This document shows, piece by piece, positions 1-52,958 of a stretch of DNA of 52,958 bases; the stretch's first letter is position 1; each line of letters begins with the position of its first letter. The notes under the pieces are model-generated. The model did not search any database. It was not told the origin of the DNA and worked only from the letters and a program-made list of their open reading frames with translations. The DNA lies in assembly GCF_002251775.1 (NCBI RefSeq), contig NZ_NOXX01000194.1, positions 1 to 52,958 on the forward strand. The letters run 5' to 3'. The position numbers and the translations under genes are program-made. Source of the DNA: Flavobacterium aurantiibacter (GTDB lineage Bacteria; Bacteroidota; Bacteroidia; Flavobacteriales; Flavobacteriaceae).

Positions 1-72
1 AATCTTTTAATCTTTTAATCTTTTAATCTTTTAATCTTTTAATCTCGAAATCTTTAAATCTCAAAATCTCCG
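1..72. repeat. 8-bp tandem repeat, AATCTnnn, nine units
   Basis: Five perfect units of AATCTTTT (1-40) are followed by four degenerate units that keep AATCT at exact 8-bp spacing (41-48, 49-56, 57-64, 65-72). The array begins at the window edge, so it probably extends to the left. It lies in a non-coding stretch and is not near a start codon that I can see. It could be a slippage-prone microsatellite; no function is evident. Confidence 0.85.
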
Positions 73-85
73 ACCCCACTCTTCC

Positions 86-227
86 GCGTTAAGGATGGCA
101 GCGGAAATCGTGTTTTGCGCTTCCGCTAAAGGCGCAAAATACCCCGGTAGCTTTCGGGGCAGCGAACAGCCTGACGGCGCGTGAACTTTTGTTTTTGACG
201 CACTATTTTTGCGCCGGAACGCCCAAA
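86..227 (+). repeat. Dispersed structured intergenic repeat, copy A
   Basis: This fills most of the 298-bp gene-free stretch at the start of the window. The left end GCGTTAAGGA (86-95) and the right end CCGGAACGCCCAAA (214-227) both recur exactly in the copy at 42620-42745, as does the internal GCCTGACGG (169-177). It can fold into several stems: 113-120 with 132-139 (TTTTGCGC/GCGCAAAA), 142-146 with 155-159 (CCCCG/CGGGG), and 176-180 with 211-215 (GGCGC/GCGCC). The loops and stem sequences differ from the other copies while the flanks are kept. It may be a member of the flavobacterial intergenic repeats or of a non-coding RNA class such as the flavo-1 motif; I cannot check this. Confidence 0.75.
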
Positions 228-242
228 TTAAAATACTTCCAC

Positions 243-274
243 AAAAAAAGCCGCTTCAAAACGAAACGGCTTTT
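243..274 (-). terminator. Rho-independent terminator after the GlmU-like gene
   Basis: The inverted repeat AAAAGCCG (246-253) / CGGCTTTT (267-274), extendable inward with one mismatch, is followed on the minus strand by a run of seven T (complement of 243-249). It lies 25 bp downstream of the stop codon at 299. The A and T runs on both sides mean it could work in both directions. Confidence 0.75.
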
Positions 275-298
275 CTAGATTTTTTATCTGCTTTAGGT

Positions 299-1471
299 TT
301 ATCCTCTAAACTTGGCTTCCAGTTCATAAACGTGCTCTAAAATTTTAGCATCTTCATCGCTAAAGCTTACGTGGCGGCGCGACATCACAATTTTTGCAGT
401 CTCAAAAGCTTTTTTGGTGAGATACGTTGTAAAACCAGCGGCTCCGCCCCACGAAAAGCCCGGAACGAAATTTCTCGGAAAGCCAGCTCCAAAAATATTG
501 GCCGAAACGCCTACAACGGTGCCGGTGTTAAACATGGTATTGATTCCACATTTGCTGTGATCGCCCATCATTAATCCACAAAATTGCAAGCCTGTTTTTT
601 CAAAACGCTCGGTTTCGTAGCTCCACAACTTTACTTCTTCGTAGTTATTTTTCAAGTTCGAGTTGTTTGTATCGGCACCTAGATTGCACCATTCGCCGAG
701 TACCGAATTTCCGAGAAAACCGTCGTGACCTTTATTGGAATACGCGAAAAGAACCGAGTTTGAAATCTCTCCTCCCACTCGGCAATGCGGACCAACAGTT
801 GTTCCGCCGTAGATTTTCGCACCCAATTTCACCACCGCCTGCTCGCACAATGCAAACGGCCCACGAATGATGCTTCCTTCCATAATCTCGGTGTCTTTGC
901 CGATGTAAATAGGGCCGCCAGCTGCATTTAACGTCACAAACTCCAATTTCGCACCTTCTTCTATAAAAATATTTTCGGACGCTATGGTTTGAACCGATTT
1001 TGGAATGGGTTGTGAAGTGCGATCGGAAGTTAGCAAGTCGAAATCGTCGCGAATTGCAGCGTCGTTTTTAGAAAATATGTCATATGGCTTTTGAATGGTT
1101 ACTACATCTTCGGGTACTTCGAGAATTTCGTACAAGTCGAAATCAATTTCCTCTTGAACCGAGGTCGTAAAAAAGGCAATAATTTCTCCATCTTTAGCGA
1201 TAGCCTGATTGGCTTCGAGGTTTTGAACCATTTCTACGAGCACATTACTGGGCAGTACAGACGCATCAATCATGATGTTTTCGTCGAGTTCGACCATTGG
1301 GAATTTCTCGGAAAGATATTCTTCGGTGAGCGTTGTAATCGTGTTTCCGAGATGGCGTTCCCATTTTTCGCGAATGGTTAAAATACCTATGCGGATATCG
1401 GCAACAGGTCGGGTAAACGTAAAAGGTAGTAAGGCATTTCGGTGCGGACCGTCGTAAAGGATGTAATTCAT
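299..1471 (-). CDS. GlmU family protein, putative sugar nucleotidyltransferase with left-handed beta-helix domain
   Basis: This 390-aa protein resembles the Bacteroidota GlmU-like family. The N-terminus (MNYILYDGPHRNALLPFTFT) looks like a divergent nucleotidyltransferase start, without the clear G-x-G-T-R-M motif of true GlmU. The second half (about residues 190-350) has the short-period, Gly- and Val-rich pattern of a left-handed beta-helix acyltransferase-like domain (for example residues around GAKIYGGTTVGPHCRVGG). By inference it acts on a nucleotide sugar in envelope synthesis, but the substrate is unknown. It is monocistronic: a minus-strand TACCTTTA box at 1491-1498 lies just upstream and a terminator lies downstream. 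Family assignment is fairly sure, the reaction is not. Confidence 0.85.
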   Translation of the reverse strand: MNYILYDGPHRNALLPFTFTRPVADIRIGILTIREKWERHLGNTITTLTEEYLSEKFPMVELDENIMIDASVLPSNVLVEMVQNLEANQAIAKDGEIIAFFTTSVQEEIDFDLYEILEVPEDVVTIQKPYDIFSKNDAAIRDDFDLLTSDRTSQPIPKSVQTIASENIFIEEGAKLEFVTLNAAGGPIYIGKDTEIMEGSIIRGPFALCEQAVVKLGAKIYGGTTVGPHCRVGGEISNSVLFAYSNKGHDGFLGNSVLGEWCNLGADTNNSNLKNNYEEVKLWSYETERFEKTGLQFCGLMMGDHSKCGINTMFNTGTVVGVSANIFGAGFPRNFVPGFSWGGAAGFTTYLTKKAFETAKIVMSRRHVSFSDEDAKILEHVYELEAKFRG

Positions 1472-1521
1472 GGTTTCAAAAGAATGATGCTAAAGGTACG
1501 AAGCTCCTTGAAAATGCAGGC

Positions 1522-1549
1522 AAAAAAAAACCTCCCGAATTTCGAGAGG
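1522..1549 (-). terminator. Rho-independent terminator after rpmE
   Basis: CCTCCCG (1531-1537) pairs with CGAGAGG (1543-1549) over seven pairs with one G-U. On the minus strand it is followed by nine T (complement of 1522-1530). It sits 21 bp past the L31 stop codon and just before the promoter region of the GlmU-like gene. Confidence 0.85.
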
Positions 1550-1570
1550 CTTATAGGATAGCAAAACAGC

Positions 1571-1822
1571 TTATTTAATGTGCTTCGCGTATTTGTTTTT
1601 GAATTTGTCGATACGACCAGCAGTATCGATAAGTTTAGATTTACCTGTGTAAAAAGGGTGAGAAGATCTAGAGATTTCCATCTTTACAACTGGATACTCA
1701 ACACCTTCGTAAACGATGGTTTCTCTGGTTTCAGCTGTTGATTTAGTGATGTACACTTCTTCGTTAGACATGTCTTTAAAAGCGACTAATCTGTAGTTTT
1801 CCGGGTGGATTCCTTTTTTCAT
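1571..1822 (-). CDS. rpmE2: 50S ribosomal protein L31, type B
   Basis: This 83-aa protein belongs to the large ribosomal subunit. The start [20 protein letters not shown] and the segment [20 protein letters not shown] are typical of type B L31. That type lacks the zinc-binding cysteine set of the C+ form; no cysteine is present here. I chose the ATG at 1820-1822 because it gives the standard N-terminus; an in-frame ATG further upstream (1930) would add 36 residues that do not fit the family. This leaves a leader of about 90 nt behind the TACATTTG box at 1920-1927, room enough for leader-based control, though I see no specific leader motif. A strong terminator follows the gene. Confidence 0.95.
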
Positions 1823-1909
1823 GGTTTTTCTATTTGTGTCGTACTTTAGGTTGATGCTTTCGAAATCGAAAGGTATTCCGCCGGTTCCGACTTTTATAAT
1901 CAGTTCAAA

Positions 1910-1939
1910 TTTGAGAGCGCAAATGTACAACTATATTTA
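1910..1939 (+). promoter_or_regulatory. Putative promoter of the DUF4199 operon
   Basis: TTTG (1910-1913), an 18-bp spacer and TATATTTA (1932-1939) resemble the Bacteroidota -33/-7 elements (TTTG about 19 bp from TAnnTTTG), with seven of eight positions in the -7 box. The ATG of the downstream gene is at 1973. The element overlaps the minus-strand box of rpmE2. Confidence 0.5.
1920..1927 (-). promoter_or_regulatory. Putative -7 box for rpmE2
   Basis: On the minus strand this reads TACATTTG, a perfect match to TAnnTTTG. No clear -33 TTTG is seen at the expected distance. It would give a 5' leader of roughly 90 nt for L31. Confidence 0.5.
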
Positions 1940-1972
1940 AATCAGAAAAATAATTACACGAATAAAGTTGCA

Positions 1973-2557
1973 ATGAATTTTATAAATTTAAGCACATCTT
2001 ACTTTTACTATCTTTACGACCGTAAATTTCTTGATTTGAACACGCGAAACATACTTGCCTTAGGATATGGCCTGGCCGGAGCTGCGGTATATATTGTATT
2101 GCAAAGCTATTTGTACTTTGTAAATCCTCATTTAGCTACGAACTTATGGTTTGGATTGGCACTTTTTGCGCTACTTATCCTTTTCCCGGGTTTAGCCTCC
2201 TATCGCTACCGTAAACTCTTGCGCTACATTTCGTTTAAAGAAGCATTTGGCACCTTCTTTTTGTCTTTATTGGTTATGATTCTGCTTATTTTTGCATACA
2301 ACACCTTAGTTTTAAACGTATTGTACTCAGAAGAACAGCTGCTGTATCTTAAAAACTTGCAAACCGATTTTAACATCAGCATCATGGAACAAAGCAATGC
2401 AAAAGCTGCCGATATCGAAGAAGCCAGGAAACTTTCTAACGAAATGGATCCAGCGGCCGTTAGCGGTTTGTTCCGTCAATCGCTTATCAAACTTTTACTA
2501 ATGAGTATCATTGGCATGCTATTTTCGCTGTTAATGAAAAACAAAGCTACTGCTTAA
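1973..2557 (+). CDS. DUF4199 family membrane protein
   Basis: This 194-aa integral membrane protein has hydrophobic segments at about residues 30-50, 58-76, 90-115 and 170-190. The layout (two helix pairs split by a soluble charged stretch around residues 120-165) and the place directly upstream of a family 2 glycosyltransferase match DUF4199 proteins of the Bacteroidota. The function of the family is unknown. It is the first gene of an operon with the next three genes (gap of 4 bp to the glycosyltransferase). The start is the only Met before the first membrane segment. Confidence 0.85.
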   Translation: MNFINLSTSYFYYLYDRKFLDLNTRNILALGYGLAGAAVYIVLQSYLYFVNPHLATNLWFGLALFALLILFPGLASYRYRKLLRYISFKEAFGTFFLSLLVMILLIFAYNTLVLNVLYSEEQLLYLKNLQTDFNISIMEQSNAKAADIEEARKLSNEMDPAAVSGLFRQSLIKLLLMSIIGMLFSLLMKNKATA

Positions 2558-2561
2558 CTAA

Positions 2562-3515
2562 ATGAATATCAGCGTCGTCATACCTTTATTAAACGAGCAA
2601 GAGTCGCTTCCTGAATTGCACACTTGGATAACCAAAGTAATGCAAGCGAACGGATACACCTACGAAATTCTGTTCATTGACGATGGCAGTACCGACCAAT
2701 CGTGGAAAATCATTTCAGAGTTAGCCGCTGCCGATACGCACGTACACGGTTTGCGATTTCTGACCAATTACGGCAAATCGCAAGCCTTACACGCTGGTTT
2801 TGCGGCAGCACTTGGCGATGTTGTTATTACCATGGATGCCGATTTACAAGATAATCCGGAAGAAATTCCTGCGCTTTTTCAAATGATAACCTCCGATAAT
2901 TACGACCTCGTTTCAGGTTGGAAAAAGAAGCGTTTTGACGATGTAGTGACCAAGAACCTACCTTCGAAGCTCTTTAACTGGGCAGCGCGACGAACTTCCG
3001 GACTAGATCTTAACGACTTCAATTGCGGTTTAAAAGCTTACAAAAATCAAGTGGTTAAGAACATTGAAGTTAGTGGCGAAATGCACCGCTACATTCCTGT
3101 TTTAGCAAAAAATGCTGGTTTTAGAAAAATCGGTGAAAAGGTTGTGAAGCACCAAGCGCGAAAATACGGCGAGACCAAATTTGGTATGGAGCGCTTCATC
3201 AATGGTTTTCTCGACTTGATTACCATTTGGTTTTTGTCGCGATTCGGAAAACGTCCGATGCATCTTTTTGGCGCCATGGGTTCGGTGATGTTCGTTATCG
3301 GCTTTTTTGCCGCTGGTTTCATTGGAATCAACAAATTAATTCGCTTGTACAGCGATTTACCTACGATACGCGTTACCGAAAATCCGTGGTTTTACATTGC
3401 ACTAACTACAATGATAATCGGAACACAACTTTTCTTAGCGGGCTTTTTGGGCGAAATTATTCTCCGTACAAAAAACAACGAACCGCGATACAAAATAGCA
3501 GAAGAAACCAACTAA
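2562..3515 (+). CDS. Family 2 glycosyltransferase, DPM1/GtrB-like
   Basis: The 317-aa protein has an N-terminal GT-A domain with the nucleotide-sugar motif DDGSTD (residues 40-45) and the metal-binding DAD (92-94) followed by LQD. Two C-terminal membrane helices (about residues 230-255 and 275-300) follow. This is the plan of enzymes that transfer a sugar from a nucleotide donor to polyprenyl phosphate at the inner membrane (GtrB, ArnC, DPM1 group). Pairing with DUF4199 is common in the phylum. The donor and the acceptor cannot be read from the sequence. Confidence 0.92.
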   Translation: MNISVVIPLLNEQESLPELHTWITKVMQANGYTYEILFIDDGSTDQSWKIISELAAADTHVHGLRFLTNYGKSQALHAGFAAALGDVVITMDADLQDNPEEIPALFQMITSDNYDLVSGWKKKRFDDVVTKNLPSKLFNWAARRTSGLDLNDFNCGLKAYKNQVVKNIEVSGEMHRYIPVLAKNAGFRKIGEKVVKHQARKYGETKFGMERFINGFLDLITIWFLSRFGKRPMHLFGAMGSVMFVIGFFAAGFIGINKLIRLYSDLPTIRVTENPWFYIALTTMIIGTQLFLAGFLGEIILRTKNNEPRYKIAEETN

Positions 3516-3528
3516 TTGCACTTTTATT

Positions 3529-5253
3529 ATGATTAGTACAGAAATTTTAGCAAAAATTACAACTTGGAAGTCGGACGTTTTCGACGCTGAAACAAAGCAA
3601 CAATTGCACGATCTTGAAGCGCAAGGCGAAAAAGAGCTTCTCGAAGCTTTTTACAAAGACTTGGAGTTCGGAACCGGCGGTATGCGCGGTATCATGGGCG
3701 TTGGTACCAACCGCATCAACAAGTACACTTTGGGAAAAAGCACCCAAGGTTTGTGCGATTATTTACACAGTAGTTTTCCCAATCAGTCAATTTCTGTTGC
3801 TATTGCATTCGATTGCCGTCACAACAGCGATACGTTGGCGCAAGTTGTAGCCAATGTTTTTTCGGCAAACGACATTAAGGTGTATTTGTTCGAATCGCTA
3901 CGACCAACGCCGGAATTGAGTTTTGCTGTCCGAAAATTGCAATGTCAGGCAGGTATTGTGCTAACTGCATCACACAATCCGCCGGAATATAACGGATACA
4001 AAGTGTATTGGAACGACGGTGGGCAATTAGTTCCGCCGCAAGACAAAGAACTTATTGCTGTAATCGACGCATTGCACTATCAAGATATTCGTTTTAAACC
4101 TAAGCCAGAACACATCACAAAAATTGGTGCAGAAATCGACCAAGAGTTCATCAAAAGTACCATTCAAAACGCCACGATTTTACAGAAAGCAGGAGCCAGA
4201 GACGACTTGAAAATTGTTTTTACTTCGCTTCACGGAACATCGATTACAGTAGTTCCAGAAACTTTAAAACAAGCAGGATATTCGCAAGTGCATATTGTTG
4301 AAGAGCAAAAAACTCCGGACGGAAACTTCCCGACGGTTGTTTCTCCAAATCCGGAAGAACCAGAAGCTCTAACTTTAGCTTTGGCTTTAGCCGAAAAAGT
4401 AGGTGCCGATATTGTCATTGGTACCGATCCAGATTGCGACCGTTTAGGCGTGGCTGTTCGCAACAACGAGGGCAAAATGGAATTATTGAACGGAAATCAA
4501 TTAATGATTTTACTAACTGCACTTTTGTTGGAAAAATGGCAGTCGGAAAAACGCCTTAATGGAAAACAATTTGTTGGAAGTACCATTGTTTCTACACCAA
4601 TGATGCACGCTTTAGCAGAATCCTACGAAGTACGCTGTATGGTTGGATTAACCGGTTTCAAGTGGATTGCAAAAATGATTAAGGATCATCCTGAACTCGA
4701 ATTTATCGGCGGTGGAGAAGAAAGCTTTGGTTATATGGTTGGCGATAATGTACGTGATAAAGATGCGGTTGCGTCTACTTTACTTGCTTGTGAGCTAGCA
4801 GCTTACGCAAAAGCAAGTGGCAGTTCAGTGTACAATGAGCTACAAAATTTGTATTTAGACCTTGGTTATTTTCACGAAACGTTAATCAGCTTAACCAAAA
4901 AAGGTATCGATGGTTTGGCAGAAATACAAGCGATGATGGCAGGATTCCGAAACGATCCGCCGCGCTCTGTTGCTGGTCAAGAAGTTATCATGATCGAAGA
5001 TTATCAGACTTCGAAAAGTTTCGACTTCACCGTAAATCGGGAAGAGGAACTGGACTTACCAAAATCAGACGTACTCATTTTCTATTTGGCCGATGGATCG
5101 AAAATTGCGATGCGACCAAGCGGAACGGAACCCAAAATCAAATTCTACGTAAGTGTTACCGAATCGGTAGAAACTCTTGAAGAATTACAAGCCGCAAAAG
5201 TGGAATGTAAAGAGCACGTAGCAGCTATCGTTGCCGATTTAAAACTTAACTAA
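3529..5253 (+). CDS. Phospho-sugar mutase (phosphoglucomutase/phosphomannomutase)
   Basis: This 574-aa enzyme of the alpha-D-phosphohexomutase family interconverts sugar 1- and 6-phosphates. All four family signatures are visible: TASHNP with the phosphorylated serine (Ser148), the metal-binding DPDCDR (300-305), the sugar-binding GGEES (395-399) and RPSGTEPKIKFY near the C-terminus for phosphate binding. The length fits the long PgcA-type mutases rather than the 450-aa GlmM type. It starts 13 bp after the glycosyltransferase and overlaps the ABC transporter by one base (TAATG), so it sits in the same operon and may feed sugar-nucleotide synthesis. Confidence 0.93.
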   Translation: MISTEILAKITTWKSDVFDAETKQQLHDLEAQGEKELLEAFYKDLEFGTGGMRGIMGVGTNRINKYTLGKSTQGLCDYLHSSFPNQSISVAIAFDCRHNSDTLAQVVANVFSANDIKVYLFESLRPTPELSFAVRKLQCQAGIVLTASHNPPEYNGYKVYWNDGGQLVPPQDKELIAVIDALHYQDIRFKPKPEHITKIGAEIDQEFIKSTIQNATILQKAGARDDLKIVFTSLHGTSITVVPETLKQAGYSQVHIVEEQKTPDGNFPTVVSPNPEEPEALTLALALAEKVGADIVIGTDPDCDRLGVAVRNNEGKMELLNGNQLMILLTALLLEKWQSEKRLNGKQFVGSTIVSTPMMHALAESYEVRCMVGLTGFKWIAKMIKDHPELEFIGGGEESFGYMVGDNVRDKDAVASTLLACELAAYAKASGSSVYNELQNLYLDLGYFHETLISLTKKGIDGLAEIQAMMAGFRNDPPRSVAGQEVIMIEDYQTSKSFDFTVNREEELDLPKSDVLIFYLADGSKIAMRPSGTEPKIKFYVSVTESVETLEELQAAKVECKEHVAAIVADLKLN

Positions 5254-7082
5254 TGAGCAATTTTAAGAGGCTTTTGCCTTATGCGTTGCCGTACAAGCGG
5301 TTTGCTTTTCTGAATATCTTTTTCAATGTGCTGTACGCTTTATTCAGCACCTTGTCTTTTGTGGCACTCATTCCTATGCTACAGGTTTTGTTTGATCAAA
5401 CCAAACAACTCCGAGAAAAACCTGTTTACACCAGCATCTACGAATTAAAGTCGTATTTGCAGGACAGCTTGAGTTACTACATTACACACACAACCGACAC
5501 CTACGGCGAAGAACGCACGTTAGCAGTAATGATTACCGGGATAATCAGTATCTTTTTATTGAAAAATCTAGCTGACTATTTCGCGATGTTTTTCATCACT
5601 TTTTTGAGAAACGGGCTGCTTCAGGATATTCGAAATGCGATGTACGAGAAAATCGTTGAGTTGCCACTCTCGTATTTCTCTGAAAAGCGAAAAGGAGATG
5701 TTATTGCCCGTATTTCGAACGATGTAAACGAAGTTCAAAATTCATATTTGATTATTTTAGAAATGGCTGTAAAAGAACCTCTTACAATCATTTTTACTAT
5801 TTTGATGATGTTTGGAATCAGTGTGAAATTAACGCTTTTTGTTTTCATTTTTATTCCCATTTCGGGCTATGTGATCAGTCTTATCGGAAAGCAATTAAAA
5901 AAGCAATCGAGTCGGGCACAAGTTGAACAAGGCGTTTTTCTTTCTACAATCGAAGAAACTTTAGGCGGTTTGAAAGTAGTGAAGAGCTTTAATGCCGAAA
6001 AACGATTTATCAACACCTTTAAAAAATCGACCAGTAAATTTTTTCATTTATCTAACGCAATTTCGCACCGTCAGAATTTAGCATCTCCTGTGAGTGAATT
6101 TATGGGAATTGTAACCATTGCCGTGTTATTGTGGTACGGCGGGCACATGGTGTTGATTGAGCAATCGCTGCAAGGCGCGCAATTTATTGCCTACATGGGT
6201 TTGGCATACAATATTTTAACGCCAGCTAAAGCCATTTCGAAAGCGAGCTACGCAGTAAAACGCGGAAATGCAGCCGCCGATCGAATTTTAGATATCTTGG
6301 AAACCGAAAATCCGATTGTCGATGAAAAAGACAGCGTAGTAAAAACGAGTTTTGAAACTTCGGTTCGATTAGAGAAAGTTACTTTTGCTTACGAAGATGA
6401 AGCCGTTTTAAAGAACTTTTCGCTCGAAATCCAGAAAGGAAAAACCGTTGCCTTAGTTGGACAAAGTGGTTCGGGCAAATCGACGATTGCCAATTTACTC
6501 ACACGTTTTTACGACGTGCAACAAGGTAGCATTGCCATAGACGGAACCCCCATTAAGAATATGACTTTGGAGTCGTTGCGAAACTTAGTTGGCATGGTTA
6601 CCCAAGACAGTATATTGTTTAACGCAAGTATTCGCGAAAATTTACTATTGGGTAAACCCGACGCCACCGACGACGAATTGCAAGCCGCTTTGGATATTGC
6701 AAACGCTACCGAATTCATACGACTTCTGCCCAACGGTATTGAAACCAATATTGGCGATAGCGGAAATAAATTATCGGGTGGACAGAAACAGCGGTTATCG
6801 ATTGCACGAGCAGTTTTGAAGAATCCACCGATTATGATTTTGGATGAAGCAACCTCAGCTTTAGATACCGAAAGCGAAAAATTCGTGCAAGTGGCTTTGG
6901 AAAATATGATGCAAAACCGAACGTCGGTGGTAATTGCACACCGTTTGTCGACCATTCAAAATGCCGATTTGATTGTAGTTTTGAATCAGGGTGAAATTGT
7001 AGAACAAGGCACGCACGACAGTTTACTTGCAGAAAAAGGAACGTATTTTAAGTTAGTGAATATGCAATCGTTTGAACGATAA
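5253..7082 (+). CDS. ABC exporter, fused permease and ATPase (MsbA-like)
   Basis: The 609-aa half-transporter has six predicted membrane helices in residues 1-330 and a nucleotide-binding domain after about residue 370. It shows Walker A GQSGSGKST (403-411), the Q-loop Gln451, signature LSGGQ (507-511), Walker B IMILDE (527-532) and the H-loop in IAHRLS. It should act as a homodimer exporting a lipid or other hydrophobic substrate; lipid A (MsbA) is one candidate but the substrate is not shown by sequence. It is the last gene of the operon that starts at 1973. A periplasmic loop at about residues 50-90 is longer than in E. coli MsbA. Confidence 0.93.
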   Translation: MSNFKRLLPYALPYKRFAFLNIFFNVLYALFSTLSFVALIPMLQVLFDQTKQLREKPVYTSIYELKSYLQDSLSYYITHTTDTYGEERTLAVMITGIISIFLLKNLADYFAMFFITFLRNGLLQDIRNAMYEKIVELPLSYFSEKRKGDVIARISNDVNEVQNSYLIILEMAVKEPLTIIFTILMMFGISVKLTLFVFIFIPISGYVISLIGKQLKKQSSRAQVEQGVFLSTIEETLGGLKVVKSFNAEKRFINTFKKSTSKFFHLSNAISHRQNLASPVSEFMGIVTIAVLLWYGGHMVLIEQSLQGAQFIAYMGLAYNILTPAKAISKASYAVKRGNAAADRILDILETENPIVDEKDSVVKTSFETSVRLEKVTFAYEDEAVLKNFSLEIQKGKTVALVGQSGSGKSTIANLLTRFYDVQQGSIAIDGTPIKNMTLESLRNLVGMVTQDSILFNASIRENLLLGKPDATDDELQAALDIANATEFIRLLPNGIETNIGDSGNKLSGGQKQRLSIARAVLKNPPIMILDEATSALDTESEKFVQVALENMMQNRTSVVIAHRLSTIQNADLIVVLNQGEIVEQGTHDSLLAEKGTYFKLVNMQSFER

Positions 7083-7116
7083 GACATAACTTTAGCAATC
7101 AATAAATGGTTTATTC

Positions 7117-7818
7117 ATGTTTGTTGAAAATGCTGAAATTGCGCTGACATCCGATCCAAATATGATTATTTGGAAATACCTCGATTTATCCAAATTCGTT
7201 GACTTGCTGCTGTACAGAAAGTTGTTTATGTCGCGTTCGGATAAATTCGAAGACCAATACGAAGGTACTTTCAGCGAACCGACCTACGAAGAAATTAAAA
7301 AACTAGCCGAATACAAACCCGGATTTCTCGATTACTACAAAGCGCAGCGCAAAAAAGTGGTGATTAGTAGTTGGCACATAAACGAATACGAATCGTTTGC
7401 CATGTGGCAAATTTTCACACAACGCAACGAAGGTTTAGCCATCCAAACTACATTAGGACGCTTACAGCAAGCACTTGCTGCAAACGAAGAATATGTGCAA
7501 CACATCGGAGAAGTTAATTACATCGACTACAAAAAGGAGCACATCCCGTTTGAGAATCCTTATTTTCCATTCTTATTTAAGCGAAAAAGCTTTCAATACG
7601 AGCGCGAAATCCGTGTGATTACTGATGTTTCGCCTTATGGTTTGGAAATCGACAACGGATTGAAAATTGAAATCGATATTGAAACCTTGATCGACTGCAT
7701 TTACATTCATCCCAAGTCCGAAAATTGGTACAAGAATTTGGTTATTGAACTGGTTCGTCGTTTGGGATTTGATTTCCGTGTGGAAAAATCAGATTTGGAA
7801 AGTGATATTTTGATTTAG
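7117..7818 (+). CDS. DUF2971 domain protein
   Basis: This 233-aa soluble protein resembles the DUF2971 family, judged from the early SRSDKFEDQYEG segment (about residues 40-51) and the later WHINEYESFAMWQIF and NEGLAIQTT segments. Family function is unknown; some members occur near defence or mobile genes, but no such genes are adjacent here. A weak -7-like box TAACTTTA lies at 7088-7095, so it may have its own transcript. It is 34 bp downstream of the ABC exporter on the same strand. Confidence 0.8.
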   Translation: MFVENAEIALTSDPNMIIWKYLDLSKFVDLLLYRKLFMSRSDKFEDQYEGTFSEPTYEEIKKLAEYKPGFLDYYKAQRKKVVISSWHINEYESFAMWQIFTQRNEGLAIQTTLGRLQQALAANEEYVQHIGEVNYIDYKKEHIPFENPYFPFLFKRKSFQYEREIRVITDVSPYGLEIDNGLKIEIDIETLIDCIYIHPKSENWYKNLVIELVRRLGFDFRVEKSDLESDILI

Positions 7819-7893
7819 ATTTCTTTAACTTTTTTAAAAAATCGAGTACATTCACAAGCGAATTTACGAGTGTAAACCTCAAACCAATCAACT

Positions 7894-8661
7894 ATGGAAG
7901 CTGCGCTAACTTGCAAGAATTGTGAAAGCGAAACCTCGGGAAAATACTGCTCAAACTGCGGACAAAAAACAGCAACAGTTCGACTTGATCGAAAGTACCT
8001 AATCGACGAAATGAAATACACATTTCTTCACTTAAACAAAGGATTAACTTTTACTGTTAAAGAACTTTTTACTCGACCCGGGCACACTGTTAGGGAGTTT
8101 TTGGAAGGAAAACGAATAAACCACTACAAACCCGTTTTATTAGTATTTGTTTTAGGTGGTATTGCCGGCTTAACCATGCATTATTTTGATTACGTAGAGC
8201 AAAATTTAACAATAGTTGGCGGCTCCAAAAAACAAGTAAACAGTGTAAAATCGGCTATTCAATGGATGATCGATCATTACGCCCTTTTTAATATTTTACT
8301 GATTCCGATTTTTGCCTTTTGTTCTTGGCTTTCCTTCAAAAAATACGGATACAATTACATTGAAAACATAGTAATTAACTGTTTTATTGGTGCTCAAATA
8401 TTGGTCTACACCATCGTATTAACTCCAATTAAATACGCACTAATTATAAATGGCGTATCGCCCTTACTTGCTACGCTGCTTGATTTTCCATCGTATTTTT
8501 TACCCGCTTGGTTGTACGTTCAATTGTATAACAAACAAGAACTTGGCTTTGTGATTTTAAGAATGTTATTACTACTGTTCTTATTCTTTGTGGTTTTTGT
8601 GATTTTAACCTTAGCCATCTCTCTTATCGGATATTTTGGCGGATTTATCACGGCGAAGTAA
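7894..8661 (+). CDS. DUF3667 membrane protein with N-terminal zinc ribbon
   Basis: The 255-aa protein opens with a CxxC...CxxC ribbon (CKNCESETSGKYCSNCGQ, from about residue 7), followed by a segment with TFLHLNKGLTFTVKELFTRPG and the REFLEGKR motif. Four to five hydrophobic helices come after about residue 80. This order is typical of DUF3667 proteins of the Bacteroidota, whose role is unknown. Its stop codon directly abuts that of the convergent lipoprotein gene with no intervening base. Confidence 0.85.
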   Translation: MEAALTCKNCESETSGKYCSNCGQKTATVRLDRKYLIDEMKYTFLHLNKGLTFTVKELFTRPGHTVREFLEGKRINHYKPVLLVFVLGGIAGLTMHYFDYVEQNLTIVGGSKKQVNSVKSAIQWMIDHYALFNILLIPIFAFCSWLSFKKYGYNYIENIVINCFIGAQILVYTIVLTPIKYALIINGVSPLLATLLDFPSYFLPAWLYVQLYNKQELGFVILRMLLLLFLFFVVFVILTLAISLIGYFGGFITAK

Positions 8662-9390
8662 CTACTGTATCTTGTAGTTTTTTACGTCGGCAGCTTTTCC
8701 TGGGAGTTTCAGCGAATTGTAGTGAATTTTATCTTCAACATCGAATTTGCCGTTTTTGTTAGAATCTTCTGCGGTTCTAAAATAGATGGTATTTGTTTCC
8801 TCAATAAGTTTCCAATCGATTAATTCGTGAAACGGAGCGGTGAGTTTCTCGAAATTAGAACCATCTGTATTACTGATATACAGAGCTTTAATATCTTTTT
8901 CATTTAACTGACCGTCGCGGTTGGTATCTTCATCTTCCAAAGTGTAAACCAAAAATTGTTGTTTGGTTTTATCGGCAACCGACTTTAGAAAAGTGGCCGT
9001 TTGTATGTAAACCGGTTTTTCGCTGAGCGGATAAATACTGTCTTGACCTACCTTTTGAAACTTCAAATTACTGAGCATACCCGTAATCTCAAAATCTCTG
9101 TAATTAGAAATATTGCTCGGAGCGTTAGATCCAACTTCGCCAGAATAAGTATTTGAAGATTTATAATCACTACGCAAACTCAATTTTCCGACCGGATGAA
9201 TCAAGTATTGCGTACCGGGAATGTGTACCGGTAGGTCGGCAACTTCAATAGATACGGTATCTACTTTCGGAGCTTCCGAACCTTTTTGCGTACTCGCATC
9301 GTAAATGACCTTTGGCGTCTCTTCTTCTTTTTTACAGGAAAGAACGACAGTCGCCGCTAAGGCAAACAAAAAAAATGCTCTACGTTTCAT
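8662..9390 (-). CDS. Lipoprotein with two EF-hand-like calcium loops
   Basis: The 242-aa protein has a lipoprotein signal peptide with lipobox VLSC and lipidation at Cys19, followed by a KKEEE stretch. Two 12-residue loops of EF-hand type are visible: DTNRDGQLNEKD (155-166) and DSNKNGKFDVED (209-220), both with Asp/Asn at positions 1, 3 and 5 and Gly at 6. I do not recognise the family. It is the last gene of a minus-strand unit with the TonB receptor (43-bp gap) and the M23 peptidase. A structural role of calcium, as in dockerin-like loops, is an inference. Confidence 0.85.
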   Translation of the reverse strand: MKRRAFFLFALAATVVLSCKKEEETPKVIYDASTQKGSEAPKVDTVSIEVADLPVHIPGTQYLIHPVGKLSLRSDYKSSNTYSGEVGSNAPSNISNYRDFEITGMLSNLKFQKVGQDSIYPLSEKPVYIQTATFLKSVADKTKQQFLVYTLEDEDTNRDGQLNEKDIKALYISNTDGSNFEKLTAPFHELIDWKLIEETNTIYFRTAEDSNKNGKFDVEDKIHYNSLKLPGKAADVKNYKIQ

Positions 9391-9433
9391 ACAAAGGCTT
9401 TTATCAAAAATACGAGAATATTTCGATGTCTGC

Positions 9434-11923
9434 CTATATCCGAGCTGTAAATTTCAAGTTAAAAACTCGTGTCGTCAGGTAGTTCGGAACACCAAACTGC
9501 CGACTTGTAAAAGTATCTCGAACCCAAGTATTGGTGATTGAGTTTTGGTTGTTGAATAAATTAAAAATCTCTAAACCAGCAGATAAATCTTTGAATCGCT
9601 TCAACCAATGTCCATCCGGACGATTTTGATTGCCTTCCGTAAACACATACGAAAAACCAACGTCGGCACGACGGTAATCGTTTAAGCGGTTTTGAAACAC
9701 GTATGGATCTGCATACGACGGACTTCCACCCGGCAATCCCGTGCTATATACCAAATTGATATACACTTTTACGTTGGGAATTTTTTCCATATAATCCTGA
9801 AACAGAATTCCGAACTTCAATCGTTGATCGGTCGGACGTGCAATAAATCCACGGTTATCAATATTTTCCTCTGTTTTCAAGTAGCCAAACGTAAACCAGC
9901 TTTCGGTACCGGGAACAAATTCTCCGTTCAAACGCATATCGAAACCTTTAGCATAGGCTTCAGCATTATTGTTTGCGGCATAGCGAATACGAACGTTATC
10001 AACTGTAAACGTATTCACATCCGAAATCCATTTATAAAATACTTCGGAAGTTAGTCGGAATGGTCGTTGCCACATTTTAAAGCTATAATCGTGACTGGCC
10101 ACCAAATGGATGGATTCTTGTGCTTTAACGTCGGGATTTACCTGACCGTTTGGTGCACGCATTTCGCGATAAAAAGGTGGTTGGTGGTAAAAACCTCCTG
10201 AAAGTCGAAACAACATATCGCGTTTCCAAGCGGGTTTAAAGGAAAACTGGGCACGTGGACTAACCGTTTGCTGTGTTGACGAACTAATGTTTTCTCCAGA
10301 AACGCTCCATTGGTGAAAACGTGCTCCTATATTAAACGTAACGTCGGTACTTCCCCACTTCATGCGATTACCGTATTGAAGATACCCCGAATACCGATCT
10401 ACTTGAACGAAATTGGTAGCTCGTACACTTTGAAATGGCACTAAAGGACCTTCAAAACTGGTGTACGGTTGGTCGTTGCGAATTATATCTAAATTCGGCG
10501 GGGCCATCGAAAAACCTGCGGAATCAATCACCTCGTATTCCACTAAACGATCTCGAAAATCTTCTCGTGTGTACTTAATTCCAAAGTCAAAAAGGTGCTT
10601 GTTTGTTTTGCTCTCTCTGTCGAGAATTCGATAAGTCGCTTTTGTTTCGAAGTTAACAATCAAACCATCTAAATCGTTGCGCGCATGTGTTAATTGGTTT
10701 CCGATACGTGTTACATATTCTACTTCTCCTAAGTTGTTGCTTCCGATATTTGTGTTCACGTCGCCGTAAGCGTATCCCGCCAAAATGTCGAAATACTCTT
10801 GTTCTACAGCATGATACGCCGAAGCAATGAAGCGGAAATTCAGATTTTCTGTAGGCTTGAAAATCGATTTAAAGGCGCCAAATGTAGTATTGTATTGCAC
10901 ATTTTCATTTCCTTCATAGTCGATTACAAGAGCAATCGGATCGTCGATGGTTCCGAAGTTGGTTTGCCTGAAAATTGGTTCGTTTCGGTACTGGTTTTGG
11001 GCAATATTTCCGAGAAAGCTGTGTTCCCATTTTGAAGACGGACGAAAAACAACATACGTTTGAACATCCGCAAAAGTCGGACGGAAGTTGGTTTCAGTTT
11101 CCTGGGAATTCACGAACAAACTGTTGTCGCGATACCGCACTCCTGTTAAAACCGACCATTTTTGATTCGGAGAAACAGCTTCAACCGAAGCACTTCCACC
11201 TAAAAAACTACCTTCTGCGGAAGCGCCAAATTTCGTTGGAGTACGATAGGTAATATCCAGCACCGACGACATTTTATCCCCGTATTTGCTTTGGAAACCT
11301 CCGGCGTAAAACTCAACATTTTGTACCATGTCGCTATTTGTAAACGACAAGCCTTCTTGCTGGCCAGAGCGAACCAGGAACGGTCGATACACCTCAATCT
11401 CATTCACATAAACCAAATTCTCGTCGTAACTACCACCACGTACGGAATACTGTGTGCTTAATTCGTTATTCGAGGAAACGCTACCAAACGATTTTATGAT
11501 GTTTTCGACACCGGCATTTGCACCTGGAATTTTGCGAATAACTACCGGATCAATGGCAATGGCGCCTTCGAGTCGTTTTCGAGATCTCGAATTCAGAACT
11601 ACTTCCGACAGCTGTTCTTCGTCGGATTTTAAAACCGGATTAAACTCAAAAACCTCATTGGGGCTTAACTTTACTTTTATCTGATATGGTTTTTTGGTAA
11701 TGTGCGTAAATCGGACTGTAATTTCCTGATTCGCGGGTATTTTCAACAAATAATAGCCGTTGGAATTTGAAGTTGTTTTGTCGGTGTCAGCAACAACGGT
11801 CACTCCTTCTATCGGCTCATTATTGTCATTGAGAATAATACCTTGAATGCGTGCTGTTTGTGAATAAACTTGTGCTGTAAAAAACAGTAAAAAAGCTATA
11901 GTTAATCTTTGAAAAGTTGTCAA
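9434..11923 (-). CDS. TonB-dependent outer-membrane receptor with carboxypeptidase-like domain
   Basis: The 829-aa protein has a signal peptide ending near TAQVYSQ (about residue 22), a carboxypeptidase-regulatory-like beta domain (about residues 25-105, with PIEGVTVVADTD), a plug domain (about 125-230, with YSVRGGSYDENLVYVNEIEV), and a long beta-barrel ending in FNLKFTARI with a final aromatic/hydrophobic alternation. It imports an unknown ligand using TonB energy. It is not accompanied by a SusD-like gene, so a SusCD sugar system is unlikely. It starts 10 bp after the M23 peptidase stop codon. Confidence 0.92.
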   Translation of the reverse strand: MTTFQRLTIAFLLFFTAQVYSQTARIQGIILNDNNEPIEGVTVVADTDKTTSNSNGYYLLKIPANQEITVRFTHITKKPYQIKVKLSPNEVFEFNPVLKSDEEQLSEVVLNSRSRKRLEGAIAIDPVVIRKIPGANAGVENIIKSFGSVSSNNELSTQYSVRGGSYDENLVYVNEIEVYRPFLVRSGQQEGLSFTNSDMVQNVEFYAGGFQSKYGDKMSSVLDITYRTPTKFGASAEGSFLGGSASVEAVSPNQKWSVLTGVRYRDNSLFVNSQETETNFRPTFADVQTYVVFRPSSKWEHSFLGNIAQNQYRNEPIFRQTNFGTIDDPIALVIDYEGNENVQYNTTFGAFKSIFKPTENLNFRFIASAYHAVEQEYFDILAGYAYGDVNTNIGSNNLGEVEYVTRIGNQLTHARNDLDGLIVNFETKATYRILDRESKTNKHLFDFGIKYTREDFRDRLVEYEVIDSAGFSMAPPNLDIIRNDQPYTSFEGPLVPFQSVRATNFVQVDRYSGYLQYGNRMKWGSTDVTFNIGARFHQWSVSGENISSSTQQTVSPRAQFSFKPAWKRDMLFRLSGGFYHQPPFYREMRAPNGQVNPDVKAQESIHLVASHDYSFKMWQRPFRLTSEVFYKWISDVNTFTVDNVRIRYAANNNAEAYAKGFDMRLNGEFVPGTESWFTFGYLKTEENIDNRGFIARPTDQRLKFGILFQDYMEKIPNVKVYINLVYSTGLPGGSPSYADPYVFQNRLNDYRRADVGFSYVFTEGNQNRPDGHWLKRFKDLSAGLEIFNLFNNQNSITNTWVRDTFTSRQFGVPNYLTTRVFNLKFTARI

Positions 11924-11933
11924 TGGTACCCGT

Positions 11934-13634
11934 TTAATTTATTTTCCTATGGAAGAATGTTTCAAATATAGCAGAATTTCCGAGCTCATCGGTAACAATT
12001 ACGCGCAAGTCGTTCTTACCGTCAACTAATTGAGAGTCGTCAATGAAGTAAGTCAGCGACTTGTCTTTGGGTTCATATTCAAACAAGACCCACTTTCCAT
12101 TGATATATCCTTCGTATTTTGAAATTCCGCTTCCGTTATCTGAAACGATAAAAATTATGGTTTGTTGTTTAGAAATCCATTTTCCTTCTTTGATGTTGAA
12201 CGCTTTTATGTTTGGAGCGGTGGTATCCAAACCAATGCGGAACTGTCCTAAATTTCGCGTGTAAGCAATTAACTTATTGTTTTGCTTTTTGGTGGGAATG
12301 AATTTTAAGCGATTCCCGTCGACAGAACCAATAAAACTTTTTTCAAAAATTTCGGGAGTCAAATGATCGGCTTCGTATGAAATGGTAACGTTTTGATGTG
12401 CCGGAACGTCATCTGCTGCAAATTCAAGTTCGTCATCTGTAGCTTTAAAGAGTATTGGAAAGTTGGCGTAGAATGTGAGTGGTTTTACCGAAACTGTAAA
12501 TCTACCTTCTTCATACAAATTTTCGATGTCGTATTTTAGGATTGGAAGCTCGGTCTTTGGCTTTGCTGTTGCTATCACTTCTTTAGGATCGTAGGTAATC
12601 GGAATATCTACTGCCGTTTTATTTCCTGCGTAATCGGCAACTTCGATGCGATAGGTGGCAGCAAGATTTGTCTGTACATCAACTATTCCAGCCTGAATAT
12701 CGGTTTGAAGATTGCGCAAAGGATACGGCAGATTCATAAACAATCTTTGATAACGCACACCTGTTTTTTTGAGTCGCGAATAATCGATGTACGCGTTAAT
12801 GTATCTCACTTCATCGAAAGAGAACTTATCAGCGGTAAACATAAAGTTCCGATTGCCGTTTACACACGTTTCAATGGTGTAGGGACCGTTTTTACCGTAA
12901 GCGTAGTCGAAAGCATCGGTAGCCGAGATTGAAAAACCAATTTTTCCTTTCGCTTTTATGGGATCGGCGATGTAATTTCCGTTTTCTTGCAAACTCAAAT
13001 TCACGCTAATCGCCTCGCGTGTTCCATTAACACAAGCGTTTTCACTCACGGGATGCACCAAAATACTTGAAATAGCCGGACGCTTGGTATCGGCTATAAG
13101 TTTATCAAATCCGAAAAAAAGTGGATTCACGCTCAATTCGGAAACCGTTTCACGAATTTCGAAATGCAAATGCGGACCCGACGAACTTCCCGAATTACCC
13201 GAAAAAGCAATTTGCTGGCCTCGCGTAACGGGCAATTCATTAGGTTTTGGGAATAACTCAATTTCAAATAATTGCGCTTGATACTGCGCTTGTTTCACAT
13301 AGGCGGCAATAGCAGAGTCGAACTTTTGAAGATGTGCGTAAACCGTAGTATATCCGTTGGGATGATCAACGTAAATGGTTTTGCCGTTTCCAGTCGTAGA
13401 AACTTTTATTCGCGACACGTATCCTTCCGCGCAAGCGTAAATGGGCAAACCTTCCTTTTGCTGTGTTCGAAAATCGATTCCGGTATGAAAATGATTGTTT
13501 CGAAGTTCGCCGAAAGAACCCGAAAGTTGAAGAGGAATTCCGAGTGGCGATTGGAAATAATCCTTTGGATATGCGGATTGTGCAACTATTTGCAAAGAAA
13601 AAAAGAGGCAGAAAAGTGCTAATAATTTATTCAT
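11934..13634 (-). CDS. M23 family metallopeptidase (LytM-like)
   Basis: This 566-aa secreted protein has a signal peptide at residues 1-19 (ending IVAQ). The zinc peptidase domain follows at about residues 30-165 with ligands His50 and Asp54 (HTGID) and the HLH motif at 155-157 (SGPHLHFE). It should cleave peptidoglycan cross-links or, if inactive, regulate other hydrolases; the ligands are complete, so activity is likely. The remaining 400 residues are beta-rich, with Ig-like segments near the C-terminus. I took the ATG at 13632-13634 because it gives a clean signal peptide; an ATG nine codons earlier would not. Confidence 0.9.
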   Translation of the reverse strand: MNKLLALFCLFFSLQIVAQSAYPKDYFQSPLGIPLQLSGSFGELRNNHFHTGIDFRTQQKEGLPIYACAEGYVSRIKVSTTGNGKTIYVDHPNGYTTVYAHLQKFDSAIAAYVKQAQYQAQLFEIELFPKPNELPVTRGQQIAFSGNSGSSSGPHLHFEIRETVSELSVNPLFFGFDKLIADTKRPAISSILVHPVSENACVNGTREAISVNLSLQENGNYIADPIKAKGKIGFSISATDAFDYAYGKNGPYTIETCVNGNRNFMFTADKFSFDEVRYINAYIDYSRLKKTGVRYQRLFMNLPYPLRNLQTDIQAGIVDVQTNLAATYRIEVADYAGNKTAVDIPITYDPKEVIATAKPKTELPILKYDIENLYEEGRFTVSVKPLTFYANFPILFKATDDELEFAADDVPAHQNVTISYEADHLTPEIFEKSFIGSVDGNRLKFIPTKKQNNKLIAYTRNLGQFRIGLDTTAPNIKAFNIKEGKWISKQQTIIFIVSDNGSGISKYEGYINGKWVLFEYEPKDKSLTYFIDDSQLVDGKNDLRVIVTDELGNSAIFETFFHRKIN

Positions 13635-13727
13635 AACTGGCGTATAGGTACAAAGTTGCATAAACAGATTGAATTGCTGTTACGGAAAAACCGTAAAAAT
13701 AACGTTATTCAAAAGTCAACAAATATA

Positions 13728-13757
13728 TTGCCACAACGAAAACTAATTTTAACTTTG
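13728..13757 (+). promoter_or_regulatory. Promoter of the coiled-coil / zapA unit
   Basis: TTG (13728-13730), a 19-bp spacer and TAACTTTG (13750-13757) match the Bacteroidota housekeeping promoter pattern very well. The first ATG is at 13784, which gives a leader of about 20 nt. Confidence 0.7.
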
Positions 13758-13783
13758 TGAAATAAGTAAGGAACGGAGCATTT

Positions 13784-14074
13784 ATGAGTGAAATAGCTGC
13801 CATAGTAACGACGCTTGAGAATCGGATGAACGCGTTATTGGCTCGTTTGCAGCAGGTTGAGCTACATAACAGTCAGTTAACAACGGCGTTAACCGACTCA
13901 AAAGCACGAGAAGAGCAGTTAAATTTGAAGATTCAAGAACTTGCACAGGCGCTAGAAGCTCAGAAAATGGCCAATTCTTTACTTGGCAGTGACGAATATA
14001 AAAGAGATACGAAGCTTAAAATAAATTCATTAATTCGAGAAATTGACTATTGCATAGCGCAATTAGCAGACTAG
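13784..14074 (+). CDS. Small coiled-coil protein upstream of zapA
   Basis: The 96-aa protein is predicted to be almost wholly alpha-helical, with heptad-like Leu/Ile/Val spacing from about residue 5 to 65 (LENRMNALLARLQQVELHNSQ) and a basic C-terminal segment. I do not recognise a named family. Its stop codon is immediately followed by the zapA ATG with no gap, so the two are co-translated. By position and coiled-coil form it may be a ZapB-like partner of the division ring, but that is inference only. Confidence 0.85.
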   Translation: MSEIAAIVTTLENRMNALLARLQQVELHNSQLTTALTDSKAREEQLNLKIQELAQALEAQKMANSLLGSDEYKRDTKLKINSLIREIDYCIAQLAD

Positions 14075-14368
14075 ATGGACGACAAATTAAAGATCAAAAT
14101 ATCAATTGCAGACCGAGTTTATCCGCTCACTGTAGATTTTTCGCAAGAGGAAGCGTTGCGACTTGCCTCGAAGAAAATTGATGCCATGATCAAGCAATTT
14201 GAAGAAAACTATGCCGTTAGAGACAAGCAAGATGTTTTGGCCATGTGCGCCTTACAATTTGCCTCTCAGTTGGAGCAACAGCAAATCGATAAGCAAAACA
14301 TCGATGTACAAACGCTCGAAAAACTCAAGAATATGAATGCTATTTTAGGACAAGTGCTCGAAAAATAA
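14075..14368 (+). CDS. zapA: Cell division protein ZapA
   Basis: The 97-aa protein matches ZapA in length and plan. It has a short beta/alpha N-terminal head (KIKISIADRVYPLTVD), the conserved EEALRLASKKIDAMI helix and a C-terminal coiled coil. ZapA binds FtsZ and promotes protofilament bundling at the division site. Downstream comes a structured RNA and then rny, an arrangement that recalls the zapA-ssrS neighbourhood of other bacteria. Confidence 0.88.
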   Translation: MDDKLKIKISIADRVYPLTVDFSQEEALRLASKKIDAMIKQFEENYAVRDKQDVLAMCALQFASQLEQQQIDKQNIDVQTLEKLKNMNAILGQVLEK

Positions 14369-14390
14369 CGTTCTTAACATACATCGATAC

Positions 14391-14552
14391 TGCCTGCATT
14401 AATTCATTATTGGTAAACTCAACACTAACAATTTAGAATGAGCAAATCGGTATTACTACAGCATGCTGCCTTTGTCGCAGATCCTGGAACAATACGCTAG
14501 CTCAAAACTTGTCTTTACGAGTTTATTCACAGATTAATGCAGGCTTTTTTTT
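14391..14552 (+). ncRNA. ssrS: Probable 6S RNA between zapA and rny
   Basis: This RNA-like segment is closed by a perfect 12-bp long-range stem, GCCTGCATTAAT (14392-14403) with ATTAATGCAGGC (14533-14544), followed at once by eight T (14545-14552). Inside it are TAAACTC (14414-14420) with GAGTTTA (14519-14525), TGAGC (14439-14443) with GCTCA (14500-14504), GTATT (14450-14454) with AATAC (14491-14495), and an apical hairpin CTGC (14466-14469) with GCAG (14477-14480). The result is one long rod with internal loops, about 155 nt, the overall form of 6S RNA, which binds RNA polymerase by mimicking open promoter DNA. Position after zapA agrees. The 5' end is approximate and the identification is by shape and place only. 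Confidence 0.72.
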
Positions 14553-14568
14553 AAACTTAACCCAAAAT

Positions 14569-16128
14569 ATGAACACAATTGCAATTATTGCAGCGATTAT
14601 CGGAATTGTAGGCGGATTTCTAATCGCTAAATTCTTGGAAAAGAAAAACGTCTCAAACCTGATAAAGAACGCAAAAAAGGAAGCCGCATCGATCTTAAAA
14701 GATGCAGCCTTAGAAGCTGAAAACATAAAGAAAGATAAGATTCTTCAAGCGAAAGAGAAGTTTCTTGAAATGAAAGCCGAACACGAGCAAGTAATCTTAT
14801 CGCGCGATAAGAAGGTTGCCGAAGTAGAAAAACGCATTCGCGACAAAGAATCGCAAGTTTCAGGTGAACTCGCTAAGGCCAAGAAAATTAACGACGATTA
14901 TGAGGCTAAAACCAAAGAATTGTCGGCTAAAATCGAAGTACTCGAACGTAAACAACAAGAAGTTGATCGCATGCACAAGAGTCAGTTAGAGCAACTTGAA
15001 GTGATTTCTGGATTGTCAACCGAGGAAGCTAAAAATCAGCTTATCGAAGGATTGAAAGCAGAAGCGCGATCTAACGCTATGGCATACATTCAGGAAACGG
15101 TTGAAGAAGCGAAACTTACCGCACATCAAGAAGCGAAAAAGATTATCATCAATACCATTCAACGTGTGGGAACTGAAGAAGCCGTTGAAAACTGCGTTTC
15201 GGTATTCAACATTGAATCGGATGATGTTAAAGGTCGAATTATCGGTCGAGAAGGTAGAAACATCCGTGCGATCGAAGCCGCTACAGGTGTTGAAATTATT
15301 GTTGACGACACGCCGGAAGCTATTATTTTATCGTGTTTCGACCCCGTACGTCGGGAAATTGCACGACTTGCTTTGCACAAATTAGTTACCGACGGACGTA
15401 TTCACCCGGCTCGTATCGAAGAAGTAGTTGCTAAAACAACCAAACAAATCGAGGAAGAAATTGTTGAAGTGGGTAAACGTACCGTTATTGATTTGGGAAT
15501 TCACGGTTTACATCCAGAGCTGATTAAGGTGGTTGGACGTATGAAATACCGCTCGTCGTACGGACAAAACTTACTGCAACACAGTCGAGAAGTATCGAAG
15601 TTGTGTGGTTTGATGGCTGCCGAATTAGGACTTAACGTAAAACTTGCTAAACGCGCCGGATTACTCCACGATATTGGTAAAGTTCCAGAAACAGAAAGCG
15701 ATTTACCACATGCCTTATTGGGTATGCAGTGGGCCGAGAAATACGGCGAAAAAGATGAAGTTTGTAATGCTATTGGTGCGCACCACGACGAAATTGAAAT
15801 GAAATCGCTGCTGTCGCCCATTGTTCAAGTTTGCGATGCTATTTCAGGTGCACGACCAGGTGCACGCCGCCAAGTGCTCGATTCGTACATTCAGCGTTTG
15901 AAAGACTTAGAAGACATTGCTTACGGCTTTAACGGTGTGAAAAATGCGTATGCAATTCAAGCGGGTCGCGAATTGCGTGTAATCGTTGAAAGTGAAAAAG
16001 TTAGCGATGATCACGCTGCGAGTTTAAGTTTTGATATTTCGCAAAAAATTCAAACGGAAATGACGTATCCGGGTCAGGTAAAAATTACGGTTATTCGTGA
16101 AACACGTGCGGTAAATATCGCGAAGTAG
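14569..16128 (+). CDS. rny: Ribonuclease Y
   Basis: The 519-aa membrane-bound endoribonuclease starts mRNA decay. An N-terminal membrane helix (about residues 4-21) is followed by a long charged coiled coil to about residue 170. A KH domain comes next with [10 protein letters not shown] (222-231), then an HD domain with the metal-binding HD pair (367-368 in LLHDIGK) and a C-terminal domain. I chose the ATG at 14569: an in-frame start at 14509 would place coding sequence inside the structured RNA and its terminator and add 20 residues before the membrane helix. A strong terminator follows. Confidence 0.95.
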
Positions 16129-16151
16129 CGAAAAGAACTGTTCAATAAGGT

Positions 16152-16190
16152 AACGAGATTTCGACTTTGGTTGGCATCTCGTTTTTTTTT
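16152..16190 (+). terminator. Rho-independent terminator of rny
   Basis: AACGAGAT (16152-16159) pairs perfectly with ATCTCGTT (16176-16183), and nine T follow (16182-16190). It lies 23 bp after the rny stop codon. Confidence 0.9.
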
Positions 16191-16236
16191 ACTTGTATTT
16201 AAGGAGAAAACGATTTTCGAACACGGATTTCGCAGC

Positions 16237-16357
16237 AGCGATAGGAGCGGCATCCTGCTGCGAGCGGCGTTTGCCGAGCAGCAGATACAGCGGATAGCGC
16301 GGTGCCGGCTGGAACTCAAACGCTGATGAAAACGAATTTTGCCGGCAGCTGCCCAAA
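16237..16357 (+). repeat. Dispersed structured intergenic repeat, copy B
   Basis: This lies in the 497-bp gene-free stretch between rny and the small gene at 16626. The core GATACAGCGGAT (16284-16295) is also in the copy at 42620-42745, and GCTGCCCAAATAAAA (16348-16362) recurs exactly at the window's right edge. Stems: TGCTGC (16256-16261) with GCAGCA (16278-16283), and GCCGGC (16304-16309) with GCCGGC (16341-16346). The architecture is the same as copy A: AGCGG(A/C)ATC, stem, conserved box, second stem, CCCAAA. Confidence 0.7.
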
Positions 16358-16426
16358 TAAAAACGCTACCTACAATTGTAAAATTTCCTGCTTTGAAGTA
16401 GAATTCTATAAAGATTTGCTCCTTTT

Positions 16427-16590
16427 TTTGGGCGGCATTTCGCGCTTTTCACTACAAGTACACAGCAAAATTCGCACATCCCTACGGCATTTTTGCGCTT
16501 CCGTTGGTCGCACAAAACTTCCAAGGGCTCTTGCTCATTTGCTTTGCGTGCTTTCCGTTTCAATCGCGGCCGCGGGCAATCGTTTCCAAT
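16427..16590 (-). repeat. Dispersed structured intergenic repeat, copy E (degenerate, inverted)
   Basis: On the minus strand this ends in GCCCAAA (complement of 16427-16433) and begins near GGAAACGATTG, followed by a GC-rich palindrome (CGCGGCCGCG, 16565-16574) and AACGGAAAGC, which recalls the box order of the other copies. It faces copy B with the right ends about 70 bp apart. Similarity is weak and rests on the ends and the order of parts. The rest of the stretch up to 16625 holds nothing else I can support; open frames here are short and look accidental. Confidence 0.45.
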
Positions 16591-16625
16591 GAAAATGTGT
16601 TCGCCGAAATAACTACTTTTGAACC

Positions 16626-16859
16626 ATGGAAAAAGTGAAGCTCATTTGGGATTTTCGCGGCGCAGCAGCAGCGCAAACCGCGGTACATCACGCCAAACAT
16701 TTAACGGAATTTGCCGCCGCCGAGCACGCAAAATTCTACGAGATTGGCTCAGAAAACGTTTCGGAATTTCATTCGCTAGCCTTTGTAATCGTGCAGCGCG
16801 ATGAAATTTTAAAATACCGAGATATTCTAAAACCGCATCGCGCTGTATTGGCTGATTAA
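16626..16859 (+). CDS. Small conserved hypothetical protein
   Basis: The 77-aa protein begins MEKVKLIWDFRG and ends near LKPHRAVLAD, with two His-containing helices (HHAKHL, EHAKFY). The sequence pattern (WDFRG start, H-rich middle, KPHR end) is one I associate with small uncharacterised proteins of the Flavobacteriia, but I know no function. It ends 1 bp before the stop codon of the convergent recQ gene. It has a typical protein composition and no signal peptide or membrane segment. Confidence 0.75.
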   Translation: MEKVKLIWDFRGAAAAQTAVHHAKHLTEFAAAEHAKFYEIGSENVSEFHSLAFVIVQRDEILKYRDILKPHRAVLAD

Positions 16860-16860
16860 C

Positions 16861-19056
16861 TTAATTTGCTACTTCGCTGATAAATTTGATGCGCATCAAT
16901 CGCAATTCATCAATATCGTATTCGCCGTCGAATTCCTTTAATGCATCTTCAATGCGATCGGTTTCCGACTCCATAAAGTAATCGTGAATTTCTTCTTGCT
17001 GATCTTCGTCGAGAATGTCGTCGATCCAATACTTAATATTTAGTTTGGTTCCGGCGTACACAATTTGCTCCATTTCTTTCAGCAGGGCATCCATGGTTAA
17101 GCCTTTTGCCGAAGCGATGTCGTCGAGTGAAAGCTTGCGATCGATATTTTGAATGATGTACAATTTGTTAGCCGAATTTGCCCCGGTTGACTTCACCACC
17201 AAATCGTCTGGACGAACAATATCGTTCTCTTCCACATAACGATTAATCATTTCCACGAATTCCTTGCCGTATTTTTTGGCTTTGCCCTCGCCTACTCCAT
17301 GCACATTGCTCAGTTCTTCGAGCGTTGTAGGATACTTGAGTGCCATATCTTCGAGCGACGGATCTTGAAAAACCACAAACGGCGGAACACCTGCTTTCTT
17401 GGCAACTTTCTTGCGTAAATCGCGGAGAATAGCCATCAATGCTTCGTCGGCTGTTCCTGAAGATTTACTTGCCGTTACGATCGAATCGTCTTCATTTTCA
17501 TCGTATTCATGGTCTTCCGACATCATAAACGAAGTCGGATTGTCGATGTAATCCAAACCTTTTTCGGTAACCTTTAAAATTCCGTAGGTTTCAATGTCTT
17601 TCGTCAGCAAACCTTCTACCAACACTTGTCGGATGAGCGCCATCCAATAACGCTCGTCGTGTTTTTCGCCCGAACCAAAAAATGTTTGCGAATCGGTTCT
17701 GTGCGCTTTGATCACCGCATTTACTTTTCCAATCAAAGTATAAATCACTTCTTTGGCTTTGTATAGATGCTTGGTGTCGCGAACTACTTTCAGCAATTTT
17801 ACAACTTGATCTTGTGCTTCTACCTTTGATTTTGGGTTGCGCACATTGTCGTCCATATCGGCGCCTTCGCCGTTTTCACTATCGAACTCTTCTCCAAAAT
17901 AATGAAGCAGGAATTTTCGTCGCGACATTGAAGTTTCTGCGTAAGCAACTACTTCCTGCAGGAGCGCAAATCCGATTTCTTGTTCGGCAACAGGTTTACC
18001 CGACATGAATTTTTCGAGTTTTTCGACATCTTTATAGGAGTAGTAAGCCAAGCAATAGCCTTCGCCACCGTCGCGACCGGCACGACCCGTTTCTTGATAA
18101 TAACTTTCTAAACTTTTTGGAATGTCGTGATGAATAACAAAACGCACGTCGGGTTTATCGATTCCCATACCAAAGGCAATGGTAGCCACAACAACATCAA
18201 CATCTTCCATCAGGAACATATCTTGATGTTTGGCACGTGTTTTTGCATCGAGCCCGGCGTGATACGGCACAGCGCTGATGCCGTTAACTTGTAAAACTTG
18301 GGCGATGGCTTCTACTTTCTTGCGACTTAAGCAGTAAATAATTCCCGACTTTCCTTTGTATTGACGAATAAATCGGATGATATCCGCCTCGACATTTTTA
18401 GTTTTCGGACGTACATCGTAGAATAAATTCGGACGATTAAACGACGCTTTAAAAGTTTTTGCATCGGTCATATCCAAATTTTTCAAGATATCTTCTTGAA
18501 CTTTTGGCGTTGCGGTTGCAGTTAACCCGATTACGGGAACTTCGCCCAACTGTTTGATGATATATCGCAAATTGCGGTATTCCGGACGGAAGTCGTGTCC
18601 CCATTCCGAAATACAGTGCGCTTCGTCTATGGCAACAAAAGAAATGGGAACAGATCGTAGAAACTGAACATATTCCTCTTTTGTAAGCGATTCGGGCGCA
18701 ACATATAGGAGTTTGGTGACACCATTTGTGATGTCTTTTTTAACCTGATTGATTTCCGTTTTATTCAGCGAAGAGTTTAAAACATGAGCAACTCCTTCTT
18801 TGTCGGAAAGGCTTCGAATGGCATCGACCTGATTTTTCATCAGGGCAATTAGCGGAGAAACAACGATAGCTGTTCCTTCTAAAACAAGCGCTGGAAGCTG
18901 GTAGCAGAGCGACTTACCGCCGCCGGTTGGCATTATAACAAAAGTATTTTGATTGGCGAGAATACTCCGAATTACTTGTTCTTGAAGCCCTTTAAAGCTG
19001 TCAAAACCAAAGTGTTTCTTGAGCTCATTATGAATGTCGATTTCCTTATTATTCAT
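16861..19056 (-). CDS. recQ: ATP-dependent DNA helicase RecQ
   Basis: The 731-aa 3'-5' DNA helicase acts in recombination and replication-fork repair. It shows Walker A PTGGGKS (43-49), DEAH (144-147), the aromatic-rich loop after it, and motif VI QETGRAGRDG (321-330). An RQC/winged-helix region follows and then an HRDC-like domain (about residues 535-610, with PPFVVFQDPSLEDMA). The RQC zinc site seems lost: around residues 374-405, where E. coli has four cysteines, the sequence reads AETSMSRRKFLLHYFGEEF and then an Asp/Gly-rich stretch without cysteine. A C-terminal extension of about 120 residues follows HRDC. The promoter is at 19094-19124. Confidence 0.95.
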   Translation of the reverse strand: MNNKEIDIHNELKKHFGFDSFKGLQEQVIRSILANQNTFVIMPTGGGKSLCYQLPALVLEGTAIVVSPLIALMKNQVDAIRSLSDKEGVAHVLNSSLNKTEINQVKKDITNGVTKLLYVAPESLTKEEYVQFLRSVPISFVAIDEAHCISEWGHDFRPEYRNLRYIIKQLGEVPVIGLTATATPKVQEDILKNLDMTDAKTFKASFNRPNLFYDVRPKTKNVEADIIRFIRQYKGKSGIIYCLSRKKVEAIAQVLQVNGISAVPYHAGLDAKTRAKHQDMFLMEDVDVVVATIAFGMGIDKPDVRFVIHHDIPKSLESYYQETGRAGRDGGEGYCLAYYSYKDVEKLEKFMSGKPVAEQEIGFALLQEVVAYAETSMSRRKFLLHYFGEEFDSENGEGADMDDNVRNPKSKVEAQDQVVKLLKVVRDTKHLYKAKEVIYTLIGKVNAVIKAHRTDSQTFFGSGEKHDERYWMALIRQVLVEGLLTKDIETYGILKVTEKGLDYIDNPTSFMMSEDHEYDENEDDSIVTASKSSGTADEALMAILRDLRKKVAKKAGVPPFVVFQDPSLEDMALKYPTTLEELSNVHGVGEGKAKKYGKEFVEMINRYVEENDIVRPDDLVVKSTGANSANKLYIIQNIDRKLSLDDIASAKGLTMDALLKEMEQIVYAGTKLNIKYWIDDILDEDQQEEIHDYFMESETDRIEDALKEFDGEYDIDELRLMRIKFISEVAN

Positions 19057-19079
19057 GCGATAAAAAAGGGGATTTTACT

Positions 19080-19087
19080 TAATTTTG
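19080..19087 (+). promoter_or_regulatory. Putative -7 box for the kpsF operon
   Basis: TAATTTTG matches TAnnTTTG exactly and lies 58 bp before the kpsF ATG. No -33 TTTG is seen at the right distance, so the call is tentative. Confidence 0.4.
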
Positions 19088-19093
19088 CAATAC

Positions 19094-19124
19094 TAAAAGT
19101 ACAACATTCCTCTGAATCTACAAA
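19094..19124 (-). promoter_or_regulatory. Putative promoter of recQ
   Basis: On the minus strand TTTG (19121-19124), exactly 19 bp of spacer and TACTTTTA (19094-19101) match the Bacteroidota promoter pattern in seven of eight positions of the -7 box. The recQ ATG is at 19056, giving a leader of about 30 nt. It is back to back with the kpsF promoter region. Confidence 0.6.
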
Positions 19125-19145
19125 TACTTCTCAAGTACACTTTTC

Positions 19146-20108
19146 ATGACGCAAATAAACATCCTTGATACCGCCAAACGAACGATTTTATCTGAAAGTA
19201 AGGCGATTGAAAAGTTGGCAGACTTATTAACTCCCGATTTTGTTTCGGCAGTGGAAGCGATACTTTCGATGAAAGGTCGTTTAGTTGTTACCGGAATTGG
19301 AAAAAGTGCCATCATTGCCCAAAAAATTGTAGCTACTTTAAACAGTACTGGAACGCCTTCTTTATTTCTTCATGCTTCCGAAGCCATTCACGGCGATTTA
19401 GGTATGGTGCAAGCGGGCGATGTTGTTATTTGCATCAGCAAAAGCGGCAACAGTCCGGAAATTAAAGTACTTGCGCCGATTATTAAACGCTTTGGAAATA
19501 TTTTAATCGGAATGACGGGCAACACGCATTCGTTTTTAGCGCAGCAATCCGATTTAGTTCTCGACACAACCGTAACCGAAGAGGCTTGTCCGCTAAATTT
19601 AGCACCTACTTCTTCAACGACAGCGCAGTTGGTTATGGGCGATGCCTTGGCGGTAACTTTAATGGAAATGAAACAGTTTACAGCCGAAGATTTTGCCAAG
19701 TATCATCCGGGCGGCGCATTGGGCAAGAAATTACTGCTTCGCGTAAAAGATATGCTCGCCAATACGTTAAAACCTCAGGTAAGTCCAGACACTTCAATAA
19801 AAGCAACTATTTTCGAAATTTCTGAAAAGCGTTTAGGCGTGGCTGCTGTGGTCGATCAAGGTAAAGTAGTTGGTATTATTACCGACGGTGATATTCGTAG
19901 AATGTTGAATAAAACAGACAGTATTAGTGGTTTAACGGCGAAAGATATTATGACAGTGCATCCGAAAACCATCACGTCGAATACTATGGTTATTGATGCT
20001 TTGAATATTTTGGAAGATTTTTCGATTACACAATTGGTTGTAGTTGATAACGACGAATACAAAGGTGTACTTCATTTACACGATATTTTAAAAGAAGGAA
20101 TAGTATAA
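19146..20108 (+). CDS. kpsF: KpsF/GutQ-type D-arabinose 5-phosphate isomerase
   Basis: The 320-aa enzyme converts D-ribulose 5-phosphate to D-arabinose 5-phosphate, the first step to Kdo for lipopolysaccharide. A SIS domain (about residues 35-180) contains VTGIGKSA (48-55), ASEAIHGDLGM and the SKSGNS phosphate-binding loop (98-103). Two CBS motifs occupy about 205-320. Length and domain order match KdsD/KpsF. It overlaps tatC by one base (TAATG) and heads the operon kpsF-tatC-AhpD-like-lptB, in which both end genes serve lipopolysaccharide. Confidence 0.93.
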   Translation: MTQINILDTAKRTILSESKAIEKLADLLTPDFVSAVEAILSMKGRLVVTGIGKSAIIAQKIVATLNSTGTPSLFLHASEAIHGDLGMVQAGDVVICISKSGNSPEIKVLAPIIKRFGNILIGMTGNTHSFLAQQSDLVLDTTVTEEACPLNLAPTSSTTAQLVMGDALAVTLMEMKQFTAEDFAKYHPGGALGKKLLLRVKDMLANTLKPQVSPDTSIKATIFEISEKRLGVAAVVDQGKVVGIITDGDIRRMLNKTDSISGLTAKDIMTVHPKTITSNTMVIDALNILEDFSITQLVVVDNDEYKGVLHLHDILKEGIV

Positions 20109-20941
20109 TGGCTGAAAAAAGCATGAAAGAGATGACTTTTTTAGATCATCTTGAAGCACTTCGCTGGATGTTGATTCGCAGCACTGTTGCCATTTTAATA
20201 TGTGCGGTGGTGGCGTATTTCTTCATTGATTTTATCTTTTCGGATATCATTTTTGCCGCAACACGACCCGATTTTATCACGTATGAGTTCTTTTGTGAAA
20301 CCACTAAATATTTAGGTCTCGACGACGAATCGACTTGTGTAAAAGATTTTAGTTTCATCATACAAAATACGAATGTTGGCGGACAATTTTCTATTTTCAT
20401 TTGGACGTGCATTGCCGCGGGTTTTATCCTCGGATTTCCTTACATCCTTTTTGAAATTTGGAAATTCATCAAGCCAGCATTATACGAGAAGGAACGAAAA
20501 ATGGCAATCGCATTTGTACTCGTAACTTCTTTACTTTTTTTCCTCGGCGTCTTGTTCGGATTTTACTTGGTCGTGCCGTTATCGGTGAATTTCTTCGCCA
20601 CTTTTGTAGTGAGCGATACGATAGTGAACCAATTTAACGTTGATTCGTACATATCGATGGTAAAAACTTCGATTATTGCCTCTGGCTTGGTTTTTGAACT
20701 GCCTGTAATCATCTATTTCTTAGCCAAACTCGGTCTGGTAACAGCCGAATTTCTAAGAAAATATCGAAGATTTGCGATCGTAATTATATTGATTATCGCA
20801 GCGATTGTTACGCCACCCGATGTAACCTCGCAATTATTGGTAAGTATTCCGATACTCGTACTGTATGAATGCAGTATTTTTATCGCTAAAGTAGTAGTAA
20901 ATAATCGTTTGAAAAATGAGCAATCTAGTAACCGAATTTAA
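20108..20941 (+). CDS. tatC: Sec-independent protein translocase TatC
   Basis: The 277-aa inner-membrane protein has six predicted helices and the typical start MTFLDHLEALRWMLIRS (after a short Lys-rich lead), which corresponds to the conserved HLxELRxR region. The segment FILGFPYILFEIWKFIKPALYEKER carries the cytoplasmic-loop signature with the conserved P and ER. TatC recognises twin-arginine signal peptides. A longer periplasmic insertion near residues 50-85, with two cysteines, is often seen in the Bacteroidota. It overlaps the next gene by 26 bp. Confidence 0.95.
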   Translation: MAEKSMKEMTFLDHLEALRWMLIRSTVAILICAVVAYFFIDFIFSDIIFAATRPDFITYEFFCETTKYLGLDDESTCVKDFSFIIQNTNVGGQFSIFIWTCIAAGFILGFPYILFEIWKFIKPALYEKERKMAIAFVLVTSLLFFLGVLFGFYLVVPLSVNFFATFVVSDTIVNQFNVDSYISMVKTSIIASGLVFELPVIIYFLAKLGLVTAEFLRKYRRFAIVIILIIAAIVTPPDVTSQLLVSIPILVLYECSIFIAKVVVNNRLKNEQSSNRI

Positions 20942-21269
20942 CGAATACCGTTCTAAAATGAATGAAAAACTGCTTTCCGACCCGAACAAGGTTGTGAAAC
21001 GCATTTTCAATTTAGACACCAATGCCTATCAAGAAGGTGCACTCGACGTGAAAACAAAAGAGCTTTTGGGCTTGGTAGCGTCGACTGTTTTGCGTTGCGA
21101 CGATTGCGTAAAATACCACTTAGAAACCAGCTACAAACACGGCGTTACCAAAGAAGAAATGATGGAAGCCATGGGAATTGCTACGCTGGTTGGCGGAACC
21201 ATAGTTATTCCGCATTTGCGTCGGGCATACGAGTTTTGGGAAGCTTTAGAAGAACAATCAAACCAATAA
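20916..21269 (+). CDS. Carboxymuconolactone decarboxylase / AhpD-like protein
   Basis: The 117-aa protein carries the redox motif CDDCVKYH (CxxCxxxH) typical of the AhpD-like branch of the carboxymuconolactone decarboxylase family, preceded by KTKELLGLVASTVLR and followed by the GVTKEEMMEAM helix. Members act as peroxidase adaptors or decarboxylases; the CxxC favours a redox role. It starts inside the tatC 3' end and lies 2 bp before lptB. The order tatC - this gene - lptB is common in the Flavobacteriia by my recollection. Confidence 0.9.
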   Translation: MSNLVTEFNEYRSKMNEKLLSDPNKVVKRIFNLDTNAYQEGALDVKTKELLGLVASTVLRCDDCVKYHLETSYKHGVTKEEMMEAMGIATLVGGTIVIPHLRRAYEFWEALEEQSNQ

Positions 21270-21271
21270 AA

Positions 21272-22021
21272 ATGATTTTACGCGCAGATAATTTAGTTAA
21301 AACCTATAAAGGTAGAAGTGTCGTAAAAGGCGTTTCGGTGGAAGTAAATCAGGGTGAAATCGTAGGATTGCTCGGCCCGAATGGTGCTGGGAAAACAACT
21401 TCATTTTACATGATTGTTGGTTTGGTGAAGCCCAACGCAGGCAACATCTATCTCGACGATTTAGAAATTACCGACTACCCGATGTACAAACGGGCGCAGC
21501 AAGGCATTGGCTATTTAGCGCAGGAAGCATCGGTTTTTCGCAAACTGAGTATTGAAGACAATATTTTAAGCGTTTTACAACTTACGAATCTCACTAAAGA
21601 ACAGCAAGTTGCGAAAATGGAGTCGCTTTTAGACGAATTCTCGTTGCAACACATACGTACCAATCGCGGCGATTTACTCTCAGGCGGTGAACGCAGACGT
21701 ACTGAAATTGCGCGTTGTTTGGCAACCGATCCGAAGTTTATTCTTCTCGACGAGCCGTTCGCAGGTGTCGACCCTGTTGCAGTAGAAGATATTCAACGAA
21801 TCGTCGCGCAATTAAAAAACAAAAACATTGGAATTTTAATTACCGACCACAACGTACAGGAAACGCTAGCAATTACCGATAAAACCTATCTGATGTTCGA
21901 AGGCGGCATCTTAAAAGCGGGAGTTCCCGAAGAATTGGTTCAAGACGAAGTGGTTCGTCGTGTATATCTCGGTCAGAATTTCGAATTGCGTAAAAAGAAA
22001 TTAGACTTTACCGCCCAATAG
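21272..22021 (+). CDS. lptB: LPS export ABC transporter ATP-binding protein LptB
   Basis: The 249-aa ATPase powers lipopolysaccharide extraction from the inner membrane together with LptFG and C. Walker A is GPNGAGKTT (35-43), signature LSGGE (136-140) followed by RRRTEIAR, and Walker B FILLDE (156-161) followed by PFAGVDPVAVEDIQ, a segment very typical of LptB. The ATG at 21272 gives the standard start MILRADNLVKTYKG; an upstream in-frame start at 21095 would run through the preceding gene in another frame. Its last 14 bp overlap the convergent lysozyme gene. Confidence 0.95.
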   Translation: MILRADNLVKTYKGRSVVKGVSVEVNQGEIVGLLGPNGAGKTTSFYMIVGLVKPNAGNIYLDDLEITDYPMYKRAQQGIGYLAQEASVFRKLSIEDNILSVLQLTNLTKEQQVAKMESLLDEFSLQHIRTNRGDLLSGGERRRTEIARCLATDPKFILLDEPFAGVDPVAVEDIQRIVAQLKNKNIGILITDHNVQETLAITDKTYLMFEGGILKAGVPEELVQDEVVRRVYLGQNFELRKKKLDFTAQ

Positions 22022-22856
22022 TTAGTCGGTTTAATGCCTCGCTATTTCCTCGGTAAATATTCAAATCTACCGGACCACGAATGCCCGGAATGGATCCAGA
22101 TTCAGAAAATTGCCAAAAAAGTTGCTGTGGCGGAAATTCTCTTTGTGTAACAGTATATGCGGCAATCCAAAACCGATATCCCGAGAATTCTTCTTCTAAA
22201 AACGCTTCCTTAAATTTCTTTCCCGAATAAATTATCGGTTTAACGCCGTAATGCGCTTCCACAAGGTCCAACCAATTTCGCAAGCCTTTACGCAGATTGT
22301 GCAAACTTTGTACTGACGAAACGCGCTCGATATCTAAAATGGGAGGTAAATCGCCGGGCTTTAACTGCACTGTTTTTATGAAGTTTTCCGCTTGCGCAGA
22401 AGAATTCTCGTCCGGACGAAAATAATGATAAGCACCTCGAATAACCGCTAATTTACGAACGGCTTTCCAATTGCCTTTGAATTGTTTATCGACGTAATTA
22501 GTGCCAGCTGTGGCGCGCAAAACCACAAATTCAATAGGCTTGCCATAGGCCGAGTCGACTTCCTGCCAACGAATCCGACCTTGATATTCAGAGACATCGA
22601 TACCAAATGTACTCTTCGGAAAACTCGTAAAAACTTCTTTGGTACGCTGATTGGTGTTTGCAGCGTTGCTGGCTCGTTGTTCGTAACGATTTGTGACAAA
22701 GCCTAAATACCGCAATAATGTGGCTTTATTCAATACTATCAAAAGTGCAACAGTTCCACACAAGAATAGCAGGAGAAAAATTCGATTGCGAAGCTGATTT
22801 TTCGGATTCGATTTTCGCCTAGGCGCTCGTTTTCTGGGATTTACGTTCCGTGGCAT
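22008..22856 (-). CDS. Glycoside hydrolase family 25 lysozyme, membrane anchored
   Basis: The 282-aa protein has a very basic N-terminal tail (about residues 1-24), one membrane helix (about 25-43) and a GH25 muramidase domain from about residue 80. The family pattern is visible: FGIDVSEYQG with Asp87, RATAG, GAYHYFRP (141-148) and the catalytic LDIE (Asp175, Glu177). It should cut the glycan strands of peptidoglycan from the periplasmic face. The start overlaps the 3' end of pssA by 38 bp, so the two genes are translated from one message. The basic tail is unusual for a lysozyme but compatible with a type II membrane anchor. Confidence 0.9.
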   Translation of the reverse strand: MPRNVNPRKRAPRRKSNPKNQLRNRIFLLLFLCGTVALLIVLNKATLLRYLGFVTNRYEQRASNAANTNQRTKEVFTSFPKSTFGIDVSEYQGRIRWQEVDSAYGKPIEFVVLRATAGTNYVDKQFKGNWKAVRKLAVIRGAYHYFRPDENSSAQAENFIKTVQLKPGDLPPILDIERVSSVQSLHNLRKGLRNWLDLVEAHYGVKPIIYSGKKFKEAFLEEEFSGYRFWIAAYTVTQREFPPQQLFWQFSESGSIPGIRGPVDLNIYRGNSEALNRLTIGR

Positions 22857-23538
22857 TTTTTAGCATTGACAAAACTACGTACAGAAAAATAATCAGAGGT
22901 ACAGCCGCAACTTGTAGAACAACCAAACTAAGTACCGAAAATAACACTAAAACCAGTTGAAACTTCATTTTAGACAATCGAAACGACTTAAATTTAAGTG
23001 AAAACAAAGGAATCGGTGCATTCAATAAAAACGCACTCAAGGCAGCAAGCACAATTAAAAAAAAGTGATTTGTAAGTAACTCAATGGCAATCAAGCTTGT
23101 AGTTGAAGCTAAAACTACGGGTAAACTCACGATAAAAAGCGCATTACCCGGTGTTGGCATGCCGATAAAAGAATCGGTTTGACGCGTATCGATGTTAAAG
23201 TTCGCCAAGCGGTAGCAAGAACCTAAAGTGGGAAGAAATCCGAGATACGGAATTACGGAGTCGGCCGGCATTCCGCTTGAATTTTGTAGCATAAAAAACA
23301 AAGTCAAGCCCGGCGTTACTCCACTGGTTACCATATCGGCCAAACTGTCGAGTTGTAAGCCAAGTGGACTAGCAGCGTTAAAAATTCGTGCCGCCATACC
23401 GTCGAAAAAATCGAAGAAAATGCCGAGTGCGACAAAGAAAAAGGCCCAATCGTAGTGTTTTTCGAACAGTTGAATTACGGCTACGCAACCGCAAAACAAG
23501 TTCAGTATCGTAATAGTATTCGGAATATGCTTTGTCAT
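22819..23538 (-). CDS. pssA: CDP-diacylglycerol--serine O-phosphatidyltransferase
   Basis: The 239-aa membrane enzyme makes phosphatidylserine, the precursor of phosphatidylethanolamine. The CDP-alcohol phosphatidyltransferase signature is complete: DG (46-47), AR (50-51), Gly60, Asp64 and Asp68 in the D-G-x2-A-R-x8-G-x3-D-x3-D spacing. About seven hydrophobic helices follow. I chose the ATG at 23536-23538, giving MTKHIPNTITILNLFCG, the usual beginning; a longer in-frame start at 23706 adds 56 residues that do not look like the family and run over the divergent promoter. A -7-like box is at 23558-23565. Confidence 0.93.
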   Translation of the reverse strand: MTKHIPNTITILNLFCGCVAVIQLFEKHYDWAFFFVALGIFFDFFDGMAARIFNAASPLGLQLDSLADMVTSGVTPGLTLFFMLQNSSGMPADSVIPYLGFLPTLGSCYRLANFNIDTRQTDSFIGMPTPGNALFIVSLPVVLASTTSLIAIELLTNHFFLIVLAALSAFLLNAPIPLFSLKFKSFRLSKMKFQLVLVLFSVLSLVVLQVAAVPLIIFLYVVLSMLKNATERKSQKTSA

Positions 23539-23557
23539 GCTATAAAATGTAAGCAAG

Positions 23558-23565
23558 CAAATGTA
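23558..23565 (-). promoter_or_regulatory. Putative -7 box for pssA
   Basis: The minus strand reads TACATTTG, an exact TAnnTTTG match, 20 bp upstream of the pssA ATG. No clear -33 element. Confidence 0.5.
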
Positions 23566-23665
23566 AGGCAATAAGCTGAACCGAAATTCGTTTTGTTGAA
23601 GAAGATTTCGGTGATTTCGGCGCATTTTAATTGCGAAATAGTCCGATGCTTTACTGTGAAATCGA

Positions 23666-23673
23666 TACTTTTG
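23666..23673 (+). promoter_or_regulatory. Putative -7 box for the PorV-like gene
   Basis: TACTTTTG matches TAnnTTTG exactly. It supports a start downstream of it, at the GTG of 23698, and argues against the ATG at 23593, which would lie upstream of the box. Confidence 0.5.
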
Positions 23674-23697
23674 CGAGCTGATTGCCGAAAAAAAATT

Positions 23698-24777
23698 GTG
23701 AATCAAAAAAAATATAACTTCGTTCTGTTAAGCCTTGTTTTCTCGCTATTTGCTAGCGCACAGGCAGTGCGTAAATACTCAAACGAATTTATGAACATCG
23801 GTGTCGACTCACGTGCGCTGGGAATGTCGAATGCCGTGACCGCGCATGTTACCGACGTTACGGCAGGCTATTGGAATCCGGCTGGATTACTCGGCGTTGA
23901 ACGCGATCAGGTTGCCTTAATGCACGCTAGTTATTTTGCGAATATTGCGCAGTACGACTACATTGGCTATGCAAAAAACATCGACGATCGAAGTGCTTTT
24001 GGATTTTCGTTAATTCGATTTGGCGTTGACGACATCTTGAATACCACTCAACTTATTGATTCCGAAGGAAATATCGATTATAACCGCATTTCTCTTTTCT
24101 CAACCGCCGATTACGGACTTACCTTTTCCTACGCTCGTAGTTTACAAGTACCTGGATTTCAATACGGTATTTCTGCAAAAATAATTCGTCGGGTTATTGG
24201 CGATTTTGCCTCATCATGGGGTGTTGGTTTCGACTTAGGATTTCAGTTCGAACGCTCGGGCTGGAAATTAGGTGTGATGGCGCGAGACATTACCACAACG
24301 TACAACATTTGGACGATTGATGAAGAGGCATTTAAAACAATCTCGGACGCTGTTCCGGGACAAAATGCCGAATTACCCGAAAGTACCGAGATTACTTTGC
24401 CGAAACTACAAATTGGTTTAGCAAAACTATTTGAATTTCACAACGAAACCAGTCTTTTAGCTAGTACCAATCTAAACATGCGTTTTGAACAAACGAACGA
24501 TTTAATTTCGGGCAGCGGCTACTCTATTGATCCGGCACTTGGTTTTGAATACGGCTACAGCGATTTAATTTTTGTTCGAGCAGGCGTTGGAAATTTTCAG
24601 AACATTGAAGAAATTGACGGTTCTAAACGACTGGGTTTTCAGCCAAATATTGGACTAGGATTCAAATACCGCGGCATTCAAATCGACTATGCATTAACCG
24701 ATTTAGGCGACCAAAGTGCTGCCTTGTACAGCAATATTTTCTCTGTGAAAGTTGACCTTGATATCTTTAGACGATGA
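23698..24777 (+). CDS. PorV/PorQ family outer-membrane beta-barrel protein
   Basis: The 359-aa protein starts with a signal peptide (from KKYNFVLLSLVFSLFASAQ) and the family-typical segment NEFMNIGVDSRALGMSNAVT, then GYWNPAGL. The rest is a beta-barrel of the FadL/PorV type. PorV and PorQ are parts of the type IX secretion system, but many paralogues have other or unknown roles, so I do not name it porV. The GTG at 23698 is chosen because it places the signal peptide at the very N-terminus and lies behind the TACTTTTG box. The stop overlaps the next start by four bases (ATGA). Confidence 0.85.
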   Translation: MNQKKYNFVLLSLVFSLFASAQAVRKYSNEFMNIGVDSRALGMSNAVTAHVTDVTAGYWNPAGLLGVERDQVALMHASYFANIAQYDYIGYAKNIDDRSAFGFSLIRFGVDDILNTTQLIDSEGNIDYNRISLFSTADYGLTFSYARSLQVPGFQYGISAKIIRRVIGDFASSWGVGFDLGFQFERSGWKLGVMARDITTTYNIWTIDEEAFKTISDAVPGQNAELPESTEITLPKLQIGLAKLFEFHNETSLLASTNLNMRFEQTNDLISGSGYSIDPALGFEYGYSDLIFVRAGVGNFQNIEEIDGSKRLGFQPNIGLGFKYRGIQIDYALTDLGDQSAALYSNIFSVKVDLDIFRR

Positions 24778-25898
24778 TTCGTTATCTACTATTATTTTTC
24801 TCGTTTTGTTTCTTTTCCGCGAAAGCGCAAATTCCAATAGCATCTCCTAACACTAAGTGCAGTTTACTAACCGTGAGTGCGGGAAATCAATTATACTCGT
24901 TATACGGCCACACCGGACTCCGATTTTACGACGAGCAGCAAGGATTTGACTTTGTAGTTAATTTTGGATACTTCGACTTTTCAACACCAAATTTCTATTT
25001 GAAATTTGTAAAAGGAGATTTGAAGTACTTTGTAGGAATCGATCGTTACGAAGATTTTTACGCCAATTACGTTTTTGAACAACGAGGTATTAAAGAGCAG
25101 ATTTTAAATTTAAAATCGTCTGAAATTCAATCGATTATTAATGATTTAGCCGCAATCGTAAATTCAGACGGGAGATTTTATACGTACAAATTTTTCCATC
25201 GAAATTGTACTACGATGGTTGCCGATCTGATTGCGAAACACAGTTCAATAAAGCCAGCGGTTATAAACGAGATTAAAGAAAAGAGTTTTCGTCAAATTGT
25301 CAGCGAATACCAGTCGCCACTGTATTTTGAGAATTTAGGAATCAACATCATGTTTGGCTACTACACCGATGAAAAGGCTGATGCAGTGTTCTTGCCCGAA
25401 CAACTTTTCAATGCGTATAAAACTCAAGGTCAGGAAGTTGTTTCCAAAACTAATACCTTAAACAAAGCTTCTTTAACACTCGATGTGCCCTGGTGGAATT
25501 CTATTTTTACATTATTTGTAATCTTAATAACGCTGGTTTTTGTCCATGAATATGTACGGAAATTCTTGTTCGTAGTACTTGGCTTTATCGGAATTTTTCT
25601 AGCGGCAGCCGGCTTATATAGCGAGCATGTTGAAGTACTTTGGAACTATAACATTCTATTATTCAATCCATTACTTCTATACTTCGCTTTCGCGGAAAAG
25701 AAATCCGTTCGTAGAAAAACGATTCAACTATTGGCAGCAGTTTTTGTTTTAGTTCACTTGATTTATGTGTTGAACAAATCGCAACTTATACTTTTTGCAC
25801 CTATTTACCTGACCGTATTTCTGTTGCTGCTTATTGATTCAGAGCTACTGACCACGATAAAACAAAATCGTGCTAAAAGTCTTAATCACAATATTTAA
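24774..25898 (+). CDS. DUF4105 (Lnb N-terminal periplasmic domain) membrane protein
   Basis: The 374-aa protein has a signal peptide (to about residue 18, FFSAKAQ), a periplasmic DUF4105 domain of about 200 residues (with LYSLYGHTGLRFYD, the GDLKYFVGIDRYEDF segment and HRNCTTMVADL, which contains a Cys and His typical of the papain-like fold) and four to five C-terminal membrane helices from about residue 238. The family is common in the Bacteroidota; its function is unknown, with peptidase-like activity suspected from the fold. It is co-translated with the PorV-like gene. Its last 54 bp overlap the 3' end of the convergent sugar transferase gene. Confidence 0.88.
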   Translation: MIRYLLLFFSFCFFSAKAQIPIASPNTKCSLLTVSAGNQLYSLYGHTGLRFYDEQQGFDFVVNFGYFDFSTPNFYLKFVKGDLKYFVGIDRYEDFYANYVFEQRGIKEQILNLKSSEIQSIINDLAAIVNSDGRFYTYKFFHRNCTTMVADLIAKHSSIKPAVINEIKEKSFRQIVSEYQSPLYFENLGINIMFGYYTDEKADAVFLPEQLFNAYKTQGQEVVSKTNTLNKASLTLDVPWWNSIFTLFVILITLVFVHEYVRKFLFVVLGFIGIFLAAAGLYSEHVEVLWNYNILLFNPLLLYFAFAEKKSVRRKTIQLLAAVFVLVHLIYVLNKSQLILFAPIYLTVFLLLLIDSELLTTIKQNRAKSLNHNI

Positions 25899-27239
25899 AT
25901 CAAGGAAGATACTGCGGTGTTTAATGTAGTACAAATCGTACTGCAATTTAATTAAGCTGTCTTCAAAGCTTTGTCCATAGGAGTAATTTACTTGTGCCCA
26001 GCCCGTTAACCCTGGTTTTATGATGTGCCTCGTTTCGTAGAAAGGCATAATATCGGATAATTCTTGCACAAACTCGGGGCGTTCGGGTCGCGGACCGATA
26101 AAACCCATATCGCCACTTAAGATATTTATAAACTGCGGAATTTCGTCAAGACGGGTTTTTCGTAAAAATTTTCCGAAAGTGGTTACCCGTACGTCGTTAG
26201 AAGTAGCAAAAACAGCGGCACCCGCTTCAGCATTCTTCACCATGGTTCTAAATTTGTAGATTTTAAAAGGCTTTCCGAATTTGCCTACGCGAATTTGCTT
26301 ATAGAATAAAGGTCCGCGATTTCCGAGAAGGTTTCCTAATAAAATCAAGGGTAAAATAGCACACCCAGCAATCAGACCTACAATGGCCAGAATAATTTCC
26401 ACGGCTCGAACAAAAATCAAATACAATTTGTTTTGATTGCTTCGACTGAAGAGAAAGTATCGATAAAAGTCGCGATCCAAGTAATGAATAGGAATACGCT
26501 GTGTGAGCGTTTCGTAAACTTGGGTATATTCTTTAATTGGGAATCCAAACTCCAACAATCGCAGTAATTCATTGTATAGAGGCACAGTAATAATATCGGC
26601 TTTTGCTCCCGCAATAACAAGCTCAGAAACCGTCTGCTCCTGAATAAACTGCACTAAGTTTTCTGTCTGAACGGCATCTACTCCACCATAATTAAAAACA
26701 TAACTTTCTGATTTTCCAGTATCGATGTAACCAATAACACGGTAATGCGGATCGGCCGCTTGCAAATCGCCGACTAACTCTACAATTTCTTCCTTATCGC
26801 AAATTAAGACTGCTTTTTTCTCGAATCTGTGAGAAGCTAAAAAAGCTTGGTAAAAAATGCGCCAGATGAGCAGGGCAGAAAAAATTGCACCAAAGAAATA
26901 AATGATTTGAAGTCGGTTACTCGGTAAAAAAGGCGTTAAAAATGGTGTAAGTAAGTAGAATAAAACTGTAGTTGAAGCAGTTAGTAAAATACTTCGCACC
27001 ACCTGAAATTGGTTACTGGCAACCTGCAAATTGTACATTTCGAAAATGGTTCCGATGACATTTACGTATAAACCCAGGATTACAATCCACCAAAGATTGT
27101 CTAGCGATACATCGATATATTGAAAATCGACAAAACTATCCAACAGAAACAGTGCCAAAATGACAAATACGGTATCAAATAAGCGAAGCAAAATTTTGCG
27201 TTCACTTACTTCAAAGTGTATTCGAGTGTCAATTTTCAT
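25845..27239 (-). CDS. WcaJ-like polyprenyl-phosphate sugar phosphotransferase
   Basis: The 464-aa protein moves a sugar 1-phosphate from a nucleotide sugar to undecaprenyl phosphate, starting the repeat unit. Four N-terminal membrane helices and a Rossmann-like CoA-binding-like domain (about residues 130-255) come before a fifth helix and the catalytic bacterial sugar transferase domain, with YKFRTM, LRKTRLDEIPQF, GPRPERPEF and KPGLTGWAQVNY. I chose the ATG at 27237-27239; an earlier one adds a 60-residue cysteine-rich lead that is not part of the family. It is the last gene of the polysaccharide locus and ends inside the convergent DUF4105 gene. Confidence 0.93.
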   Translation of the reverse strand: MKIDTRIHFEVSERKILLRLFDTVFVILALFLLDSFVDFQYIDVSLDNLWWIVILGLYVNVIGTIFEMYNLQVASNQFQVVRSILLTASTTVLFYLLTPFLTPFLPSNRLQIIYFFGAIFSALLIWRIFYQAFLASHRFEKKAVLICDKEEIVELVGDLQAADPHYRVIGYIDTGKSESYVFNYGGVDAVQTENLVQFIQEQTVSELVIAGAKADIITVPLYNELLRLLEFGFPIKEYTQVYETLTQRIPIHYLDRDFYRYFLFSRSNQNKLYLIFVRAVEIILAIVGLIAGCAILPLILLGNLLGNRGPLFYKQIRVGKFGKPFKIYKFRTMVKNAEAGAAVFATSNDVRVTTFGKFLRKTRLDEIPQFINILSGDMGFIGPRPERPEFVQELSDIMPFYETRHIIKPGLTGWAQVNYSYGQSFEDSLIKLQYDLYYIKHRSIFLDLNIVIKTFSTILFYRGQ

Positions 27240-27304
27240 TGTCTTTGGTTCGGGTTTCGAAATTACAAAACAACAGCCAATGTTTAAGGTTATGTAGTTT
27301 TTTT

Positions 27305-28642
27305 TTACGACACGGTTTTTCTTCTGATGAAAGGAATATCTACATAAAGAAGCGCAAGCGAATAAACAAATGCCGGTGCAGCTATTCGCATGGCTGCATG
27401 ATTTATCGTTAATGCCCAAAACAAGAGCAGCGGAACCATGAAAAAATTCTGCCTATTTCTTAGATGCAGAACGATAGGAGTTGCCGCTAATAAAACAAGA
27501 ATCAGTATTCCGAAGGCTCCATGCTCGGCCAAAAGTCGTGTTATTTCGTTGTGCGAGGCTGCGTCGATTCCGGTTTCTTCTTTACGAATTTCGATAGATT
27601 TACCAACGCCTACACCTAAAATAGGATTTTCAAAAAATGCTTTTAATTCTGACTGGGCAAGTTCTTCACGACCCGTGAATTTACTTTCTTTAACCCGTCC
27701 TAAAGCATCTTTATTCGCATATCGGTTACCAATTAAACCATTTGTTTGTAACAGGGAATAACCCCAAATCCCGATGCTTCCAATAACCATCCAAAATAAA
27801 AGCCTGCTAATTTTTACGCGAGCATTTACATTTAAGCGAATGAATAAAATCAGCATTACGGCTAAAATCATCGCTATTGCGGTAAAAACTCCTCCGCGCG
27901 AGAATGTTACAATTGCTCTAAAAATGACTACTGCTGCTAGACCAATATTCACAAGCATAACTTGTATGTTGGGCGATTTTAGTAAAGCACGATTTATCAG
28001 AAGAAAAGTTCCCAAACCAAAAACTGTCGACACCTGATTGGGTCCGAAACCTCCGCTAAGACGGCCATCGGAGTCGGTTCCTGAAACAATCTCGCGCACA
28101 CTCGGATTGAACAGAATAACGTATGTTGTTAAGCTAATAATAGGCAGTAACAATGCAAGTAGAATATCTTGAAATTGATCGTAACTTACTTTGCGTTGGT
28201 ATGTATATAATCCGCACAGACCTAGACAAATGGGACCACTAATTACAAAGGAAATGATTTTTCGTTGCTCCGTGTCTGGATTCAATACCACAAATGCGAG
28301 AATAAGTGAAGGAAGCAGCGCGAGCAGATAAATCCACATCGGAACTGCACTTTTGGAAAATCCGCGATAAAACATTCCGATGACGATTACTCCTATGACG
28401 CCGTATTTGCCGAACTCGTAGATGGGCACACCTTCTGTAGCACGCAAAAAAACCTCAATTCCAGTGATGTATGCAGCCGCGAGTAACGCTTCGTTGTTTC
28501 GATTCTGGTTTTTGATGACATAATACGCGCTTCCTAGCAATACCAAGATAGCCACCAACTTAGCCAACGGCAAAACCAACCAAATAGCAAACGCTAAGGC
28601 AATATGAATTCCGATTAGAGTATAGTACCTATTGTCTGTCAT
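27305..28642 (-). CDS. O-antigen ligase / Wzy-type polymerase family protein
   Basis: The 445-aa protein has about 11-12 membrane helices and a periplasmic loop (about residues 290-370) holding the Wzy_C-type signature: a basic, Arg-rich stretch and HNEITRLLAEHGAFGILILV with the conserved His. It may polymerise repeat units or ligate the chain to a carrier; sequence alone cannot separate the two. It overlaps the upstream glycosyltransferase by 14 bp and is followed after 65 bp by the initiating transferase. Confidence 0.88.
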   Translation of the reverse strand: MTDNRYYTLIGIHIALAFAIWLVLPLAKLVAILVLLGSAYYVIKNQNRNNEALLAAAYITGIEVFLRATEGVPIYEFGKYGVIGVIVIGMFYRGFSKSAVPMWIYLLALLPSLILAFVVLNPDTEQRKIISFVISGPICLGLCGLYTYQRKVSYDQFQDILLALLLPIISLTTYVILFNPSVREIVSGTDSDGRLSGGFGPNQVSTVFGLGTFLLINRALLKSPNIQVMLVNIGLAAVVIFRAIVTFSRGGVFTAIAMILAVMLILFIRLNVNARVKISRLLFWMVIGSIGIWGYSLLQTNGLIGNRYANKDALGRVKESKFTGREELAQSELKAFFENPILGVGVGKSIEIRKEETGIDAASHNEITRLLAEHGAFGILILVLLAATPIVLHLRNRQNFFMVPLLLFWALTINHAAMRIAAPAFVYSLALLYVDIPFIRRKTVS

Positions 28643-29699
28643 GCGTGTTTCCCAAAAGTTGTAAGTATGTCGATATGACCGCTTCCGCAGAAAAGGTTCG
28701 ATTTACTTCAACGTACAATCGTTCTCCAAAAATGGTTCTTTTATCTGGATTACGATACAAATATTCAATTTTATCCGCAAATTCCTTTGCGTTTCCATAG
28801 GGCACTACAAATCCGTTCACTTCCGACTGCACTATCGTTTCGCAAGCACCAACTTTGGTAACTACAACTGGTTTTCCTGCTAATCCATACTCAATTAATG
28901 CTAAAGGCAAGCCTTCAAATGAAGAGGTTAAGACTGCAATATCAGCTAGTTGTAATGCTAGTGATAGATCCGATTGATTTTCAAAAAACGTAACAACTTC
29001 GGATATATCTAGCTGTTTTACACCGTTTCGTAATTGGCTATAATACTCAAGATCCGAAACTCGTCCGTACAACTGCCAAATGGCCTCTACTCCGCGTAAT
29101 TTCAATTCTTTAGCAATCTGAAATAAAAATTCATGTCCTTTCTCTTTCCTAAAATTAGCAAGTACCAAAATTGTAAACTTTGAATCGGATCTCTGTAAGT
29201 TAAAATTCTCAGATTTAGGAACTACCGAAAAATTAGGTAGATAAAACGAGGGCAAATTTAAATTCTGGAAATTCCAAGCGGCAATTTGCTCATTAACCGC
29301 AATACAGAAATTTGCTTTAAAAGTTGCTAATCTATATTTCCATACTTTTCGTTGCTGTAGCGAACCAAAATGATCGTGAAAAATGAGTTGCACATTTGTA
29401 AGGAGCATTTTAGCAAGACTTCCGAAAAAAATCGAGGTTCCGTGTGCATGGATGTGGGTAACTTGCTCTTTTTTACATAGCTGAACCAAGCGTATTAAGG
29501 CGTTAAAATCGAAAACACCTTGACGCTTTAAAAAGTGGTAACTTACACTTGGAGCGATACTTCCCTTTAAGGCACCTTCTTTTCGTGTACTAACTAAAAT
29601 CGATTTATCTATAAGCTGCGCTAATTCGTTGGCGTATAAAACAGCCATTTTCTCAGCACCACCAATATCCAATGAATCAATTAATTGTAATATTCGCAT
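28629..29699 (-). CDS. Family 4 glycosyltransferase (GT-B)
   Basis: The 356-aa protein opens MRILQLIDSLDIGGAEKM, the usual N-terminus with the Gly-Gly-Ala-Glu donor loop. It has IHAHGTSIFFG in the first domain and SSFEGLPLALIEYGLAGKPVV (E-x7-E type) in the second. It should transfer a sugar from a nucleotide donor with retention. The ATG at 29697-29699 is chosen over one ten codons earlier. Its start overlaps the preceding gene by 23 bp. The sugar cannot be read. Confidence 0.9.
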   Translation of the reverse strand: MRILQLIDSLDIGGAEKMAVLYANELAQLIDKSILVSTRKEGALKGSIAPSVSYHFLKRQGVFDFNALIRLVQLCKKEQVTHIHAHGTSIFFGSLAKMLLTNVQLIFHDHFGSLQQRKVWKYRLATFKANFCIAVNEQIAAWNFQNLNLPSFYLPNFSVVPKSENFNLQRSDSKFTILVLANFRKEKGHEFLFQIAKELKLRGVEAIWQLYGRVSDLEYYSQLRNGVKQLDISEVVTFFENQSDLSLALQLADIAVLTSSFEGLPLALIEYGLAGKPVVVTKVGACETIVQSEVNGFVVPYGNAKEFADKIEYLYRNPDKRTIFGERLYVEVNRTFSAEAVISTYLQLLGNTHDRQ

Positions 29700-30807
29700 G
29701 GTGTATGACGGCTTTAATAGCATTTTCAAACGACTCTAAAGTATAGGAAATCGACCATTGTTGAGCTGCTTTGCTCATGGCAGCCATTTCACCTGATTGC
29801 AACAAAGTAATCAATTGCTCAGAATCTCGGATAACATCGCCAGTTAATAAAATTCCCCGCTTTCCGAAGTCGAGCATTTGTGGCACGCAAGAAACGGGAG
29901 TTATAACAGGAATACAACCCCAAAACATTGCCTCGGCAACTGCTTTTGGCCAACCCTCGCTCTGCGAAGGCAGAATCATAAAATACGACTTTTGGTAAGC
30001 TGCTTTTAAATCCTCCTTTGAAACAGCACCAAAAAATTTACAAAACGAAAGTTGCTTTTCTGAAATTCGCTGTTTCAACGCATTTTCTAAATCTCCAGAA
30101 CCATAAAAATGCAACCGACAATTTAGTCCTTGCTGATGCAAATTTTCAATCAACTCTAATGCGTAAAACGGATTTTTACCTGCCGTGATGCCGCCTACGA
30201 ATGCAAATACTACCGAAGATTCGTCTCGCTTTGCAGTTGTTTCGTGCAGTTCTTGTTCACTGTAAGTAGCTGTAAAAAACGGCTGAATATTGGTTGAATT
30301 GTCGGGCCAATCGCCGTAAACCAATACGCGCATATTCTTCGACCAAAAAGTACTGTTTAAGATAGCCCGTTGCCATTGGTAACTCTTGGGTTGGTTGCTG
30401 TTTGGATCCCAATTTCCCGCATATTTGGCAGTTTTTTGCTTTCGCGGAAAGAAAACTTGTATGATACATGCTAGAAAGCCGATATTACCTGGGCAACGCA
30501 AATGAAAATGTGCTTTTTTTTGAAATTCGCGTGCAATGATGAACAAATTAAACGGCAGAAAAAAGAGTGCTGCTAACAAATTTGCCCATGAAGTAAAATC
30601 AAACGCTTTTAATTCTACGAAAGTGATATTTGCGTGTTCATACGGCGCATCTATAGCTGTAAAATGTGCCTTTGAAAGCGGAGCAACAACCCGAATTTCG
30701 TCGAAATACTTAAACCAAATATTCATTTCGGTTACGTACGGTCGATAGGCATATAGTTTATCGTTGTGTTTCACATGTGCCACATGCGTAAAAACCGTGA
30801 ATCTCAT
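29677..30807 (-). CDS. Family 4 glycosyltransferase (GT-B)
   Basis: The 376-aa protein has a divergent N-terminal domain and a clear C-terminal GT4 domain: FAFVGGITAGKNPFYAL, LHFYGSGDLENAL and PSQSEGWPKAVAEAMFWGCIPV with the two catalytic-loop glutamates. It overlaps both neighbours (4 bp with the GT2 upstream, 23 bp with the next gene) and is thus part of the coupled chain of polysaccharide genes. Confidence 0.9.
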   Translation of the reverse strand: MRFTVFTHVAHVKHNDKLYAYRPYVTEMNIWFKYFDEIRVVAPLSKAHFTAIDAPYEHANITFVELKAFDFTSWANLLAALFFLPFNLFIIAREFQKKAHFHLRCPGNIGFLACIIQVFFPRKQKTAKYAGNWDPNSNQPKSYQWQRAILNSTFWSKNMRVLVYGDWPDNSTNIQPFFTATYSEQELHETTAKRDESSVVFAFVGGITAGKNPFYALELIENLHQQGLNCRLHFYGSGDLENALKQRISEKQLSFCKFFGAVSKEDLKAAYQKSYFMILPSQSEGWPKAVAEAMFWGCIPVITPVSCVPQMLDFGKRGILLTGDVIRDSEQLITLLQSGEMAAMSKAAQQWSISYTLESFENAIKAVIHHANITIN

Positions 30808-31829
30808 GCGCGCTGTTCTAGCTTGGGTTTGTTTCCCAAAAGTAAGCTAATCCAGGTAATTTTTCGACCCAGAAATTCGGTGAATGCAGCAGTTCGCTGT
30901 TCGGAATTGAGCACATTAGTTAATCGGATATACATCAACAAAAGTGTTGTGGCGTGCCATTTAAACTTATTTTTCAAAGACGGATTCGGATACTTAGTTC
31001 TCCAAACGAACCAACCATTTCGGACGACCATTTTCCCGTATTTATACTGATTTGGTCTGCCAGATGGCTCATGCAAATGGATTAATAGTGCCGCGGTGTT
31101 GAGATAAATCGGACCTGTTTTGGCAAGTTCCACACAAAAATGTGCATCCTCATAAAGGCCATAACCTTCAAAAAAAGTGGAAAATCGAGTGCCATTTTTG
31201 AAAACGGTACTTCGCACAGAAAAAGCACAACCCATAAGCAATTCGGCGGGATAGGTTTTTTGAGAAAGTGGAAGAAAAGAAATCGATCGACCATGGCCCG
31301 CTTCAGGCATAAATCCAGGCACCTGATCTGAATCCAACCCAAATTTCTTGCGCAAAATGAAACGCTGACTATCTTTTTTTACAAAGCCATCATAATAAAA
31401 ATCAGTGGATTTCGGTTTGTAATCTAGACCTACAAAAGTAAAATCCGACTCATTCTCAATCGCTCCGCCAACTGCAACTGCTTCGGGAAATGTGGTAAAC
31501 GTTTTGAGGATCTCTTCAAAGTACGATTCGTTTAAAACCACGTCGTCGTCGAGAAAAGCAACTATTTCACAACTTGGAAGAACTTTTTCAATTCCGAAAT
31601 TTCGTTGTTTTGTTAAACCACGGTGTTCCGGTGGTACTTGAAAATACGAAACGGCAATATTAGCTTGGCGACAGGCTTGCTCAGAAAGATTGTCACCAGA
31701 GCCGTCGATTACTAAGATCTGCTGCGGTAATACTGTTTGTTGCACAATCGAATCGAGCAGTCGCTTTAGTGATTCGCTGCGCATATACGTGCATATTATT
31801 AATGCCAAATTTTGCGAAATAGCACTCAT
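30804..31829 (-). CDS. Family 2 glycosyltransferase (GT-A)
   Basis: The 341-aa protein has the GT2 pattern: LIICTYMRSESLKRLLDSI, VIDGSGD, TKQRNFGIEK and the metal-binding LDDDVVL (DDD near residue 96). The C-terminal half contains GYGLYEDAHFCVEL, the acceptor-side ED motif. No membrane helix is evident. It overlaps both neighbours by 4 bp and resembles the C-terminal half of the adjacent 513-aa protein. Confidence 0.92.
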   Translation of the reverse strand: MSAISQNLALIICTYMRSESLKRLLDSIVQQTVLPQQILVIDGSGDNLSEQACRQANIAVSYFQVPPEHRGLTKQRNFGIEKVLPSCEIVAFLDDDVVLNESYFEEILKTFTTFPEAVAVGGAIENESDFTFVGLDYKPKSTDFYYDGFVKKDSQRFILRKKFGLDSDQVPGFMPEAGHGRSISFLPLSQKTYPAELLMGCAFSVRSTVFKNGTRFSTFFEGYGLYEDAHFCVELAKTGPIYLNTAALLIHLHEPSGRPNQYKYGKMVVRNGWFVWRTKYPNPSLKNKFKWHATTLLLMYIRLTNVLNSEQRTAAFTEFLGRKITWISLLLGNKPKLEQRA

Positions 31830-33367
31830 TCCATTTTTTTTTGTGACGCTTTAACAAGACGTTTGGCATAAAAAAGCGACTTATGAAATTGAAGTTCTTT
31901 GTAGGGAAGATATAAAATCCGCGCAGGCAAAAACCACTTCGAGCCGTTTTGCAGAAAATGCAAGTAATGTTTGTACTTATAATCATTTAATTGTTGCGAA
32001 GAAAAATGCTTTAGAATTCCGTACATAATCGTCGGACTCGGTACAGGTCGGATAAAACCTAAAGGCACACCCAACTCCCAAGGCTGTGCTTTTCTCTTTT
32101 TCCCGAGAATCTTCGCTTGATTGCCCCACCAACGGTAGCCTCCTGATTCGGGTCGTAAGTGTAGCGTCGTTGAAAACGGATTACTTAAAATAACTTCACC
32201 TAATTCAGCTAAAGTGTGTCCAAAATCGCTGTCTTCGCCATAGCCACCATCAAAATTGACATCATTCCCTCCAATTTTCTTTACTAACGAAGCTTTTATA
32301 CAAGAATTAGCATTGTTAAAACTTGAAGTAACTCCGGCAAACCAACGCCGATCTTGCATAGCGTTTAAACGTGTGGCCAAATAATCGAGTCCGTCTGTAA
32401 CGGTTTGGCAACGCGTATCTAACCCGTTACAGGCATTTACGCCATACGTTATTAAAAACTTTAGGTGATTTTCTATGTAATCGGGTGGAATACGAATATC
32501 ATCGTCACCAAAAACAATGTATTCTCCCTTACTTGCTTCGATCGCTTCATTTCGAGCACGACAACTTCCTTTAGAGGTTTGCTTATAGAAACGCAAATGA
32601 AATCGATACTTTGAAGGAAAATAGACTTTTTCAAGATCGGAATCTGGTGTGGCATCTACGATTATTACCTCCGTGGGTAAGACGGTTTGCACATTGATAT
32701 CGTCTAGCAATTTGAGTACTAATTCTTGTCGCATCATTGTGGGTATGATGTAACTTACGGTTGTAGAAGGAATGGTATCTGTAAGTTTTCGAACCGGAAT
32801 CGTTCGATTATACACACGTTTTCGGGTATTTTTTTTGGCTTGAATCAAACCAGACCATTCTGATAAACTGTAAATCCCTTTACGAAAGAGCATGTAATAC
32901 GCGTGCGCAGGTTTGAAACTTTTTAGGAAAAATCGATAACGATCGGTAACTGCTATCGCCGGAACAGCAGTTTCAGTAGCAGGAAACAAACCTTTAACGT
33001 AGAGAGGAACTCCGCCGTAAAAACGCAATAATTGGAAGGCGAAATCGAGCGCTTGAGCTGTTGGCGACATAAAATCAAGGTCGAAACCTCCAACAAAATC
33101 CCAAGTTGATTTCCTTACAACAAAAGCATGGGGATGACAACGCCAACTAACCGACTGATTTTCGGCTAGAAAATCATTAACATACCAAAACATCACATTC
33201 GATTGATAAATGATTTCCTGCATCAAGTTTTTACAACCTTGATCCAATCCGCTGTGCCACAGATGACCTGGACCCGCTACGAGGCGTTCCAACATACTAA
33301 ATTCGGGATTTCCTGTGTAATACAGTACTTCGCCAGATTCTAACGTATATGTTTTTAGATTTTCCAT
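31826..33367 (-). CDS. Two-part protein: half GT2-like domain plus complete family 2 glycosyltransferase
   Basis: The 513-aa protein has a complete GT2 domain in its C-terminal part (about residues 205-480): VSYIIPTMMRQELVLKLLDD, VIIVDATPDSD, CRARNEAIE, the metal site GDDDIRI and the acceptor-side GGYGEDSDFGHTL. The first 200 residues look like only the acceptor-side half of another GT2 (HAFVVRKSTWDFVGGFDLDF), without the nucleotide-binding half. The N-terminal part may be a decayed or repurposed domain left from a gene fusion. It abuts the upstream GT4 gene with no spacer. Confidence 0.85.
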   Translation of the reverse strand: MENLKTYTLESGEVLYYTGNPEFSMLERLVAGPGHLWHSGLDQGCKNLMQEIIYQSNVMFWYVNDFLAENQSVSWRCHPHAFVVRKSTWDFVGGFDLDFMSPTAQALDFAFQLLRFYGGVPLYVKGLFPATETAVPAIAVTDRYRFFLKSFKPAHAYYMLFRKGIYSLSEWSGLIQAKKNTRKRVYNRTIPVRKLTDTIPSTTVSYIIPTMMRQELVLKLLDDINVQTVLPTEVIIVDATPDSDLEKVYFPSKYRFHLRFYKQTSKGSCRARNEAIEASKGEYIVFGDDDIRIPPDYIENHLKFLITYGVNACNGLDTRCQTVTDGLDYLATRLNAMQDRRWFAGVTSSFNNANSCIKASLVKKIGGNDVNFDGGYGEDSDFGHTLAELGEVILSNPFSTTLHLRPESGGYRWWGNQAKILGKKRKAQPWELGVPLGFIRPVPSPTIMYGILKHFSSQQLNDYKYKHYLHFLQNGSKWFLPARILYLPYKELQFHKSLFYAKRLVKASQKKME

Positions 33368-34510
33368 TTAGTGTTTTCCAAATTGTTTGTATAAATCGAT
33401 ATGCAATTTTGCAATTTTTTCGAGTGTAAATTTTTCATGAACCAACTGCTGCACTTTTGAACCATAGGATTTCCGAAGCTCTGGACTTTCGAGTAAGTCG
33501 AGAATATGTTTTGCGAAGGTGTCGTGATCGGTCGGATGGCAAAGAAGGGCATTTTCCCGGTGCGTAAGTAATTCTTCTGCCCATCCAATATTGCTTGCTG
33601 CAATGGCTTTACCAGCAGCCATAGCTTCTAACCACGCCATTGGCAGTGCTTCGGCAAAACTCGGAAAGATGCAAACACTAGCTTGAGCCAATAGTTGTTT
33701 TAATTCAGGAGCGGGCAACATGCCAAAATCTTTAATTCGATGATGGAATTTGGGCTGAAGCAGTTCAAAAAAGCTTGCTTTAGTACTTTTCCCACTACCA
33801 GTAATGAAATCTTTACCCGCGAACCAAAACTCAACATGCGGATGTTCTTGAGCTATGCGTTCAAAAATTGCCGGCAATTCTAAAAAACCTTTTTTCTCTA
33901 TCAAAGAACCAAAATACAATATTGCTAATGCTGATTCTGATTGCTGGTAACCATCGATTGCTACTGCATTAAAAACTACTTTATGATTAAAATCTAGGTT
34001 AAATACTTCCTTGGTAATTTTAGCTGCAAAATGACTGACACTTGTTACGAATTTGGCTCGCTGCAACGCACGCTTTTCAAAAAAATAGTAGGTAAATTTT
34101 GGCTTTCGCTTCAACAGAAAATCAAAGTAAGAAAGAGAACCGTGAAGTTTTACAATAATGGGTAAGTGTAATTTAAAAAATGCGGCACTACCTTCGTAAT
34201 CAGGAACTTCGATCACGTCGAAGGATTCGATTTTATGTAACATTTCAACACGGCGCGCCAAATCTACTCGCCAATAAAATCGGGAATAAAACGGATTATT
34301 AGTTGCCGATAATGCAATTATGCGAATATCATTTTCGGTAAACTCCGTTGACTTCTGCTGGCGATATACAACGACAGTTACTTTATGATCCTGCTCTATC
34401 AAAGCTTTCGCGAGGTTTAAGATACTGAAACCAATTCCTGCAGCAGGCAGCAAGCGCTGGTCGGGAAACTCAGGAGATACAAAACAGATATGCAGCGGTT
34501 TGATTCCCAT
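33368..34510 (-). CDS. Family 4 glycosyltransferase, paralogue 1 of a tandem pair
   Basis: The 380-aa GT-B enzyme has an N-terminal PEFPDQRLLPAAGIGFSILNLA donor loop, the VIEVPDYEG and IVKLHGS segments, and a C-terminal FPSFAEALPMAWLEAMAAGK loop. It aligns along its length with the next gene upstream (shared EALP-WLEA, SNIGW and VSVSxFA patterns), so the two look like tandem duplicates that diverged. It overlaps that gene by one base. Confidence 0.92.
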   Translation of the reverse strand: MGIKPLHICFVSPEFPDQRLLPAAGIGFSILNLAKALIEQDHKVTVVVYRQQKSTEFTENDIRIIALSATNNPFYSRFYWRVDLARRVEMLHKIESFDVIEVPDYEGSAAFFKLHLPIIVKLHGSLSYFDFLLKRKPKFTYYFFEKRALQRAKFVTSVSHFAAKITKEVFNLDFNHKVVFNAVAIDGYQQSESALAILYFGSLIEKKGFLELPAIFERIAQEHPHVEFWFAGKDFITGSGKSTKASFFELLQPKFHHRIKDFGMLPAPELKQLLAQASVCIFPSFAEALPMAWLEAMAAGKAIAASNIGWAEELLTHRENALLCHPTDHDTFAKHILDLLESPELRKSYGSKVQQLVHEKFTLEKIAKLHIDLYKQFGKH

Positions 34511-35640
34511 TAGTTCCGACTGATCGTTTGGTAATAAGCTTCTGTTCTCGTGGCAATCTCGGTAACTGCAAAAAGTTTTTGCGCTTTCTGCTGTCCTTGT
34601 CGTTCAAATTTTAAACGCAATATCTTGTCGTTCAGAAGCGTACAAATCCGCTCGGCAAAAAGCTGATGATCTTTCGGATCAACACTAAATCCATCAACAC
34701 CATCATCAATGATTTCATTACTCCAACCAATATTCGAGGTAACCAAGGCCTTTCCAACAGCTAAAGCTTCTAACCAACTTACAGGCAACGCTTCTGCGAA
34801 AGAAGGAAATACGCAAACCGCAGATTTCTCGAAATGGCTCTTTATTTGCTGATGCGGAACGACTCCAAGATAAATTACATTTTTTCGAGCTAACTCAGAA
34901 AGTCTATCAAAAAAAATACCGAGCGTCGAAGGATTGCCTGTCTCGCTATCGGCCATATCTTTTCCGATTAAAGTTAGTTTCGCATTTGGTTGATTTTCAA
35001 CAACTAGATTAAAAATCGAGGCTAATTCAACAAGTCCTTTCTTTCGAATAAGACCGCCAACATACAAAATGGAATTATCTACAATTTCCTTGGAGCTTTC
35101 CGAAAAAACAGCATAATCAACTCCATTAAAAATTGTTGTAACTGGCTTTTTCAAACCAAATAATTCAGCAGTGGTTCTTCCGGCGAAAGTGCTTACAGAA
35201 ACAATTCCAGCCGCCGATTTCAAGGCTAATTTTTCTCGAATAAAGTTCCATTTTTTAACTTTTCTTCCTTCCAAATGGCAGAAATAGGTATCAGAACCAT
35301 GAATTTTTACTACAACGGGTGCTGGTAAGGGCACAAAGGCCGTAATACCGTCCCAATCGGGAGCTTCTATAATATCGATTTTGGGTAACGATTTCAGTAA
35401 TTTACGAATACGCAGCCGCGTTAACAACCAAGTAAAACCAGCAATGCATTTTACTGACAAAAACCGCACTTCAACGCCTTCATCTTTGATAACGGCATCA
35501 CATTCCTGACCGTAAACTACAACGGTAACTGCATGCTTTTGCGCAAGTGCTACTGCAAGATTTCGAACGCTCGTTCCTATACCGCCAACACTTTTGGCAT
35601 TGGGCAGCGGATAGTGCGAGGTTAGATAAACTATATGCAT
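34510..35640 (-). CDS. Family 4 glycosyltransferase, paralogue 2 of a tandem pair
   Basis: The 376-aa GT-B enzyme has SVGGIGTSVRNLA near the N-terminus, IIEAPDWDG, VVKIHGS and the C-terminal FPSFAEALPVSWLEALAVGK and SNIGW segments shared with its neighbour. The start overlaps the 3' end of the GT11 gene by 10 bp. Donor and acceptor are unknown. Confidence 0.92.
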   Translation of the reverse strand: MHIVYLTSHYPLPNAKSVGGIGTSVRNLAVALAQKHAVTVVVYGQECDAVIKDEGVEVRFLSVKCIAGFTWLLTRLRIRKLLKSLPKIDIIEAPDWDGITAFVPLPAPVVVKIHGSDTYFCHLEGRKVKKWNFIREKLALKSAAGIVSVSTFAGRTTAELFGLKKPVTTIFNGVDYAVFSESSKEIVDNSILYVGGLIRKKGLVELASIFNLVVENQPNAKLTLIGKDMADSETGNPSTLGIFFDRLSELARKNVIYLGVVPHQQIKSHFEKSAVCVFPSFAEALPVSWLEALAVGKALVTSNIGWSNEIIDDGVDGFSVDPKDHQLFAERICTLLNDKILRLKFERQGQQKAQKLFAVTEIATRTEAYYQTISRN

Positions 35641-36866
35641 ATAATCTTCAAAAACTTGAGCATTTTCTTGATATTCGATTTCACGAAAATCATTGCTGTG
35701 CGAAAATAGTACTTTCTGATGTAGCGTGTGGCGAAGATGCCGCCAAATTCGGCGACCTTTATTGAAATAGGATGGTTAGAATCTGAGCACAGCTCGGCGC
35801 TGAAACGGGCAACAGACGTGTTAAATCCGAGCGTATAAAAACCAAAATCACTCATTCTTAAGAAACTATCTTTATCGTAAAATCTGCTGATTTTCAAAAC
35901 TTTAAACAAAGAATAATCAATATGCTTTTTCTGACAAATGTAGTATAGTGCAAAAGGAGGTAAAAAATACTTTGATAAACTTCGTTCGGCTGCTGCTGTG
36001 TGTGCCGAAGTTGAAAAATTACAAAACCAGCGCTCTAGATACTGCTTCCAGAGCAGATTTTCTGATTCTAGCTGTAATGTTGTTCCTGCTAAATCAAGTT
36101 TTTGTGCAGCCGGTTCAAAAATCTGCCACCGTTTCGGATAGTAATCGGCATCATTGTCGCGCGCTCTTTTCTCATCTGTAAAATTGTGAAGCGGACGAAT
36201 AATTTTTCCTCCATTTTTCGCACCAAACCAAGCGCTCCACCACGAAAAAGTTGAGTTACTGATAATAAAATGTTTCGCTAAGGAAGCAGCGGCTAGTTGT
36301 TCCAATCCAGAAAGCCCGTCTGGGAAAAAGACATTAGGTAAAAAATCAAAATGAAACTTTGCGTACGCTAAATCGTCGCTGCAAACTAATAGGTTTTTAG
36401 ATTCCCAATCTGGAAATTCGGTCAATAAGGCAAGTAAATAATATGAAATAGGCAATTGATAATAGTCGGGATGATTGACAAAATCACCTCTTCGAATACT
36501 TATTAAAACAACTTCCTTTTCAAAACACTTTTGCAGCTTTTGCTTAATATGAGTAACGAAATCGGGCTTGAACGTGAAATAATGTTTAGTTTTCAATACA
36601 TCGAAAAACAACTCGGATTGAAAATAGCCAAACAAATCGGCATCCTTCTCAAATGAATAATCTCTATATCCAAAATTCGGTTCTGAAAAGCGCTCGGGAA
36701 TTGGTCTTTCCAAAACAGGTAATTCGTTTAAAAACGCATGTTGATGACTCCATTTTGGAAATGCAAAATCTTGGTTATTTCGAATTGCTATACCCATGGT
36801 CGACGCAATCTGAAATAATTGATTTCCAAGATTTCCTTTTTTCTCAAGTTGTGAAAAAGTGATCAT
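35631..36866 (-). CDS. Alpha-1,2-fucosyltransferase (GT11) with C-terminal extension
   Basis: The 411-aa protein carries the GT11 motifs: GNLGNQLFQIA (11-21), SIRRGD (123-128) as the GDP-fucose-binding H/R-x-R-R-x-D type site, and SNSTFSWWSAWFG (203-215). Such enzymes add fucose from GDP-fucose in alpha-1,2 linkage. Usual bacterial members have about 290 residues; here about 150 extra residues follow residue 260 and I cannot place them. I chose the ATG at 36864-36866, which overlaps the upstream stop by four bases; an earlier in-frame start would reach into that gene. No GDP-fucose synthesis genes are in the window. Confidence 0.9.
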   Translation of the reverse strand: MITFSQLEKKGNLGNQLFQIASTMGIAIRNNQDFAFPKWSHQHAFLNELPVLERPIPERFSEPNFGYRDYSFEKDADLFGYFQSELFFDVLKTKHYFTFKPDFVTHIKQKLQKCFEKEVVLISIRRGDFVNHPDYYQLPISYYLLALLTEFPDWESKNLLVCSDDLAYAKFHFDFLPNVFFPDGLSGLEQLAAASLAKHFIISNSTFSWWSAWFGAKNGGKIIRPLHNFTDEKRARDNDADYYPKRWQIFEPAAQKLDLAGTTLQLESENLLWKQYLERWFCNFSTSAHTAAAERSLSKYFLPPFALYYICQKKHIDYSLFKVLKISRFYDKDSFLRMSDFGFYTLGFNTSVARFSAELCSDSNHPISIKVAEFGGIFATRYIRKYYFRTAMIFVKSNIKKMLKFLKIICI

Positions 36867-37921
36867 TGCAGTAACTTCAAATAATTTTGAACCATATTTT
36901 CTAAAGAAAAATGCTTGCGAATCGTTTCGCTTACATTCGAATCTAAAACAATAGATCCGCGCCATAACTTCTCCAAAGCAATTACCCAAGCATTAACGTT
37001 CTTCGCGGGAAGAATTAGTCCGTTTTTTCCGTGATGTACCGCTTCTTTATTACCTCCAACTGGCGTAGTAATCACAGGTACATTAGCAGCTAAACTTTCT
37101 AATATACTCAAGCTAAAACACTCCATATGAGTAGGTTGTAGTAAGTAATCGTAATTTGCTAATTGTTGCTTGACGGTTGGAGAATTACCTCGAAAATTGA
37201 AATTTTGTCTTACTTCAAATCGATCGCAAAGTTGAAACAGCACTTCTTCGTACGGTCCGGATCCAAAAACATCAATTTGAAGTTCTTTCTTGATGTTCTC
37301 ATCTAAAAGTGAGACGGCTGCAATAAGATCTTGAATGCCCTTTGTTTCACGCAAGTGCGAAACCACAACAAATTTAGGTTTTACGGTATTTCGCTCTGAT
37401 CTAACTTGAATATCTGCTGCGATGATTCCATTATAAATACAGGTTGTACGATCTCGTATCACACAGCCAAAATCGGCAATGAGCTCTTTTACTGTGTAGT
37501 TAGAAACTCCAACGAATCGATCGATATAACAACCATATAACAAGCCTTTTACACGCTTTTCAATTCGCTTTTTAAACGGGTAACCTCCAAGCGGTCTCGG
37601 ATTGTGATCTACCGCTATGAAGTTCTTTCTAACAAGCGGTCGAGCCATCTTATAAAAAGGGGTACATAACTCGAGAAAGTGTGTAAAAACGTAATCAAAC
37701 TGTTGGTTGTAGCTCAAAAAGCTGTCTTCAACCGATAAACCTTCGCTCGAAACAATATGCAAGTTGCTGTATTGTCCGTGCTCGCTGTTGTTCGGAAAGA
37801 ACCACACCGGATTCCAACCTAATTTCTTCGATTCATAGTCGAACTTCCAAAAAAAATAGTCCATCCCACCCACCCGATCGGGGAGCAAACGGTACGCACA
37901 TAGGATCGCTAATTTTTTCAT
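36863..37921 (-). CDS. Family 4 glycosyltransferase (GT-B)
   Basis: The 352-aa enzyme has the N-terminal CAYRLLPDRVGGMDYFFWKF loop, VSNYTVKEL, IYNGI, SHLRETKGIQDLIAAV and the C-terminal PTHMECFSLSILESLAANVPVI with the E-x7-E-like pair. It overlaps both neighbours by 4 bp. The sugar it transfers is not evident. Confidence 0.92.
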   Translation of the reverse strand: MKKLAILCAYRLLPDRVGGMDYFFWKFDYESKKLGWNPVWFFPNNSEHGQYSNLHIVSSEGLSVEDSFLSYNQQFDYVFTHFLELCTPFYKMARPLVRKNFIAVDHNPRPLGGYPFKKRIEKRVKGLLYGCYIDRFVGVSNYTVKELIADFGCVIRDRTTCIYNGIIAADIQVRSERNTVKPKFVVVSHLRETKGIQDLIAAVSLLDENIKKELQIDVFGSGPYEEVLFQLCDRFEVRQNFNFRGNSPTVKQQLANYDYLLQPTHMECFSLSILESLAANVPVITTPVGGNKEAVHHGKNGLILPAKNVNAWVIALEKLWRGSIVLDSNVSETIRKHFSLENMVQNYLKLLQ

Positions 37922-39639
37922 TTTAGTAGGTAAAAGGTAGTTCCGTTCAGCAAAATTGCCGACTCCGGTTTAATTCTAACTGCAAGATACGACGGTAATT
38001 CATGGGGCTGACAGTCGGTAAATAAAAAGCGAAAACAAAAAGCCCTAAGAAATCGCTCTTCAATATTTTCAGAATGATTTAATTGTTGTTGTTTTCTCCA
38101 AATAGCGATAGCACTATTCTTCGAAGAGAAATCAAAAACAGAAAGTTCTAACGCGCGTAAATTAACTACATCTAATCTTGCGTTAGCGTATAGTAAAATA
38201 TCAGCTCCGCGCTGATTGAAATTTTCATTGTAATTGTCGAATGATTGTTTGTAATACGTCACGCCGATGGGAAAATCGACTTCGGAAATTTGTTTTTGAA
38301 ATCTATTTACAGTGGATTCATCTGTGTTCCAAATAGATTGACAGTTATAAAAACCCACTGAAAACTGCTGTTGAATAAATCCAACCAGCGCGATAGCTAG
38401 GAATGCGTATTGAAATAGGTACTGATTTCGTTCTCTAACAACTAACAGAAGAATGAGTAATGATGCGAAAACAGGGCCCAACAGATTTAAATAGAATTGA
38501 TAGGAATTAGGAGTCGGAAAAACTAGGATTCCCAATAACATTCCCGAAATAAGAATAAGAAAGGGCCAAACAATAATCGCCAAACGCATTTTTCTTCGAA
38601 GAAAAAGGAGCACTAACACGAGATAGCTTCCTATAACCAAACCTCCATTTCTTCCGACATCAATCAAAACTTCTTCCAAAGCCTTATAAATTTCACTAGC
38701 TGAATTTAAAATAACCGTTGGTGCAGTTGTATAAAACGCTGTTTGATCGTCTTGATAGCTGTAATAAAACAATCCGAAATACAAAATCGATAAAAATACG
38801 GCAGTAGTGAGCCAATAATTTTTCAAATAGAACTTATAATCGAATATCATCCATAAAAAAACTACAGCATAAACTGGAAACGTAGTTTGCATAAGCAAGG
38901 GAAGCAGAGCTAAATAAACAACCGAAGTGTTTTCTTTCCAACCGTGCTTGTAAATAGAACAGAATAAACGCAAAAAGACGATGTAGTAAATCCATAGTTT
39001 ATGGTAGCTTGAAACTGAAATGAGCGCTAATTTCTCATCGCGTAACAACCACGAAGTAAAGTAATCTGCCAAAAAGAAATTGACGAGAATCGCTGATACA
39101 AACAACAAAATTTGAGAAGAGTATTGCGACTTAAACAATTTAAAAAAAGTAAACGAAACCGCAGTGAAAATTAAAGGTCTGTAAACTAGCTGTACTGACT
39201 CTAAATCGGCAATCGGCAAAAACTTATTTAAAACAGCTAAAATCCATGTGTCGACGCTGCGATACGGAACAGCGAAACTCGTATTTTCAAGGATGAAGTG
39301 CTTGGCATTCAAATAATTCTCTACACCAAATTCGTTAAAGTATGATGCAATTTTAGCGTAAAAATGATAATCCGGATGAGGCATATCAACACCTAACGAA
39401 TCCCAATCAAAAACAGCTAAAAAATTAAGACAAAAAATAGCTGCAAATAGCTTGCAAAAAAGAAGTAATTCGCCAGCTGTCTGCGCTTTTGAATCCTTAA
39501 AGAAAAAATAAACCAACAGTGGAAGTAAACCCAAAGCAATCGTTTTTCCTGTCGTAACGACAGTGGCGAACACCATTAAAAAAAACAGCGTGTAGAATTC
39601 GAGAGGTCTCGATTTTGCTAAGATTACAACTGATTTCAT
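37918..39639 (-). CDS. Large polytopic membrane protein of the polysaccharide locus
   Basis: The 573-aa protein has about 11-13 predicted membrane helices spread over residues 15-420, then a soluble C-terminal part of about 140 residues. I recognise no signature. By place and layout it could be a Wzy-like polymerase or a GT-C type membrane glycosyltransferase using polyprenyl-linked sugars. A GT-C fold would have an acidic motif in the first periplasmic loop; acidic residues occur at about residues 78-88 (VFDWDSLGVDMPHPD), which is compatible but not proof. It is 14 bp after the upstream paralogue and overlaps the next GT4 by 4 bp. Confidence 0.85.
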   Translation of the reverse strand: MKSVVILAKSRPLEFYTLFFLMVFATVVTTGKTIALGLLPLLVYFFFKDSKAQTAGELLLFCKLFAAIFCLNFLAVFDWDSLGVDMPHPDYHFYAKIASYFNEFGVENYLNAKHFILENTSFAVPYRSVDTWILAVLNKFLPIADLESVQLVYRPLIFTAVSFTFFKLFKSQYSSQILLFVSAILVNFFLADYFTSWLLRDEKLALISVSSYHKLWIYYIVFLRLFCSIYKHGWKENTSVVYLALLPLLMQTTFPVYAVVFLWMIFDYKFYLKNYWLTTAVFLSILYFGLFYYSYQDDQTAFYTTAPTVILNSASEIYKALEEVLIDVGRNGGLVIGSYLVLVLLFLRRKMRLAIIVWPFLILISGMLLGILVFPTPNSYQFYLNLLGPVFASLLILLLVVRERNQYLFQYAFLAIALVGFIQQQFSVGFYNCQSIWNTDESTVNRFQKQISEVDFPIGVTYYKQSFDNYNENFNQRGADILLYANARLDVVNLRALELSVFDFSSKNSAIAIWRKQQQLNHSENIEERFLRAFCFRFLFTDCQPHELPSYLAVRIKPESAILLNGTTFYLLK

Positions 39640-39653
39640 AACAAACCTTTTTC

Positions 39654-41093
39654 CTACTCTTTTGACTTTAATGAGGCGTCCTTTTGCGCTAAAGAATATA
39701 ATTCTTCCGTTATCCGAGAGTTTACTTGCTCCAGCGGAAAACCTATTTGCAAATCAACAAACGATTTCCGCAGCGCCGACTTGTCGTCTCCATGCAACAA
39801 CAACCGATTAATTGCTTCTAAGTACTGCTTTTCATCGGTGACAATATGACTCGCTTTCAACTCGACCAATGGAATCAAATGTCGAAACTTCAAATATTTT
39901 TGATCGTCCCAATAGCCGTTGTTTCCATTCCCAAAAACCGGATTTATAACCGGCTTGTCAAACAAAAAGGAGTCAATAGTAATCGTTGATAACACATTTA
40001 TGGTGAACGCTGCGTGGGTTAAAATCGATTTTAAATCACACAAATCTTGAAAACTTGGCACGCGCTGCGACCAACTTTCAGTGAAAGGCGTTTTTGTCAC
40101 TTTCCAGTCGGGATAGTTCCACTTAAAGAACGGATATTTTTCGGCAACTGCTGCAAAACGTCCCGGAACTTCTGCCGGAGAAGTACGCACCAAAACATTC
40201 ACTGCTCGAACAAGCTTAGCTGCTTCAATAAACGAACCCAGAAAATCGAGGTAAACCGGATCGTTTTTGATGGTCGAGTCGTTGCAAGTGTAAACGATAA
40301 GCGGTAAATCTGGGTTCAAATCGAATTTTCGAAATAAGACCGCTCGACCACTTGAACTTTGATCGATTATAAAAGGAACAAATTGTGGCGTTCCCAAGAT
40401 GGAAATTTGCCGTTCGTTAACTCTTGGATAAAATTCCAATAAATCAGCCTTCATCATCGAACTCCAAACTAAATAGTGTGAAAACCAGCCGGCCATTCTA
40501 CCTTTTGATGCCAAGTTATCCCACGAAAACACAAAAGTAGATGCAGGCAAGCCGAGTGCTTTAGCTACTTTTAATAAAGGTGCAATAATCGGCGAACGCT
40601 GATGCGTAAATAACAATACATCGGGTTGGGTGCGACGCAAAATATCGCGATATTCCTTTAAAATTGGCTGTCCGAGGAAACTACTGTACTGTAAACGCTC
40701 GTCGCTTAACACAACACCTTCGCTATGAAAAATCTTAGAAATTAAATAAATAAAGCGATTTACAATTCCTTTCGGACTCCAAGCCGTTGAGCGTGTGCGC
40801 TGCAAACTGTTTCGAAGACCAAAATTGTGTTTGGCGTGCAGCTGCATGTGCGCTACTTCCTTAAACTTGCGAAACATCCAAGTTAAAAAACGCTCGTCGG
40901 ACGGACGCAAAGGCACGATTTCAGAGCGGTCTTGAATATTAGGATAAACTTCAGCAGGCAAAAAACTTAATAGCACGATACGGTCAAAAAGCAATAATGC
41001 CTCCGAAACAAAATCATTGATAATGAAATTGCGAAAGCCTACGCCATCAGTAATTATCGATCCAAGTGTGCGGTTGTAGTAGTTTTGCATCAA
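39654..41093 (-). CDS. Uncharacterised protein, tandem paralogue of the next gene (GT-B-like?)
   Basis: The 479-aa soluble protein has no family I can name. It aligns along its whole length with the 464-aa product of the gene directly upstream: shared ITDGVGFRNFIINDF near the N-terminus, FRKFKEVAHMQ, SWDNLASKGRMAG, LLEFY, GTPQFVPF, LVRTSPAE, TINV-STITIDSF-FDKPVINPVFG and a DD-S-RKSFVDLQI end. The SWDN and DSFxFDKPVI segments recall GT-B enzymes such as the CDP-glycerol glycerophosphotransferase/GT families. A transferase role is inferred from this and from the setting. Confidence 0.85.
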   Translation of the reverse strand: MMQNYYNRTLGSIITDGVGFRNFIINDFVSEALLLFDRIVLLSFLPAEVYPNIQDRSEIVPLRPSDERFLTWMFRKFKEVAHMQLHAKHNFGLRNSLQRTRSTAWSPKGIVNRFIYLISKIFHSEGVVLSDERLQYSSFLGQPILKEYRDILRRTQPDVLLFTHQRSPIIAPLLKVAKALGLPASTFVFSWDNLASKGRMAGWFSHYLVWSSMMKADLLEFYPRVNERQISILGTPQFVPFIIDQSSSGRAVLFRKFDLNPDLPLIVYTCNDSTIKNDPVYLDFLGSFIEAAKLVRAVNVLVRTSPAEVPGRFAAVAEKYPFFKWNYPDWKVTKTPFTESWSQRVPSFQDLCDLKSILTHAAFTINVLSTITIDSFLFDKPVINPVFGNGNNGYWDDQKYLKFRHLIPLVELKASHIVTDEKQYLEAINRLLLHGDDKSALRKSFVDLQIGFPLEQVNSRITEELYSLAQKDASLKSKE

Positions 41094-41138
41094 AACGAAG
41101 ATACATCCATTTTCCCAATAAATGCAAACGATTTGAAC

Positions 41139-42533
41139 TTATTCGAATTCGTACAAAGTCTTTACAATCGTTTTATTAACAGCCGGTAACGGTACGCTTA
41201 TCTGTAAATCTACAAAAGACTTTCGCGCTGCCGCCTTATCATCGCCGCCAGTAAGTAAAAAATTGATAGCCGTTAAGTATTGGTCGGAATCTTTAACAAT
41301 CAAACTCGCATTGGCACGTTCCAAAACCTCTAAATGTCTGAATTTTAAAAACTTCTGATCATTCCACAAACCGTTACTTCCCGTTCCAAAAACCGGATTT
41401 ATCACGGGCTTATCAAAAATAAACGAATCGATGGTGATCGTAGACATTACGTTTATAGTAAATGCCGCGTACTGTAACATCGACTTTAAATCGGAAATAT
41501 CTTCGTGCGTGGGTGTTCGTTGCGCCCACATCTCGGTACCCGAATTTGATGCAATTGGCCATTTTGGATCGTTCCATTTTAAAAACGGATATCTTTCACG
41601 TATCGCCGCAAAACGCAACGGATCTTCAGCCGGCGAAGTGCGAACCAATACCGAAACTTCTTGTGTTAATTGCTTATTTTCAATAAACTGCGCCAAAACA
41701 TCCAAGTAATGCGGATCGTTTCTACTACTCGAATCGTTACACGTAAAAACCACCAAAGGCAAATTCGGATTCAAATCGAATTTCTTGAAAAAATCTGCCC
41801 GTTCCTGACCAAACGAATCGGTTACAAAAGGAACAAACTGCGGCGTTCCCACCACATGCACATGCGTCTCTGAAACCGAATCGTAAAATTCCAACAAATC
41901 GGATTTCATCAAATTACTCCAAACCAAATACCGATCAAAACTACCCGCCATTCGTCCCTTAGACGCCAAATTATCCCACGAAAAAATAAATGTTGCCGTT
42001 TTGATTTTCAGATCTTTAGCACATTTTATGACCGGAGCAATAAACGGCGGACGTTGGTGCGTGAAAAACAGAACATCCACTTTATGACTCTCTAGAAGAT
42101 CACAAGATCGTTTTAATGCCGGCTGACTATAGTAGCTCAGAAATTGCAAACGCTCTGCCATTTGAATTACACTTTCAGAATGTAAAAACCTAGAAATGAA
42201 GTGTATAATTGCATTCAAAACTCCGTGCACATTCCAAACAAAAGTTGTAGTTGCTTTCAAATTATCGTTAATTCCAAAATTTCGAGCAGCAAATTTTTGC
42301 ATGTGCGCCACTTCCTTGAATTTTCTAAAAAACCAAGTAGAAGTGCGTTCAGGAATAAACTCCAGCGGAACTATAGTAACCGATTCCGAAAATTGCGGGT
42401 ATATATGACTTGGTAAAAAACTAAAAATTACAACTTCATCAAAAGTTTTTAACGCCTCGGAAATAAAATCGTTGATGATAAAATTTCGGAAACCTACACC
42501 GTCTGTAATCACAATTCCGAGTCGCCTCTTCAT
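41139..42533 (-). CDS. Uncharacterised protein, tandem paralogue (GT-B-like?)
   Basis: The 464-aa protein is the upstream member of the duplicated pair. It begins MKRRLGIVITDGVGFRNF and keeps all the shared blocks listed for its partner, plus the STITIDSFIFDKPVINPVFG segment (starting at about residue 373) that resembles the phosphate-binding end of GT-B enzymes. No membrane segment or signal peptide is seen. It comes after the 222-bp gap with repeat copy C, so it may head its own transcript. A weak -7-like TACTTTTT lies upstream on the minus strand (42556-42563). Confidence 0.85.
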   Translation of the reverse strand: MKRRLGIVITDGVGFRNFIINDFISEALKTFDEVVIFSFLPSHIYPQFSESVTIVPLEFIPERTSTWFFRKFKEVAHMQKFAARNFGINDNLKATTTFVWNVHGVLNAIIHFISRFLHSESVIQMAERLQFLSYYSQPALKRSCDLLESHKVDVLFFTHQRPPFIAPVIKCAKDLKIKTATFIFSWDNLASKGRMAGSFDRYLVWSNLMKSDLLEFYDSVSETHVHVVGTPQFVPFVTDSFGQERADFFKKFDLNPNLPLVVFTCNDSSSRNDPHYLDVLAQFIENKQLTQEVSVLVRTSPAEDPLRFAAIRERYPFLKWNDPKWPIASNSGTEMWAQRTPTHEDISDLKSMLQYAAFTINVMSTITIDSFIFDKPVINPVFGTGSNGLWNDQKFLKFRHLEVLERANASLIVKDSDQYLTAINFLLTGGDDKAAARKSFVDLQISVPLPAVNKTIVKTLYEFE

Positions 42534-42619
42534 ATTCTAACTTTTTAATGCAAAGAAAAAGTAATTTTCGCAGGAGCGGATGTGATGGCAGAAAAATTTA
42601 CTTGTTTTACCATTTACAT

Positions 42620-42745
42620 TTTGGGCGTTCCGGTGGCAAAACGAACATCGCTTCGCAAAAAAGCGTTCCTGCCACCGTCAGGCCATCCGCTGTATCTTTT
42701 GCCTACGTACCTCCGGCAAAAGGATATCGCTACTGTCCTTAACGC
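42620..42745 (-). repeat. Dispersed structured intergenic repeat, copy C
   Basis: This fills most of the only long gap inside the glycan gene series. On the minus strand it starts GCGTTAAGGA (42736-42745) and ends CCGGAACGCCCAAA (42620-42633), both identical to copy A; GCCTGACGG (42675-42683) is also shared with A, and GATACAGCGGAT (42685-42696) with copy B. Stems: TTTTGCC with GGCAAAA (42697-42703, 42715-42721) and CGGTGGCA with TGCCACCG (42631-42638, 42670-42677). It could slow or end transcription between the two halves of the locus, but there is no T-run, so it is not a standard terminator. Confidence 0.78.
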
Positions 42746-42755
42746 AAAAAAATCG

Positions 42756-43460
42756 TTACCCAAAAAGCCGTCTCAAAATCGAACCTTTTTTCTTACGTAA
42801 CTTCCATTTGAACAAACGATACTTCATAGCTGCATTCCACTCAGACTGCAAAACATAAACGTTATCGGTATCTAAAGTAAATACTTTCAGATAATTAAGT
42901 TCTTTCAAAAACTCCAAAACCCGATTATCTTGGTAGTTGTTCTCAATCACTAAAACACGGATATGCTGTTTCTCAAAAGCAATTCCTTTTAGTACTTCAA
43001 GTTCGTTTCCTTCCGTATCAATGCTCATAAAATCGACAGTTTTATGACTGTCTACTAAACTAGAAAGTGGCTTTACTGCAATTTCTAGTTCGATGACCGA
43101 CCCGCCGCGTTTCTCTAATTCGCGCGCAATTCGTTGTTTGTGCTCTGCCGCATAAAAATCGGTGAAACCACTTAACATTTCTGCATAACCCGATATGGAG
43201 GTAAAACGCAAAACACCCTCGACAGCACCTAAACCGCAATTTTCGCAGCGAACTTGTCGTGCCGTCTTCAACTTGTCGAACACCTGCGGATTCGGTTCCA
43301 CGCAAATACCGTCCCAACTCCTGTAAAACTCAAAAAAAGCGCTATTGCTGTAGGTTAAACCGTCGTGAGCTCCTACATCAACGAAAAAACCGCCTTTCTG
43401 TTTGGCAAAAACAACCTCATCTAAAAACCGATCTTGCTCAAATTGAGAATGATAGGTCAT
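42756..43460 (-). CDS. FkbM family methyltransferase
   Basis: The 234-aa SAM-dependent enzyme shows motif I VDVGAHDG (27-34), the acidic motif II in CVEPNP and the FkbM-typical SIDTEGNELEVLKGI. FkbM enzymes O-methylate sugars or polyketides; here a glycan residue is the likely target. The start overlaps the broken GT10 gene by four bases (ATGA). The gap downstream holds repeat copy C. Confidence 0.9.
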   Translation of the reverse strand: MTYHSQFEQDRFLDEVVFAKQKGGFFVDVGAHDGLTYSNSAFFEFYRSWDGICVEPNPQVFDKLKTARQVRCENCGLGAVEGVLRFTSISGYAEMLSGFTDFYAAEHKQRIARELEKRGGSVIELEIAVKPLSSLVDSHKTVDFMSIDTEGNELEVLKGIAFEKQHIRVLVIENNYQDNRVLEFLKELNYLKVFTLDTDNVYVLQSEWNAAMKYRLFKWKLRKKKGSILRRLFG

Positions 43461-44434
43461 AACTTCCTACTTTTAGTTATTGCATACCATTTGTACTGCA
43501 AGCGTACCCAAATTTTCTGCAACCTGATGCTTAGCGGAATATTGTCGAAATACGCCGAGCCGCCGGGAATTTCTACACGCTGCGGAACATTCGGCTGCTT
43601 TTCCGACGCCAAAATAGCTTCCATTTTATCTACTAAAAACGGAAATAGTTGGTGCTTGTTTAAAACATCAGTGCGCGCCTCGATGATGTAAGGCAATCGC
43701 TTTTCCCAAGTTTGATCATCAACAATCGATTGCAAATCCGACAATAAAGTTTTCGATCGCGGATCCAAACGCACATACGATAACGGATGAAAATAGGTAT
43801 CAATGTCCGTTGCGCCAAAGTATATGGGTAAACAGTAACTCAAAAAGGCATCGGCAATTTTCTCAGTCCAATAGCCGCTGTGTGCATAATTCTCGAAAGC
43901 AATCACATACTTAGCCGATTTAAAAACCGTGTACTTATCGTCGATCGGATTTATTCCCCGGCCGTAAATCTTCACAAAACTGTTTTGCAATTGCACCACG
44001 ACTTTCATGCGCAAATAATGCCCACTCGACGTGTGTAAATTGCTTGTTACCCAAACCATCTCGTCGGTTTTATTTAAATCTTCCCACGAGGTACTGCGCA
44101 ATGTATCGTAGTTAACATTAATATGCCACGGAAGTGCACCATGCGAAAACGAAATTTGTTTATTGCGTATTTGTCCGAAACGAACAGCTACTTTTTTATT
44201 TCCGAATTGCCGGTAGGACGCAACTTCATTGGGCGGTTCCAACGAAACATGAATAATCCGATTTGGTAGAACGCTGGTTTTAATGTTCTCGCGGGGCTGA
44301 TCTAGTATTACTAAAAAATAGCACTCGGTTACCGCTTCCTCGGTAAATAAAAATCGGCCCCAAGAAAGTTATTCACCGGGCGTTTGTCTCTTTATATCAG
44401 GGTACGAGAAGTACCTCAAAATCCGAACCAACAT
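43457..44434 (-). pseudogene. GT10 fucosyltransferase gene with one in-frame stop codon
   Basis: Read from the ATG at 44432-44434, two bases after the upstream stop codon, the frame gives 20 plausible residues (MLVRILRYFS, then YPDIKRQTPG), Glu21, a TAA at 44369-44371 (codon 22), and then continues open for 303 codons to the stop at 43457. The part after the TAA is clearly protein from its first codon (LSWGRFLFTEEAVTECYFLV), includes IHVSLEPPNEV and the GT10 donor-site pattern YVIAFENYAHSGYWTEKI-DAF, and reaches full family length (325 codons). GT10 enzymes add fucose in alpha-1,3/1,4 linkage. Without the TAA the gene would be intact, so the lesion is recent, a sequencing error, or bypassed. 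A start at TTG 44242 would lose 64 conserved residues. Confidence 0.85.
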
Positions 44435-44436
44435 TT

Positions 44437-45300
44437 TTACGAAGCTTTAGAAAGCACAATAAGCTGACTTCTAGCAAAAGTATCATTAATGTACTTTGGT
44501 AAGTAGCGTTCTAACCGAAATGCCAGACGTCGGAATTTTCGATCAAACGAACCGGAAGGTAAAAGCCTGTGAAATTTCTGAATGGCTCCAATACAATAGA
44601 TATCAACTTTAGAAAAATACTGCAAGCCTACTTGTTGATAGTGTTCCGAGGAATTTGGACGGTCGGGATGCGGATCGGCTTCCTCCCATGCTTTAAAGGC
44701 TTTTCGCTGCAAACTCGACGGCCGTCCGGAAACAGGTATCATAAAACGTAACTTATCGAGCCACAAACTATTAATGGCCGGCTCGAAAAAGCGCGCTTGT
44801 CCACCTGGTTTTAACAACCGAGCCGTTTTTTCAAGAAATTGTCGTTCTAAATCTAATGTCAGATGGTGCAAAAACGCCTTTCCAACTACAAAATCAAACG
44901 AAGCTTCTTCTTTAGTGTCGTATTGTAAAAAATCGCCAAAAACGTAAGTTATCGGTTTTGGAAGCACTCCCGACGCATTGAGTTCGGCAATGATTCTTCC
45001 AGGTTCATCGGAAATATCGTTTGCAACCACTTCAGCGCCAAGCATGGTCATAATAGCGGCGTTTAAACAATCGCCACAACCCATTTCAAGCACGCGCTTT
45101 CCTTTCAATTGCTTTCTGAAATCGTTGAGATAGAAGCCTTTCCAACTGGTATCGGTTTGCGTAGTATCGTCTAAAAATGCTTCAAATCGCTGCAATACTT
45201 TAATCATTTTTGCGCCTGATGTACTGCTGTACAGCGCATCGTATTGCAATTTATTTTTTTCAAGCGTTTTTTCGCTGTTAGTCGAATCTTCAGATCTCAT
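44437..45300 (-). CDS. Class I SAM-dependent methyltransferase
   Basis: The 287-aa protein has the Rossmann motif I VLEMGCGD (70-77), an acidic motif II (VVANDIS), DFVVGKAFLHHL and the LLKPGGQARFFEP segment that marks UbiE-like class I methyltransferases. It probably methylates a sugar or lipid intermediate of the locus; the target is unknown. It overlaps the FkbM gene upstream by four bases. Confidence 0.9.
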   Translation of the reverse strand: MRSEDSTNSEKTLEKNKLQYDALYSSTSGAKMIKVLQRFEAFLDDTTQTDTSWKGFYLNDFRKQLKGKRVLEMGCGDCLNAAIMTMLGAEVVANDISDEPGRIIAELNASGVLPKPITYVFGDFLQYDTKEEASFDFVVGKAFLHHLTLDLERQFLEKTARLLKPGGQARFFEPAINSLWLDKLRFMIPVSGRPSSLQRKAFKAWEEADPHPDRPNSSEHYQQVGLQYFSKVDIYCIGAIQKFHRLLPSGSFDRKFRRLAFRLERYLPKYINDTFARSQLIVLSKAS

Positions 45301-46160
45301 AAAATTAGCTGCTGATTGTAAGCAATAGTTAATTCTCCGTCGTCAAAATATGCGAAATTGTAATGATCTAAAACATTCAAAATGGTTTGTTTTTCAATCA
45401 CATCTTCATGTATTTCGATAGCAAGTACTTTAGTTTTTTTAAGAAAGGTGAGATCTGATTTCTCAGTATTAAAAACCTCTGCTTCTGCACCTTCAATATC
45501 AATTTTAAGAATATCGATTATTGGCCATTCCAATCGGTTTTGAAGATCCGAAATACTGACACCGTGTAAACCTGTATCGGTTGTAGTTTCCTGAACACTC
45601 TTAGCCCAGTGATTTCCATCACCGTAGGAACTATTCACTTCCAAAAAAGTATCGCTGCTCCAAATACCGCTCTTAACCAATTGTGGGTCAAACAGATTGT
45701 TCATCCTAAAATACTGTTCGATAGACTTAAAATTTTCAGTATCTGGTTCAACGATACAGATTTTTATATTCGGAACAGCTGTATTGAAATAAAGCGATGT
45801 TAATCCAATATTTCCTCCGCAATCTAGAAAGTTGTCTGGCTCTTTCTTGAAATTTTTACGAAAAGCCTCTAATGTCGACCTATATTGCTCGTCTTTAAAC
45901 ACTTGAGTAAAAACTTTGTAATCGCTCGACGGAAAATGTCGTAAGCTAATAACGGCATTCTTCAATTGAAACTGAATGGTAATTCCTTCAGAATCAAATT
46001 TTAGAACCTTACCCGAATAGCGTTCTAAATCACAAAATAACGTATAAAGCTGATTCTGACTATTAGCTATCGCTGCACCAAAAAGTCGTCGAACGAAATA
46101 TTTACAAATCTCAATCTGGAATGTAAACGGAATAAAAATAAATTGTGAAAATCTCTTCAT
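45297..46160 (-). CDS. FkbM family methyltransferase
   Basis: The 287-aa enzyme shows motif I LDCGGNIGLTSLYF (about residues 112-125), IVEPD and the FkbM signature ILKIDIEGAEAEVF. It has about 100 N-terminal residues before the SAM domain, longer than the other FkbM protein of the locus, from which it is clearly distinct. It overlaps asnB-like by one base and the next methyltransferase by four. Confidence 0.9.
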   Translation of the reverse strand: MKRFSQFIFIPFTFQIEICKYFVRRLFGAAIANSQNQLYTLFCDLERYSGKVLKFDSEGITIQFQLKNAVISLRHFPSSDYKVFTQVFKDEQYRSTLEAFRKNFKKEPDNFLDCGGNIGLTSLYFNTAVPNIKICIVEPDTENFKSIEQYFRMNNLFDPQLVKSGIWSSDTFLEVNSSYGDGNHWAKSVQETTTDTGLHGVSISDLQNRLEWPIIDILKIDIEGAEAEVFNTEKSDLTFLKKTKVLAIEIHEDVIEKQTILNVLDHYNFAYFDDGELTIAYNQQLIL

Positions 46161-47857
46161 CAGGGGAATAACAATTTTGCCGAGCTAATATACTGCCAAA
46201 TATGAAAACTACTTTGATTATCACCTTTGAAAAATGCGTCTAATTCGTGTACTAGTGCTTTTCCGTCAAAAAATTCATGTGTTTTTAAGCATTCGGTCAT
46301 TTCTAAAACCCATGTTTTTAACTCGATACTCAACCATTCGCGCTGTGGCGTTTGCAGTGGCCGTTTAGGAGCATATACGATGTTGTGATCTAAATATTTA
46401 GAGGCAATTTGGCGAAGTAACCACTTTTGGGTACCGCATTTAATTTTGAGATCGTAAGGTTGTGCAAAAACGTATTCAACAAGTCGATAGTCTAAGAAAG
46501 GCTCACGAAGCTCGGTTCCGTAGAGCATAGAAACACGGTCGTTGAAACGCAAAGCTCTGGGTAATTTGGTGTGAAATAAATCGCGGTATTGCAGGTTTTT
46601 CAAATCCGATTCAAAAGGCTTCTCAATTGCAGGTTTTTCGGCGCGCGAACGAAACTCGCTATCTAAAACATTTATTCTAAAGGGACTTTTTGACGTTCCC
46701 TGAATTACCGAATCACTCGCGTTTAAATAGTAATCGTATCCCGCCCAAGCCTCATCGGCTCCTTGTCCGTCGAGTAGTACCTTCACACCCAAATGACGTG
46801 CATTTTTAAAAATTTGTGAATACGCTAGTGTTGGTATTCCTCCGAAAGGTTCGAGCTGGTGTTTCGACAATTCGTCAAACAATTCAGGCACTTGGCGATA
46901 TTCTAGAGGAACTACGTGCAAAGGGAATTTTGTGCCTGCTAACATACCCCTTACCCATTCTAATTCGTCATATCGTGGGTCATTACAAACGAAAGTGAAT
47001 ACATTAATCAGACTTTCATCGAAATTTTGCGCTTTTATTAAACCCAATAAAGTACTCGAATCAACTCCACCGCTTAAATTAAAACCAACTGGTACATCGG
47101 CACGAAAACGCAATTTTGTCGCATGCAACAGCAACTCTTCAATTTGAAGGCTACTTTCGATCTCCGACAAAAGCTTTACTTCGGCAACGCGCTGCGCAAA
47201 ATCGTACCAGCGTTTTATTTCGACCGCATTATTTCGGAAAATTAGTTGTGATCCTCCGGGGAGTTGCCTTATGTTTTTCCAAAAAGTTTCATCAGTTGCA
47301 CCATAGGAACCATAAACAAAATATGAGCTCCAGACGCTATAATTGATATTTTTTGAAACTCCAGCCATAAAAAGTGCTGCTATTTCCGAGCTAAAAATGA
47401 ACTGATCATTAGCATAGTAGTAATAAAAAGGCTTTACACCAAATCGATCACGAGCAGCAAACAAGGTTTTTTCTACTGCATCGTAAACAGCAAACGAGAA
47501 CATACCATTTAGATAGGATGTAACTTCTTTGCCGTACTTTATATACGCTGCTAATAGCACTTCTGTATCGCTTTGGGTTTTGAAAGTGTAATCTGTAGAC
47601 AACTGAATTTGTAATTCGCGGTAGTTGTAAATTTCTCCGTTGAAGACGAGCGTGTATCGGCGACAAACACTTTCAAAAGGCTGATTTGCAGAGCCTGATA
47701 AATCAATGATACTTAAACGATTGTGTCCCAGGAATTCATTTTCACCGACCTGCCTCACAGCGTCGAAATCTGGCCCGCGGTGTGCTTGTGCAGCAACCAT
47801 TTTCTCCGCAACTTCTCGAGTGGCGCCTGCTCCTAAAATGCCAATTATTCCGCACAT
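46160..47857 (-). CDS. AsnB-type glutamine-dependent amidotransferase
   Basis: The 565-aa protein has an N-terminal glutaminase domain with Cys2 as nucleophile, RGPD (27-30), RLSI (47-50) and NGEIYN (73-78), and a synthetase domain with the PP-loop SGGVDSS (262-268) that adenylates a carboxylate. Asparagine synthetases have this plan, but copies inside glycan loci usually amidate sugar acids, and that is the likelier role here. It overlaps the dehydrogenase upstream by 13 bp and the FkbM gene by one base, so it belongs to the same module. Confidence 0.9.
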   Translation of the reverse strand: MCGIIGILGAGATREVAEKMVAAQAHRGPDFDAVRQVGENEFLGHNRLSIIDLSGSANQPFESVCRRYTLVFNGEIYNYRELQIQLSTDYTFKTQSDTEVLLAAYIKYGKEVTSYLNGMFSFAVYDAVEKTLFAARDRFGVKPFYYYYANDQFIFSSEIAALFMAGVSKNINYSVWSSYFVYGSYGATDETFWKNIRQLPGGSQLIFRNNAVEIKRWYDFAQRVAEVKLLSEIESSLQIEELLLHATKLRFRADVPVGFNLSGGVDSSTLLGLIKAQNFDESLINVFTFVCNDPRYDELEWVRGMLAGTKFPLHVVPLEYRQVPELFDELSKHQLEPFGGIPTLAYSQIFKNARHLGVKVLLDGQGADEAWAGYDYYLNASDSVIQGTSKSPFRINVLDSEFRSRAEKPAIEKPFESDLKNLQYRDLFHTKLPRALRFNDRVSMLYGTELREPFLDYRLVEYVFAQPYDLKIKCGTQKWLLRQIASKYLDHNIVYAPKRPLQTPQREWLSIELKTWVLEMTECLKTHEFFDGKALVHELDAFFKGDNQSSFHIWQYISSAKLLFP

Positions 47858-48810
47858 TCGTAATTCAATATCTTTAGTAGTTTCTTCATTACAAAAAACT
47901 CTGTTTCAGCCATAGATTCAATCGTTGCGCCTGCGATATGCGGCGTTACTATTACATTATAACCTTCGTTTGCCAACTTCACCAATGGATTTTGATGAAC
48001 TGATTTTTCTATAAACTCATCGACAATTACATCTGTGGCAACTCCAAACACCTTTTTATTTCGAATTAGCTCAGCAAGATACTCTTCATCCCAAACCGCG
48101 CCACGCGATGTATTAATTAAAACTGCGGTTTCCTTGCAGTAACGCAACAAGCTAGCGTCAACAAAATTGTGATTTCTGGAAGAATAATCGATATGAATGC
48201 TGATAATATCTGCCCATGAAAATAGTTCTTCGGCAGTAGGCATCTTTAAAAAGTCGGTTGAAACTTCCACCGGATCGTAAAAACCAACCTCCATTGAAAA
48301 TGTTCTTGCGTAGTTTGCTACTTGTTTTCCTACTCTTCCCAACCCTAAAATACCAATTCTTTTATTTTTAAGATTTCTACCACGAAATTGATCGCGTTGC
48401 CAATTGCCTGCATTAACATCAGTACTCGCTTTGATGGTGTTTTTGTATATCGACAAAAGTAAACCCCACGTAAACTCTGCTGTCGAGGGTATGGAACTTA
48501 GAAATGCTGTTTCACCCCTCAAGGAGACAACTACTCCACCGATCGAATTGAAATAGTTGGTATCGATATGGTCTAATCCCGTCGTTGCAGTTACGATGTA
48601 TTTGAGTTTGGGAAGTTGCTTTAAAATATCGCTTCTAAAATGAAATCGTAGCCTAATAAAGGCAATATCTGCATTTTCCAGCGCGAGCAACAAATCAGCT
48701 TCAGATTTTATATCAAAAAGCCGAACAGAAAAAAAATCCTTTAATTTTTCAACAACAGCGGGATTGAAATTATTTGATTCTGTTATCGCTAATGTGAGTT
48801 TTCCATTCAT
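47845..48810 (-). CDS. NAD-dependent D-2-hydroxyacid dehydrogenase family protein
   Basis: The 321-aa protein has the Rossmann motif GILGLGRVGKQVA (about residues 153-165), an acidic residue ending beta-2 (FYDP) suiting NAD, and the catalytic set: Arg in INTSRGA, Glu in the DEFIE segment and His in TPHIAGAT. Family members interconvert 2-keto and 2-hydroxy acids. It overlaps neuA by 41 bp, the largest overlap of the series, which suggests a linked function. It might supply a hydroxyacid substituent or act on a sugar acid; neither is shown. Confidence 0.9.
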   Translation of the reverse strand: MNGKLTLAITESNNFNPAVVEKLKDFFSVRLFDIKSEADLLLALENADIAFIRLRFHFRSDILKQLPKLKYIVTATTGLDHIDTNYFNSIGGVVVSLRGETAFLSSIPSTAEFTWGLLLSIYKNTIKASTDVNAGNWQRDQFRGRNLKNKRIGILGLGRVGKQVANYARTFSMEVGFYDPVEVSTDFLKMPTAEELFSWADIISIHIDYSSRNHNFVDASLLRYCKETAVLINTSRGAVWDEEYLAELIRNKKVFGVATDVIVDEFIEKSVHQNPLVKLANEGYNVIVTPHIAGATIESMAETEFFVMKKLLKILNYECAE

Positions 48811-49474
48811 CGTAAATAATTTCGGCGATTTTTAAATCTCGCGGTGTGTCAATGTTTAGCAGAAAATTAGCATCCATTTCATACGGAACTTTGTTTTTAA
48901 TCATTAGTGTTTTTTCTCTGAGGAAATTAGCTGATCTAATGACGTAAAAACAACCGTTTCTAATAAAAACTTTATCGAGATCTTGCCTTCGTTTTGTTTC
49001 ATTTTCACTTTCCAATGAAACAAGTCTTAAGTTTTCCAACCTATACATTCGTGCAGGATGTAAATCTTCGATTGCGACCACGCTAACAACAGCATCCGTA
49101 TTTCTGTCATTTTTTAAAATTTCAATCACTTCATCTAAATTCGCACCAGTGCGCAGAGGTGCGGTTGGTTGAAGAAGAACGATTGCATCAAATTCTTCCT
49201 CCACAACACTTAGAGTATGCAATATGGCATCAACAACTGAAGAGTCATCTTGAGCGAGGTTTTTCGGCCGATTGATTACCTGACAACCTGCTGCTTCTGC
49301 AACTTCTGCGATATTTTCGCAATCGGTAGTTAAAACCACCTTCGTAAGCAATTTAGCATTCTTTGCGCACCTAATCGTGTGCTCAATTAAGCTTAAGCCG
49401 CCAATTTTCGCTAGATTTTTACCTGGAATTCCTTTCGAGTTTCCTCTTGCTGGTATGATTGCTATCGTTTTCAA
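48770..49474 (-). CDS. neuA: Acylneuraminate cytidylyltransferase (CMP-nonulosonate synthetase)
   Basis: The 234-aa enzyme activates a nonulosonic acid with CTP. The signature PARGNSKGIPGKN (8-20) is complete, followed by VVLTTDCENIA, the RPKNLAQDDSS segment and LLQPTAPLRTG. The length fits single-domain synthetases. Sequence does not tell neuraminic from legionaminic or pseudaminic acid; the hydrolysing epimerase (neuC) nearby argues against the pseudaminic route. It is separated from neuBC by a glycosyltransferase gene and a 239-bp gap. Confidence 0.92.
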   Translation of the reverse strand: MKTIAIIPARGNSKGIPGKNLAKIGGLSLIEHTIRCAKNAKLLTKVVLTTDCENIAEVAEAAGCQVINRPKNLAQDDSSVVDAILHTLSVVEEEFDAIVLLQPTAPLRTGANLDEVIEILKNDRNTDAVVSVVAIEDLHPARMYRLENLRLVSLESENETKRRQDLDKVFIRNGCFYVIRSANFLREKTLMIKNKVPYEMDANFLLNIDTPRDLKIAEIIYDEWKTHISDNRIK

Positions 49475-49484
49475 TTACTCTCTA

Positions 49485-50294
49485 TCATTTTGTAAAGACA
49501 CCTTTTTTATTGCTTAAAGGAATTTTGATTAAACTATATTTTGTAACGATGTTTGACCAATAGGTTTTCGCTGCAATTTTTAGTGCCCATGGTACTCCTT
49601 TGATAACACTAAGGAAAAAGTTGCTCTTCGAAACTGTAGCAATTCCATCAATCTGAAATTTAGCTGTAGCATCGGTTATAAAACTATTTGAATGCTTTTT
49701 CTTAGTGTAGAGAAAATAACACGGAACATTCGACTTCACAACAAATCCTTGATCAAGAACTTTTAAACACCATTGTTTTTCCTCGTTTGCACTAATTTCT
49801 TCGTTGAAAAGAATTGCAGTTGCAACTGTTTTTCTAACAGCTGAGCAATTCGCTACTATCAAATTTTCCCAATCAATAGAATGGCTGTAATTTTCTTTGG
49901 TGAGCAAGAGTGGCTCTTTTGCACTTTGCATTACCTGACGAACATTTAAAATTGGAGTGCACCTAACCGCAGCAATGTTACGATCAGAAAATTGTTGAAC
50001 AAGGTCCTCTAAAAATCGGGTAGTTAGCAACGTGATGTGCGAGCTTAAAAATAAAATGAGTTCAAAAGAACATTTTGAAATACCGAAATTTAATGCATAT
50101 CCGTAAGAAAAATCGCGATCTAATAAAAAAACTTTACAGCCATACTTTTCTGCAATTTCGACGGAATTATCCGTGGAGTGATCGTCTATAAAAATAATTT
50201 CACAATCAAAATTTAGCTCCTGCTTTCTGATGCTGGAAAGTGTATTCTCAAGATAACCAGCTTCATTTTTATTGCGAATTAAAATCGAAAGCAT
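49485..50294 (-). CDS. Family 2 glycosyltransferase (GT-A)
   Basis: The 269-aa protein has SILIRNKNEAGYLENTL, the donor motif IDDHSTDNS (Asp37-Asp38), the FSYGYALNFGI segment and a less usual SSH in place of DxD (FLSSHITLL). The loss of the metal-binding DxD is worth noting but occurs in other GT2 branches. It starts the transcript that runs into neuA (10-bp gap), behind the putative box at 50459-50466. Confidence 0.87.
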   Translation of the reverse strand: MLSILIRNKNEAGYLENTLSSIRKQELNFDCEIIFIDDHSTDNSVEIAEKYGCKVFLLDRDFSYGYALNFGISKCSFELILFLSSHITLLTTRFLEDLVQQFSDRNIAAVRCTPILNVRQVMQSAKEPLLLTKENYSHSIDWENLIVANCSAVRKTVATAILFNEEISANEEKQWCLKVLDQGFVVKSNVPCYFLYTKKKHSNSFITDATAKFQIDGIATVSKSNFFLSVIKGVPWALKIAAKTYWSNIVTKYSLIKIPLSNKKGVFTK

Positions 50295-50458
50295 CTTACC
50301 AACATTTAAAAATTATCGTATACAAAAATGTAAAAGTACTGCAACATACTTTAATAATTGCGATAAGTTTATTGTCAATTTTTTCTGTGTGCTAAATACC
50401 GAACTGTCATTTTTAAAATATGCGACTCTTGTTGCTTCAAGCATCTAGTGCGGTCAAC

Positions 50459-50466
50459 AAATGTAA
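50459..50466 (-). promoter_or_regulatory. Putative -7 box in the neuC - GT2 gap
   Basis: The minus strand reads TACATTTG, an exact TAnnTTTG match, with TTTG 16 bp further upstream (50483-50486), shorter than the usual spacing. It would give a long leader of about 155 nt for the GT2 gene. The 239-bp gap is AT-rich and shows no gene or repeat copy. Confidence 0.45.
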
Positions 50467-50533
50467 AACAACAATTGCGTTTCAAATTTTTAACAAATAA
50501 AATATCACTCCTTCTCTCAAAGCTTTTGTTTTA

Positions 50534-51688
50534 CTAGTAGGAAATAGTTTTATGAAAATGAAGCGGTACTGTTGTTAGCAAATTGGCAATTCGTTTTCCG
50601 GCAGAACCATCACCATATAAATCCGACGATTGATAGCGTATGCGCTCTATTTGCCATTGAATGGCATCTTTAATTATTTGAGTTTCGTGAACCACGTCGA
50701 CTACATTTTCGGCACGATCACGCCTATTTTGACGTGTACCTACATTTACAACGGGAACTCCTAAAAAGGCCGCTTCTCGAATACCAACGCTGGAATTTCC
50801 TACCAGCACTTTTGCGTTTGCAAGAATCCGAAGAAAGTCGATTCCGTCCATATTTTTAAAAAAATGAACGTTCTGTATATTATTATTTTCTCTAAAAGCA
50901 CGAATGCCTGTTGACGTGCCGTCGGCTCCCGCATCAATATTTGGCCAAAACCACAAAGTAGGTAAATTAATCTCTATAACTGCTTTAAATGTTTCTTCAA
51001 TATGTTGCCTCGATTGCGTGTACTCGTTTGTTACAGGATGCTGCATCACAACTAAATAGCCATTCGATAAATCCGGCTTTTCTCCTACCCCTCCGTACTT
51101 TTGATAGGGGTCAAAATCAAGTTCTGGATTTGCTAAAACTTCTACAGCTAAATCAATCGACGGACAACCCGTGTTAAATACAAAATCCGGATTTTCGCCC
51201 AATTTGATCACACGTTCCTTTGCACCTTCCGACGCAACAAAATGATAATCAGCTAATTTTGTTACGGCATGACGCACTTTCTCGTCGATGTTTCCTGTGA
51301 CTTCTCCTCCTTGAATATGCGCCAAAGGAATATTCATATAGGATGCCGAAATAGCCGTAGCGATTGTTTCGAAACGATCGGCGATCGAAACCACGATATC
51401 GGGCTTCAGATTATCGAAAACTGTACTTAATTCTAAAATTCCGATTCCTGTAGTTTTTGCTGCTGCGGTAAGATTTTCGCCTTCCAACACATTAAAAACA
51501 CGCGCTGTAACTTCAAAACCATCGGCTTCGATACGTTCAACGGCATTTCCGTAGCGATCGAGTAAAGCCGATGCAGCCACGATAAGCTGTAACTCGACAT
51601 CGGGTGCGTTTTTAAGCGCTGTAAGTACGGTTTTTACACGACTGTAGGATGGACGGGCGGTTATAACAACAGCTATTTTACGTTTCAT
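50534..51688 (-). CDS. neuC: UDP-N-acetylglucosamine 2-epimerase (hydrolysing)
   Basis: The 384-aa GT-B-fold enzyme converts UDP-GlcNAc to ManNAc (or a dideoxy analogue) and UDP. Typical segments: VVITARPSYSRVKTVL at the start, DRFETIATAISASYMNIPLAHIQGGEVTG (from about residue 123), HPVTNEY, and the UDP-binding GNSSVGIREAAFLGVPVVNVGTRQ. These place it with NeuC/LegG rather than the non-hydrolysing WecB. It overlaps neuB by four bases. Confidence 0.93.
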   Translation of the reverse strand: MKRKIAVVITARPSYSRVKTVLTALKNAPDVELQLIVAASALLDRYGNAVERIEADGFEVTARVFNVLEGENLTAAAKTTGIGILELSTVFDNLKPDIVVSIADRFETIATAISASYMNIPLAHIQGGEVTGNIDEKVRHAVTKLADYHFVASEGAKERVIKLGENPDFVFNTGCPSIDLAVEVLANPELDFDPYQKYGGVGEKPDLSNGYLVVMQHPVTNEYTQSRQHIEETFKAVIEINLPTLWFWPNIDAGADGTSTGIRAFRENNNIQNVHFFKNMDGIDFLRILANAKVLVGNSSVGIREAAFLGVPVVNVGTRQNRRDRAENVVDVVHETQIIKDAIQWQIERIRYQSSDLYGDGSAGKRIANLLTTVPLHFHKTISY

Positions 51689-52704
51689 GAAAGATCATTC
51701 TCAGTTAAAAAATCCCATTGTTTTAATGGGCGAAGCAGTTTTTTGCCAATTACTTGTTTATAATCGGCGGCGGGAATACCGCAATTTGCTGGCTTTTTAC
51801 TTTCTAAATCAGATTCTTGTATCAGAGCTCCCTGTTCTAAATTCCGATTTACAGCCAAGCTTTTGCCAAAGAGTGTTTTTAAACTCTTGAAATCAGCCGT
51901 ATGGTTCTTGACAACCGGATTTTGCAAAGCTTCATACACATCATTTGCGCCAGCGATCAGCTGCTTTACTTCTGGAAAAGTTAACGAGGCTTTTGCATCT
52001 GGTCCGAAAAGATCTTTGTCGAAAACCACATGAAATTCAAGTATTTCGGCACCAAGAGCCACGGCAGCAATTCCAGTACTCGATTTTGCGGAATGATCCG
52101 AAAAGCCAATCGGAATTTGGTAACGCAACTTCATTTCGGCAAGCACATTGAAACCGTATTCGGTCGCTTTTGTTGGATAAGCTGTTGTACATTGCAATAA
52201 GGCAAGCGGGGTATTCCGACTTTTAAACAGCGAAACTGCGGTATCGAGCTCGGTAAAATCGCTCATCCCGGAAGAGAGAATCACAGGCGTTCCAGTTTTT
52301 GCAATCGCTTCGAGCATCAACAAATTACTCAATTCGCCGGAACCAATTTTGTAGGCTGTGAGTCCAATTTTTTCGAGCATTTTTACGGCAGCGACACTAA
52401 AAGGCGACACGATAAAATCGAGTCCGACGGCCTCCACATGTGCTTTAATGCCTTGCCATTGTTCGAAAGTAAACTCCATGCGCTTCCAGTAATCAAAACG
52501 CGTGGCATCTTCGTAAGAGAAATTCGTTCGAAAAGTTTCGGCTTTGCTACTTTCTGCTTCAGCAATATGCATTTGAAATTTAACCGCATGCGCGCCGGTT
52601 TTTGCAACGGCATCGATATAGGAATGTAAAATCCCAAGGCTGCCTTCGTGCGCTTGCGCAATTTCGGCGATATAGTAAGGAAATTGTCTCAAAAACATCT
52701 GCAT
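51685..52704 (-). CDS. neuB: N-acetylneuraminate synthase family protein
   Basis: The 339-aa enzyme condenses ManNAc-type sugars with phosphoenolpyruvate to a nonulosonic acid. The TIM-barrel NeuB domain shows YIAEIAQAHEGS, AVKFQ, YKIGSGE, LSSGMSD, QCTTAYPT and GFSDHS; a C-terminal SAF (antifreeze-like) domain follows from about residue 280 (RNLEQGALIQESDL). Either ATG at 52702-52704 or the one two codons later could be the start. A TACATTTG box lies upstream at 52777-52784. It is the first polysaccharide gene in the window, but upstream members may lie outside it. Confidence 0.93.
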   Translation of the reverse strand: MQMFLRQFPYYIAEIAQAHEGSLGILHSYIDAVAKTGAHAVKFQMHIAEAESSKAETFRTNFSYEDATRFDYWKRMEFTFEQWQGIKAHVEAVGLDFIVSPFSVAAVKMLEKIGLTAYKIGSGELSNLLMLEAIAKTGTPVILSSGMSDFTELDTAVSLFKSRNTPLALLQCTTAYPTKATEYGFNVLAEMKLRYQIPIGFSDHSAKSSTGIAAVALGAEILEFHVVFDKDLFGPDAKASLTFPEVKQLIAGANDVYEALQNPVVKNHTADFKSLKTLFGKSLAVNRNLEQGALIQESDLESKKPANCGIPAADYKQVIGKKLLRPLKQWDFLTENDLS

Positions 52705-52776
52705 AAAAGTAGCGTAAATTTAAAATACCTCAAAAAAACTAGCAGTAATTTGAGGGTAATTCCATGCAATTCTGCA

Positions 52777-52784
52777 CAAATGTA
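52777..52784 (-). promoter_or_regulatory. Putative -7 box for neuB
   Basis: The minus strand reads TACATTTG, an exact TAnnTTTG match, 73 bp upstream of the neuB start. No -33 element at the expected distance. The stretch 52705-52913 holds no gene that I can support. Confidence 0.4.
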
Positions 52785-52913
52785 AAAGACTGGGATTTTA
52801 TGTCGCTAAAATGGTACTTATTTGGTGCCGTTGTTGGGTGATTTGATGGAAAAAAATGGACAAGAATACGTATTGCGAGTGTTGGCGCGCGTTAACGTTG
52901 GCTTTCTGATTGG

Positions 52914-52958
52914 TTTTATTTGGGCAGCATTTCCGGCTTTCGGCTGTATCTTTTTATT
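52914..52958 (-). repeat. Dispersed structured intergenic repeat, copy D (cut by window end)
   Basis: On the minus strand the right end GCTGCCCAAATAAAA (52914-52928) is identical over 15 nt to the end of copy B, and GATACAGC (52943-52950) matches the conserved box of copies B and C. The rest lies beyond the window. Confidence 0.6.

Follow-up and report, generated by a model that had tools for sequence, protein, structure and literature searches.

The question raised by this locus is what kind of sequence lies between the genes of the window, that is, the whole stretch of 52,958 nucleotides of Flavobacterium aurantiibacter analysed here, in which an initial annotation had recognised at least four segments, and probably a fifth, sharing boxes and a common plan. 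These repeats are Flavo-1 (Rfam RF01705), a family of folded sequences that is known but has no explanation so far. Flavo-1 RNA was described by Weinberg (2010; PMC2864571), and a review names it as one of the small RNA families of highest abundance in bacteria (PMC9029176). Our literature searches on Flavo-1, RF01705 and bacterial repeats found no study of the function or the full structure of the family, which has carried a name since 2010 without a function and whose model turns out to be partial. The family is a known one, but it is seen here more completely, as larger elements and in more copies than the public model detects. Three points go beyond the initial annotation: the Rfam model is partial, there is a long form, and two related species keep positions in common.

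The Rfam Flavo-1 model has 76 nt and a gathering score of 42 bits, and covers one arm only. With it, the window's own genome gives 61 matches at E≤1, 39 of them above the gathering score. A full-length covariance model (R1; 160 positions, 30 pairs) was built on 39 own-genome copies including A, B and C of the window, which therefore match it by construction. Such a model was among the checks suggested by the initial annotation, and it finds many more copies in the own genome and in relatives. The annotation had staked its family on the existence of further copies, and R1 matches at least 131 places in the own genome at E≤0.01, with one duplicated contig stretch counted twice; this number is a lower bound because 150 of 1088 candidates were scored. 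As a negative control, R1 gave no match in three members of the genus that lack Rfam matches at E≤1e-5. All five segments of the window are matched by R1, including copy E, which had been called only probable (Table 1), and the guess that they might be Flavo-1 holds in that two of the five pass the Rfam gathering score.

Table 1. Flavo-1 copies and an adjacent tandem array in the window, with their matches to the full-length model (R1) and to the Rfam Flavo-1 model
Feature	Position	Strand	R1 match	Rfam Flavo-1 match	Remarks
Copy A	86..227	+	63-230, 88.0 bits; training member	none, even at E≤5	P1 5' strand GCGTT 86-90, 3' strand AACGC 218-222, then CCCAAA
Copy B	16232..16357	+	16210-16360, 87.5 bits; training member	16230-16308 (+), 42.5 bits (cut-off 42)	P1 GCAGC/GCTGC, Flavo-1 arm, P3 arm, CCCAAA
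Copy C	42620..42745	-	42617-42769, 118.2 bits; training member	42672-42750 (-), 46.7 bits	P1 GCGTT/AACGC, Flavo-1 arm, P3 arm, CCCAAA
Copy D	52916..52958	-	13.1 bits, E 0.021, 5'-truncated; outside training set	none at E≤5	right half of a short-type copy; contig end cuts off the rest
Copy E	16424..16596	-	44.9 bits, E 3e-12; outside training set	16434-16575 (-), 32.5 bits, under cut-off	Flavo-1 arm in a longer variant
Tandem array AATCTTTT x7.6	1..61	+			TRF score 94; P1 of copy A lies about 25 nt to the right

Between the P1 strands, copy A carries the Flavo-1 arm and then the P3 arm (GACGGCGC...GCGCCGG), and the 3' side of its P2 arm is extended or replaced (ACCCCGGTAGCTTTCGGGG). In copy C, a GGTAACGATT box adjoins P1 on the left and is a candidate part of the element. 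Direct reading of the window confirms the exact matches between copies that had been reported, namely GCGTTAAGGA and CCGGAACGCCCAAA (A and C), GATACAGCGGAT (B and C) and GCTGCCCAAATAAAA (B and D). The window taken alone and judged by one motif is a weak case, since CAGCGGAT occurs four times against 1.13 expected, with two of the four inside elements; it is the genome that makes the case. A gene for RNase Y (Pfam) lies upstream of copy B, and a 6S-Flavo RNA (14417-14524, 87.8 bits) is found upstream of this gene.

Each Flavo-1 element measures about 100-220 nt and folds as a three-way junction, which comprises a closing helix (P1), an arm with internal loops (P2) and a second arm (P3) that is missing in some types. 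P1 has 5 bp and closes the whole element. Its strands covary among the 39 copies, with the pairs GCGTT/AACGC, GGGTG/CACCC, GCAGT/ACTGC, GCGCG/CGCGC, GCAAT/ATTGC, GCGGT/ACCGC and GTGTT/AACAC. Inside it are found P2 (3, 2, 2 and 3-4 bp, followed by a free hairpin) and a GC-rich P3, and the right end is CCCAAA. The Rfam consensus arm (3, 2, 2 and 4 bp, with one 1x1 and two 3x3 loops) is present in the copies, so that the arm P2a-P2d with its internal loops is shared with the public family, as are the many copies per Flavobacterium genome. However, the 76-nt model is devoid of the 5-bp P1, of the P3 arm, and of the long form with its apical motif seen in copies of the window genome. Many copies have a P2 with two symmetric GNA/GNA loops.

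The initial annotation had also held that the stems differ in sequence and yet pair, which would point to selection on structure, and the stems indeed covary. In the alignment of the 39 copies (A1), 95.3% of 1157 cells are paired and 25 of the 30 pairs change on both sides, with a structure that was derived from the fold of one member and filtered on the same alignment, so that the figures lean towards that structure. Covariation reaches 0.622 against 0.180 in shuffled alignments and at most 0.108 in slid controls, and whichever of five measures is taken, 0 of 500 shuffles attain what is observed. The alignment started from the 61 Rfam places plus copy A, of which eight were skipped (duplicate contig, N, truncated or odd end) and three were without an end; of the remaining 51, 12 short or end-variant copies were left out. 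De novo folding with RNAalifold of 13 other, long copies (A2) recovers the same helices, with two-sided changes in 19 of 25 pairs.

Two types can be distinguished in the genus. Type I, the canonical one of Flavobacterium, has a short P1 and spans from YYYT-AGCCC to AGCTCCTAAAAA, with sharp ends (159 left and 119 right ends). Type II (GCGTT..AACGC plus P3) co-occurs with type I in G010 and G060, two complete genomes of related species. In addition, long copies of about 200-220 nt are present among the R1 matches, and Rfam misses them or scores them low. Near the tip of their P2 arm, these copies share the motif GCGACC-NNN-GGAAGC, of which GCGAC and AGC are invariant in the 13 aligned copies. 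The pattern GCGAC..GAAGC is found at 31 places in 2.24 Mb chosen for Flavo-1 and hence enriched for it; 11 of these have both Flavo-1 halves nearby, 12 have one and eight have none, and some of them lie in other named Flavobacterium (L133, L155, L171). Among other Rfam families, a search of ten long-copy loci gave a single weak match, to SorX, which is below the cut-off and lies outside the element. At one locus (L403 480-907; C208:12779-13206), two long copies stand inverted with their left ends abutting.

Flavobacterium and its relatives carry Flavo-1 as a family of non-coding repeats in their chromosomes. Rfam Flavo-1 matches at E≤1e-5 were found in 25 of 40 genomes, the own genome included, in agreement with the occurrence of the family in Bacteroidetes; by group, they occur in 22 of 25 members of the genus and in three of 15 genomes of other families. 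The number of places per genome ranges from 0 to 87, the high counts being lower bounds because 89 candidates were scored per genome. R1 gives 54 matches in G010, 72 in G060 and 97 in a further genome (G004); two genomes belonging to other families have a single R1 match each. A search with one pattern returned at least 120 stretches of named contigs, mostly of Flavobacterium among the matches listed, which also include some of Chryseobacterium, Epilithonimonas, Halpernia and Frigoriflavimonas. No viral contig appears among the matches listed for one exact pattern, and blastn of one canonical copy against plasmids and phages (one query each) gave no match.

The positions of the copies can be followed between G010 and G060, in which 53 of 55 and 80 of 80 copies, respectively, were compared. 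For 31 of the 53 copies of G010 a G060 copy is found at the orthologous place (26 by both flanks and five by one flank), always in the same orientation (31 of 31) and with matched flanks 71-93% identical. Three further matches were left uncounted, one of them short and single-flank and the other two inverted, single-flank and to a neighbouring copy. Parsing of 26 of the 31 ortholog pairs for seven base pairs each gives 123 unchanged and 59 changed base pairs; among the changed ones, 40 are altered on both sides and still paired, eight are altered on one side and still paired, and 11 are broken in one species. The left flank from -30 to -5, compared without gaps in 28 of the 31 pairs, is identical at 0.397 of positions versus 0.309 when permuted. 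Pairing is thus mostly kept while the left flank keeps little, and the structure outlives its surroundings. On a longer scale the picture is different: between the window genome and G010 or G060, only three of 60 positions are common with both flanks matching (49 of the 60 own copies have at least 300 nt of flank on both sides), the other matches being single-flank or inverted. The window genome is the more distant one, with 76% identity to G007 in the gene of a GCS2-family ligase (Pfam) against 84% for G010 and 83% for G060. With 31 of 53 common places in one comparison and three of 60 in the other, positions are long kept in the former and mostly replaced in the latter.

What is inherited at these positions differs along the element; at the sites common to the two diverged species the outer part of P2 is different, and the hairpin tip retains little sign of descent. 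In 30 of the 31 ortholog pairs (125 of 133 copies could be split into base and tip), the base is alike at 0.712 versus 0.658 when permuted (p 0.0002), whereas the tip, at 0.324 versus 0.250 (p 0.015), gives a less clear signal. The variable pair of P2a remembers descent (0.64 versus 0.35; 0 of 2000 permutations), the signal is not significant for P2b (p 0.06) and for the 3' inner part (p 0.11), and the class of internal loop 2 keeps none (0.50 versus 0.50; 8, 7, 7, 8). A tip more similar than that of the ortholog can be found within the same genome in 55 of 60 comparisons, although there are far more such copies to choose from; mean tip similarity within genomes, at 0.303 and 0.276, is near that across species, at 0.271. 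Similarity of tips goes along with a somewhat higher similarity of bases, so that exchange of whole copies and change of tips are both possible. Tips often hold other palindromes of the same genomes; palindromic repeats of the CTTCGACTGCGCTCAGGGTGACA, GTCAGTTCGAG and TGCTGAACTCGTTTCAGTAT types, for instance, are seen in Flavo-1 hairpin tips at L120, L164, L165, L205 and others.

The best reading, to which we give a probability of roughly 0.48, is that of an intergenic repeat that spreads slowly and is retained because of the fold that one of its strands adopts when single. The listed (sense) strand would be recognised as a single-stranded fold, either as ssDNA or as RNA, by a putative host factor. 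New copies would rarely enter intergenic sites and old copies would be kept, while the arm beyond P2a may be shortened, extended (also by other palindromes) or exchanged with other copies. The element would then behave as a structured repeat of the REP/ERIC type, and not as a promoter-bearing sRNA gene or as a UTR switch of its neighbour. The long retention of positions could also mean a local RNA function. A bolder version of this reading seems possible but doubtful: position and outer base of a fold-held repeat would be inherited, while the interior (loop 2 and tip) would be exchanged between copies of the same genome, e.g., when a break directed by the hairpin is repaired from another copy; the structure would in this way persist although the single copies are not genes of their own. 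The short forms that the Rfam model describes would be, in such a case, reduced versions of an element of about 200 nt whose form with the apical motif is the real functional or mobile unit.

The preference for one strand comes from mismatches and loops. In 208 of 219 copies, parsed with a register choice that treats both alike, G.T pairs outnumber A.C pairs by 42 to 24 (p 0.04). By gene context the ratio is 12:0 in copies antisense to both neighbours, 6:5 in sense copies, 11:9 in divergent and 4:4 in convergent ones. Other parses give 27:5 in the 26 ortholog pairs, with a register choice that favoured G.T, 6:1 genus-wide (74 of 86 copies) and 3:10 in the own genome (31 of 59 copies), the last value being probably a register effect. 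Moreover, the second loop is of the 3x3 kind in 143 of the 208 parsed copies, and nearly all of these show G-N-A on each side of the two loops (first G in 130-138 and third A in 138-140), which the opposite strand would read as T-N-C; the 5' side of these loops is partly set by the search pattern and the 3' side is free. Selection may then act on the listed strand, as RNA or ssDNA, an evidence that is only suggestive because the copies are related. It is important to note that the 86 genus-wide copies were picked by a pattern fixing much of the 5' strand and those of G010 and G060 by Rfam score, so that both sets lean towards the consensus.

A fold kept on one strand would also be expected of a multi-copy family of trans-acting sRNAs, as Rfam classifies it ('Gene; sRNA'), whose sense RNA binds a protein or pairs with mRNAs. 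The strong structure with purine internal loops, the 12:0 balance in copies lying antisense to both neighbours, the conservation of place and orientation in two species, and the apical motif of the long forms all agree with such RNAs. Yet we consider them unlikely, since the region from -60 to -15 of type I ends has no conserved promoter-like box; the sole preferences near the end are slight ones, for A at -14 and for C at -10. The TANNTTTG motif pointing into the element shows at most a weak excess, because its frequency in the first 50 nt to the left (0.083 per 50 nt) lies within the range of the other left bins (0.005-0.085), and that at 50-100 nt to the right is 0.101. Pointing away, it rises to 0.143 per 50 nt at 50-100 nt past the right end, as for promoters of the next gene. 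In the part of the F. psychrophilum transcriptome study concerned with the family (PMC9723704), Flavo-1 hits lie sense or antisense to transcribed regions alike, many of them outside, and no consistent transcription is reported. A partial model, the lack of an upstream promoter-like box and the kept positions make the question of function testable at single loci.

The copies had been described as lying between genes, and nearly all of them are intergenic; with ORFs called by a simple script, two of the 86 genus-wide copies and four of 59 in the own genome fall inside a predicted ORF. Orientation to these neighbours bears on another alternative, that of a gene-end element that would act, often in antisense, in the 3' region of the upstream gene, where it would protect or process the RNA 3' end or insulate transcription units from each other. 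Right neighbours that oppose the element (95 of 173) have their stop codon near its right end (median distance 38 nt; 48 of them at no more than 40 nt), and 32 right neighbours in the own genome are on the minus strand and 15 on the plus strand, with a median gap of 28 nt. In G010 plus the non-shared copies of G060, the neighbour pairs are (-,-) 45, (+,+) 20, (-,+) 20 and (+,-) 10, and the 45 copies antisense to both neighbours against 20 sense ones (p 0.003) indicate that orientation is not neutral everywhere. However, the split of 95 versus 78 is no significant excess (p 0.22), and the right neighbours of the genus-wide copies are + 38 and - 39. The antisense excess is likewise small both genus-wide, where the pairs are (-,-) 24, (+,+) 19, (-,+) 12 and (+,-) 7, and in the own genome, with (+,-) 14, (-,-) 10, (+,+) 7 and (-,+) 5. 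The 12:0 balance, in addition, favours the strand that is absent from the mRNA in question. There is no T-run after the hairpin on either strand, the ends being pyrimidine-rich on the left and A-rich on the right. Taken together, such a role appears improbable, a shade more so than that of an sRNA. An intrinsic terminator was rejected on the same sequences, as the listed strand has an A-run after the hairpin, and on the opposite strand the left end, rich in pyrimidines, is read as purines.

The slow spread in the preferred reading, a repeat held by its single-strand fold, rests on dispersal and turnover only, because no target duplication, linked transposase or clean empty site was found. Members of a subfamily in the own genome can agree by up to 94% along the element and yet differ in their flanks, and several of the alignments end at CACCCCCAAA while others continue into the flanks. 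Target-site duplications were not detected above permuted flanks in 119 and 47 copies, and old insertions could have lost one. No clean empty site was found, relatives being too diverged for the F. phragmitis copies. The terminal inverted repeats of a MITE are absent, the ends being YYYTAGCC and GCTCCTAAAA by the composition of 159 left and 119 right ends.

It is very improbable that Flavo-1 is a REP/REPIN-like element which a Y1 (RAYT) transposase mobilises in trans by way of a single-stranded hairpin. Flavo-1 would fit this model as a dispersed hairpin with mismatches in which one strand has the preferred fold, both Y1 genes in the own genome have a copy in their vicinity, at 1.3 and 2.6 kb, and a split of G010 by hand along a noisy GC skew puts 35 versus 20 copies on one side (p 0.06). 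However, the best free split of the strands along the chromosome gives p 0.79 and 0.30, and although G060 has 54 plus versus 26 minus copies overall (p 0.002), it has no significant split along the chromosome. No Y1_Tnp link to the copies was found: a Y1_Tnp match is missing from four of 21 copy-bearing genomes (those with 87, 40, 20 and 11 copies) and present in two of three copy-free genomes, weak and with an in-frame stop in one case. Both Y1 genes of the own genome (L060, L061) have a different palindrome, TTACGG..CCGTAA, upstream; the second locus also carries a long, degenerate GGTTGGGGTT-like array.

A cis-regulatory, riboswitch-like 5' leader of the downstream gene is scarcely tenable. 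Some copies do stand directly before the start codon in several species, at the GCS2-family ligase and, at three loci, at prephenate dehydrogenase (Pfam on one), but orientation to the neighbour varies, on which ground cis-regulation by fixed orientation was rejected, no pathway common to the downstream genes was apparent, and a one-orientation script test at the ligase locus flags 11 of 30 loci. This locus was matched in 49 of 199 genomes searched, of which the 30 show presence, absence or remnants; by eye, one more copy with an insert and two seeming remnants are seen, the others being without a copy.

Known systems resemble Flavo-1 in different respects. ERIC and BOX are long structured intergenic repeats; with Flavo-1 they share a size of about 100-200 nt, an intergenic location, an imperfect palindrome, free tips and nested insertions. 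However, Flavo-1 has another sequence and a three-way junction, and the TA duplication of ERIC has no counterpart found in it. The attC sites of integrons act as a folded single strand with a constrained base, a variable terminal structure and fixed recombination boxes; Flavo-1 has the first three features in common with them, whereas its closing helix varies by covariation. REP/REPIN with RAYT, used as a comparison system (PMC3733652, PMC8266576), are likewise dispersed hairpins with a preferred strand; Flavo-1 is much longer and has no link to Y1 genes.

Several minor observations can be added. Two contigs (L040/L041; C192 and C213) share 5.3 kb of identical sequence, by assembly or real duplication. 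At the end of L406 and at L410 (C184 and C151), two different Flavo-1 types follow a 195-nt flank that is 98% alike and includes a terminator-like hairpin, which reflects either recombination or an artefact of the assembly, N being present at a contig end. The ATTTTTTCNATTTTTTC microsatellite occurs at seven places in the genome, two of them away from listed copies and five at the left end of a copy on the copy's strand (two being one duplicated stretch). T-rich (ATTTTTTCN)n stretches are found at C94:167-183, C160:5443-5459, C181:143-222, C192:45234-45250, C213:145-161, C185:528-571 and C191:339-355, and both these, at five of the seven places, and the (AATCTTTT)n array that opens the window lie at or near Flavo-1 left ends.
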